NCBI GenBank assembly: GCA_020161215.1
Contig: JAIUOM010000022.1
Coordinates: 1-43,852 of the forward strand
DNA length: 43,852 nt
Source of the DNA: Pseudomonadota bacterium
GTDB taxonomy: Bacteria > Pseudomonadota > Gammaproteobacteria > Burkholderiales > Burkholderiaceae_C
Direction: 5' to 3'
The first letter of the stretch is position 1. Each line of letters begins with the position of its first letter. Shown here piece by piece: positions 1-43,852 of this stretch. The position numbers and the translations under genes were made by a program. The notes below the pieces were generated by a model. The model did no database searches. It was not told where the DNA came from and saw nothing but the letters and a program-made list of their open reading frames with translations.

Positions 1-96
1 GCCAACTCCCAGCCGTTCCAATGGACGGCCACCGCAGATTCAATCCTTGAAAAGTTGCATCGACTTTGCTCACGTATCAGCGGGACAGGACACTAG
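1..96 (+). CDS. IS630-family transposase, C-terminal fragment (cut by window edge)
   Basis: Frame 1 is open from the first base to a TAG at 94-96 and encodes 31 residues. They contain the tract PFQWTATADSILEKLHRLC and end in RISGTGH. A W-T-A-(T/S)-A-D-x-I-L-x-K tail is typical of the C-terminus of IS630-type DDE transposases as I know them. The catalytic D, D and E residues would lie upstream, outside the window, so intactness cannot be judged. The right terminal repeat should lie within the next 50 bases or so, but I could not define it without the left end. It marks an accessory boundary next to the pssA-leuA region. Confidence 0.65.
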   Translation, partial: ANSQPFQWTATADSILEKLHRLCSRISGTGH

Positions 97-617
97 GTGA
101 GGCCTAACCACCACTCAAGCTGAGCCCCAAAAGTCGGGACCTTAGACATGCGGAAAACCACCCTCGCAACTCCCTGCGATCGACTTCCGCCGCAGTGTGC
201 TTTCTCTGAATTTTTCTTGGATACCGAAATTCAAAGCCACACTTTCTTGCACGTAGCCAAAGAGGTTCAAGCCTCTGGATTGACTCTCGACGAAGCCACT
301 CTGTGCTTTGGAACGAGTATTCCCGGTGCTAAGTGACAATCTCAGATCGGTAGCAGGGGCTTGGGACGGCTGGCCGGACGAGTGGTTGGTCGAAAGACTC
401 CGCCCCGAGTTGCCTGGACCGGCACGAAAGAGTGGTTCAACGGCCACGGTTCAAAAAATTGAGCGCTGTTGGGACAAAACACTTGAGTGCATGGGGCCGC
501 ACCCCTGAAGGATTGTTCGACACAGACGCTCACCTGCTCCGCCGCGCCGCGTCGCTTCGAGCTTCGTGCGCGCAGGTCAACTCCGACGCGACGTCTGCAC
601 CAGTACATTGCCTGCTT
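97..617. other. Gene-free stretch between transposase fragment and secreted protein
   Basis: No open frame here resembles a known protein on either strand; the short frames have no convincing start context. The first tens of bases should hold the right end of the IS630-type element. A GCCTAAC at 101-107 looks like one half of an integron attC core, but no matching GTTRRRY partner is found at a suitable distance. The composition is visibly less GC-rich than the downstream core genes, as expected for acquired DNA. Confidence 0.5.
604..609 (+). promoter_or_regulatory. -10-like hexamer TACATT, 8 bases before the ATG at 618
   Basis: TACATT is followed by 8 bases and then the ATG at 618. There is no Shine-Dalgarno sequence between them. 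The same hexamer precedes the leuA leader peptide (2390) and coaBC (39251) at nearly the same distance. If used, transcription would start at or next to the A of the ATG. No convincing -35 box was found. Confidence 0.4.
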
Positions 618-1118
618 ATGCGAGTTTTCCTTCTTCTGTTCCTGCTGCTTTCTCAAACCGTGCACGCTCAGGGAGCCCAGCCCTTTTCTCCGGCTTCGGT
701 CGACAGATCCGTGGTGGCGGCAAGCCGTTATCCCAATGCTGTCGCCCCGGTCAAAGTGGGGTCGTACAGCGGCCCGAACAATTCCGGAGCCGGCTATTTC
801 TACGACGAAGTCCTTGAGTACCGGGTCTGGCTGCATCCTGAAAATGGAGCGGCTCCTCTTGCCGGTCAGGACGACTACTTTGCCGCCTTTGCACAGTACG
901 AGCCGGCCTTGAAGTTCTCCCAGTCCACGCAAGGCGCCGAGACGCCGCTCGTGCTGGTCCGGCAAATTCAATCCATCAATGAGCCCAGCCCTGGTGTGTT
1001 TGAGTGGGTCAAAAAAGAGCGCATCACGGAATGGCAGGTGGAGTGGCTGCCCGACAGGCATCGCGAGCCGGACAGCATCCCACGGTTCCTGTCGGAGCGT
1101 GGCGGGCTCGGCAAGTAG
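618..1118 (+). CDS. Small secreted or periplasmic protein of unknown function
   Basis: A 166-residue protein. Residues 1-18 form a signal peptide: MR, a leucine/phenylalanine core, and a likely cleavage after VHA-Q. The mature part carries conserved-looking blocks: VKVGSYSGPNNSGAGYFYDE, a YRVW-HPENGA segment, DDYFAAFAQYE, and ITEWQVEWL near the end. From memory, this resembles a family often mislabelled as a GCN5 acetyltransferase and seen in integron gene cassettes; no acetyl-CoA binding motif (Q/RxxGxG/A) is present, so I do not assign that activity. The ATG at 618 was chosen because it gives the signal peptide and sits 8 bases after a TACATT. GC content is lower than in neighbours, and an IS fragment lies upstream, suggesting transfer. 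Function unknown. Confidence 0.7.
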   Translation: MRVFLLLFLLLSQTVHAQGAQPFSPASVDRSVVAASRYPNAVAPVKVGSYSGPNNSGAGYFYDEVLEYRVWLHPENGAAPLAGQDDYFAAFAQYEPALKFSQSTQGAETPLVLVRQIQSINEPSPGVFEWVKKERITEWQVEWLPDRHREPDSIPRFLSERGGLGK

Positions 1119-1480
1119 GCTGGGCAGCTCGTGTAGGGATTCCTCCACTACAGCATGTACCAGATTGATTGGGGGCCGGTGGGGACAGCACCAATGGCCC
1201 CATCCGGCGGTCGCTGTCTTGCCCCGGGGAGATGGGGAAAATCGAACGCTGAGGCTTTTCAGTCAAGCTCAAGCAGCTATCAAAATAGTAATTTTCCATG
1301 CTGACGCGAACCCGTTGCCGGATGGGCGGCGAGCCGCCGCGAGGGACGGTGGCGAAAGTGCCCTGCCCCCTGGCCGCCTGCGGCACCCATCGCGTACAGT
1401 ACCCGGTTCAGGATGTCGCGGGCAGGGGCCCGCACAACCACCAGTTTTTCCGCGGCCCGGCTCTTGAGCGCTGCCCACGT
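1119..1480. other. Intergenic region upstream of pssA
   Basis: About 360 bases without a recognisable gene. At 1276-1290 there is a GCTATCAAAATAGTA, a degenerate relative of the 17-base AT-rich module found elsewhere in the window. No clear terminator for the upstream gene and no clear pssA promoter could be identified. In related Burkholderiales pssA usually follows ilv genes; nothing of those is visible here. Confidence 0.4.
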
Positions 1481-2365
1481 ATGTTGAACAAAGACACCTC
1501 TGACACCGACAAGGCGCCGGCCTTCGGGGACATGCGCTCGCAGATGCGCCGCAAGGGCATCTACGTGCTGCCCAATCTGTTCACCCTGGCGGCCTTGTTT
1601 GGGGGCTTCTACGCCATCGTCATGGCCATGAACGGGCGCTTTGATCTGGCCACCACCGGCATCTTCGCGGCCATGGTGCTGGACAGTCTGGACGGGCGCG
1701 TGGCGCGCATGACCGGCACACAAAGCGCCTTTGGCGAGCAGATGGATTCGCTGTCCGACATGGTCAGTTTCGGTGCCGCGCCGGCCCTGGTGGCCTATGA
1801 GTGGGCCTTGCGTCCGCTCGGGCGCTGGGGCTGGATCGCCGCTTTCGTCTACTGCGCCTGCGCGGCGCTGCGTCTGGCGCGCTTCAACGTCAACACGGCG
1901 GTGGTGGACAAGCGTTACTTTCAGGGCCTGCCGTCCCCAGCGGCGGCGGCGCTGGTGGCCGGCTTCATCTGGCTGACCAGCGCCATGCTGGTCGAACAGC
2001 GCGATGTGCCCTTGTTCCGGGCTCTGGTTTCGCTGTGCGGCGATGGCGTGGTGGGCCGGGGTGATTTGGGTTGGGTCATGTTCGGCATCACCTTGTTTTC
2101 CGGGTTGACCATGGTCACCAACACGCCGTACTACAGCTTCAAGGATTTTGGCGGCCGGCGCAGCGTGCCTTTTGCCGTGTTGGTGCTGGTGGCCCTGCTG
2201 TTCGCCGTGATCAGCATCGAGCCGGCCACCATGCTGTTCTTGCTGTTCTTCGGCTACGCGTTGTCGGGCTACGTGATCTATGCCTGGCGGCGCGCCAAGG
2301 GCCAGCACGCCAGCATCGTCAGCACATCGACCGACGAGCCCGACGAGCGCGGCCTGCACGACTGA
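1481..2365 (+). CDS. pssA: CDP-diacylglycerol--serine O-phosphatidyltransferase
   Basis: Makes phosphatidylserine from CDP-diacylglycerol and L-serine at the inner membrane, the first step to phosphatidylethanolamine. The 294-residue protein shows the complete CDP-alcohol phosphotransferase signature at residues 68-93: D-x2-DG-x2-AR-x8-G-x3-D-x3-D (DSLDGRVAR ... GEQMDSLSD), supplying the metal-binding aspartates. Hydrophobic segments flank it (about 30-50, 58-68, 105-125 and several further to about 270), as expected for this polytopic family. The ATG at 1481 (MLNKDTSD) was chosen because the open frame upstream is arginine- and proline-rich and has no family resemblance. The gene directly precedes the leucine attenuator and leuA genes, an association known in Burkholderiales, although leu transcription appears to be controlled separately. 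Confidence 0.93.
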   Translation: MLNKDTSDTDKAPAFGDMRSQMRRKGIYVLPNLFTLAALFGGFYAIVMAMNGRFDLATTGIFAAMVLDSLDGRVARMTGTQSAFGEQMDSLSDMVSFGAAPALVAYEWALRPLGRWGWIAAFVYCACAALRLARFNVNTAVVDKRYFQGLPSPAAAALVAGFIWLTSAMLVEQRDVPLFRALVSLCGDGVVGRGDLGWVMFGITLFSGLTMVTNTPYYSFKDFGGRRSVPFAVLVLVALLFAVISIEPATMLFLLFFGYALSGYVIYAWRRAKGQHASIVSTSTDEPDERGLHD

Positions 2366-2389
2366 CGGGCGCCGTCTCGCAAGCTGTGC

Positions 2390-2395
2390 TACATT
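2390..2395 (+). promoter_or_regulatory. -10-like hexamer TACATT ahead of the leucine leader peptide
   Basis: TACATT ends 7 bases before the leader ATG at 2403, so the attenuator RNA would begin at or near its own start codon. A CTGACG at 2362-2367 resembles a -35 box but is 22 bases away, which is too far. The promoter is therefore a candidate only. Confidence 0.4.
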
Positions 2396-2402
2396 GCAAG
2401 CC

Positions 2403-2456
2403 ATGCAAAAGCTGTCGCTAGCCCTACTACCCATGTCCCACGGGCAGGCAGAGTAG
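2403..2456 (+). CDS. Leucine-rich leader peptide of the leuA attenuator
   Basis: A 17-codon frame encodes [17 protein letters not shown] and ends with TAG at 2454. Four codons are Leu: one CTG at 2412 and CTA at 2418, 2424 and 2427. CTA is unusual in this GC-rich DNA, where neighbouring genes use CTG or CTC for nearly all Leu; a rare codon makes a sensitive sensor of charged leucyl-tRNA. The frame lies between pssA and the first leuA, and is followed by an intrinsic terminator with a competing upstream pairing. By analogy with classical leucine attenuation, ribosome stalling at the CTA codons when leucine is scarce would allow read-through into leuA. The peptide itself is not expected to have a function. 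Confidence 0.75.
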
Positions 2457-2486
2457 CGCGCGTCAGTTTCTACCCCATCGGCCCGT
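2440..2486 (+). promoter_or_regulatory. Predicted anti-terminator pairing of the leuA attenuator
   Basis: ACGGGC at 2440-2445, inside the last codons of the leader peptide, is the exact complement of GCCCGT at 2481-2486, which is the inner part of the terminator 5' arm. The two pairings exclude each other. A ribosome that finishes the leader and sits at the stop codon would cover 2440-2445 and free the terminator; one stalled at the CTA codons (2418-2429) would leave it free to pair. GCCC at 2421-2424 can also pair with GGGC at 2442-2445 as a possible protector hairpin. Confidence 0.6.
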
Positions 2487-2514
2487 ATGCACCAGCAACG
2501 GGCCGTTTTCTTTT
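2479..2514 (+). terminator. Intrinsic terminator of the leuA attenuator
   Basis: An 8-base-pair perfect stem, CGGCCCGT (2479-2486) with ACGGGCCG (2498-2505), has an 11-base loop and is followed by TTTTCTTTT. It lies 22 bases past the leader stop codon and 51 bases before the leuA ATG, so it acts inside the transcript leader rather than at an operon end. Confidence 0.8.
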
Positions 2515-2565
2515 GCATGCCGCTTGCTGGTCGTTCTCCCACCCACCCCTTGGAAGACCACCATC

Positions 2566-4269
2566 ATGTTGAAGAACCCCGCCAGCAAGTACCGCGCGTT
2601 TCCCCCCGTCGGGCTGCAAGGCCGCACTTGGCCCGACGCCGTCATCACCCAGGCCCCGATCTGGCTGTCGACCGACTTGCGCGACGGCAACCAGGCGCTG
2701 GTCGAGCCCATGGACATCGAGCGCAAGCTGCGCATGTTCGAGACCCTGGTGGCCATTGGCTTCAAGGAGATCGAGGTCGGCTTTCCCTCCGCCTCGCAGG
2801 TCGAATTTGACTTCGTGCGCCGCCTGATCGAGGAGGGCCGCATTCCCGACGACGTCACCGTCCAGGTGCTGACCCAGGCCCGCGATCCCTTGATCGAGCG
2901 CACATTTGAATCGCTGCAGGGCGCGCCACGCGCCATCGTGCACTTGTACAACGCCGTCGCGCCGGTGATGCGCAAGGTGGTGCTGGGCCTGGACGAAGAC
3001 GGCATTGTCGAGCTGGCGGTGCGGCAGGCGCGCCTGTTCAACGAGCTGGCGGCGCGCCAGCCGGGCACGCAGTGGACTTTTCAGTACTCGCCCGAGATGT
3101 TCTCCGGCACCGAGCTGGCGTTTTCCAAGCGGGTGGTGGATGCCGTCACCGAGGTCTGGGCACCGACACCGGCGCGCAAGTGCATCGTCAACCTGCCCTC
3201 GACGGTGGAGCATTCCACGCCCAACATCTTCGCCGACATGATCGAGTGGATGCACCGGTATCTGGACCGGCGCAACGCCATCGTGCTGTCGGTGCACCCG
3301 CACAACGACCGCGGCACCGGCACCGCGGCGGCCGAGTTGGCGCTGATGGCCGGGGCCGACCGCATCGAAGGTTGTCTTTTCGGCAACGGCGAGCGTACCG
3401 GCAACCTGGATCTGGTCAACGTCGCGCTCAACCTGTACACGCAGGGCGTGTCGCCGGGCCTGGATTTTTCCCATATCGATGAGATTCGCGCCACCGTCGA
3501 GTACTGCAACCAGTTGCCGGTGCACCCGCGCCATCCGTACGTGGGCGATCTGGTCTATACCTCGTTTTCGGGCTCGCACCAGGACGCCATCCGCAAGGCC
3601 TTTGCCGCGCGCAGTGAGGGCGACGTGTGGGACATCCCCTACCTGCCCATCGACCCGAAGGACGTGGGGCGCAGCTACGAGGCGGTGATCCGCGTCAACA
3701 GCCAATCCGGCAAGGGCGGCATCACCTACCTGCTGGAGAACGAATACGGGCTGGAGTTGCCGCGCCGTCTGCAGATCGAGTTCAGCCAGGTGGTGCAACG
3801 CGTGATGGACGTGGAGGGCAAGGAGCTCAGCGCCGCCGACCTGTGGGCCATCTTCCGCCGCGAGTACGGCCTGGACGAGGCCCCCGCGCTGGTGCACCGC
3901 GTGCTGCAAGAGGAGGGTGAGGGCCAGGACGCCACCGTGCTGCTGCGTGGCGATCTGCGCTGGGACGGTCAGGTGCGCGCCATCGAGGGGCGTGGCAACG
4001 GCCCGGTGGACGCCTTCGTGCAGGCGCTGACGACAGCCAGCGGCCGCGAAATCCGCGTCATCGACTACCACCAGCACGCCATCGGCACCGGCGCCGACGC
4101 GCGCGCGGTGGCCTACCTCGAGCTGCGCGTGGACGGCGCGCGGACGCTGTTTGGCGTGGGTATCGACGCGGACATCATCGCCGCCTCGTTCAAGGCCATC
4201 GTGTCCGGCGTGGTGCGTGGTGGAGTGCGTGTCGCCGACACGGCACAATCGGCCCTCGAAGCCGCCTGA
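2566..4269 (+). CDS. leuA: 2-isopropylmalate synthase, long (fungal/actinobacterial-like) form
   Basis: Condenses acetyl-CoA with 2-oxoisovalerate to 2-isopropylmalate, the committed step of leucine synthesis. The protein has 567 residues, the length of the LeuA2/fungal-like class, compared with about 515 for the classical bacterial form next door. The catalytic TIM-barrel begins with DLRDGNQ (37-43; D40 metal ligand, R39 substrate), and SVHPHNDRG at 242-250 supplies H244 and H246. A C-terminal LeuA dimer/regulatory domain follows, with the [10 protein letters not shown] motif, the usual site of leucine feedback inhibition. The start at 2566 ([10 protein letters not shown]) fits the family N-terminus. 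It is the first structural gene after the attenuator and is followed after 37 bases by a second leuA with its own AGGAG. Confidence 0.93.
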
Positions 4270-4306
4270 TCCGGCGACGGCGGCCCCCAATTTCAGGAGT
4301 TATCAG

Positions 4307-5848
4307 ATGGCGGACCAGCTCATCATTTTCGACACCACCTTGCGCGACGGCGAGCAGTCGCCCGGCGCCAGCATGACGCGCGACGAGAAACTGCGTATCG
4401 CCCGCCAACTCGAACGCCTGAAGGTGGACGTGATCGAGGCCGGCTTCGCGGCCAGCTCGAACGGCGACTTTGAGTGCGTGCAGGCGATCGCCAACGTGAT
4501 CAAGGATTCCACCGTCTGCTCGCTGGCGCGTGCCAACGACCGCGACATCGGCCGCGCGGCCGATGCCCTGAAGGGCGCGGCGCGCGGGCGCATCCACACC
4601 TTCATCGCCACCAGCCCGCTGCACATGGAGAAAAAGCTGCGCATGACGCCCGACGAGGTGTTCGAGCAGGCCCGGTTGGCGGTGCGCTTTGCGCGCAATC
4701 AGCGAGACGACGTGGAGTTCAGCGCCGAGGACGGCTACCGCAGCGAGCTGGGCTTCCTGGCCCGCGTGTGCGAGGCCGTCATCAAGGAGGGCGCCACCAC
4801 CATCAACATTCCCGACACGGTGGGCTACGCCATTCCCGAGCTGTACGGTGAGTTCCTGAGAAAACTGCGCGAGATGGTGCCCAACAGCGACCAGGCCGTG
4901 TGGTCGGTGCACTGCCACAACGACCTGGGCATGGCCGTGGCCAACAGTCTGGCCGGGGTGAAACTGGGCGGCGCGCGGCAGATCGAGTGCACCATCAACG
5001 GCCTGGGCGAACGCGCCGGCAATTGCTCGCTTGAGGAGATCGTGATGGCCGTGAAGACGCGGCGCGACTACTTCGGGCTCGATGTCGGCATCGACACCGC
5101 GCAGATCGTGCCGGCCAGCCGCATGGTCAGCCAGACCACCGGTTTCGTGGTGCAGCCCAACAAGGCGGTGGTGGGCGCCAACGCCTTCGCGCACGCCAGC
5201 GGCATCCACCAGGACGGCGTGCTCAAGGCGCGCGACACCTACGAGATCATGCGCGCCGAGGACGTGGGCTGGAGCGCCAACAAGATCGTGCTGGGCAAGC
5301 TCTCGGGCCGCAACGCCTTCAAACAGCGCCTGCAGGAGCTGGGCGTGATGCTGGAATCCGAGGGCGAGATCATGGCCGCCTTCGCCAAGTTCAAGGAGCT
5401 GGCCGATCGCAAGAGCGAGATTTTTGACGAGGACATCCTGGCCCTGGTCGGCGACGAGAGCGTCACGGCCGAGAAAGAGCAGTACGGCCTGATCTCCCTG
5501 TCGCAACGCAGCGAAACCGGCGAGCGGCCGCACGCCGAGGTGGTGTTCACCATCGACGGCGTGGAATACAAGGGCAGCGCGGACGGCAACGGCCCGGTCG
5601 ATGCGTCGCTGAACGCCATCGAGTCGCACGTCAAGAGCGGTGCCGAGCTGCTGCTGTACTCCGTCAATGCCATCACCAGCGGTTCCACCGAGAGCCAGGG
5701 TGAGGTCACCGTGCGTTTGCAGAACTCGGGCCGCGTCGTCAACGGCGTGGGCGCCGACCCCGACATCGTGGTCGCGTCGGCCAAGGCTTATCTCAGTGCT
5801 CTCAACAAGTTACACAGCAAAGCTGACCGAGTTGCGGCGCAAGGCTAG
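4307..5848 (+). CDS. leuA: 2-isopropylmalate synthase, classical bacterial form
   Basis: Catalyses the same reaction as the preceding gene but belongs to the shorter bacterial class: 513 residues starting [20 protein letters not shown]. The catalytic site shows R13 and D14 of LRDGEQ, and H202 and H204 in VHCHND. The central part has the ASGIHQDG motif and the C-terminus carries the LeuA regulatory domain with [10 protein letters not shown] good ribosome site, CAGGAG, lies 8 bases before the ATG. Sequence identity with the upstream copy is clearly low, so the two are not a recent duplication. A strong terminator lies 34 bases after the stop. Both genes presumably sit under the upstream attenuator, unless the 37-base gap hides a promoter, which I do not see. 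Confidence 0.95.
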
Positions 5849-5881
5849 GGTTAACACTTATATTGTTGGGATTCAATTAAG

Positions 5882-5918
5882 AAAGAGACGCAAGTCCATG
5901 ACATTGCGTCTCTTTTTT
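5882..5918 (+). terminator. Intrinsic terminator after the leuA pair
   Basis: A 12-base-pair perfect stem, AAAGAGACGCAA (5882-5893) with TTGCGTCTCTTT (5904-5915), a 10-base loop and a run of T. It closes the leu operon. Its 3' arm also holds the -35 box proposed for the next gene. Confidence 0.88.
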
Positions 5919-5932
5919 CGTTTCGGTACACT
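5904..5932 (+). promoter_or_regulatory. Predicted promoter of the PBP7-type endopeptidase gene
   Basis: TTGCGT (5904-5909) and TACACT (5927-5932) are separated by exactly 17 bases, a good sigma-70 arrangement. The -35 box is the 3' arm of the leu terminator. The start site would be near 5939, about 28 bases before the ATG at 5967. Confidence 0.5.
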
Positions 5933-5966
5933 TGACGCCGTTTGCAGGATTTCGGCGGGAGCGACA

Positions 5967-7085
5967 ATGATTGGTGCACTCGGGAAGCGTTTTTCGTTCT
6001 GGGTTCGCGGCGCCCAGATGGTCGCCGCAGGGGTTTTGGTCGGGCTGGCACTGACCAACCCGGTGACGGTCGCCGCCGCCCAAAAAGGCGCCAAGGCGGC
6101 GGAGGCCCGAAAGGCGGCGGCGCCATCCCGCGCGGCGGCCAAGAAACCCGGGCGCGCCAGCGCCAAGAGCAGCGAGCGCAAAGCCACCGGCCGCGTCGCC
6201 GCGCGCCGCACCCGGCTGTCGCTGCGCCAGGCCTCGGCCGCCGCGGTCGAGCCGCGTGCCACGCGCCTGTCCTTCGGCCAGATGGCTGGCCTGCACGCCA
6301 CCGACGATCCGCTGGAGCTCAAATCCAGCGTGGCCCTGGTGGTGGACCAGGACACGCAGGAGACCTTGCTGCGCAAGAACGACCACGCGGTGCTGCCGAT
6401 CGCCTCGCTCACCAAGCTGATGACCGGCCTGATCGTCTCCGACGCGCGCCTGCCGCTGGACGAGATGATCACCATCACCCAGGAAGACATCGACACCGAG
6501 AAGGGCAGCCGCTCGCGTCTGGCCGTCGGCACCACGCTGACGCGCGGTGAACTGATGCACCTGGCCCTGATGTCCAGCGAAAACCGTGCCGCCCATGCGC
6601 TGGGCCGCAGCTACCCTGGTGGCTTGAACCGCTTCGTCGACGTGATGAACGCCCGCGCCATCATGCTGGGCATGAAGGACACGCGCTACGTCGAGCCCAC
6701 CGGTTTGTCCAGCAGCAACCGCTCCACCGCGCAGGATCTGGCGACGCTGGTGGCGGTGGCCGCCAGCCATCCGCTGCTGCGCCAGTTCAGCACCTCCACC
6801 GGCTACGAGGTGGCGGTGGGCAGCCGCACGCTCCAGTACAACAACACCAACCGGCTGGTGCACAACCCCGAATGGCAGATCGGCCTGCAGAAAACCGGTT
6901 ACATCTCCGAGGCCGGGCAGTGCCTGGTGATGCAGACCCGCGTGGCCGGCCGCAATCTGATCATGGTGTTTCTCGATTCGGCCGGCAAATACAGCCGCCT
7001 GGGCGACGCCGAGCGCGTGCGCCGCTGGGTCGAGGTGCAGCACCCGGCCAGCACGGTGGCGCGCAACGGCTACGTTGGGGGGTGA
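5967..7085 (+). CDS. pbpG: D-alanyl-D-alanine endopeptidase (PBP7 family, peptidase S11)
   Basis: A periplasmic low-molecular-weight penicillin-binding protein that cuts D-Ala-meso-DAP cross-links in peptidoglycan. The 372-residue product has a basic start, a hydrophobic segment at about 15-38 (signal sequence or anchor), and then an alanine/lysine/arginine-rich low-complexity linker at about 40-100. The three active-site motifs are in order: SLTK at 147-150 (nucleophile S147, K150), SEN at 204-206, and KTG at 309-311. The ATG at 5967 was preferred to one further upstream because the longer version would span the leu terminator. The basic linker is unusually long and could contact the cell wall; this is speculation. 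Transcribed alone and convergent with the IclR gene. Confidence 0.9.
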   Translation: MIGALGKRFSFWVRGAQMVAAGVLVGLALTNPVTVAAAQKGAKAAEARKAAAPSRAAAKKPGRASAKSSERKATGRVAARRTRLSLRQASAAAVEPRATRLSFGQMAGLHATDDPLELKSSVALVVDQDTQETLLRKNDHAVLPIASLTKLMTGLIVSDARLPLDEMITITQEDIDTEKGSRSRLAVGTTLTRGELMHLALMSSENRAAHALGRSYPGGLNRFVDVMNARAIMLGMKDTRYVEPTGLSSSNRSTAQDLATLVAVAASHPLLRQFSTSTGYEVAVGSRTLQYNNTNRLVHNPEWQIGLQKTGYISEAGQCLVMQTRVAGRNLIMVFLDSAGKYSRLGDAERVRRWVEVQHPASTVARNGYVGG

Positions 7086-7104
7086 ACTTACTCCTGAATT
7101 GATA

Positions 7105-7121
7105 GCTGTTCAGGATTATTT
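7105..7121. repeat. Degenerate copy of the 17-base AT-rich module
   Basis: GCTGTTCAGGATTATTT follows GATA and closely matches the copy at 31532 (GATAGCTGTTAAGGATTTAGC), but the final AGC is lost. It lies between the convergent pbpG and iclR genes. Confidence 0.5.
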
Positions 7122-7195
7122 CACGCCGGCATACCGCCTAAAACACCCACAATCTATCGCACAAGGCGGCGTTTCGCGCGCCGCAAGAGGTGGGG

Positions 7196-7981
7196 TCAGT
7201 GACCCGCCTCGGCGTGGCCCAGCGCGGCCGAGATGTCCCGCGCCGTCTGCTGCAGTTTGGGCAGCCAGCTGTCGTCCAGCCGGTCGGCGGGCGCCGAGAT
7301 GGACAGCCCGGCGATCAGCTTGCCCTGGTCGTCGTAGATGCCGGCGGCCATGCAGCGCACGCCCATCTCCAGCTCTTCGTTGTCGCGCGCCACGCCGGAC
7401 TGGCGGGCCCGCACCAGCTCGCGTTCGAGCAACGGCAGCTGGGTGATGCTGTTGCGCGTGTGGCCGGCCAGGCCCGTGCGGGTGGCGTAGGCGCGCACGC
7501 GCTGCAGGTCCTCGGCGGCCAGGAACAGCTTGCCGGTGGAAGTCAGGTGCAGCGGCGCATGCCCGCCAATGGCGCGCACCACCTGCATGCCCGAGCGCTC
7601 GCTGTAGGCGCGTTCGATGTAGACGATTTCGTCGCCCTGGCGCACGCTCAGGTTGACCGGCTGCTGAATCAGCTGGTGCAGCTCGCGCATGGGCGCCAGC
7701 GCCGCGTCGCGCACGTTCAGGCGACCTTTGACCAGGTTGCCCAGCTCCAGCAGCCGCATGCCCAGCCGGTAGGTGCCGGCCTCGGGGCGGTCGACGAAGC
7801 GGCCCACCGTCAAATCGTTCAGGATGCGGTGCGTGGTGGAGGGGTGCAGGCCGGTCTGCTCGCTGATGTCCTTGAGCGACATCGGCTCCTCGCGTGAGGC
7901 GAGCACGTCGATCAGCGCGAACATGCGCTCAATCACCTGGATGGTGGGCGTTTGCTGGGGCTCGCGGCCGGACTTGCGCAT
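7196..7981 (-). CDS. IclR-family transcriptional regulator
   Basis: A DNA-binding repressor or activator of 261 residues. The N-terminal winged helix-turn-helix (about 15-75) has the typical MSLKDISEQTGLHPSTTHRI region. The C-terminal effector domain (about 90-255) has the family blocks GGHAPLHLTSTGKLFLA and MAAGIYDDQGKLIAGLSIS. IclR proteins usually respond to small organic acids or aromatic breakdown products; the ligand here cannot be told. The ATG at 7981 is only 4 bases after the stop of bpt, so the gene is probably the last of the nudix-aat-bpt-iclR transcript. That is a curious place for an IclR regulator, which commonly controls a neighbouring divergent operon. Confidence 0.9.
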   Translation of the reverse strand: MRKSGREPQQTPTIQVIERMFALIDVLASREEPMSLKDISEQTGLHPSTTHRILNDLTVGRFVDRPEAGTYRLGMRLLELGNLVKGRLNVRDAALAPMRELHQLIQQPVNLSVRQGDEIVYIERAYSERSGMQVVRAIGGHAPLHLTSTGKLFLAAEDLQRVRAYATRTGLAGHTRNSITQLPLLERELVRARQSGVARDNEELEMGVRCMAAGIYDDQGKLIAGLSISAPADRLDDSWLPKLQQTARDISAALGHAEAGH

Positions 7982-7985
7982 GTTG

Positions 7986-8771
7986 TCAGTGCCGCCCGGT
8001 CAAGGGGGTGGCCGGGGCCTCGGTGGCTTCACGGGCCGGGCACACCCAGCGGCCGCCATGGAAGCGCTCGAACGGACGAAAACGCGCCTTGTAGGCCATC
8101 TTGGCGCTGCCTTCGATCCAGTAGCCCAGGTACAGGTGCGGCAGGCCCAGGGTCGCCGCCTGTTCGATCTGCCACAAAATGCTGTAGGTGCCGTAGCTGG
8201 CGCGCGGCTCGGGGTCGTAGAAGGTGTACACGGCCGACAGGCCATCGCCCAGCACGTCCACGATGGCCACGATGCGCAGTTGGCCGGTGGGCGCCTCGGC
8301 GGTCGGCGGGTCGCGGAATTCGATCAGGCGCGAGTTGACGTTGCTCTGCAGCAGAAACTGTGTGTACTGGTCCACGCTGTCGTGGTCCATGCCGCCGCCG
8401 GTGTGGCGCCCGGTCTGGTAGCGCAGGTACAGCTGGTAGTGCTCGGGCAGGTAGCACAGCTTGAGCACCCGCACCTGCAGCCCGGCGTGGCGCGCCTGGG
8501 CGCGGCGCTGGCTGCGGTCGGGCCGGAAGTCGCGCACCCGCACCCGCATCGGCACGCAGGCGGCGCAGCCGTCGCAATAGGGGCGGTAGGTGAACATGCC
8601 GCTGCGCCGAAAGCCGCTTTGCACCAGGTCCGAATAGGTGTCGTTGTTGATCAGGTGGCTGGGCGTGGCCACCTGCGAACGCGCCTGCCGCCCCGGCAGG
8701 TAACTGCACGGGTAGGGTGCAGTGGCGTAGAACTGCAGGGCCTGGAGCGGGAGATCCTTGAGGTGCGTCAC
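7986..8771 (-). CDS. bpt: Aspartate/glutamate leucyltransferase (N-end rule)
   Basis: Transfers leucine from leucyl-tRNA to N-terminal Asp or Glu of proteins, tagging them for ClpS-ClpAP degradation. The 261-residue protein matches the Bpt/Ate family: N-terminal [16 protein letters not shown] with the conserved Cys, then [12 protein letters not shown], the Cys cluster CDGCAACVP, and the C-terminal [19 protein letters not shown]. The start is GTG at 8771 ([10 protein letters not shown] in frame, read as Met). This GTG overlaps the TGA of aat by GTGA, so translation of the two transferases is probably coupled. Both products feed the same degradation route. Confidence 0.93.
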
Positions 8772-9529
8772 CGGTGGTCGGGGCGGGAGAGCGTCAGTGC
8801 ATTCCAGTATACGGGGTCGAAATGCCAGCGCGGCGCGGCCAGACCGATCAGGCCGCGCACCGCCACCGAGAAGTCGTGCCGCGACATTTCCTGGGCCCCC
8901 ATGAAGCTGAGGTGGCGGGTGTTCTGCTGGCAGTCGATGAGCGGCAGGCCATGTTGGCGGCAGAAGGCCACCAGCGCGGCCAGGGCGATCTTGGAGCCGT
9001 CGGTGACGGTGGTGAACATCGATTCGCCGAACAGCGCCTGCCCAATCGACACGCAGTACAGCCCGGCCACCAACTGGTCGCCGACCCAGGTTTCCACGCT
9101 GTGGGCGTGGCCGGCGCGGTGCAGGGCGTGGTAGGCGCCCAGCATGTCCGGGCCGATCCAGGTGCCGGACTGACCGGGCCGAGCGGCCCCGGCGCAGGCG
9201 GTGATGACGCGCTCGAAGGCGGTGTCGATGCGAATCTGGCAGCCGGGCGTGACGCGGAACCGGTCGATCACCTTGCGCAGCGAGCGGTGCAGGCGAAAGC
9301 CCGACACCTGCAGCACCATGCGCGGGTCCGGGCTCCACCACAGGATCGGCTCGCCAGGGCTGAACCAGGGGAACACGGTGCCGGCGTAGGCCGCCAGCAG
9401 GGTCGGCGTGTCCAGCGCGCCGCCCACCGCCAGCAGGCCCGGGGCGGACGAGTGCTCGGGCCAGGCCTGGGCCAAGGGCGGAAACGGATCACCCGGACGC
9501 AGCAGGGCCAGCGCGGGCTGCAGGGTCAT
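8768..9529 (-). CDS. aat: Leucyl/phenylalanyl-tRNA--protein transferase (N-end rule)
   Basis: Adds Leu or Phe from aminoacyl-tRNA to N-terminal Arg or Lys, making a destabilising N-terminus for ClpS recognition. The protein has 253 residues with the family blocks [17 protein letters not shown], the segment with [35 protein letters not shown] and [16 protein letters not shown]. The ATG at 9529 gives the normal family start, shortly before [10 protein letters not shown]. Its stop overlaps the bpt GTG. Upstream, the Nudix gene ends 26 bases away on the same strand. Confidence 0.94.
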
Positions 9530-9555
9530 GGCGCACGTCTTGGGTGATTTCGGGG

Positions 9556-10101
9556 CTACTGGATGTCCACGTCGTGCACGCCGTGGGTGCCGGGCCGGTG
9601 GTCGGCGAAGAAGCGCCGCAGCGTCTCGCGCACGGTGGCGAAGGCGATCTCGTCCCAGGGCACCTCGGCCTCGGTGAACAGCCGTGCCTCCAGCGACTCG
9701 GTGCCGGGGTCGAACCGGTCGCTCAGCAGCCGGGCCAGGTAGAACACGTGCACCTGGCCGACGCGCGGCACGCTCATGGTGCTGAACAGGGGGCCCATTT
9801 CGACCTCGGCGCCGGCTTCCTCGGCGGTTTCGCGCGCCGCGCCCTGGGCCATGGTTTCGCCCAGTTCCATGAAACCGGCCGGCAGCGTCCACTTGCCGTG
9901 GCGCGGCTCGATGGCGCGCTTGCACAGCAGCACCTGATCGCCCCAATAGGGCACGGTGCCCACCACCAGCAGGGGGTTGATGTAGTGGATGGTGCCGCAG
10001 GCCGGGCACACCGCGCGTTCGCGCGTGTCGCCGTCGTCCGGAATCCGGTAGTCGACCGCCGTGCCGCATTCGCGGCAATACTTGATGATTCTGCGCTGCA
10101 T
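9556..10101 (-). CDS. Nudix hydrolase with zinc ribbon
   Basis: A 181-residue pyrophosphohydrolase of unknown substrate. Residues about 8-45 form a zinc ribbon with two Cys pairs (CRECG and CPACG). The Nudix box is complete: GFMELGETMAQGAARETAEE followed by AG, fitting G-x5-E-x7-RE-U-x-EE-x-G-U, with the metal-binding glutamates present. The layout recalls small NADH-pyrophosphatase-like (NudC-like) proteins, but the NudC SQPWPFPxS signature after the box is missing, so the substrate is not assigned. The ATG at 10101 (MQRRIIKYC) was preferred to an earlier in-frame start because it begins right at the zinc ribbon. It is first in the minus-strand aat-bpt-iclR group and divergent from marR, with 97 bases between the starts. 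Confidence 0.88.
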   Translation of the reverse strand: MQRRIIKYCRECGTAVDYRIPDDGDTRERAVCPACGTIHYINPLLVVGTVPYWGDQVLLCKRAIEPRHGKWTLPAGFMELGETMAQGAARETAEEAGAEVEMGPLFSTMSVPRVGQVHVFYLARLLSDRFDPGTESLEARLFTEAEVPWDEIAFATVRETLRRFFADHRPGTHGVHDVDIQ

Positions 10102-10184
10102 GACCACGGCAGTGTAGTGGCTGGCGCGCGCCTGCCCGCCAGCGTCCGCGCCCCAAGCGTTCCCGGTGTGGTGGGCCCAGGACC

Positions 10185-10190
10185 TAAACT
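10185..10190 (+). promoter_or_regulatory. -10-like hexamer TAAACT, 8 bases before the marR ATG
   Basis: TAAACT is followed by 8 bases and the ATG at 10199, with no Shine-Dalgarno sequence. It is one of six genes in the window with this arrangement and could give a leaderless mRNA. It lies in the 97-base divergent region shared with the Nudix gene, where a MarR operator would be expected, but no clear palindrome was seen. Confidence 0.35.
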
Positions 10191-10198
10191 CGGCGACC

Positions 10199-10648
10199 AT
10201 GCAAGGTCGTTTTCCTTTCGAGCAGGCACCCGGTCACCTGATCCGGCGCGCGCACCAGATCTCGGTGGCGGTGTTCACCGAGCTCATGGCCGAGGCCGGC
10301 GTCACGCCGGTGCAGTTCGCGATCCTGAACGTGCTGATGGAAGAGGGCGGCATCGACCAGGTGACCCTGGCCGCGCGCGTGGCCTTCGATCCGGCCACCA
10401 TCGGCTCGGTGATTGGGCGGCTGGAAAAGAAAGCCTGGCTGCGCCGCCGGGCCGCCGAGGACGACCGCCGGCGCAAGCTGCTGTGGCTCACCGACGCCGG
10501 CCGCCAGGCCGTGCTGGCCATGGTGGGCGGGGTGGACGCGGTGCAGCAGCGCATCCTGGAGCCCCTGGAGCCGGCGGAAAAACAACAATTGACCCGCCTG
10601 CTTGCCAAATTGGTCACGAACCATTCGCGCAGCGGCGCCACCGGCTGA
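10199..10648 (+). CDS. MarR-family transcriptional regulator
   Basis: A 149-residue winged-helix regulator. The recognition region is VTLAARVAFDPATIGSVIGR followed by the wing with DDRRRKLLWLTDAG, the conserved D-x-R-(R/K)-x4-L-T-x-x-G of MarR proteins. N- and C-terminal helices would form the dimer interface. The ligand is unknown; MarR proteins commonly respond to phenolic compounds or oxidants and often control a divergent neighbour, here the Nudix gene. An in-frame ATG 33 bases upstream would extend the protein by 11 residues without family support, so 10199 was chosen. Confidence 0.9.
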   Translation: MQGRFPFEQAPGHLIRRAHQISVAVFTELMAEAGVTPVQFAILNVLMEEGGIDQVTLAARVAFDPATIGSVIGRLEKKAWLRRRAAEDDRRRKLLWLTDAGRQAVLAMVGGVDAVQQRILEPLEPAEKQQLTRLLAKLVTNHSRSGATG

Positions 10649-10778
10649 GCCTCAAGCCGACGTCCTACATGGTGGGCGCGGGTTTCGTTTTTTAATTGAT
10701 ACACGCGGTCGCACAGCGCCGCGCCCCACGTCCGGAGCCGGCGTGGGTTGGCATTCATCCAGAACGAAAGGAACCCCC

Positions 10779-11465
10779 ATGACGCGTTTCATCTCTTCCA
10801 GCCGAGGCCTGCTGATCACCGCCACCGCCGCCGCCGTGCTGATGACCGGCTGCGCCAACATGTCCGAGACCCAGCGCGGCACGGCCATTGGCGCGGGCGT
10901 TGGCGCGGTCGCCGGCGGGCTGATCGGCGACGGCAAGGGCGCGGCGATTGGCGCCGGCCTGGGTGCGCTGGGCGGCTACGGCTGGTCCAAGTACATGGAA
11001 AACAAGCGCGCGCAGATGCAGCAGGCCACTGTCGGCACCGGCGTGCAGGTCACGCAGACGGCCGACAACCAGCTCAAGCTGAACATCCCGAGCGACATCT
11101 CCTTCGACACCGGCAGCGCCGCCATCAAGCCCAACATGCGGCCCATCCTGGACCAGTTCGCGCAGGGCCTGGACCAGCAGCCCAACACCGTGGTGACTAT
11201 CATCGGCCACACCGATTCCACCGGCAGCGACGCCATCAACAACCCGTTGTCGGTGCAGCGCGCCAACAGCGTGCGCGACTACCTGGCCGCGCGCGGCGTG
11301 GGCTTCAACCGCATCCAGACCGATGGCCGCGGCTCGCGTGAGCCGATCGCCGACAACTCCTCCGACGCCGGCCGCTCGGCCAACCGCCGGGTGGAGATCT
11401 TCCTGGGCGAGCGTGTCGCTTCCGCCGCCCCGGGCACCACGCCAGTCGGCACGCCAGTGCGCTGA
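10779..11465 (+). CDS. OmpA-family outer membrane lipoprotein (YiaD-like)
   Basis: A 228-residue envelope protein. A lipoprotein signal ends with LMTGC (lipid-modified C25). It is followed by a glycine-zipper segment at about 34-72, rich in GxxxG, which probably inserts in or associates with the membrane. The C-terminal OmpA-like domain (about 100-215) includes FDTGSAAIKPNM, the peptidoglycan-contacting TIIGHTDSTGS, LSVQRANSVRDYL and SANRRVEIFL, and should bind diaminopimelate in the cell wall. A ribosome site (AAAGGAA) lies just upstream of the ATG. It is probably transcribed alone and closed by the hairpin at 11498-11523. Confidence 0.92.
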   Translation: MTRFISSSRGLLITATAAAVLMTGCANMSETQRGTAIGAGVGAVAGGLIGDGKGAAIGAGLGALGGYGWSKYMENKRAQMQQATVGTGVQVTQTADNQLKLNIPSDISFDTGSAAIKPNMRPILDQFAQGLDQQPNTVVTIIGHTDSTGSDAINNPLSVQRANSVRDYLAARGVGFNRIQTDGRGSREPIADNSSDAGRSANRRVEIFLGERVASAAPGTTPVGTPVR

Positions 11466-11497
11466 AATCGGCTCGCGGCCTTTCGGCCAAGGCACCC

Positions 11498-11523
11498 CAA
11501 AGGGCCGCGCAAGCGGCCCTTTG
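11498..11523 (+). terminator. Terminator-like hairpin after the OmpA-family gene
   Basis: An 11-base-pair perfect stem, CAAAGGGCCGC (11498-11508) with GCGGCCCTTTG (11513-11523), and a GCAA tetraloop. No proper T-run follows, so termination could be weak or the hairpin may protect the mRNA end. Confidence 0.6.
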
Positions 11524-11563
11524 GCCTATGAAAGTGCCGCGGCCTCGACGCGGCCGTGCGTTG

Positions 11564-11569
11564 TATGCT
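11564..11569 (+). promoter_or_regulatory. -10-like hexamer TATGCT, 7 bases before the maiA ATG
   Basis: TATGCT ends 7 bases before the ATG at 11577, with no Shine-Dalgarno sequence between. The same hexamer sits 6 bases before roxA (42277). A leaderless transcript is suggested; no clear -35 box was found. Confidence 0.4.
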
Positions 11570-11576
11570 GTCGCGC

Positions 11577-12215
11577 ATGAAGCTCTACAACTATTTCCGT
11601 TCGTCGGCCTCGTTTCGCGTGCGCATTGCCCTGGAGCTGAAGGGCCTGGCCTACGACTACCTGCCGGTTCATCTGGCCAAGGGCGAGCAGAGAAAGCCCG
11701 AGTTCTCCGCGCTCAACGCCGAGGGCCTGGTGCCGATGCTGGAGCTGCCCGGCGGCCAGCGCCTGACGCAGTCGATGGCGATCATCGACTACCTCGACGA
11801 GACCCACCCCGCGCCGCCGCTGCTGCCGCGTGACGCATTGGAGCGGGCCCGGGTGCGCGCGCTGGCGCAGATCGTGGCCTGCGAGATCCACCCCCTGAAC
11901 AACCTGCGCGTGCTGAAGTACCTGGTCAACGACCTGAAGGTCGGCGACGAGGCCAAGAACGGCTGGTACAAGCACTGGGTGCGGCTGGGGCTGCTGGCCT
12001 ACGAGGCGCGCCTGGCCGAGCAGCCGGGCCGCTACAGCCACGGCGACACGCCGACCCTGGCCGACTGCTGCCTGGTGCCGCAGATCTTCAACGCCCAGCG
12101 TTTCGATTGCGACCTGAGCAACCTGCCACGCACCCTGGCGGTGCACCAGGCGTGCATGCAGCTGCCGGCGTTCCAGAAAGCGCAGCCCTCGGCCTGCCCG
12201 GATTTCGAACCCTGA
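11577..12215 (+). CDS. maiA: Maleylacetoacetate isomerase (zeta-class glutathione transferase)
   Basis: Isomerises maleylacetoacetate to fumarylacetoacetate with glutathione in tyrosine/homogentisate breakdown, or maleylpyruvate in related routes. The 212-residue protein has the zeta-class active-site region SSASFRVRIALE near the N-terminus. Most family members have SSCS or SSxSxRVR, so a Cys is replaced by Ala here while the catalytic Ser region is kept. The thioredoxin fold is followed by a helical domain, with LTQSMAIIDYLDE as the glutathione-binding part and ADCCLVPQIFNA later. The stop overlaps the next ATG by one base (TGATG), so it is coupled to pgeF. No other tyrosine-catabolic gene is visible nearby, so the pathway role is inferred. 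Confidence 0.87.
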   Translation: MKLYNYFRSSASFRVRIALELKGLAYDYLPVHLAKGEQRKPEFSALNAEGLVPMLELPGGQRLTQSMAIIDYLDETHPAPPLLPRDALERARVRALAQIVACEIHPLNNLRVLKYLVNDLKVGDEAKNGWYKHWVRLGLLAYEARLAEQPGRYSHGDTPTLADCCLVPQIFNAQRFDCDLSNLPRTLAVHQACMQLPAFQKAQPSACPDFEP

Positions 12216-13039
12216 TGCCGGGGCCCGCGAACTGGCTGGTGCCGGACTGGCCGGCGCCCGGCCACGTGCGCGCGGTGTTCACCACCCGGGGGACGTCGCC
12301 GCGCGATGGGGCCTCGGCCGCGCCGCGCGATTTTTTCAACCTGGGAGACCATGTCGGCGATGCGCCCGGGGCGGTGGCCGCCAACCGGGCGCACCTGCAG
12401 GCGAGCCTGGGCGTGCGGCCGGTGTTTTTGCAGCAGGTGCATGGCACCGAGGTGCTGGAGATCGCCCCCGCCACGCCAGACGGCGCCACGGCCGACGCTG
12501 CCCTGATGGCCGCGCCTGGCTTGGCCTGCACCATCATGGTGGCCGATTGCCTGGCGGTGCTGTTGACCGACGCGCAAGGCCGCGCCGTGGCCGCCGCGCA
12601 CGCCGGGTGGCGGGGCCTGGCGGCCGGGGTGCTGGAGCGCACTTTGGAGCGTTTTAGGGCATTGGTCGGCGCGGAATATGCCGGAGCAGCTACAAAAAAA
12701 GAAGCGATTGAACTCATCGCCTGGCTCAGCCCCTGCATCGGGCCACGCGCTTTTGAGGTGGGCCCCGAGGTGCGCCAGGCCTTCGTCGACCACTCGGCCG
12801 ACGCCGTCGCCTGCTTTGCGCCGGCCGCGGGCGGCAAGTACCTGGCCAACCTCCCCGCGCTGGCGCGCCAGCGCCTGGCCGCGTGCGGCGTGCACCGCAT
12901 CCACGGCAACGACAGCGGCGCCGCCTGGTGCACCGTGGCGCAGGGCGGGCGCTACTTTTCGCACCGGCGCGATCACGCGCGTCTGGGCAGCAGCGGGCGC
13001 ATGGCGGCCTGCGTGTGGCTGGAGGGCCGCGCGGGCTGA
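12215..13039 (+). CDS. pgeF: Laccase-domain purine nucleoside phosphorylase
   Basis: A 274-residue protein of the YfiH/multicopper-polyphenol-oxidase-like family, now known as purine nucleoside phosphorylase/adenosine deaminase. In E. coli it also edits peptidoglycan precursors (PgeF). The three zinc ligands are visible: His in QQVHGTEV, Cys in VADCLAVLLTD, and His in AAAHAGWRGLAAGV. The start at 12215 overlaps the maiA stop by one base. An AT-rich stretch at about 12683-12705 encodes AATKKEA inside the helix after HAGWR. It breaks the local GC bias and matches the 17-base module seen elsewhere, suggesting an in-frame insertion in a loop or helix that tolerates it. Confidence 0.9.
   Translation: MPGPANWLVPDWPAPGHVRAVFTTRGTSPRDGASAAPRDFFNLGDHVGDAPGAVAANRAHLQASLGVRPVFLQQVHGTEVLEIAPATPDGATADAALMAAPGLACTIMVADCLAVLLTDAQGRAVAAAHAGWRGLAAGVLERTLERFRALVGAEYAGAATKKEAIELIAWLSPCIGPRAFEVGPEVRQAFVDHSADAVACFAPAAGGKYLANLPALARQRLAACGVHRIHGNDSGAAWCTVAQGGRYFSHRRDHARLGSSGRMAACVWLEGRAG
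12689..12705. repeat. 17-base AT-rich module inside pgeF
   Basis: GCTACAAAAAAAGAAGC fits GCT(A/G)-N10-AGC. It lies within the pgeF coding sequence and is read in frame as part of AATKKEA. Confidence 0.5.
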
Positions 13040-13113
13040 GGTGGCGCAGGCGCCCGCCATGTCAGCGTATATTGAGGTTGTAATGGCATGCTCGACCCCG
13101 CAGCGCACAGACT

Positions 13114-13128
13114 TCGGCACAATGCCGA
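13114..13128. promoter_or_regulatory. Inverted repeat in the phaC upstream region
   Basis: TCGGCA (13114-13119), loop CAA, TGCCGA (13123-13128), 62 bases before the phaC ATG. It could be part of an operator or a leader hairpin. A clean ribosome site, AAGGAG (13180-13185), follows. No confident promoter was assigned in this 151-base gap. Confidence 0.3.
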
Positions 13129-13190
13129 GAGTGACGCATCGCTGAGCCCCATCATTTCTCACTGACGATCACGATGAGCAAGGAGACAAC

Positions 13191-14948
13191 ATGACCCCAC
13201 AACAGGCTTCTGCTTTCTGGCAGAACATGCTGGGCGCGACGCCCGGCGGTGCCCAGATGCCGACCCCCACGGCCTTCACCGACACCTGGACCAAGGCGTT
13301 TCAGCAGTTCCAGAACCTGGATTTGGGCGGCATGGGCCAACTCGGCGGCCAGCTGCCGGCAATCGACATGCCCAAGCTGAGCTTCGCCCCCGAGAAGCTG
13401 ACCCAGCTGCAGCAGGACTACGTCAAGGAAGCCACCGCGCTCTGGAACCAAAGCCTGCAGGCCAATCTTCAGCTCAAGGACCGCCGTTTCAAGGGCGAGG
13501 CCTGGGAGCACAACCCGCTGGCCTCCTTCGCCGCCGCGGTGTACCTGCTGAACGCCCGCACCTTGATGGGCATGGCCGAGGCCGCGGAGGGCGACGCCAA
13601 GACCAAGAACCGCATCCGCTTCTCGGTCGAGCAGTGGATCGCCGCCGCCGCGCCGAGCAACTTCCTGGCCTTCAACGCCGACGCGCAGCAAAAAGCCCTC
13701 GACACCCAGGGCGAAAGCCTGGCCAAGGGCGTGGCCAACATGCTGCACGACGCCAAGCAGGGCCATGTGTCGATGACCGACGAGAGCCTGTTCGAGGTCG
13801 GCCGCAACGTCGCCACCACCGAGGGCCAGGTGGTGTTCGAGAACGAGTTTTTCCAGCTCATCGAATACAAGCCGCTCACCGCCAAGGTGCACGAGCGGCC
13901 CTTCCTGCTGGTGCCGCCGTGCATCAACAAGTTCTACATCCTCGACCTGCAGCCCGAAAACTCCTTCGTGCGCTACGCCGTCTCCCAGGGGCACCGCACC
14001 TTCGTGCTGAGCTGGCGCAACCCCGACGCCTCGATGGAGAAGAAGACCTGGGACGACTACATCGAGCACGCCGCCATCCAGGCCGTGCACACGGTGCAGG
14101 ACCTGACCGGCGCCAAGACCATCAACGCGCTGGGCTTTTGCGTCGGCGGCACCATCCTCACCACCGCGCTGGCGGTGCTGGCCGCGCGCGGCGAGAAGCC
14201 GGTCGAGTCGCTCACGCTGCTGACCACCTTGATCGACTTTGTCGACACCGGCATCCTGGATGTGTTCATCGACGAGAACGTGGTGCGCTTCCGCGAGATG
14301 CAGATGGGCGAGGGCGGCCTGCTGAAAGGCCAGGACCTGTCCAGCACCTTCAGCTTCCTGCGTCCGAACGATCTGGTCTGGAACTACGTGGTCGGCAACT
14401 ACCTGAAGGGGGAAACCCCGCCACCCTTCGATCTGCTGTACTGGAACAGCGACTCCACCAACCTGCCCGGGCCGTTTTACGCCTGGTACCTGCGCCAGAC
14501 CTACCTGGAAAACAACCTGGTCAAGCCCGGCAAGGCCGTGGTGTGCGGCGAGAAGGTCGATCTGCGCAAGCTCGACTTCCCGGTCTACATCTACGGTTCG
14601 CGCGAGGACCACATCGTGCCGATCGGCGGCGCCTACGCCTCCACGCAGTACATGCCGGGCAAGAAGCGCTTCATGATGGGCGCCTCGGGCCACATCGCCG
14701 GCGTGATCAACCCGCCCTCGGCCAAGAAGCGCAGCCACTGGGTGCGCGAGGACGGCAAGTTCCCGGCCGACGTCAACGAGTGGATCGCTGGCGCCGAGGA
14801 AACACCAGGCAGCTGGTGGACCGACTGGGCCGACTGGCTCAAGGGCCACGCCGGCAAGCAGGTCGCGGCGCCCAAGAACTACGGCCGGCCACCCAAGTAC
14901 AAGGCCACCGAGCCAGCGCCGGGCCGTTACGTCAAGGCCAAGGCTTGA
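13191..14948 (+). CDS. phaC: Class I poly(3-hydroxyalkanoate) synthase
   Basis: Polymerises 3-hydroxybutyryl-CoA into polyhydroxybutyrate on the granule surface. The 585-residue length fits the single-subunit class I synthases. The N-terminal about 200 residues are the variable dimer/granule-targeting region. The alpha/beta-hydrolase catalytic part contains the lipase-like box GFCVGG with nucleophile C317, then D473 in SREDHIVP and H501 in GASGHIAG, which correspond well to C319/D480/H508 of the Cupriavidus necator enzyme. The start is supported by AAGGAG 6 bases upstream. It is followed by phaA and phaB on the same strand, the standard PHB cluster, but with a 163-base gap that holds strong hairpins. 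Confidence 0.97.
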   Translation: MTPQQASAFWQNMLGATPGGAQMPTPTAFTDTWTKAFQQFQNLDLGGMGQLGGQLPAIDMPKLSFAPEKLTQLQQDYVKEATALWNQSLQANLQLKDRRFKGEAWEHNPLASFAAAVYLLNARTLMGMAEAAEGDAKTKNRIRFSVEQWIAAAAPSNFLAFNADAQQKALDTQGESLAKGVANMLHDAKQGHVSMTDESLFEVGRNVATTEGQVVFENEFFQLIEYKPLTAKVHERPFLLVPPCINKFYILDLQPENSFVRYAVSQGHRTFVLSWRNPDASMEKKTWDDYIEHAAIQAVHTVQDLTGAKTINALGFCVGGTILTTALAVLAARGEKPVESLTLLTTLIDFVDTGILDVFIDENVVRFREMQMGEGGLLKGQDLSSTFSFLRPNDLVWNYVVGNYLKGETPPPFDLLYWNSDSTNLPGPFYAWYLRQTYLENNLVKPGKAVVCGEKVDLRKLDFPVYIYGSREDHIVPIGGAYASTQYMPGKKRFMMGASGHIAGVINPPSAKKRSHWVREDGKFPADVNEWIAGAEETPGSWWTDWADWLKGHAGKQVAAPKNYGRPPKYKATEPAPGRYVKAKA

Positions 14949-14963
14949 CCCTGTGCCGTGCGC

Positions 14964-15035
14964 GGCGCTTGCGGGCCCGCCTGCAAGCGCCCGTTGCCTC
15001 GCATGCGTGGGGTGCGCCGCCGCACCCCGTGATGC
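14964..15035 (+). terminator. Two strong hairpins between phaC and phaA
   Basis: The first stem is GGCGCTTGC (14964-14972) with GCAAGCGCC (14983-14991). The second is GGGGTGCG (15009-15016) with CGCACCCC (15021-15028), loop CCGC, and it can extend outward to 15001-15035 with wobble pairs. Neither is followed by a T-run. They may weaken read-through from phaC to phaA or stabilise the phaC message. Confidence 0.5.
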
Positions 15036-15064
15036 CTTGAAACTGGGATAAAAAACCAAATCCG

Positions 15065-15083
15065 ACGCTTGACAGACAAGCGT
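15065..15083 (+). promoter_or_regulatory. Inverted repeat overlapping a TTGACA box upstream of phaA
   Basis: ACGCTTG (15065-15071), ACAGA, CAAGCGT (15077-15083) is a perfect 7-base inverted repeat. It contains a consensus -35 box, TTGACA, at 15069-15074. With a 16-base spacer the -10 would be TACCAA (15091-15096), which is weak and close to the ribosome site at 15097-15102. It could be an operator or a small hairpin near the start codon. Confidence 0.35.
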
Positions 15084-15111
15084 GAAAAGCTACCAAAAGG
15101 AGAGCAAGCAA

Positions 15112-16293
<1,182 letters not shown>

Positions 16294-16464
16294 TGCCTGC
16301 GGGTCGCCGGCAATGTTTTCGAATGGTTTCAAGCTGTTTCCGGTACCCGGACACAGGGCAAACCCTCGGGACCGAGTCGGCGATCTTTGGAGTAAATTCC
16401 TTGACTGTCGCCGCGAAACCAGCGCTGACAGCTATCAATTTTGCAGTTCACTGAGGAGTCAACA

Positions 16465-17202
16465 ATGAGTCAACGAGTAGCGTATGTGACGGGCGGCATG
16501 GGTGGTATCGGCACGGCAATCTGCCGCCGCCTGCACAAGGAAGGGTTCAAGGTCATCGCCGGCTGCGGCCCCACGCGCGACTTCCAGAAATGGTTGGATG
16601 AGCAAAAGGCCGACGGCTACAGCTTCTACGCCAGCGTCGGCAACGTGGGCGACTGGCAGTCCACCGCCGACGCCTTTGCCAAGGCCAAGGCCGAGCACGG
16701 CCCGATCGACGTGCTGGTCAACAACGCCGGTATCACGCGCGACCGCATGTTCCTCAAGATGACGCGCGAAGACTGGGACGCGGTGATCGACACCAACCTC
16801 AACTCCATGTTCAACGTGACCAAGCAGGTCATCCCCGACATGGTTGAGCGCGGCTGGGGCCGTGTGGTGCAGATCAGCTCGGTCAACGGCGAAAAGGGCC
16901 AGGCTGGCCAGACCAACTACTCGGCCGCCAAGGCCGGCATGCACGGCTTCACCATGGCCCTGGCGCAAGAGCTGGCGGGCAAGGGCGTCACGGTCAACAC
17001 CGTCAGCCCCGGCTACATCGGCACCGACATGGTCAAGGCCATTCGCCCCGACGTGCTGGAGAAGATCGTCGCCACCATCCCCGTCAAGCGCCTGGGCGCC
17101 CCCGAGGAAATTGGCTCCATCGTCGCCTGGCTGTCCGGCGAGGACTCGGGCTTCACCACCGGTGCAGACTTCTCCTGCAACGGCGGCCTGCACATGGGCT
17201 GA
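16465..17202 (+). CDS. phaB: Acetoacetyl-CoA reductase (NADPH-dependent)
   Basis: Reduces acetoacetyl-CoA to (R)-3-hydroxybutyryl-CoA, the monomer used by PhaC. A 245-residue short-chain dehydrogenase with the nucleotide-binding TGGMGGIG near the N-terminus, the structural NNAG in VLVNNAGITRD, and catalytic S and Y-x3-K in QISSVNGEKGQAGQTNYSAAK. A TGAGGAG ribosome site lies 7 bases upstream of the ATG at 16465. It follows phaA after 171 bases, a gap with a degenerate AT-rich module at 16431 and no convincing promoter. A clear terminator follows, ending the pha cluster. Confidence 0.96.
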   Translation: MSQRVAYVTGGMGGIGTAICRRLHKEGFKVIAGCGPTRDFQKWLDEQKADGYSFYASVGNVGDWQSTADAFAKAKAEHGPIDVLVNNAGITRDRMFLKMTREDWDAVIDTNLNSMFNVTKQVIPDMVERGWGRVVQISSVNGEKGQAGQTNYSAAKAGMHGFTMALAQELAGKGVTVNTVSPGYIGTDMVKAIRPDVLEKIVATIPVKRLGAPEEIGSIVAWLSGEDSGFTTGADFSCNGGLHMG

Positions 17203-17250
17203 TCGCCGGGTCAGGGCGCGCTTTTGGCGCGCCCATCCGCAAAGCCACCG

Positions 17251-17276
17251 AAACCCCGCTACGGCGGGGTTTTTCG
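17251..17276 (+). terminator. Intrinsic terminator after phaB
   Basis: A 9-base-pair perfect stem, AAACCCCGC (17251-17259) with GCGGGGTTT (17264-17272), loop TACG, then more T. It closes the phaC-phaA-phaB cluster. Confidence 0.88.
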
Positions 17277-17287
17277 TTATTTTGTGC

Positions 17288-17345
17288 CAGATGTCGGCGT
17301 GGAATAATCCTGTGTAGCTATTAATTTAATAGCGATTATCAGACG
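17288..17345 (+). repeat. Long form of the AT-rich repeat, copy 1
   Basis: It starts with CAGATGTCGGCGTGGA (17288-17303), identical to 36231-36246. After the same offset of 29 bases comes the near-perfect palindrome GCTATTAATTTAATAGC (17317-17333; 8-base arms around one central base), then GATTATCAGACG. It lies between the phaB terminator and pxpA. Confidence 0.8.
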
Positions 17346-17414
17346 CACTGGCGCGCGTGTACAGCGGGCTTGCAGGTGCATCGTGGACGGCGTGGCTTGT
17401 CATCAGGAGCGGAT

Positions 17415-18197
17415 ATGCACATCGATCTGAACAGCGATCTTGGCGAAAGCTACGGCGCCTGGCGCATGGGCGACGACGCCGCCATGCTCGACGTGGTCAG
17501 CAGCGCCAACGTGGCCTGCGGTTTTCACGCGGGCGACCCGGCCGGCATTCTGGCCACCGTGCGCGCGGCGGCCGAGCGCGGGGTGGTGGTGGGCGCGCAC
17601 GTGGCCTACCCCGACCTGGCGGGCTTTGGCCGCCGCGACATGGACATCGCCAGCGCCGACCTGCGTGCCGCCGTCATCTACCAGATCGGCGCGCTGCAAG
17701 GCATCGCTGCGGCCGCTGGCACGCGTGTGCGCTACGTCAAGCCGCACGGCGCGTTGTACAACTTCATCGCCCACGACGAGCGCCAGGCGCAGGACGTGAT
17801 CGCCGCCGTGCGCGCGGTCGACCCCAGCCTGGTGCTGGTGGTGCTGGCCGGCTCGCCGCTGACCGACTGGGCGCGTGCCGCAGGCCTCGCCACCGTGGCC
17901 GAGGCCTTTGCCGACCGCGGCTACCAGCCCGACGGCAGCCTGGTGCCGCGCAGCCAGCCCGGCGCCGTGCTGCACGACCCCGACGCCGTCGCCGAGCGCA
18001 TGCTGCAACTGGTGCGCACCCGCACCGTGCAGGCCGCCGATGGCAGCGCCGTGCGCATCCAGGCCGACTCCATCTGCGTGCATGGCGACAGTCCTGGTGC
18101 CGTGGCGATGGCCCAGCGCCTGCGCGAGCGCCTGCAGGCGGCGGACATCAGCATCCGCGCTTTTGCAGGCAGCGCTGCCGAGTCCGCGAAAGCCTGA
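17415..18197 (+). CDS. pxpA: LamB/YcsF family protein, 5-oxoprolinase subunit A
   Basis: In bacteria with PxpABC this subunit takes part in ATP-dependent opening of 5-oxoproline to glutamate. The 260-residue protein starts with the family signature [16 protein letters not shown]. It contains [29 protein letters not shown] and [10 protein letters not shown], and ends near [19 protein letters not shown] lies 6 bases before the ATG at 17415. Three bases separate its stop from the next gene, so it is cotranscribed with the PxpB-PxpC fusion. The presence of a biotin carboxylase in the same operon means that a purely 5-oxoprolinase role is not certain. Confidence 0.92.
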
Positions 18198-18200
18198 CCC

Positions 18201-19817
18201 ATGCGCATCCTGCCCGCGGCCGACACGGCCTTGCTGGTTGAGCTGGCTGACCTGCAGCAGACCCTGGGCCTGCTCGCCGCACTGCAGGCCGAGCCCATTG
18301 CTGGTGTGACCGAGGTCGTGCCCGGCGCCCGCACCGTGCTGATCGGTTTCGATCCCTGGCAGGTCGAGCGCGCCGCGCTGGTCGCCGAGCTGGCACGCCG
18401 CCCGCTCACGCACCAGGGCGCGGGGCAGGGCGCGCTCATCGAACTGCCTGTGCACTACGACGGTGACGATCTGGCCGAAGTGGCCGCGCTGCTGGGCCTG
18501 ACGCCTGCTGAGCTGGTGCGCCGCCACACCGCTGCCGAGTGGCGCGTGGCCTTCACCGGCTTTGCGCCCGGCTTTGCCTACATGAGCGGCAGCGACCCCT
18601 TGTTCGCCCAGGTGCCGCGCCGCGCCAGCCCGCGCACGCGCCTGCCCGCGGGCGCGGTGGCGGTGGCGGGCGGCTTCAGCGGCGTCTACCCCAAGGCCAG
18701 CCCGGGCGGCTGGCAGATTCTGGGTCAGACCTTCACGCCCATGTGGGACCTGGCGCGCCATCCGCCGGCGCTGCTGCAGCCCGGCCAGCGCGTGCGCTTT
18801 GTCGATGCCGGTGCGCGGCCGGCGCAAGCACCCGTGGCGGCCGCCACGCCTGCCGCCACGCCAGCCGTCATCGACGCGCCCGACACCCGATCGCCGGCCC
18901 TCGAAATCGCTCAACCCGGCCTGCAAGCCCTGCTGCAAGACCTGGGCCGACCCGGCCAGGCCGGCCTGGGCCTGGGGACTTCAGGCACGGTCGACCGCGG
19001 CTCGCTGCGCGCCGCCAACCGTCTGGTGGGCAACCCGGTTGGCAGCGCCTGCATCGAGGCCGCGCTGGGCGGGCTGGAGCTGCTCAGTCGCGGCGACACC
19101 GTGGTCGCCGTCACCGGGGCCAGCGGCCCGCTCACGCTGACCACGGCCGAAGGCCGCCGCTGGCCCGTGCCACGCCATGCACCTGTTGCGCTGGGCGAGG
19201 GCGATCGCCTGCGCCTGGGCGAACCGAGTGCAGGCGTGCGCAGCGTCGTCGCTGTGCGTGGTGGCTTTGACGTGGCGCCAGTACTCGGCAGCTGCGCTTT
19301 TGACACCCTGGCCCAGGTCGGCCCCGCGCCGCTGGTGGCCGGCCAGCGCCTGCCCGTGCGCGCCGCGCCCGCCAGCGCCGTGGTCGGCGCGCCCGAGCCA
19401 CCGCGTGCTGACTGGCCCAAGGCCGGCGACACCGTCACGCTCGATGTGCTGCTGGGCCCGCGCACCGACTGGTTCACGGCCGAGGCGCTTGCGCTGCTCA
19501 GCGCCCAAGAGTGGACGGTGACGCCCGAATCCAACCGCATCGGCGTGCGCGTGCAAGGCGCCCAGCCCTTGAGTCGCGCCATTCACGACGAGCTGCCCAG
19601 CGAAGGCACGGCCCTGGGCGCCATCCAGGTGCCCGCCAGCGGCCAGCCGGTGCTGTTCTTGGCCGACCATCCGCTGACCGGCGGCTACCCCGTCATTGGC
19701 AGCGTGGCCTCGTGGCACCTGGATCTGCTGGGCCAGATGCCGGTGGGCGCATGCCTGCGCTTTCGCGTCGTGGCGCCGTTCGAGCCCATAGACCTCCCTT
19801 CTGCGAGCACGCCATGA
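18201..19817 (+). CDS. Fused PxpB-PxpC (allophanate-hydrolase/carboxyltransferase-like) protein
   Basis: A 538-residue fusion of two proteins that are usually separate. Residues about 1-210 are the PxpB/KipI (AHS1) domain, with the family block [13 protein letters not shown], then [15 protein letters not shown] and [14 protein letters not shown]. After an Ala/Pro linker (about 211-232), residues about 235-530 are the PxpC/KipA (AHS2) domain with [29 protein letters not shown], and NRIGVRVQG near the end. Related domains are the carboxyltransferase part of urea carboxylase. It starts 3 bases after pxpA, and its stop overlaps the next ATG by ATGA. In B. subtilis, KipI/KipA act on sporulation kinase KinA; that role is not expected here. 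Confidence 0.9.
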
Positions 19818-21538
19818 AAAAAGTTCTTATCGCCAACCGGGGAGAGATTGCGGTGCGGGTGGTCCGCGCCTGCGCCGACTACGGCGTGCGCTCCGTCGCC
19901 GTCTACGCCGACCCCGACATCGACGCGCTGCACGCCCGCCTGGCCGACGAAGCCTGGGGCCTGGACGGCACGCGGCCCGCGGACACTTACCTCAGCATCG
20001 ACAAACTGCTGGGCATCGCCCGCCGCAGCGGCGCCGACGCGGTGCACCCCGGCTACGGCTTTCTGTCAGAGAACGCTGGCTTTGCCCGCGCTGTCATCGA
20101 CGCCGGTCTGACCTGGATCGGCCCGCCGCCCGCCGCCATCGAGCAGCTGGGCGACAAGGTGCAGGCGCGGCGCATCGCCATCGAGGCCGGCGCGCCCCTG
20201 GTGGCCGGCACGCCAGGCCCCGTCAGCGGCGCCGACGAGGTGCTGGCCTTCGCGCGCGAACACGGCTTGCCCATCGCCATCAAGGCCGCGTTTGGCGGCG
20301 GCGGGCGCGGCATCAAGGTCGCCTGGCAGATGGACGAGGTGGCCGATCTGTACGAATCCGCCGTGCGCGAGGCCACGGTGGCTTTCGGCCGTGGCGAGTG
20401 CTTTGTCGAGCAGTTTCTCGACCGCCCGCGCCACGTCGAGGCCCAGGTCATCGCCGATCAGCATGGCCACGTCGTGGTGCTGGGCACACGCGACTGCTCG
20501 CTACAGCGCCGCCACCAGAAGCTGGTCGAAGAGGCGCCCGCGCCGTTTTTGACCGACGCGCAGCGCCAGCGCATCCACCAGGCCGCGCGCGACGTGTGCC
20601 AGCGCGCCGGTTACGTGGGTGCGGGTACGGTGGAGTTTCTGCTCAGCGACAGCGGCGCCATCTCGTTTTTAGAGGTCAACACGCGCCTGCAGGTCGAACA
20701 CCCGGTGACCGAGGAGACCTGTGGCCTGGACCTGGTGGTCGAACAACTGCGCGTGGCCGACGGGCTGCCGCTGTCCATCACCTACACGCCCGCGCCGCGC
20801 GGCCATGCGTTCGAGTTCCGCATCAACGCCGAAGACGTGGGCCGCGGCTTTCTGCCCGCGCCCGGCACCATCACCCGCTTCGAGCCACCGGGCGGCCCCG
20901 GTGTGCGGGTCGATGCGGGCGTCTATTCGGGCGCCACCGTGCCCGGCAGCTTTGATTCGCTGATCGCCAAGCTCATCGTCACCGGCGCCACGCGGGCCCA
21001 GGCCATCGCCCGCGCGCGTCGCGCGCTGGCCGAGTTCACGGTCGAAGGCGTGCCCACCGTGCTGCCGTTCCACCGCGCGGTGATGGCGCAGGCCGACTTC
21101 ACCAGCGCCGACACCTTCAAGGTCCACACCCGCTGGATCGAGACCGAGTTTGCTGCACCCCTGGCCGCCGCCACCCGCGCCGAGCCCGCCCCGCCCGAGG
21201 CCTTGCAGCGCACCGCCATCGAGCTGGACGGCAAACGCGTCCACCTGGGCCTACCCGCCATGCTGCTGCGCGGCCTGGCTGCCGGCGGCACGCCCGCGCC
21301 GCAGGACGATGCACCTGTGGCTGAAGACCCGACCGCCGTGCTGGCCCCCATCTCCGGCACCCTGCAAGCCTGGAAGGCCGAGGAGGGCGCCGAAGTGGCC
21401 GAAGGCGACCTGCTCGCCGTGATGGAAGCCATGAAGATGGAAACCCAAGTCCTCGCCCACCGCGCCGGCCGCGTCACGCGCCTGGCCGAACTGGGCAGCA
21501 CCGTGGCGGGTGGCGCGGTGATGGCACGCATTGGCTGA
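19814..21538 (+). CDS. Biotin carboxylase with fused biotin carrier domain
   Basis: A 574-residue subunit of a biotin-dependent carboxylase. The N-terminal biotin-carboxylase domain opens with [20 protein letters not shown] and has the ATP-grasp glycine loop in [13 protein letters not shown] and the catalytic segment [17 protein letters not shown]. The C-terminal carrier domain (about 500-574) has the biotinylation motif EAMKMET with acceptor Lys541. There is no carboxyltransferase domain, so it needs a partner. Because it overlaps the PxpB-PxpC fusion by ATGA, whose domains resemble the carboxyltransferase of urea carboxylase, the likely partner is that fusion. The acceptor substrate cannot be read from sequence; acetyl-CoA carboxylase labels would be guesses. 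Confidence 0.9.
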
Positions 21539-21559
21539 AAGCGCCGATGTGCGCGAGTT

Positions 21560-21588
21560 TGCATGCATTAATGTAAAATGCATGCATT
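21560..21588 (+). promoter_or_regulatory. Paired TGCATGCATT operators at the fitAB promoter
   Basis: TGCATGCATT occurs at 21560-21569 and again at 21579-21588, start-to-start distance 19 bases, about two helical turns. Each copy contains the palindrome TGCATGCA. A TAAAAT at 21574-21579 could be the -10 box, so binding of the ribbon-helix-helix antitoxin would cover it. Autorepression is inferred from the family. Confidence 0.55.
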
Positions 21589-21611
21589 GAATGTATTCTG
21601 GAGTCCATGCC

Positions 21612-21866
21612 ATGGCCATGCTGACTGTTCGAAATCTGTCTGAAGAGGTGCATCGCGCTCTGCGCGTCCGTGCGGCCCAGCACGGCCAGAGCATGGAGGC
21701 CGAGGTGCGCGAGATTCTGGAATCCGCCATCCACCCGCAAGGGCGCGTGAAGCTTGGTTCGTTGCTGGCCGACATGGGCCGCCAAGCCCGATTGAGCGAC
21801 GAAGAGTTCGCCGTGTTTGATCAGGTGCGCGACAAGGCACCATCGCGCCCAGTGAGCTTCGAATGA
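21612..21866 (+). CDS. FitA-like antitoxin (ribbon-helix-helix)
   Basis: An 84-residue antitoxin. The N-terminal ribbon-helix-helix (about 1-40) has MLTVRNLSEEVHRALRVRAA and the following HGQSMEAEVREILE helix, typical of FitA/VapB-type DNA-binding antitoxins. The C-terminal part should wrap the PIN toxin. Several in-frame starts exist; the ATG at 21612 (MAMLTVRNL) fits the family best. Its stop overlaps the toxin ATG by ATGA. It probably represses its own promoter through the paired TGCATGCATT elements upstream. Confidence 0.87.
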   Translation: MAMLTVRNLSEEVHRALRVRAAQHGQSMEAEVREILESAIHPQGRVKLGSLLADMGRQARLSDEEFAVFDQVRDKAPSRPVSFE

Positions 21867-22282
21867 TCCTGCTGGACACCAATGTGGTGTCGGAGCCGCT
21901 GCGCCAGGCGCCCGAGGGCCGCGTGATCGAGTGGGTCGACGCCCAGGCCATGGAGACGCTGTTCCTTTCCGCCATCACCGTGGCGGAGTTGCGTGCGGGT
22001 GTGGCGATGTTGCCGGCTGGCAAGCGACGCGCAGGGCTGCAGGACGCGCTCGAAACGCGCGTGCTGCCCCTGTTCGCCGGTCGCGTGCTGTCCTTTGACC
22101 TGGCATGCACCCAAGCCTATGCCACGCTGATAGCCAAGGCGCGGGCCGCCGGCATGGCAGTCGCTGCGGCCGATGGCTACATCGCGGCCATCGCAGCCAC
22201 CCACGGATTGGCTGTCGCGACCAGAGATGCCGGCCCTTTCGAGGCCGCAGGCGTCGCTGTGATCAACCCCTGGCGGGCGTGA
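21863..22282 (+). CDS. FitB/VapC-family PIN-domain toxin
   Basis: A 139-residue PIN-domain ribonuclease. The acidic site is complete: D5 in MILLDTNVVSE, E42 in AELRAG, D104 in AADGYIAAIA and D122 in ATRDAGPF. Such toxins cut tRNA or rRNA when not held by the antitoxin; the actual target is unknown. It is cotranscribed with the antitoxin (4-base overlap). The pair sits between the pxp/biotin carboxylase operon and dusA as a two-gene module, which suggests insertion, but no flanking repeats were seen. Confidence 0.9.
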   Translation: MILLDTNVVSEPLRQAPEGRVIEWVDAQAMETLFLSAITVAELRAGVAMLPAGKRRAGLQDALETRVLPLFAGRVLSFDLACTQAYATLIAKARAAGMAVAAADGYIAAIAATHGLAVATRDAGPFEAAGVAVINPWRA

Positions 22283-22336
22283 GGGGGCGCGCGAGCATTC
22301 TTGGCGCGTTCAACTGTCCGAAAATACGTGGGAACA

Positions 22337-23368
22337 ATGGAAAGTAAAGAGATTCAAGTACCAGGCGCCAGTGTGCCCCTCTGGCGCCTGTCCGTCGCCC
22401 CCATGCTCGACTGGACGGATAAACACTGCCGCTTTTTCCACCGCCTGCTGACGCAGCGCACGCTGCTGTACACCGAGATGGTGACCACGGGCGGCTTGTT
22501 GCACGGTGGTGAGCGGCGCCACCTGCGCATGGACGAGGTGGAGCACCCGGTGGCGTTGCAGCTCGGCGGCAGCGAGCCGACCGACCTGGCGCGTTGTGCG
22601 CAGATTGGCGAACGTTGGGGGTACGACGAGATCAACCTCAACTGCGGCTGCCCTAGCGAGCGCGTGCAGCGCGGCGCGTTTGGCGCTTGCCTGATGGCCG
22701 AGCCGCAGCTGGTGGCCGACGGCGTGAAGGCCATGTTGGACGTGGTTCAGGTCCCGGTGACGGTGAAGCACCGCATCGGCATTGACCGCGAGGAAAGCTA
22801 CGGCTTTGTGCGCGACTTTGTCGGTACCGTGGCCCAGGCCGGCTGCCGTGTGTTCATCGTGCATGCGCGCAACGCTTGGCTGAAGGGCCTGAGCCCCAAG
22901 GAAAACCGCGAAATCCCGCCGCTGCGCTACGAGCTGGTTTACCAGCTGAAGCGCGATTTCCCCGAGCTCACCATCGTGCTCAACGGCGGCGTGACGACCG
23001 AGGCGCAGATCGACGAGCACCTGGGCCATGTGGACGGCGTGATGCTGGGCCGCGAGGCCTACCACCACCCCTGGATGATGACCGGCTGGGATGCGCGCTA
23101 CTTTGGCGGCGCGGCCTACACCCGCACACCCGACGAGGTGGAGGCCGACATGCTGGCCTACATGCAGCGCGAGGCGCTGGAAGACGGCACGCCCTGGTCG
23201 GCCATTGCGCGCCACATGCTGGGTTTGCACCACGGCCGGCGCGGCGCGCGCCTGTGGCGCCAGGTCTGGAGCGACCACAAGCTCAAGTCGCTGCCGCCCA
23301 AGGGGGTGTGGGCGCGCGCCAGTGCCCATGTGCAGGCGGGCGCGCTGCCTGCGTTGCTGGAGGCTTGA
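22337..23368 (+). CDS. dusA: tRNA-dihydrouridine(20/20a) synthase
   Basis: An FMN-dependent enzyme that reduces uridine to dihydrouridine in the tRNA D-loop. The 343-residue protein matches DusA rather than DusB or DusC: SVAPMLDWTDKHCRFFHRLL, LLYTEMVTTGGLLHG, EINLNCGCPSERVQRGAFGA (catalytic Cys in GCP), and RNAWLKGLSPKENREIPPLR. The flavin phosphate site is in VLNGGVTT and GVMLGREAYHHP. The ATG at 22337 (MESKEIQV) was chosen; the upstream extension has no family support. The gene is single and convergent with the AI-2E-family permease. Confidence 0.94.
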   Translation: MESKEIQVPGASVPLWRLSVAPMLDWTDKHCRFFHRLLTQRTLLYTEMVTTGGLLHGGERRHLRMDEVEHPVALQLGGSEPTDLARCAQIGERWGYDEINLNCGCPSERVQRGAFGACLMAEPQLVADGVKAMLDVVQVPVTVKHRIGIDREESYGFVRDFVGTVAQAGCRVFIVHARNAWLKGLSPKENREIPPLRYELVYQLKRDFPELTIVLNGGVTTEAQIDEHLGHVDGVMLGREAYHHPWMMTGWDARYFGGAAYTRTPDEVEADMLAYMQREALEDGTPWSAIARHMLGLHHGRRGARLWRQVWSDHKLKSLPPKGVWARASAHVQAGALPALLEA

Positions 23369-23463
23369 GCGGCGCGCTTGAGGCCCCTGTCCTGTCCGCC
23401 CGGGAACGTCGCTCAGCATGCCAATTCGGCTATGGAGCGCGGGGAGAGGGGTGCTGACCAAAT

Positions 23464-23484
23464 CCGTGAATCAGGCATTCACGG
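23464..23484. terminator. Perfect inverted repeat between convergent dusA and AI-2E genes
   Basis: CCGTGAAT (23464-23471), loop CAGGC, ATTCACGG (23477-23484). It sits about 95 bases after dusA and 55 bases beyond the end of the opposite gene. No T-run is present on either side, so a terminator role is only likely by position. Confidence 0.4.
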
Positions 23485-23496
23485 CAACCATTCATA

Positions 23497-23513
23497 GCTA
23501 TGATTAGCGTAGC
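23497..23513. repeat. 17-base AT-rich module between dusA and the AI-2E gene
   Basis: GCTATGATTAGCGTAGC, preceded by ATA, fits GCT(A/G)-N10-AGC and has 4-base inverted ends GCTA/TAGC. Confidence 0.55.
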
Positions 23514-23538
23514 GGGAGATGTCTTGGGTGGACGTGGT

Positions 23539-24558
23539 TCACACCCAGCCCATCGCCTGCAGTTCTTTCTTGGTGTAGGCGTAGAACAACGGCGCCGCCA
23601 CCAGACCGGCGGGGCCGAAGATGGCCTCCATCACGAACATCACGCTCAGCAGCTCCCACACGCCCATCTGCGTGCGGTGGCCGATGACCTTGGCGTTGAT
23701 GAAGTACTCGGCCTTGTGGATCAGCACCAGGAAGCCCAGGCACGACAAGGCCACCAGCGGCGACACCGACAGTCCGACCAGCGTCAGCACGCCGTTGCAG
23801 ATCAGGTTGCCGACGATTGGGACCAGCCCGGCCACGAAAGTCAGCAACAGCAGGGCCGTGGTGTAGGGCAGGCGGCTGTCCCACAGCGGCAGCAGCACCA
23901 GCAGGAAGACGGCGGTCAGGCAGGTGTTGAACAGGGCGATCCAGAACTGCGCCACCACGATCTGGCGAAAGCTCTCGCCAAAGCGCCGCACGCGCAGGTG
24001 CAACTGCGCCGCCAGGGGCTTGAGCTCTTGCGCCGACGGGCGGGCCGCCGCCAGCGCGCCGATCACCAGGCCGACGAAGGCGAACAGCAGGCCGACCAGC
24101 CAGGCGCGCCCGGTGGTGGCCAGCGTGCCGGCCTTGCTGGCCAGGTAGGTGGCGATGGCGCGCTGGATCTCCAGCGCTCCCTCGGGCAACTGGGTGGCGA
24201 TGTCGCCCGGCAGCTTGTCGCGGAACTCCAGCACCGTGCGCGCCATGAAGGCCAGCAGATCGCGGTACTGCGCCGGCGCGTCCAGGATCAGCCCGCGCGT
24301 GCGCGGCACCGCCAGGGCCACCACCAGCAGCGGCGCCAGCACCATCAGCGCCGCGGCCAGGCGCGGCGCGCCGGTCTCGGGCGTGCGCAGCAGCACGCCC
24401 AGGCGCGGGCTCAGCCAGCGCGTGGCCAGAAAGCCCACGCACACGCACAACAGGCCCGGCAGCAGTTGCTGCCACATGATGAGCAGCAGCGCGCTGGCCA
24501 TCAGCACGCAACTGGCCAGCACCGCTTGTCGCTGCCGGGAGTCGGCCGTTGTATCCAC
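23539..24558 (-). CDS. AI-2E family transporter (PerM/UPF0118)
   Basis: A 339-residue polytopic membrane protein. Hydrophobic segments cluster at about 12-45, 67-83, 150-170, 200-235 and 238-310, separated by a long soluble stretch at about 85-150, which is the usual layout of this family. Family blocks include PIVGNLICN and a C-terminal FGPAGLVAAPLFYAYTKKEL. Some relatives export autoinducer-2 or act as Na+/H+ antiporters or permeases, so the substrate is unknown. It is 21 bases downstream of purM on the same strand, so the two are probably cotranscribed. Confidence 0.87.
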   Translation of the reverse strand: MDTTADSRQRQAVLASCVLMASALLLIMWQQLLPGLLCVCVGFLATRWLSPRLGVLLRTPETGAPRLAAALMVLAPLLVVALAVPRTRGLILDAPAQYRDLLAFMARTVLEFRDKLPGDIATQLPEGALEIQRAIATYLASKAGTLATTGRAWLVGLLFAFVGLVIGALAAARPSAQELKPLAAQLHLRVRRFGESFRQIVVAQFWIALFNTCLTAVFLLVLLPLWDSRLPYTTALLLLTFVAGLVPIVGNLICNGVLTLVGLSVSPLVALSCLGFLVLIHKAEYFINAKVIGHRTQMGVWELLSVMFVMEAIFGPAGLVAAPLFYAYTKKELQAMGWV

Positions 24559-24579
24559 CTGTGTCGGACCGGGGCGCTG

Positions 24580-25638
24580 TCAGGCCACCACCACGGCGGC
24601 GCCGGCGCCGCGCGGGGCGATGCGGCCGATCTCGAACACCTGCTCGCCGGCCGCCCGCAGCGTGGCGGCGCAGGCCGCGGCGCCGGCCGCCGACAGCACC
24701 AGCACCATGCCGATGCCGTTGTTGAAGGTGCGGTTCATCTCCACGTCGTCGATGCCGGCGGTGCGCTGCAGCCAGCCGAACAACTCGCTGCGCGGCCAAC
24801 TGCCCGGGTTCAGGTGCGCGGCCAGGTGCTCGGGCAGCACGCGGGGGATGTTCTCCAGCAGGCCGCCGCCGGTGATGTGGGCCAGGGCCTTGATGCCACC
24901 GGTTTCGGCCGGGTGCGCGGCCAGCGCGGCCAGCACGTTCTTGACGTAAATGCGGGTGGGGGCCATCACGGCCTGGCGGAAGGGCTGGCCGTCCAGCGTG
25001 GCGGGCAGCTCGGCACCGGCACGGTCGATGCACTTGCGCACCAGGCTGAAGCCGTTGCTGTGCACGCCGGCCGAAGCCAGGCCCAGCACCACGTCGCCTT
25101 CGGCCACGTTCTGGCCGGTGAGGATTTTGGATTTTTCAACCGCGCCGACGCAAAAACCGGCCAAGTCGTACTCGCCGGCCGGGTACATGCCCGGCATTTC
25201 GGCGGTTTCGCCACCGATCAGTGCGCAGCCGGCCAGCTCGCAGCCCTTGGCGATGCCGCCCACTACGGCGGCGGCGGTGTCCACATCCAGCTTGCCGCAG
25301 GCGAAATAGTCCAGAAAGAACAGCGGCTCGGCGCCTTGCACCAGCACGTCGTTGACGCTCATGGCCACCAGGTCGATGCCCACGGTGTCGTGCATCTGCC
25401 ACTCAAACGCCAGCTTCAGCTTGGTGCCCACGCCGTCGGTGCCGCTGACCAGCACCGGCTCCCGGTAGCGCTTGGGCACCTCGAACAGGGCGCCAAAACC
25501 GCCGATACCGGCCATCACGCCCTCGCGCAGGGTCTTCTTGGCGAGCGGCTTGATGCGCTCGACCAGCGCGTCGCCAGCGTCGATGTCGACGCCAGCGTCC
25601 TTGTAGCTCAGCGGAGCCGGGGCAGGGGAGGAACTCAT
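24580..25638 (-). CDS. purM: Phosphoribosylformylglycinamidine cyclo-ligase (AIR synthetase)
   Basis: Closes FGAM to 5-aminoimidazole ribonucleotide with ATP in purine synthesis. The 352-residue protein has [13 protein letters not shown] at the start, [46 protein letters not shown] and the C-terminal [17 protein letters not shown], all characteristic of PurM. The start at 25638 ([13 protein letters not shown]) was chosen over one 21 bases upstream; both give an unconserved N-terminus and neither has a strong ribosome site. The promoter probably lies in the inverted repeat shared with hda at 25685-25722. Confidence 0.95.
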
Positions 25639-25684
25639 GTGTGCGGGCAAAAAAGACACGGCGCGGGCCCGGTGGGGGCGAAAA

Positions 25685-25722
25685 AGCGCCGATTAGAATC
25701 AAAAAACCTGATTCTAGGCGCT
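25685..25722. promoter_or_regulatory. Large inverted repeat with opposed TAGAAT boxes between purM and hda
   Basis: AGCGCC (25685-25690), GAT, TAGAATCA (25694-25701), a 7-base centre, TGATTCTA (25709-25716), GGCGCT (25717-25722). The inner arms read TAGAAT on both strands, a good -10 hexamer, so divergent promoters for hda (+) and purM (-) could overlap here. No good -35 boxes were found. Confidence 0.5.
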
Positions 25723-25820
25723 GTACCCCTGCATATTCCGATGGGCCCCCCGCCCGCTCAAGGCCTCATGCCCCTGTTTGTTCCCCCGATTGCCGTGTCC
25801 TTGCCCGCAGTGGCCGCCCG

Positions 25821-26507
25821 ATGAAGCAGATCGCGTTGGACATCGGCCTGACGCCGGAGCCCACCTTGGCCGGCTTTTTGGCCGGACGCAACGAGGCCGC
25901 GCTGCAGCACCTGCGGCTGTGGTCCGAGGGCGCCGCGCGCTCACCCGTGCCCACCTACCTGTGGGGCCCCGAGGGCGCCGGCAAGACGCACCTGCTGCGC
26001 GCCGCGCGCCAGGCCCTGCTGGAGCGTGGCGCCCAGGTCGGCTGGCTGGACGCCGACACGCCCGCCGCCACCGCTTTCGACGACGCCTGGGACGCCGTGT
26101 TGATGGACGACGTGCAGCTGTACGGCGCCGAGCGCCAGCACACCGCCTTCAACTGGTTCATCAACGCCGTGTCGCCGCCCAGCGGCCGCCCGCGCGCCGT
26201 GCTGGCCACCGGCCGCCTGCCGCCGGCCGACCTGGCGTTGCGCGAGGACTTGCGCACGCGCCTGGGCTGGGGCCACGTGTTCGAGCTGCACATGCTGCCC
26301 GAGACCGAGATGCGCGCGGTGCTGCGCCGGGCCGCCGACGCGCGCGGGGTGTTTTTGTCCGACGAGGTGATGGATTTCGTGCTGCGGCGCTTCTCGCGCG
26401 AGCTGGGCAGCCTGATGCGGCTGCTGGACCAGCTCGACCGCTACGCGCTGCGCACGCAGCGCGCCATCACCATCCCGCTGGTCAAATCCATGCTACAAGA
26501 TGAGTAG
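25821..26507 (+). CDS. hda: DnaA-homologous regulatory protein Hda
   Basis: With the DNA-loaded beta clamp, Hda stimulates ATP hydrolysis by DnaA and so prevents re-initiation. The protein has 228 residues. It begins MKQIALDIGL, in the position of the clamp-binding motif QL(S/T)LPL of Hda, here degenerate as QIALDI. An AAA+ fold follows with Walker A GPEGAGKT (49-56) and Walker B VLMDDVQL (D96, D97). The C-terminus (RRFSRELGSLMRLLDQLDRY) is typical. It lacks the DnaA DNA-binding domain IV. The ATG at 25821 fits the family N-terminus. A HAD phosphatase and pcnB follow on the same strand, as in other Burkholderiales. Confidence 0.9.
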   Translation: MKQIALDIGLTPEPTLAGFLAGRNEAALQHLRLWSEGAARSPVPTYLWGPEGAGKTHLLRAARQALLERGAQVGWLDADTPAATAFDDAWDAVLMDDVQLYGAERQHTAFNWFINAVSPPSGRPRAVLATGRLPPADLALREDLRTRLGWGHVFELHMLPETEMRAVLRRAADARGVFLSDEVMDFVLRRFSRELGSLMRLLDQLDRYALRTQRAITIPLVKSMLQDE

Positions 26508-26546
26508 CTGCTCACGATTCATCCGCGCCGACAAGCGCCACTTTTG

Positions 26547-27224
26547 ATGCTCAAACTGACCCTGTTCGACCTTGACCACACGCTGATCCCGATCGATTCG
26601 GACCACGCCTGGGGCGAGTTCACCACCCGCATCGGCTGGACCGACGCGGACGAGTTCAAGCGACGCAACGACGCCTTTTACGCGCAGTACCAGGCCGGCA
26701 CGCTGGACATTCACGAGTACATCCGCTTCACCACCGAACCGGTTCGCCAGCGCGGCCCCGGCGCGGCGGCCGAGGCGCAGGCGCGCTTCATGCGCGAGGT
26801 GGTCGGCCCGGCCATCACGCCGCAGGCACGCGCGCTGGTCGAGCAGCACCGCCAGGCCGGCGCGCAGATCGTCATCGTCACCGCCACCAACGAATTCGTC
26901 ACCCGCCCGATCGCGCACAGCTTTGGCGTGGACGAGCTGATCGCCGTCGAGCTGGCGCGCGGCCCCGGCGGCTGGTACACCGGCGAGATCGCCGGCACGC
27001 CCTCGTTCCGCGAGGGCAAGGTGGCGCGCGTGGGCGAGTGGCTGGGCCGGCGCGGCCTGGGCTGGGCCGACGTGGAAGTCAGCTTCTACTCCGATTCGCC
27101 CAACGATCTACCGCTGCTGGAGAAAGCCCACCACCCGGTGGCCACCAACCCCAGCGATGAACTGCGCGCCATTGCCCAGCAACGCGGCTGGCGTATCCTT
27201 GATCTGTTCAAAGAGACCTCATGA
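26547..27224 (+). CDS. HAD-IB family phosphatase (SerB-like)
   Basis: A 225-residue haloacid-dehalogenase-type phosphatase. Motif I is FDLDHTL with D8 (nucleophile) and D10. Motif II lies in IVIVTATNEFV, and motif IV is the YSDSPNDLPLL segment. The cap is the helical C1 type between them. Members of this group include phosphoserine phosphatase and histidinol-phosphatase-like enzymes; the substrate cannot be assigned. The ATG at 26547 was used, although a TTG one codon earlier is possible. Its stop overlaps pcnB by ATGA, indicating coupling. Confidence 0.88.
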   Translation: MLKLTLFDLDHTLIPIDSDHAWGEFTTRIGWTDADEFKRRNDAFYAQYQAGTLDIHEYIRFTTEPVRQRGPGAAAEAQARFMREVVGPAITPQARALVEQHRQAGAQIVIVTATNEFVTRPIAHSFGVDELIAVELARGPGGWYTGEIAGTPSFREGKVARVGEWLGRRGLGWADVEVSFYSDSPNDLPLLEKAHHPVATNPSDELRAIAQQRGWRILDLFKETS

Positions 27225-28843
27225 TCAAAAAACTGATCGACAAGCTGATCGACAAAGCCAAGGGCGCCGGCAGCGGCGCGCGCGGGCGCAAGCGCTTCGG
27301 CAAACGCGTCGAGGTTGGCCCCGACGGCCACGGCATCAACCCGGCCCTGGTCGATGAACGCGCCGTGGGCGTGGTGCGCACGCTCAAGGAGGCCGGTTAC
27401 GAGGCCTACGTCGTCGGCGGCGCCGTGCGCGACTTGCTGCTGGGCCTCAAGCCGAAGGACTTTGACGTCGCCACCAACGCCACGCCCGAGCAGGTCAAGG
27501 CGTTGTTTAGGCGCGCCTTCATCATCGGGCGGCGCTTTCGCATCGTGCACGTGGTGTTCGGCCGCGGCCGCGAGCACGAGGTGATCGAGGTCTCCACCTT
27601 CCGCGCTCAAATGGACAACAGCGCGACCGAGGCGGTGCAGGGCAACGAGCGCACCGCCAAGAACCAGTTGGCCGGCAAGCAGCACGCCGTGGACGCCAGC
27701 GGCCGCGTGTTGCGCGACAACGTCTGGGGCCCGCAGGACGAGGACGCCGCGCGGCGCGACTTCACCGTCAACGCCATGTACTACGACCCCGAGACGCGGG
27801 TGGTGGTCGACTACCACGGCGGCATCCCCGACGCGCAGAAAAAGCTGCTGCGCATGATCGGCGACGCGCCCACGCGCTACCGCGAAGACCCGGTGCGCAT
27901 CATCCGCGCCGTGCGCTTTGGCGCCAAGCTGGCGGCCCTGGGCTTCAAGCTGGAGCCCAAGACCGCCAAGCCCCTGATCGAGGCCAAGGCGCTGCTGGCC
28001 GACGTGCCGCAAAGCCGCCTGTTCGACGAGATGCTCAAACTGCTGCAGACCGGCCATTCGCTGGCCAGCGTGGAGCAGTTGCGCAAGCTGGGCCTGGCGC
28101 GCGGCATCTACCCACTACTCGACTTGGTGGTGGAGCGGGCCGACCAACCCTTCGTCAAGGCAGCCCTGGCCGATACCGACCGCCGCGTCGGCGAGGGCAA
28201 GCCCGTGGCGCCGTCCTTCCTGCTGGCCTGCGTGTTGTGGCAGGACGTGCGCGAGGGCTGGGAGCAGCGCCTGGGGCGCAAGGAGCACCCGTTTCCCGCG
28301 TTGCAGGCCGCCGTCGACGAGGTGTTCGACGCCCGTGTGGGCGACGTCTCGGGGCGCGGCAAGCTGGGCGCCGACATGCGCGAAATTTGGATGATGCAGC
28401 CGCGCTTTGACCGCCGCACCGGCAGCTCGCCCTTCAGCCTGGCCGAGCAGCCGCGCTTTCGGGCCGGTTTTGACTTTCTGCGCCTGCGCGCCGACGTGGG
28501 CGAGGTCGGCGAAGACCTGTCCGACTGGTGGCAGGAGTTCAGCCTGGCCGACGACGGTGCCCGCGAGAGCATGGTCGAGGAGCTGCGCGTCGAGCAGCAG
28601 CAGCAAAAACGCAAGGCCCCGCGCGTGCACCGCCTGCCCAGGCCCATGGCCGAGGGCGGCGGCGCTGCGGCGGCTGGGCCTGGTGCCGACGACGGTGCCG
28701 AGCACGCCTTCGAGCACCCGCCCGGCGACGCGGGCGAGTCCGCCGAGGGCGCGCCCGCCCGCAAGCGCCGTCGCCGGCGCCGCAAGCCCTCGGGCGGTGG
28801 CGCGGGCGGCGCCGCGCCCGCCGGTGGCGACACGGCGGACTGA
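27221..28843 (+). CDS. pcnB: Poly(A) polymerase I
   Basis: Adds 3' poly(A) tails to RNA, promoting decay. The 540-residue protein has the class II nucleotidyltransferase core: VVGGAVRDLLLGLKPKDFDV with catalytic D80 and D82, then FTVNAMYYD and the GDAPTRYREDPVRIIRAVRF helix typical of PcnB rather than CCA-adding enzymes. The N-terminal 40 residues are basic. The last about 80 are low complexity, rich in Gly/Ala/Pro with a run of arginines (RKRRRRRRK), likely an RNA-binding tail. It overlaps the HAD gene by 4 bases and is followed by folK after 30 bases. Confidence 0.95.
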   Translation: MIKKLIDKLIDKAKGAGSGARGRKRFGKRVEVGPDGHGINPALVDERAVGVVRTLKEAGYEAYVVGGAVRDLLLGLKPKDFDVATNATPEQVKALFRRAFIIGRRFRIVHVVFGRGREHEVIEVSTFRAQMDNSATEAVQGNERTAKNQLAGKQHAVDASGRVLRDNVWGPQDEDAARRDFTVNAMYYDPETRVVVDYHGGIPDAQKKLLRMIGDAPTRYREDPVRIIRAVRFGAKLAALGFKLEPKTAKPLIEAKALLADVPQSRLFDEMLKLLQTGHSLASVEQLRKLGLARGIYPLLDLVVERADQPFVKAALADTDRRVGEGKPVAPSFLLACVLWQDVREGWEQRLGRKEHPFPALQAAVDEVFDARVGDVSGRGKLGADMREIWMMQPRFDRRTGSSPFSLAEQPRFRAGFDFLRLRADVGEVGEDLSDWWQEFSLADDGARESMVEELRVEQQQQKRKAPRVHRLPRPMAEGGGAAAAGPGADDGAEHAFEHPPGDAGESAEGAPARKRRRRRRKPSGGGAGGAAPAGGDTAD

Positions 28844-28873
28844 TTTCCCACCACCACCATCCCCGGTCCGGGC

Positions 28874-29371
28874 ATGAGCTCCGCCGCGCGCGACCCGGTG
28901 CTGGCCTATGTCGGCCTGGGTGCCAATCTGGGCCAGCCGGAGCAGGCCGTGCGCCAGGCGCTGCGGGCCGTGGGGGCGTTGCCTGGCACCCGGCCGGTGG
29001 CCGCTTCCAGTCTGTGGCGCAGCGCGCCGGTGCAGGCCGACGGCCCCTTGTTCGTCAACGCGGTTTTGGCTATTTTTACCCGTTTGCCGGCGCCGGAATT
29101 GCTTGATAAGCTGCAAAATTTAGAGCAAATGGCGGGTCGCCAGCGGCCCTACCGAAATGCCCCGCGCACGCTGGATCTGGATGTATTGCTGTACGGCAGC
29201 GCGCGCATCGACAGCCCCCGGCTCACCGTGCCGCACCCGCGCCTGGCGCAGCGCGCTTTCGTGCTGCACCCGCTGGCCGAGATCGCCCCAGACCGCGTCA
29301 CGGCCGCCGATCTGGCCGCCGTGGCCGGACAGTGGGTCGAGCGCCTGCCCCCTCTTGCCGCCGCGCCATGA
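28874..29371 (+). CDS. folK: 2-amino-4-hydroxy-6-hydroxymethyldihydropteridine pyrophosphokinase
   Basis: Transfers pyrophosphate from ATP to the pterin in folate synthesis. A 165-residue protein with the family pattern: AYVGLGANLG at the start, the SSLWRSAPVQADGPLFVNAV segment, then GRQRPYRNAPRTLDLDVLLYG (metal-binding D101 and D103) and VPHPRLAQRAFVLHPL. The middle part (about codons 63-88) is encoded by DNA that is much more AT-rich than the rest and includes a 17-base module at 29110-29126. Its stop overlaps the next gene by ATGA, and it lies 30 bases after pcnB, the usual pcnB-folK order. Confidence 0.95.
   Translation: MSSAARDPVLAYVGLGANLGQPEQAVRQALRAVGALPGTRPVAASSLWRSAPVQADGPLFVNAVLAIFTRLPAPELLDKLQNLEQMAGRQRPYRNAPRTLDLDVLLYGSARIDSPRLTVPHPRLAQRAFVLHPLAEIAPDRVTAADLAAVAGQWVERLPPLAAAP
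29110..29126. repeat. 17-base AT-rich module inside folK
   Basis: GCTGCAAAATTTAGAGC fits GCT(A/G)-N10-AGC and is read in frame as part of KLQNLEQ. It lies in an AT-rich patch at about 29060-29130 of an otherwise GC-rich gene. Confidence 0.5.
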
Positions 29372-29730
29372 CCACGCTCAGCTCCCTGCCCATTCCGCTG
29401 CAGACCGTGCTGCTGCTCATCGCCAGCAACGTGTTCATGACCTTTGCCTGGTACGGCCACCTGAAGAACCTGGCCAGCGCGCCCTGGTACGTGGCGGCGC
29501 TGCTGAGCTGGGGCATCGCCCTGTTCGAATACCTGCTGCAGGTGCCGGCCAACCGCATTGGCCACCAGCAGTTCAGCGTCGGGCAGCTGAAGATCATGCA
29601 AGAGGTCATCACGCTGGCGGTGTTCGTGCCGTTTGCCTTGTTCTACCTCAAGGAACCCTTCAAGCTCGACTACCTGTGGGCCGCGCTGTGCATGGTGGGG
29701 GCGGTGTATTTCATCTTTCGTGGGGGTTGA
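29368..29730 (+). CDS. DUF486 family small membrane protein (DMT-like)
   Basis: A 120-residue inner-membrane protein of unknown function, with four hydrophobic segments at about 8-28, 34-52, 74-92 and 98-116. It resembles half-size drug/metabolite transporter proteins and has the blocks FMTFAWYGHLKNL and WGIALFEYLLQVPANRIG that I associate with DUF486. It overlaps folK by ATGA and is probably its cotranscribed partner. Half-size members of such families usually dimerise; no substrate can be assigned. Confidence 0.85.
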   Translation: MTTLSSLPIPLQTVLLLIASNVFMTFAWYGHLKNLASAPWYVAALLSWGIALFEYLLQVPANRIGHQQFSVGQLKIMQEVITLAVFVPFALFYLKEPFKLDYLWAALCMVGAVYFIFRGG

Positions 29731-29797
29731 GCTGGTTAAACTCTCGCCATCGCCGTGAATTCTTTCGCGGCCTCTCAATCGACCGGAGCTCCGATCC

Positions 29798-30445
29798 ATG
29801 CTGTTCAGCAAGCTGTTGCCCAAGGAGGGCAATTTTTTTGAGCTGTTCAACCAGCACGCCGACCGCACCGTGGAAGCGGCGCAGGCGTTCCAGCAACTGG
29901 TGCTGAACTATGGCGACGTGCACCTGCGCGCCAAGTACAACCAGGACGTGGACAACGCCGAGCGCGCCGCCGACCGCGTGACGCACGAGGTCAACCGCCT
30001 GATCCACACCACCTTCATCACCCCGATCGACCGCGAGCAGATCCACGGCCTGATCAACCTGATGGACGACGTGGCCGACCTGCTGCAGGACTCGGCCGAG
30101 ACCATGGCGCTGTACGACGTGCGCCACATGACCGAGGAGATCGTGCGCCTGACCGACCTGTCTGTGAAGTGCTGCCAGCGCGTGCAGGCGGCCGTGCGCC
30201 TGCTGGGCAAGATCGCCGAGCAGCCGGTGGCCGAGGCGGCCCTGAAGACCTGCGAGGAGATCGACCAGCTCGAATCCGACGCCGACCGCGTGATGCGCGC
30301 CGCCATGAGCAAGCTGTTCCGAGAGGAGCCGGACGTGCGCGAGGTCATTAAGCTCAAAGCCATCTACGAGCTGCTGGAGACCATCACCGACAAGTGCGAG
30401 GACGTGGCCAACCAGATCGAAGGCATCGTTCTGGAAAATTCCTGA
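29798..30445 (+). CDS. DUF47 family protein (PhoU-like, Pit accessory)
   Basis: A 215-residue all-helical protein resembling PhoU; family members are found next to Pit phosphate transporters and are thought to modulate them. It starts MLFSKLLPKEGNFFELF and has DVDNAERAADRVTHEVNRLI and the symmetric LESDADRVMRAAMSKLF, whose acidic residues can bind metal. Seventeen bases separate its stop from pit, in a clear two-gene operon. A TAAACT (29737-29742) upstream may be the -10 box. Confidence 0.93.
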   Translation: MLFSKLLPKEGNFFELFNQHADRTVEAAQAFQQLVLNYGDVHLRAKYNQDVDNAERAADRVTHEVNRLIHTTFITPIDREQIHGLINLMDDVADLLQDSAETMALYDVRHMTEEIVRLTDLSVKCCQRVQAAVRLLGKIAEQPVAEAALKTCEEIDQLESDADRVMRAAMSKLFREEPDVREVIKLKAIYELLETITDKCEDVANQIEGIVLENS

Positions 30446-30461
30446 GTCAAGGATCGGATTC

Positions 30462-31472
30462 ATGGAAACCGCACAAGCCGCCTTGTGGATCGTCGTGCTG
30501 TTGGTGGCGCTGGCGTTGGCGTTCGACTTCATGAACGGCTTTCACGACGCCGCCAACTCCATCGCCACCGTGGTCTCCACCGGGGTGCTGCGTCCGACCC
30601 AGGCCGTGGTGTTCGCGGCCTTTTTCAACTTCGTCGCCATCTTCATCTTCCACCTCAGCGTGGCCGCCACGGTGGGCAAGGGCATCGTGCAGCCGGGGGT
30701 GGTGGACACGCACGTGGTGTTCGGGGCCCTGATCGGCGCCATCAGCTGGAACCTGATCACCTGGTACTACGGCATACCGTCCAGTTCCTCGCACGCGCTG
30801 ATCGGCGGCATCGTCGGCGCGGTGCTGGCCAAGTCCGGCGCCAGCGTGCTGGTGGCCGGCGGCATTCTGAAGACCGTGGCTTTCATCTTCATCTCGCCGC
30901 TGTTGGGTTTTCTGTTCGGCTCGCTGATGATGGTGGCGGTGGCCTGGATCTTCCGGCGCACGCGGCCGAGTCAGGTCGACAAATGGTTCCGGCGCCTGCA
31001 ACTGGTCTCGGCCGGCGCCTACAGCCTGGGCCACGGCGGCAACGACGCGCAAAAGACCATCGGCATCATCTGGATGCTGCTGATCGCCACCGGCTACACC
31101 GCCGCCAGCGACAGCTCGCCGCCGCTGTGGACCATCGTTTCCTGCTATGTGGCGATTGGCCTGGGCACCATGTTCGGTGGCTGGCGCATCGTCAAGACCA
31201 TGGGCCAGAAGATCACCAAGCTGAAACCCGTGGGCGGCTTTTGCGCCGAGACGGGCGGGGCGCTGACCCTGTTCATCGCCACCGCCATGGGCGTACCGGT
31301 GTCCACCACCCACACCATCACCGGCGCCATCGTCGGCGTGGGTTCCACCCAGCGCGCCAGCGCCGTGCGTTGGGGCGTGGCGGGCAATATCGTCTGGGCC
31401 TGGATCCTGACCATTCCGGCCAGCGCCTTCGTGGCCGCGCTGGCCTACTGGGTCAGCTTGCAGCTGTACTGA
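30462..31472 (+). CDS. pit: Low-affinity inorganic phosphate transporter
   Basis: A 336-residue inner-membrane carrier for metal-phosphate driven by the proton gradient. Both PiT signatures are visible: GFHDAANSIATVV at 26-38 and GHGGNDAQKTIGI in the second half, which are the inverted repeats binding phosphate. Hydrophobic segments cover most of the chain, about ten in number, as in the family. The length is at the short end compared with E. coli PitA (about 500), as is common in this Pit subgroup. It is translated downstream of the DUF47 gene and followed by a strong hairpin. Confidence 0.95.
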   Translation: METAQAALWIVVLLVALALAFDFMNGFHDAANSIATVVSTGVLRPTQAVVFAAFFNFVAIFIFHLSVAATVGKGIVQPGVVDTHVVFGALIGAISWNLITWYYGIPSSSSHALIGGIVGAVLAKSGASVLVAGGILKTVAFIFISPLLGFLFGSLMMVAVAWIFRRTRPSQVDKWFRRLQLVSAGAYSLGHGGNDAQKTIGIIWMLLIATGYTAASDSSPPLWTIVSCYVAIGLGTMFGGWRIVKTMGQKITKLKPVGGFCAETGGALTLFIATAMGVPVSTTHTITGAIVGVGSTQRASAVRWGVAGNIVWAWILTIPASAFVAALAYWVSLQLY

Positions 31473-31473
31473 C

Positions 31474-31504
31474 CCTTGGGCGGCCCCGTCCGGGGGCCCC
31501 AAGG
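31474..31504 (+). terminator. Strong GC-rich hairpin after pit
   Basis: CCTTGGG (31474-31480) pairs with CCCAAGG (31498-31504), with an inner CCCCG/CGGGG stem and a very short loop. The T-run is missing, but TTTT occurs 8 bases on. It likely ends the DUF47-pit operon. Confidence 0.55.
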
Positions 31505-31531
31505 CGTACGGATTTTGCTTCTAAAAAGATA

Positions 31532-31548
31532 GCTGTTAAGGATTTAGC
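31532..31548. repeat. 17-base AT-rich module downstream of pit
   Basis: GCTGTTAAGGATTTAGC, preceded by GATA, is the best match to the degenerate copy at 7105. It lies in the 126-base gap between pit and the alpha/beta hydrolase. Confidence 0.55.
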
Positions 31549-31598
31549 CACCCCGGCTGAAGCCTGATTGGCTTGAAAATCAACATTTTTTGGCCGAC

Positions 31599-32405
31599 AT
31601 GAGCCACATTGTTTTTTCGCACGGCAACAGCTTTCCCGCCAGCACCTACCGGGTGCTGCTGGACAGTCTGCGCGCCCGTGGTTTCGTGGTCGACGCCATC
31701 GAGAAGTACGGCCACGACCCGGACTACCCGGTGACCGACAACTGGCCGCACCTGGTGCGCCAGCTGGCCGACTTCGCCCGCGCCCGCCAGCAGGCCGAAG
31801 GCGGCCGGGCGCCTTGGCTGGTCGGGCATTCGCTGGGCGGCATCCTGAGCCTGCTGTGCGCGGCCCAGCACCCCGAACTGGCGCGTGGCGTGGTGCTGCT
31901 GGATTCGCCGGTGGTCAGCGGCTGGCGCGCGCGCGGGCTGGGGCTGGCCAAGCGCACGCCGCTGATGAGGCGCCTGTCTCCCAGTCAGATCAGCCGGCGC
32001 CGGCGCCACGAGTGGGACGACCGCGAAGCGGTGTTCGAGTATTTCCGCGCCAAGAAGGTGTTCGCGGCCTGGGATCCGCGGGTGCTGCGCGACTACGTGG
32101 ACCACGGCACCTTCGACGCCGATGGCCGCTGGCGCCTGGCCTTCGACCGCGAGGTGGAGTCCAGCATCTACGACACGCTGCCGCACCACGTCGAGCAGCT
32201 GCTGCGCCGCCATCCGCTGAAATGCCCGCTGGCCTTCATCGGCGGCCTGCAATCGGCCGAGCTCAAGCAGGTGGGTGGCATCGAGGGCACGCGCCGCATC
32301 GCCCGCGGCCGGGTGACCCTGATCGACGGCACGCACCTGTTTCCCATGGAAAAACCGCTGGCCAGCGCCGCCGCCATCGAGACCCATTTGCGCGCCATGG
32401 GGTGA
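31599..32405 (+). CDS. Alpha/beta hydrolase
   Basis: A 268-residue serine hydrolase of unknown substrate. The oxyanion-hole segment IVFSHGNSFPASTY lies at the start, the nucleophile elbow is GHSLGG (WLVGHSLGGILSLL), and the catalytic His is in DGTHLFPME near the C-terminus. A basic segment, SRRRRHEWDDRE, sits in the cap. The ATG at 31599 (MSHIVFSHG) was chosen over a TTG 9 bases upstream. It stands alone and is convergent with the TM2 gene, 17 bases away. Esterase, lipase or epoxide hydrolase are all possible. Confidence 0.88.
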   Translation: MSHIVFSHGNSFPASTYRVLLDSLRARGFVVDAIEKYGHDPDYPVTDNWPHLVRQLADFARARQQAEGGRAPWLVGHSLGGILSLLCAAQHPELARGVVLLDSPVVSGWRARGLGLAKRTPLMRRLSPSQISRRRRHEWDDREAVFEYFRAKKVFAAWDPRVLRDYVDHGTFDADGRWRLAFDREVESSIYDTLPHHVEQLLRRHPLKCPLAFIGGLQSAELKQVGGIEGTRRIARGRVTLIDGTHLFPMEKPLASAAAIETHLRAMG

Positions 32406-32422
32406 GGGCGGGGGACTTTCTT

Positions 32423-32878
32423 CTACTGCGAAATCTTGCGCGCCTCTTCGATCTGGTATTCAAAGTAGCGCTGAAAACTGAACGCCAGGCTGGCCATCAA
32501 TATCGCCGTACCGATCATCAGCGAGGCGGCGATGCCGACCACGGTGAACCAGTTGGTCTGGCCGGGGGCGGCCTCGGGATCCCCTTGGGGGTTGAAGCGG
32601 GCGTTCCACTTCTCGGGCGTCATCAGGCCGTAAATGATGGCCATCAAGGCGCAGCCGGAGATGGTGAAGCCCAGCAGCGGGATCAGCAGCCAGCTCCACT
32701 GGTCGTCCTGGCCCAACTGCTGCACGCGCTCGATGCCGTACAGGCCCAGGGCGGTGGGGATGGGCAGCATCCAGCCCAGCAGGTCGCCAAAGCCCTTCAG
32801 GTAGAAGCGGTGCAGGCCCAGCGGCCCGCCCAGGAAGGTGAGCCAGGTGGCCAGGGTCTTGTTCTTGGGGCGGGTCAT
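32423..32878 (-). CDS. TM2/NINE-type membrane protein
   Basis: A 151-residue membrane protein with hydrophobic segments at about 8-20, 33-48, 62-83 and 110-135. The first part (LGGPLGLHRFYLKGFGDLLG) has the G-x-h-G-x-HRFY pattern of TM2 domains. The function is unknown. It starts 2 bases after the stop of the GNAT gene, so the two are probably cotranscribed and perhaps translationally coupled. Confidence 0.83.
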   Translation of the reverse strand: MTRPKNKTLATWLTFLGGPLGLHRFYLKGFGDLLGWMLPIPTALGLYGIERVQQLGQDDQWSWLLIPLLGFTISGCALMAIIYGLMTPEKWNARFNPQGDPEAAPGQTNWFTVVGIAASLMIGTAILMASLAFSFQRYFEYQIEEARKISQ

Positions 32879-32880
32879 GC

Positions 32881-33411
32881 TCAGGCTCCTTGCGGGGGGA
32901 TGGTGTGGCCAGGGCCCAGGGTTTTTTCCATCAGCACGATGTCCAGCCAGCGGCCGAACTTCCAGCCGCAGGCCGGGATGGTGCCCACCGGGGTGAAGCC
33001 GAGCGTGCGGTGCAGACCGATCGAGCCGGCGTTGGCCGAGTCGCCAATCACCGCGATCAGCTTGCGTACGCCGGCGCGTTCGGCCTGGGCCGCCAGCTCG
33101 GCCAGCAGGGCGCGGCCCAGGCCGCGCCGATGCGCCTCGGGGTGCAGGTAGACCGAGTCCTCGGCCGAAAAGCGGTAGGCCGGGCGCGGCTTGAACCAGT
33201 TGCAGTAGGCGAAGCCGATCACCTGGCCGGTGGCGTCTTCGGCCACCAGCCAGGGCAGGCCGCGCGTCAGCACGTCCTGCCGGCGGCTGGCCATGTCGGC
33301 GGCGCTGGGTGGCTCGGTTTCGAAAGTGCCGCTACCATGCAGCACGTGGTGGGCGTAAATGGCGGCGACGGCGGGGATGTCGTCCTCGCGGCTGGGGCGG
33401 ATCAGGGGCAT
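32881..33411 (-). CDS. GNAT N-acetyltransferase (phosphinothricin/methionine sulfoximine type)
   Basis: A 176-residue acetyltransferase. It begins IRPSREDDIPAVAAIYAHHV and has GTFETEPPSAADMASRR, which is typical of PAT/MddA proteins. The acetyl-CoA loop is in AHRRGLGRALLAELAAQA (R-x2-G-x-G/A), followed by IGDSANAGSIGLHRTLGFTPVG and the C-terminal GWKFGRWLDIVLMEKTL. This group acetylates phosphinothricin or methionine sulfoximine, and may act on methionine-derived toxic analogues in nature. First of a two-gene minus-strand unit; a CCCCGC/GCGGGG hairpin lies just upstream at 33427-33440. Confidence 0.9.
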   Translation of the reverse strand: MPLIRPSREDDIPAVAAIYAHHVLHGSGTFETEPPSAADMASRRQDVLTRGLPWLVAEDATGQVIGFAYCNWFKPRPAYRFSAEDSVYLHPEAHRRGLGRALLAELAAQAERAGVRKLIAVIGDSANAGSIGLHRTLGFTPVGTIPACGWKFGRWLDIVLMEKTLGPGHTIPPQGA

Positions 33412-33469
33412 GAAAACGGTGGTCAGCCCCGCACGCGGGGCAATGAGGTGTGGAAAATCGGAGCCAAGC

Positions 33470-33475
33470 TATAAT
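33470..33475 (+). promoter_or_regulatory. Consensus -10 box TATAAT upstream of rpsP
   Basis: TATAAT at 33470-33475 is a perfect -10 hexamer; no clear -35 box is present 16-18 bases upstream. It would give an rpsP leader of about 128 bases, long enough for a regulatory structure, though I see no obvious one. Confidence 0.55.
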
Positions 33476-33609
33476 CATAGGCTTTCCGATGTGTCGCTGG
33501 CCGGGTGGCCATGTCGCGTGTCTCAACATTGGAAGAACATCGGCGCCGCTTTTTTCAGCCCCAACCGTAAAAGGGCGGCACCAGGACCACCCACAGGATT
33601 CATACCATC

Positions 33610-33870
33610 ATGGTCGTTATTCGTCTTTCGCGCGGCGGTGCCAAGGCCCGTCCCTTCTACAACATCGTCGTGGCCAACAAGCGCGACCGCCGCGATGGCC
33701 GCTTCATCGAGCGCATCGGTTTCTACAACCCTGGCGCCGTGGAAGGCGAGGAAGGCCTGCGCATCGCCCAGGACCGCCTGAACTACTGGAAAGGCGTGGG
33801 CGCCCAGCCGTCGCCCACCGTCGATCGCCTGGTCAAGCAGGCCGCCAAGGCCGCGCCCGCAACCGCCTGA
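33610..33870 (+). CDS. rpsP: 30S ribosomal protein S16
   Basis: An 86-residue ribosomal protein, starting [20 protein letters not shown] and containing [20 protein letters not shown], both diagnostic of bS16. The usual C-terminal extension is short. It is followed after 3 bases by rimM, the standard rpsP-rimM pair. In most proteobacteria trmD and rplS follow, but not here. Confidence 0.98.
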
Positions 33871-33873
33871 GCC

Positions 33874-34440
33874 ATGCTCCCAGGCCTTGAGCCGGCCGAG
33901 TTGCCGGCGGATGCGGTCGAAATTGGTCGCGTTCTGGGCGCCTGGGGCATCAAGGGCTGGATCAAGGTCCTGCCCTACAGCGCCTCCCCGGAGGCGCTTT
34001 TTTCTTCCAAGCGCTGGTTTCTGCTGCCTTCCGAGCGCGGCGGCAAGCCGGCTTTTGAGGGCACGGTGCTGCTCAGGATCAAGGAGTCGCGCGAGCATTC
34101 CGACTCTGTCGTCGCCAGTGCGCACGACATTGCCGACCGCGACGCGGCCGAGGCGCTGAAAGGCGCGCGCATCTTCGTGCCGCGCTCGTCCTTCCCGACG
34201 CCGCAAGAAGGGGAGTACTACTGGGTCGACTTGATCGGCCTGGCCGTGGTCAACCGCGAAGGCCAGGCCCTGGGCGAGGTGACCGACCTGATGGCCACCG
34301 GCCCGCAGCAGGTGCTGGTGATCGGCTACGAAGAGGCCGGCAAACAACTGGAGCGGCTGGTTCCCTTTGTAGATGCGTACGTGGACAGCGTCGATCTTGA
34401 AGCCAAGCGCATTACGGTGGATTGGCAGCTGGATTACTGA
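33874..34440 (+). CDS. rimM: 16S rRNA processing protein RimM
   Basis: Assists 30S assembly by binding S19 near the 3' head domain. The 188-residue protein has an N-terminal RimM barrel (VEIGRVLGAWGIKGWIKVLPYS) and a C-terminal PRC-barrel part (YYWVDLIGLAVVN ... GEVTDLMATGPQQVLVIGY), ending in YVDSVDLEAKRITVDWQLDY, all as expected. It starts 3 bases after rpsP. Downstream there is no trmD, but 137 bases with a hairpin and then ftsB on the opposite strand. The operon is therefore either rearranged or cut short. Confidence 0.96.
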   Translation: MLPGLEPAELPADAVEIGRVLGAWGIKGWIKVLPYSASPEALFSSKRWFLLPSERGGKPAFEGTVLLRIKESREHSDSVVASAHDIADRDAAEALKGARIFVPRSSFPTPQEGEYYWVDLIGLAVVNREGQALGEVTDLMATGPQQVLVIGYEEAGKQLERLVPFVDAYVDSVDLEAKRITVDWQLDY

Positions 34441-34577
34441 CCGCAGGTTAGCGGCCGAGCGCCACAAATTACCTGCGTGAATCGAAAGGCCGCGGAGCAG
34501 GCCATCCCAGCAGGGGCCGTGGAGCCGGCTGTGCCGGGCCACTGGCGCCGTCCCCTGGGGGAAGGCGCGCCAGCGCC
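34441..34577. other. Intergenic region between rimM and ftsB
   Basis: It contains an inverted repeat, CGCAGGT (34442-34448) with ACCTGCG (34471-34477). Further on is a GC-rich segment, GGCGCCGTCCCCTGGGGGAA, running into the 3' end of ftsB, that can fold into several stems. A similar GC-rich hairpin occurs after pit (31474). No remnant of trmD was recognised. Confidence 0.45.
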
Positions 34578-34856
34578 TCAGGGAGGGCTGACTTGCACGA
34601 AGATCTCATTGGGCTTGACCATGCCCAATTCGAGCCGCGCCTTTTCTTCCACCATGCCCAGACCGGCCTTGAGGTCGTCCACCTCCGAGGCCAGTTGGTC
34701 GTTGGCCAAGCGGGCCTTGGTGTTGGCGGCTTTCTGGGTGTCCAGCTTGCGCTGCAGCCCCGCCACGTTGGGCACGCTGCCACGCCCGGTCCACATCTGG
34801 GCATGAACCACCACCAGCAGCACGATCAGCACGAACGGGACGATGCGGGAGGTCAT
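34578..34856 (-). CDS. ftsB: Cell division protein FtsB
   Basis: A 92-residue bitopic protein of the FtsQ-FtsB-FtsL complex. There is a short cytoplasmic tail, one membrane segment at about 5-20 (VPFVLIVLLVVVHAQMW), and then a coiled coil (LQRKLDTQKAANTKARLAND and LASEVDDLKAGLGMVEEKAR) ending with the conserved RLELGMVKPNEIF. It follows eno by 50 bases on the same strand, the common eno-ftsB arrangement. Confidence 0.95.
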   Translation of the reverse strand: MTSRIVPFVLIVLLVVVHAQMWTGRGSVPNVAGLQRKLDTQKAANTKARLANDQLASEVDDLKAGLGMVEEKARLELGMVKPNEIFVQVSPP

Positions 34857-34906
34857 GCCAGTGGCACGGTGGGCGGTGGTTACGGTGCTATGAGTTTAAT
34901 AGAACT

Positions 34907-36193
<1,287 letters not shown>

Positions 36194-36230
36194 TCAGAAG
36201 ATCCTTGGGTTGATTTTGATAAAAATAGGG

Positions 36231-36285
36231 CAGATGTCGGCGTGGATATTGCCTGTATTGCTATTTAATTTATAGCAATCTGACG
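36231..36285 (+). repeat. Long form of the AT-rich repeat, copy 2
   Basis: CAGATGTCGGCGTGGA (36231-36246) is identical to 17288-17303, and the module GCTATTTAATTTATAGC (36260-36276) follows at the same offset of 29 bases, then AATCTGACG. It lies between DUF1330 and eno and would be in the eno leader or promoter. Confidence 0.8.
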
Positions 36286-36300
36286 ACCGAAAACCGGGGC

Positions 36301-36591
36301 TCAGACGCCCTCGACTACCACCAGGCGCATGATGGCCGCGCCTTCGCGGGCCTTGCGTGCCTTCAGGTACTCGGCCGAGTCGTAAAACGCCTTGGCGGCG
36401 TCCACGCTGGGAAACTTGGCGATCACCACGCGCTCGGGCTGCCAGTCGCCCTCCATCACGTCGACCTTGCCACCGCGCACGCAGATCTCGGCCTTGTGCG
36501 CCGCAAACGCCGCAGTGGACCACTTTTTGTACTCCTCGTACTGCTCCGGGTTGGTGACGCGGACGTTGGCGATGATGTAGGCGGAGGGCAT
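36301..36591 (-). CDS. DUF1330 domain protein
   Basis: A 96-residue protein of the ferredoxin-like dimeric alpha/beta barrel superfamily. It starts MPSAYIIANVRVTNPEQYEE, followed by IC-VRGGKVDVMEGDWQPERV, VVIAKFPSVDAAKAFYDSAE and a C-terminal LVVVEGV. Function is unknown; relatives resemble small monooxygenase-like proteins. It is placed between kdsA and eno (15 bases after kdsA), a position it also has in other Burkholderiales. Confidence 0.9.
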   Translation of the reverse strand: MPSAYIIANVRVTNPEQYEEYKKWSTAAFAAHKAEICVRGGKVDVMEGDWQPERVVIAKFPSVDAAKAFYDSAEYLKARKAREGAAIMRLVVVEGV

Positions 36592-36606
36592 GGTGATTTC
36601 CTTTGT

Positions 36607-39199
<2,593 letters not shown>

Positions 39200-39250
39200 A
39201 AGGCGCGCGCCTGGCCTCGGTTGCCGCTGGGTCGGGCGGGCGGCCTCTGC

Positions 39251-39256
39251 TACATT
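39251..39256 (+). promoter_or_regulatory. -10-like hexamer TACATT, 7 bases before the coaBC ATG
   Basis: TACATT followed by GCCCGCC and the ATG at 39264; no Shine-Dalgarno sequence. The hexamer and the 7-base distance are the same as at the leucine leader peptide (2390). A leaderless mRNA is suggested. Confidence 0.45.
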
Positions 39257-39263
39257 GCCCGCC

Positions 39264-40505
39264 ATGAATGCGAACGACATCGCCGGCGAGTTGGCCGGAC
39301 GCCATATCGTGCTGGGGCTGACGGGGGGGGTGGCGGCCTTCAAGTCGGCCGAGTTCTGCCGCCTGCTGACCAAGGCCGGCGCCACGGTGCAGGTGGTGAT
39401 GACCGATTCGGCCAGCCAGTTCATGACACCCGTGACCATGCAGGCGCTGTCGGGCCGGCCGGTGTACTGCTCGCAGTGGGACGCGCGGCCGGACAACAAC
39501 ATGGCGCACATCAACCTGAGCCGCGACGCCGATGCCATCGTGGTGGCCCCGGCCAGCGCCGACTTCATCGCGCAGTTGGCGCAGGGCCGGGCCAACGAGC
39601 TGCTGGCGCTGCTGTGCCTGGCACGGCCGATCGGGCGTGCGCCGCTGCTCATCGCGCCGGCCATGAACCGCGAGATGTGGGCCCACCCCGCCACCCAGCG
39701 CAATGTGCGCCAGATCGCCGCCGACGGCGCCCAGGTGCTGGCCGTGGCCAGCGGCGACCAGGCCTGTGGCGAGTTCGGCGACGGCCGCATGCTGGAGGCC
39801 GGGGAATTGTTCGAGGAATTGATCGCCCACCTGGCGCCGAAAACCCTGGTTGGCCAGCATGTGCTGGTCACCGCCGGCCCGACCTTCGAGGCGATCGACC
39901 CGGTGCGCGGCATCACCAACCATTCGAGCGGCAAAATGGGCTTTGCCATTGCCCGCGCCGCGTGCGAGGCCGGCGCCGACGTGACCCTGGTGGCCGGCCC
40001 GGTGCACCTGCCCACCCCGCGCGGGGTGCGGCGCGTGGACGTGGTTTCGGCACGCCAAATGCATCAGGCCAGCGTGGATATTGCCAGGTCAGCTAGTGTT
40101 TTCATAGCAACGGCGGCCGTCGCCGACTGGCGCCCGGCGAGCGAGGCCGAGCACAAGATCAAGAAGGACGGTTCCGGCGAGGTGCCGCAACTGGCCTTTA
40201 TCGAGAACCCCGACATCCTGGCCGAGATCGCCCAGTCGCCGCGTGCCCGCGCGGGGGATCTGTACTGCGTCGGCTTTGCCGCCGAAAGCGAGAACCTGGA
40301 GGCCAACGCCCAGGCCAAGCGCGCGCGCAAGGGCGTGCCACTGCTGGTGGCCAACATCGGTCCGGCCACCTTCGGCCGCGACGACAACGCCCTGCTGCTG
40401 GTCGACGACGAAGGGGTGATCGAGCTGTCGCGCGCCAGCAAGCGCATGTTGGCGCAGCAACTGGTGGCCGAGATCGCCGGCCGTGTGTCGGGGGCCGCGG
40501 CATGA
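39264..40505 (+). CDS. coaBC: Bifunctional phosphopantothenoylcysteine decarboxylase/phosphopantothenate--cysteine ligase
   Basis: Catalyses two successive steps of coenzyme A synthesis. The 413-residue protein has the N-terminal CoaC flavoprotein domain (about 1-190) with H82, N135 in APAMNREMW, and C168 in [10 protein letters not shown], matching H75, N125 and C158 of the E. coli enzyme. The C-terminal CoaB part starts at [20 protein letters not shown] and includes AVADWRP and [11 protein letters not shown]. An AT-rich patch in the CoaB part (40080-40110) breaks the GC bias. The start at 39264 fits the family. It overlaps dut by ATGA, the normal coaBC-dut order. Confidence 0.95.
40092..40108. 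repeat. 17-base AT-rich module inside coaBC
   Basis: GCTAGTGTTTTCATAGC, with inverted ends GCTA/TAGC, read in frame as part of SASVFIAT just before AVADWRP. Confidence 0.55.
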
Positions 40506-40948
40506 AGCTCGATGTCAAGATTCTGGATGAGCGCCTGCGCACGCAGATGCCGGCCTACGCCACGCCCGGCAGCGCCGGGCTGGATTTGCGCGCCTGCCTG
40601 GCCGAGCCGCTGGTGCTGGCGCCGAACGCCTGGCAATTGGTGCCCACTGGCCTGGCCATTCATTTGGCGGACGCCGGTTATGCGGCGCTGATCCTGCCGC
40701 GCTCGGGCCTGGGGCACAAGCACGGCATCGTGCTGGGCAACCTGGTCGGGCTGATCGACAGCGACTACCAGGGCCAGTTGATGGTCAGCGCCTGGAACCG
40801 CAGTGGCACCGCCTTCACCATCGAGCCGATGGAGCGCATCGCGCAACTGGTGATCGTGCCGGTGGTGCAGGCCGAATTCCATCTGGTGGACGAATTTCCG
40901 GCTTCGCAGCGCGGCGAGGGCGGCTACGGCTCGACCGGGCGCGGGTGA
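40502..40948 (+). CDS. dut: Deoxyuridine 5'-triphosphate nucleotidohydrolase
   Basis: Hydrolyses dUTP to dUMP, keeping uracil out of DNA and supplying thymidylate synthesis. A 148-residue trimeric dUTPase with the five conserved motifs: [64 protein letters not shown], and the C-terminal [10 protein letters not shown]. It overlaps the coaBC stop by ATGA and is cotranscribed with it. Confidence 0.97.
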
Positions 40949-41123
40949 GGCGCGGCGTCTGCTCCTACAGCGCGATGGCCGCCGCGCCGACAGGCTCGGG
41001 CGCCGCCTTCGACTGTCGGCGCCACCGAACCGGGGGTACAGTGGACAGCATGCCGAATGATGGAGAAATCGCCAAAACGACCCATCCTTCGTTCCCAACT
41101 TAGATCAGCCTGGAGGCTCCCGA

Positions 41124-41594
41124 ATGTCACCCTATAAACGTCTGAACAGCACCGTCGCCGTGGTCGCCGTGGCTGCGGCCCTGACCGCCTGCGCCGCGCA
41201 ACCCTATTCGTCCGGCCCGGTCGGCGGCGCGGCGCCGGCTTACCCCAGCCAGCAGTCGTATGCCCAGCTGGGTCGGGTGACCAATGTCGAGTTCATGCGT
41301 GCCAACCAGTCCAGCGGCCTGGGTGGCGCGGTGGTGGGCGGCGCCGTGGGCGGCCTGGCCGGCAACCAGATCGGTGGCGGGACCGGCCGAACCGTGGCCA
41401 CGGTGGCTGGTGTCATCGGCGGCGCCCTGGTGGGTCGGCATCTGGAGCAAAACATGAACCGCAACAACGTCGACCATTACCGCGTCACGGTGCAGCTCGA
41501 TGCTGGCGGTGTGCGCACGTTCGACTACGCCGAGCCGCCGAATGTGCGCATTGGCGATCGTGTGTCGGCGCAGGGCGATCAGCTCTACCGCTAA
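41124..41594 (+). CDS. Glycine-zipper outer-membrane lipoprotein (SlyB/PcP-like)
   Basis: A 156-residue lipoprotein. The signal peptide ends with LTAC (C23, lipidated). After a Pro/Ser-rich linker comes LGRVTNVEFM, then the glycine-zipper 2TM segment at about 65-105 (GLGGAVVGGAVGGLAGNQIG), followed by VGRHLEQNMNRNNVDHYRVT and a C-terminal beta-like portion with RIGDRV. This pattern is typical of SlyB/PcP 17-kDa antigen-type lipoproteins, which stabilise the envelope under stress. GGAGG lies just upstream of the ATG. A strong bidirectional terminator follows. Confidence 0.92.
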   Translation: MSPYKRLNSTVAVVAVAAALTACAAQPYSSGPVGGAAPAYPSQQSYAQLGRVTNVEFMRANQSSGLGGAVVGGAVGGLAGNQIGGGTGRTVATVAGVIGGALVGRHLEQNMNRNNVDHYRVTVQLDAGGVRTFDYAEPPNVRIGDRVSAQGDQLYR

Positions 41595-41647
41595 AGGCCA
41601 AGGCGCGTGCGCGGGGCCAGGCGCCCCGCGTCGTTTTTCATGCCCCC

Positions 41648-41687
41648 AAAAGCCACACGGCACCCGCGCGGTGCCGTGTGGCTTTTT
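41648..41687. terminator. Bidirectional terminator between the lipoprotein gene and slyD
   Basis: A 16-base-pair perfect stem, AAAAGCCACACGGCAC (41648-41663) with GTGCCGTGTGGCTTTT (41671-41686), and a 7-base loop. It ends in T on the plus strand and in T on the minus strand, so it serves both convergent genes. Confidence 0.9.
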
Positions 41688-41699
41688 GGGGTGAGGTCG

Positions 41700-42221
41700 T
41701 CAGTGCAGATGACCGTGGTCTGACGCGGGTTTGAGGCGGAAGAAGCCGGTGCCGGCGCTGCGCTGCTGGATTTCTTCCTCGCTGGCCGCACGCACATGCT
41801 CGACTTTCAGGTGCAGGCGCAAGGCGATGCCGGCCAGCGGGTGGTTGGCGTCCAGCACCACGTGTTCGGGGTAGATCTCGGTGATCGCCAGCAGGGCGTC
41901 GGCCGGCGCGCCCTGCACCGACTCGGGCGGCAGCGACGAGGCTTCCAGCAGCATGCCTTCCTCGATGCCCTCGGGCAGACGCTCGCGCGGCACCAGGAAG
42001 ATCAGGCGCTCGTCAAAGTCGCCGAACGCATCCTCGGGCTCCAGGTGCAGATCCAGCTGGGCGCCGGCCTCATGGCCCTGCAGCGCGGCCTCGATGGACG
42101 GCAGCAGGTCGTCGCCGCCGACCAAGAACTCGACCGGCTCGGTCAGCTCGTCCAGCGCATCGCCGAGTGTGTCTTTCAAGGTCCAGGTCAGACCGACCAC
42201 GGTGGGGGAGGTGATTTCCAT
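41700..42221 (-). CDS. slyD: FKBP-type peptidyl-prolyl isomerase (SlyD-like)
   Basis: A 173-residue cytoplasmic isomerase and chaperone. The FKBP fold starts VVGLTWTLKDTLGDALDELT with PVEFLVGGDDLLPSIEAALQGHEAG; the insert-in-flap chaperone domain follows (about 65-130) with LVPRERLPEG, and the end returns to the FKBP fold at HPLAGIALRLHLKVEHVR, which is the SlyD/SlpA (N-H-P-L-A-G) hallmark. The long His/Cys-rich metal tail of E. coli SlyD is reduced to DHGHLH. The ATG at 42221 (MEITSP) fits; a longer start would run into the divergent roxA start. Confidence 0.9.
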   Translation of the reverse strand: MEITSPTVVGLTWTLKDTLGDALDELTEPVEFLVGGDDLLPSIEAALQGHEAGAQLDLHLEPEDAFGDFDERLIFLVPRERLPEGIEEGMLLEASSLPPESVQGAPADALLAITEIYPEHVVLDANHPLAGIALRLHLKVEHVRAASEEEIQQRSAGTGFFRLKPASDHGHLH

Positions 42222-42264
42222 GCCCGGATTGTCGCATCGCAAGGGCAGGCGTTCGCGCTTTGCG

Positions 42265-42270
42265 TATGCT
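42265..42270 (+). promoter_or_regulatory. -10-like hexamer TATGCT, 6 bases before the roxA ATG
   Basis: TATGCT ends 6 bases before the ATG at 42277 with no Shine-Dalgarno sequence, as in maiA (11564). It lies in the 55-base divergent region shared with slyD. Confidence 0.4.
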
Positions 42271-42276
42271 CGCGGC

Positions 42277-43407
42277 ATGGATGTCGATCAACCCACGGGC
42301 CTGCTGGGCGGCCTTAGTCCGGCGCAGTTCATGCGCCGTCATTGGCAGAAAAAACCCTTGCTGGTGCGCCAGGCCGTGCCCGACTTTTCTCCGCCCGTCG
42401 ATCGCGCCGCGCTGTTTGCGCTGGCCGAGCGCGAGGCCGTCGAATCGCGCCTGCTGAGCCAGGGCGCGGGCGGCTGGCGGCTGCGCCGCGGGCCGTTCAA
42501 GCGGCGCGCGCTGCCGCCGCTGCAGCGGCCGAACTGGACGCTGCTGGTGCAGGGGGTGGATCTGCACGACACCGGGGTACACGCGCTGATGCAGCGGTTT
42601 CGCTTCGTGCCCGACGCCCGGCTGGACGACGTGATGATCAGCTACGCCAGCGACGGCGGCGGCGTCGGCCCGCACTTCGACAGCTACGACGTGTTTTTGC
42701 TGCAGGCCCAAGGCCGGCGGCGCTGGCGCATCGGTCGGCAGAAGGATTTGGGCCTGGTCGAGGGCCTGCCGCTGAAGATCCTGGCCGACTTTCAGCCCGA
42801 GGAAGAGCACGTGCTGGAGCCTGGCGACATGCTGTACCTGCCGCCGCGCTGGGCGCACGATGGCGTGGCCGTGGGCGAATGCATGACCTACTCGATCGGC
42901 TTTCGCCAGCCCTGGCGCGGCGAGGTGGCGCGCGAGTTGCTGCAGCGCCTGGCCGACGAGGCCACCGACCTGCTGGGCGAGCAGGCCTACCGCGACCCCA
43001 GGCAGCCGGCGGTGGAAGCACCCGGCCGCATTCCCGCCGCGATGTTCGACTTCGCGCAGGACGCGCTGCGCCGGGCCCTGGCCGATCCGCGCCAGACCGC
43101 CATGCTGATGGGCGAATGGCTGACCGAGCCCAAGCCGAACGTGTGGTTCGAGCCCGGCCAGCCGGGTCGTGGCGACGCAGCCTGTATGCTGGATCGCCGC
43201 ACCCGCATGATGTACGACGACCAGCACCTGTTCATCAACGGCGAGAGCTACCGCGCGGCCGGGCGCGACGCCAGCCTGATGCGCCGACTGGCCGACGCGC
43301 GCCGTCTGGATGCCGCCGACGTGGCGCGCCTGAGCGTGGCCGCGCGGGAGTTGCTGCACGAGTGGCGCCAGGCCGGGTGGGTGCATGAGCCAGGTGCCGA
43401 CGCCTGA
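42277..43407 (+). CDS. roxA: 50S ribosomal protein L16 3-hydroxylase (cupin/JmjC-like)
   Basis: An Fe(II)/2-oxoglutarate oxygenase that hydroxylates an arginine of ribosomal protein L16 in E. coli (YcfD). The 376-residue protein has the iron triad H133 and D135 in GPHFDSYDVFLLQ and H194 in PPRWAHDGVA, matching H125/D127/H187 of E. coli YcfD. The N-terminal FMRRHWQKKPLLVRQAVPDF and the DMLYLPPRWAHDG block are typical. The C-terminal winged-helix dimer region follows (about 250-376). The ATG at 42277 (MDVDQPTGLL) fits. It overlaps the next gene by 23 bases. Confidence 0.93.
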   Translation: MDVDQPTGLLGGLSPAQFMRRHWQKKPLLVRQAVPDFSPPVDRAALFALAEREAVESRLLSQGAGGWRLRRGPFKRRALPPLQRPNWTLLVQGVDLHDTGVHALMQRFRFVPDARLDDVMISYASDGGGVGPHFDSYDVFLLQAQGRRRWRIGRQKDLGLVEGLPLKILADFQPEEEHVLEPGDMLYLPPRWAHDGVAVGECMTYSIGFRQPWRGEVARELLQRLADEATDLLGEQAYRDPRQPAVEAPGRIPAAMFDFAQDALRRALADPRQTAMLMGEWLTEPKPNVWFEPGQPGRGDAACMLDRRTRMMYDDQHLFINGESYRAAGRDASLMRRLADARRLDAADVARLSVAARELLHEWRQAGWVHEPGADA

Positions 43408-43852
43408 GGCCACGCCGGCGCTGCCGTCCGGCCCCTTCGTGGGCCGCGAGACGTTTCGCCAGTTGGTGCGCGACGCGCTGGCCGCCGCGGCGCGCGAGGG
43501 CTGGCCCGAACTGCGGTTGTGCGACGCCAGCTTCGCGGACTGGCCGCTCGGCGAACGCCAGGTGCTGGAGTCGCTCACGGCCTGGATGCGCCAGGGCGGC
43601 GAGCGGCGGCTGGTCTTGCTGGCGCGGTGCTACGACGAGGTGCCGCGCCAGCACGCCCGTTTCGTGCCCTGGCGCCAGCAATGGGACCACCGCATCGACT
43701 GCCGTGCCCGCGCGGACGCCGACCCGGACGATCTGCCCAGCGCGCTGTGGTCGGCCGGCTGGTGCCTGGAGCGGCTGGATCCGCGCCGGGCGAGCGGCGT
43801 CAGCGGCGCCGAGCCCGAGCGCTGCCAGCGGCTGCGCCAGGCGCTCGATGAA
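43385..43852 (+). CDS. Uncharacterised protein, partial (runs off the window)
   Basis: An open frame starting with ATG at 43385 (MSQVPTPEATPALPSGPFVG), 23 bases before the end of roxA, continues without a stop to the last base (156 codons). It has GRETFRQLVRDALAAAAREG, LRLCDASFADWPLGERQVLE, an LLARCYDEVPRQHARFVPWR stretch and the segment with QWDHRIDCRARAD. I do not recognise the family by sequence; proteins of this type are usually annotated as hypothetical next to roxA in related genomes. No signal peptide or membrane segment is visible. The long overlap suggests translational coupling to roxA. Confidence 0.75.
   Translation, partial: MSQVPTPEATPALPSGPFVGRETFRQLVRDALAAAAREGWPELRLCDASFADWPLGERQVLESLTAWMRQGGERRLVLLARCYDEVPRQHARFVPWRQQWDHRIDCRARADADPDDLPSALWSAGWCLERLDPRRASGVSGAEPERCQRLRQALDE

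Follow-up and report, generated by a model that had tools for sequence, protein, structure and literature searches.

The question raised by this locus is how the two consecutive 2-isopropylmalate synthase genes leuA1 and leuA2 are controlled, and what part the gap between pssA and leuA1 has in it. In the window (the whole 43,852-nucleotide stretch of DNA analyzed here) this gap contains a leader open reading frame, a pair of complementary hexamers and a terminator, and the fold of the RNA from 2403-2510 has an energy of -44.9 kcal/mol (z -4.3), which none of 200 shuffles reached. A sequence-only reading had placed a leucine attenuator in front of the leuA pair, and this proposal is now supported by the enrichment of leucine and CTA codons in the leaders, terminator covariation, stalled-ribosome folds and the presence of leuA at every locus read. 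Judging from these comparisons and folding models, the element is very probably a leucine-responsive, ribosome-mediated transcription attenuator controlling leuA1-leuA2. Its function is ordinary, and what is new is a lineage-specific form outside the Rfam Leu_leader model; the one truly unexpected conserved feature is a helix that joins the terminator loop to a fifth segment past the terminator (4:5). Both this helix and the extended -10 motif were absent from the sequence-only reading. The coordinates of all features are collected in Table 1.

Table 1. Features of the pssA-leuA region in the window; pairs of numbers joined by a colon denote the paired segments
Feature	Positions	Strand	Details
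pssA ORF	1298..2365	+	TIGR00473 over cut-off; upstream of the leader; true start may be internal
Extended -10 motif	2385..2395	+	TGTGCTACATT; hexamer ends 7 nt before the leader ATG; TGTGnTAnAnT conserved, 138 elements
Leader, 17 sense codons, probably leaderless	2403..2456	+	ATG 2403-2405, TAG 2454-2456
Protector (1:2), core helix	2424..2456	+	CTACT 2424-2428 with AGTAG 2452-2456; MFE fold
Antiterminator (2:3)	2440..2486	+	ACGGGC 2440-2445, exact complement of GCCCGT 2481-2486; stalled-ribosome folds
Intrinsic terminator (3:4)	2479..2514	+	CGGCCCGT 2479-2486 with ACGGGCCG 2498-2505; T-rich run 2506-2514
Post-terminator helix (4:5)	2491..2531	+	ACCAGCAA 2491-2498 (loop and start of 3' arm) with TTGCTGGT 2524-2531
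leuA1, 2-isopropylmalate synthase, long type	2566..4269	+	TIGR00970 and NF002991 over cut-off
leuA2, 2-isopropylmalate synthase, bacterial type	4307..5848	+	TIGR00973 and NF002087 over cut-off

Positions 2340-2580 were searched with blastn against 399 genomes of the family, a group of environmental bacteria, which gave many strong matches at the pssA-leuA gap, and a covariance model (R1) was built from the 30 best of these. The RNAalifold consensus of 30 sequences showed patchy structure outside the terminator, and therefore the protector was entered into R1 manually, following the window fold. With a cut-off of E ≤ 0.01, R1 matched 321 of the 399 genomes (286 of the 350 of good quality) and 120 of 141 genera. 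The loci that were read are high-scoring matches, made up of 100 of the R1 matches listed and the loci supplied with the blastn and R1 results, with the weaker matches and the 78 genomes without a match lying outside the set; the 160 loci yielded 138 distinct elements after the removal of identical 130-nt elements. leuA was found downstream in all 160 and pssA upstream in 145 of them within the stretch examined, and the downstream gene was of the leuA1 type for 71 and of the leuA2 type for 67 of the distinct elements. A search of the wider order with a second model (R2) found matches in 25 of 399 genomes, i.e., 13 from the same family, five from one other family and seven with weak matches. 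All five from the other family (L174-L178) lie upstream of leuA1, and the stretch examined around them has no match to pssA, so the element may have been retained, or passed on by transfer, independently of that gene. The seven weak matches (L180-L186, E 0.002-0.006, other families) were dropped, with no leuA or pssA nearby. A pattern made from the conserved part recovered at least 117 stretches, which among the matches listed came mostly from Comamonadaceae (e.g., Polaromonas, Ramlibacter, Hydrogenophaga, Delftia, Rhodoferax, and Limnohabitans). The assembly of the window also carries a second pssA-leuA1-leuA2 locus (C245:18518-18662) with its own leader, MSSIARLLALALLPRSRVR, and a loop/post-terminator complement recognized by eye (CACGCAGC/GCTGCGTG); it may be a paralogue or sit on a foreign contig (estimated contamination of the assembly 2.95%).

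The 17-codon frame with four leucine codons, three of them CTA, the 8-bp terminator with its T-run and the exact complementarity of ACGGGC with GCCCGT had all been described from the letters alone, and each was confirmed to the base. In the window leader the leucine codons are CTG at 2412 and CTA at 2418, 2424, and 2427. Conservation of leucine codons in relatives, a test set beforehand, was found throughout: all 138 leaders have a length of 15-19 codons and contain 3-7 leucine codons (mean 4.4 of 17.3 codons; 17, 65, 37, 17, and 2 leaders with three, four, five, six, and seven, respectively), with at least one CTA in 138 and at least two in 135. CTA accounts for 326 of the 612 leucine codons of these leaders (53%) vs. 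11 of 999 (1.1%) in the 26 ORFs of the window. The suggestion that rare CTA codons act as the sensor agrees with this bias and with a precedent in the Salmonella leu leader, where replacing three CUA codons by CUG lowered the sensitivity, a design in which CUA serves as sensor (PMC1183508). The suggestion has nevertheless to be qualified, since the leader stop codon (TAG in 121 of 138) lies in an (A/G)GTAG with which CTACT pairs as well, and the choice of CTA may thus be a matter of RNA structure in part, rather than of sensing alone. Following the leader, TAGCGCGCG (2454-2462) is near-invariant in the family, a conservation that exceeds the need of a short protector helix, and it is possibly part of a longer protector.

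The promoter bears on how this leader is translated. The motif TGTGnTAnAnT is strongly conserved over the 138 elements, among which a conserved -35 was looked for and none was found, and the distance from the hexamer to the leader ATG is 6-10 nt in 137 of 138. Transcription typically starts 6-8 nt past a -10 hexamer, which would put the 5' end at or beside the leader ATG. From the position of the promoter, the window leader is therefore probably translated as a leaderless mRNA, i.e., without a ribosome-binding site. Such an arrangement had been called unusual for attenuation, yet a precedent exists: the trpL transcript of Sinorhizobium meliloti starts at its ATG (PMC7298713). In another genome, a weak second match (L188, G128:C1:3503991-3504134, minus strand) has the same -10/ATG layout; its leader (MQTQRAYFFYFWFSPPAA) carries Phe, Tyr, and Trp codons, and the downstream ORF by eye resembles a DAHP synthase. 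As this aromatic leader shares the layout, leaderless attenuators may be general in the family.

The pairings were examined in a covariance-model alignment of 100 of the 138 elements (A2). The window terminator was absent from the output of a simple terminator scan, since its 11-nt loop exceeds the 3-8 nt allowed there. In the alignment the terminator stem is paired in 99.8% of cells and has 42 double-change cells, a number that none of 500 shuffles reached. Covariation of both stems in relatives had been named as a check, and only the terminator gave it: the antiterminator ACGGGC/GCCCGT is kept in 96.7% of cells, with covariation not above that of shuffles (188 of 500 as high; a single double change, reached by 72 of 500), and as its pairing is near-invariant, covariation neither supports nor refutes it. 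The protector core is paired in 96.6% of cells with three double-change cells, a weak covariation, and a register slid by +3 pairs nearly as well (96.1% of 205 countable cells). An exact 10-bp complement between the leader start (CATGCAAAAG, 2402-2411) and the sequence 3' of the T-run (CTTTTGCATG, 2510-2519) is used in the computed fold of the read-through RNA; it was left out of the element, being not common to leaders beyond the close group.

The effect of the ribosome was modelled by folding all 138 elements with a mask set 13 nt beyond the A site (an assumed distance). With the A site at leucine codon 1, 2, or 3, segment 3 paired with the leader in 124, 132, and 133 of 138, in line with the earlier proposal that stalling lets the antiterminator form. 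The numbers decreased at codons 4 and 5 (78 of 121 and 17 of 56), as the ribosome begins to cover segment 2, and stood at 4 of 19 for codon 6 and 0 of 2 for codon 7. A ribosome at the stop codon left this pairing in only 2 of 138. The positions of the leucine codons are, in these models, what attenuation needs, because stalling at the early ones frees the antiterminator and a ribosome at the stop codon does not. What counts against the model is that segment 3 still pairs with the leader in 40 of the 138 RNAs when no ribosome is present.

The short frame might, on the other hand, be no sensor at all, with a constitutive terminator and a promoter between pssA and leuA being what is conserved; the terminator and the -10 motif are indeed the most conserved parts. 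We regard this as highly improbable given that leucine codons occur in every leader, the CTA share is about half vs. 1.1%, the frame is constant in length, the leader-tail complement is kept and the element precedes leuA at every locus read.

For the leucine attenuator, the proposed course of events would be as follows. Transcription would start at the leader ATG or no more than a few bases away, and the 17-codon leader would be read as a leaderless mRNA. When there is enough Leu-tRNA, the ribosome would reach the stop codon and mask segment 2, so that 3:4 forms and transcription ends within the T-rich run. When Leu-tRNA is scarce, the ribosome would stall at CTG/CTA and 2:3 would form first, upon which RNA polymerase would continue into leuA1-leuA2. 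In the read-through RNA, segment 4 would then be captured by the fifth segment (2524-2531), which might lock the antiterminated fold. Transcripts coming from pssA lack a free leaderless start, hence their leader would remain untranslated and the terminator should stop them.

The 4:5 pairing itself is supported by sequence comparison, with compensatory changes. Segment 5 lies beyond the T-run, and in the window 25 nt separate the two pairing segments. Using a fixed register, a score of 17 was reached in 120 of the 138 elements, in which the helix is considered present; it is absent from 18 (3 of 71 leuA1-type and 15 of 67 leuA2-type). The paired strings are of 33 different kinds, including ACCAGCAAC/GTTGCTGGT, CCAGCGAC/GTCGCTGG, CCCGCAAC/GTTGCGGG, and CAAGCGCAG/TTGCGCTTG. 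Compared with shuffled tails, the best helix exceeded the 95% level in 121 and the 99% level in 104 of 138, and own tails scored 21.5 on average vs. 16.1 for swapped ones (sd 0.34, highest 16.7 of 50). An initial covariation count (57 of the 71 leuA1-type elements) had omitted some elements with a different register or no pairing and was for that reason repeated on all 71 (69 distinct rows), aligned regardless of pairing and with the leuA2-type left out. In this set 94.6% of cells were paired vs. 91.0% after shuffling and 12-57% when slid, with 27 double-change cells (a number reached by 0 of 500 shuffles) and four pairs with a double change (5 of 500), while the measure "further pair types" was no better than in shuffles (395 of 500). 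On leuA trees, parsimony placed 12 (leuA1) and 16 (leuA2) switches from one Watson-Crick pair to another, a count that covers 70 of 71 and 66 of 67 sequences, includes only elements with the helix and comes with no branch support. At the base shared by 4:5 and 3:4, 26 of 38 loop-side changes from A to G come with a T-to-C change in segment 5, with the terminator partner remaining T in 36 of 38. The helix was also found in 101 of the 116 named loci scored among the matches listed, although these loci overlap with the first set and were picked by a pattern in which part of the loop is fixed.

The 4:5 helix uses the loop plus two or three bases of the upper terminator stem, and it cannot alter the first termination decision, since RNA polymerase has to pass the T-run before segment 5 exists. 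Energy gaps were computed for 117 of the 120 elements with the helix. 4:5 formed in all 117 antiterminated folds and lessened the mean gap between this fold and the terminator fold (8.6 kcal/mol before, 3.2 kcal/mol with it), which favours its role as a latch; it reversed the gap in 20 of 117, and, against a latch, the terminator fold was still the lower one with segment 5 in 97 of 117. In these folding models, 4:5 would most likely be a latch that locks the read-through RNA in its antiterminated form. More broadly, and with rather less than even confidence, we propose a five-segment attenuator with a further regulatory step, either such a latch on the antiterminated leuA mRNA or, in trans, control by the terminated leader RNA.

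In the trans version the terminated leader would be a small RNA whose loop pairs with segment 5 of the leuA mRNA or with other leucine mRNAs, as for rnTrpL of S. meliloti. The covariation of loop and segment 5 fits this as well as pairing in cis, and there are known cases of attenuator RNAs that act in trans (PMC7298713); within one molecule, however, the two segments are so close together that they would meet each other first, and we consider the trans reading rather improbable. In the leuC upstream regions of 28 genomes, own loops scored only slightly better than those of others (15.3 vs. 14.4, sd 0.45, 200 permutations), in a set where several extracts contain coding sequence (the L216 stretch appears coding) and some starts are approximate (e.g., L198, L206, L211, and L215), and leuC was put aside as a trans target with a weak, unconvincing match.

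Segment 5 lies at a median of 28.5 nt (leuA1 type) or 29.5 nt (leuA2 type) from the leuA start, a distance that would suit a role in setting up leuA translation, by a loop-tail pseudoknot or an exposed ribosome-binding site, in place of a transcript lock. We judge this unlikely: in read-through RNAs of 119 of the 120 elements, openness of the leuA start was 0.49 with segment 5 free vs. 0.51 with it blocked and was higher with pairing in 49 of 119, in a model that cannot score pseudoknots, and a role through an open start region was discarded on this unchanged openness. Nor is 4:5 at all likely to be a second terminator in general, as at least four T in 6 nt come after 31 of the 120 helices and not after the other 89, that of the window included; it would also form best in the antiterminated state, where termination would be senseless. 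The latch thus stays our preferred role, and with it comes the question of whether attenuators act after the termination decision has been made. A covarying helix past the terminator lies outside the classical model and offers a target that is precise and easy to mutate.

Leucine attenuation is textbook knowledge for enteric bacteria, and the closest comparison is with leuL of E. coli K-12. At the gathering score, Rfam RF00512 (Leu_leader) does not match the window, positions 2300-2600 gave no Leu_leader match with E up to 5, and 0 of 19 loci were matched by RF00512 vs. 1 of 1 for the E. coli leuL control; a below-threshold match of ctRNA_p42d on the terminator (E 0.39) was taken as chance. 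In the limited open-licence literature searched, no paper was recognizable from its listing as dealing with this leader or with an attenuator that has a loop/post-terminator helix, and a 2013 survey using Rfam models placed such attenuators mainly in gamma-proteobacteria (PMC3766115). The enteric leader shares with the present one a short, leucine-rich peptide with consecutive CTA codons (four in E. coli), a 3:4 terminator, a position directly before leuA and the same control logic. It differs in its length (28 codons vs. 15-19 here) and has neither the extended -10 promoter with the ATG 6-10 nt from the hexamer nor the loop/post-terminator helix (score 12, equalled in 37% of 1000 shuffles). 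The trpL attenuator of S. meliloti (rnTrpL/peTrpL) is likewise ribosome-mediated with a transcript beginning at the leader ATG, a start that is probable for the present element, whereas the amino acid, gene, and lineage are others and trans action has been demonstrated there (PMC7298713). Taken with these systems, a whole family beyond the coverage of Rfam appears to run leuA by a leaderless attenuator in which rare CTA codons would serve as they do in Salmonella.
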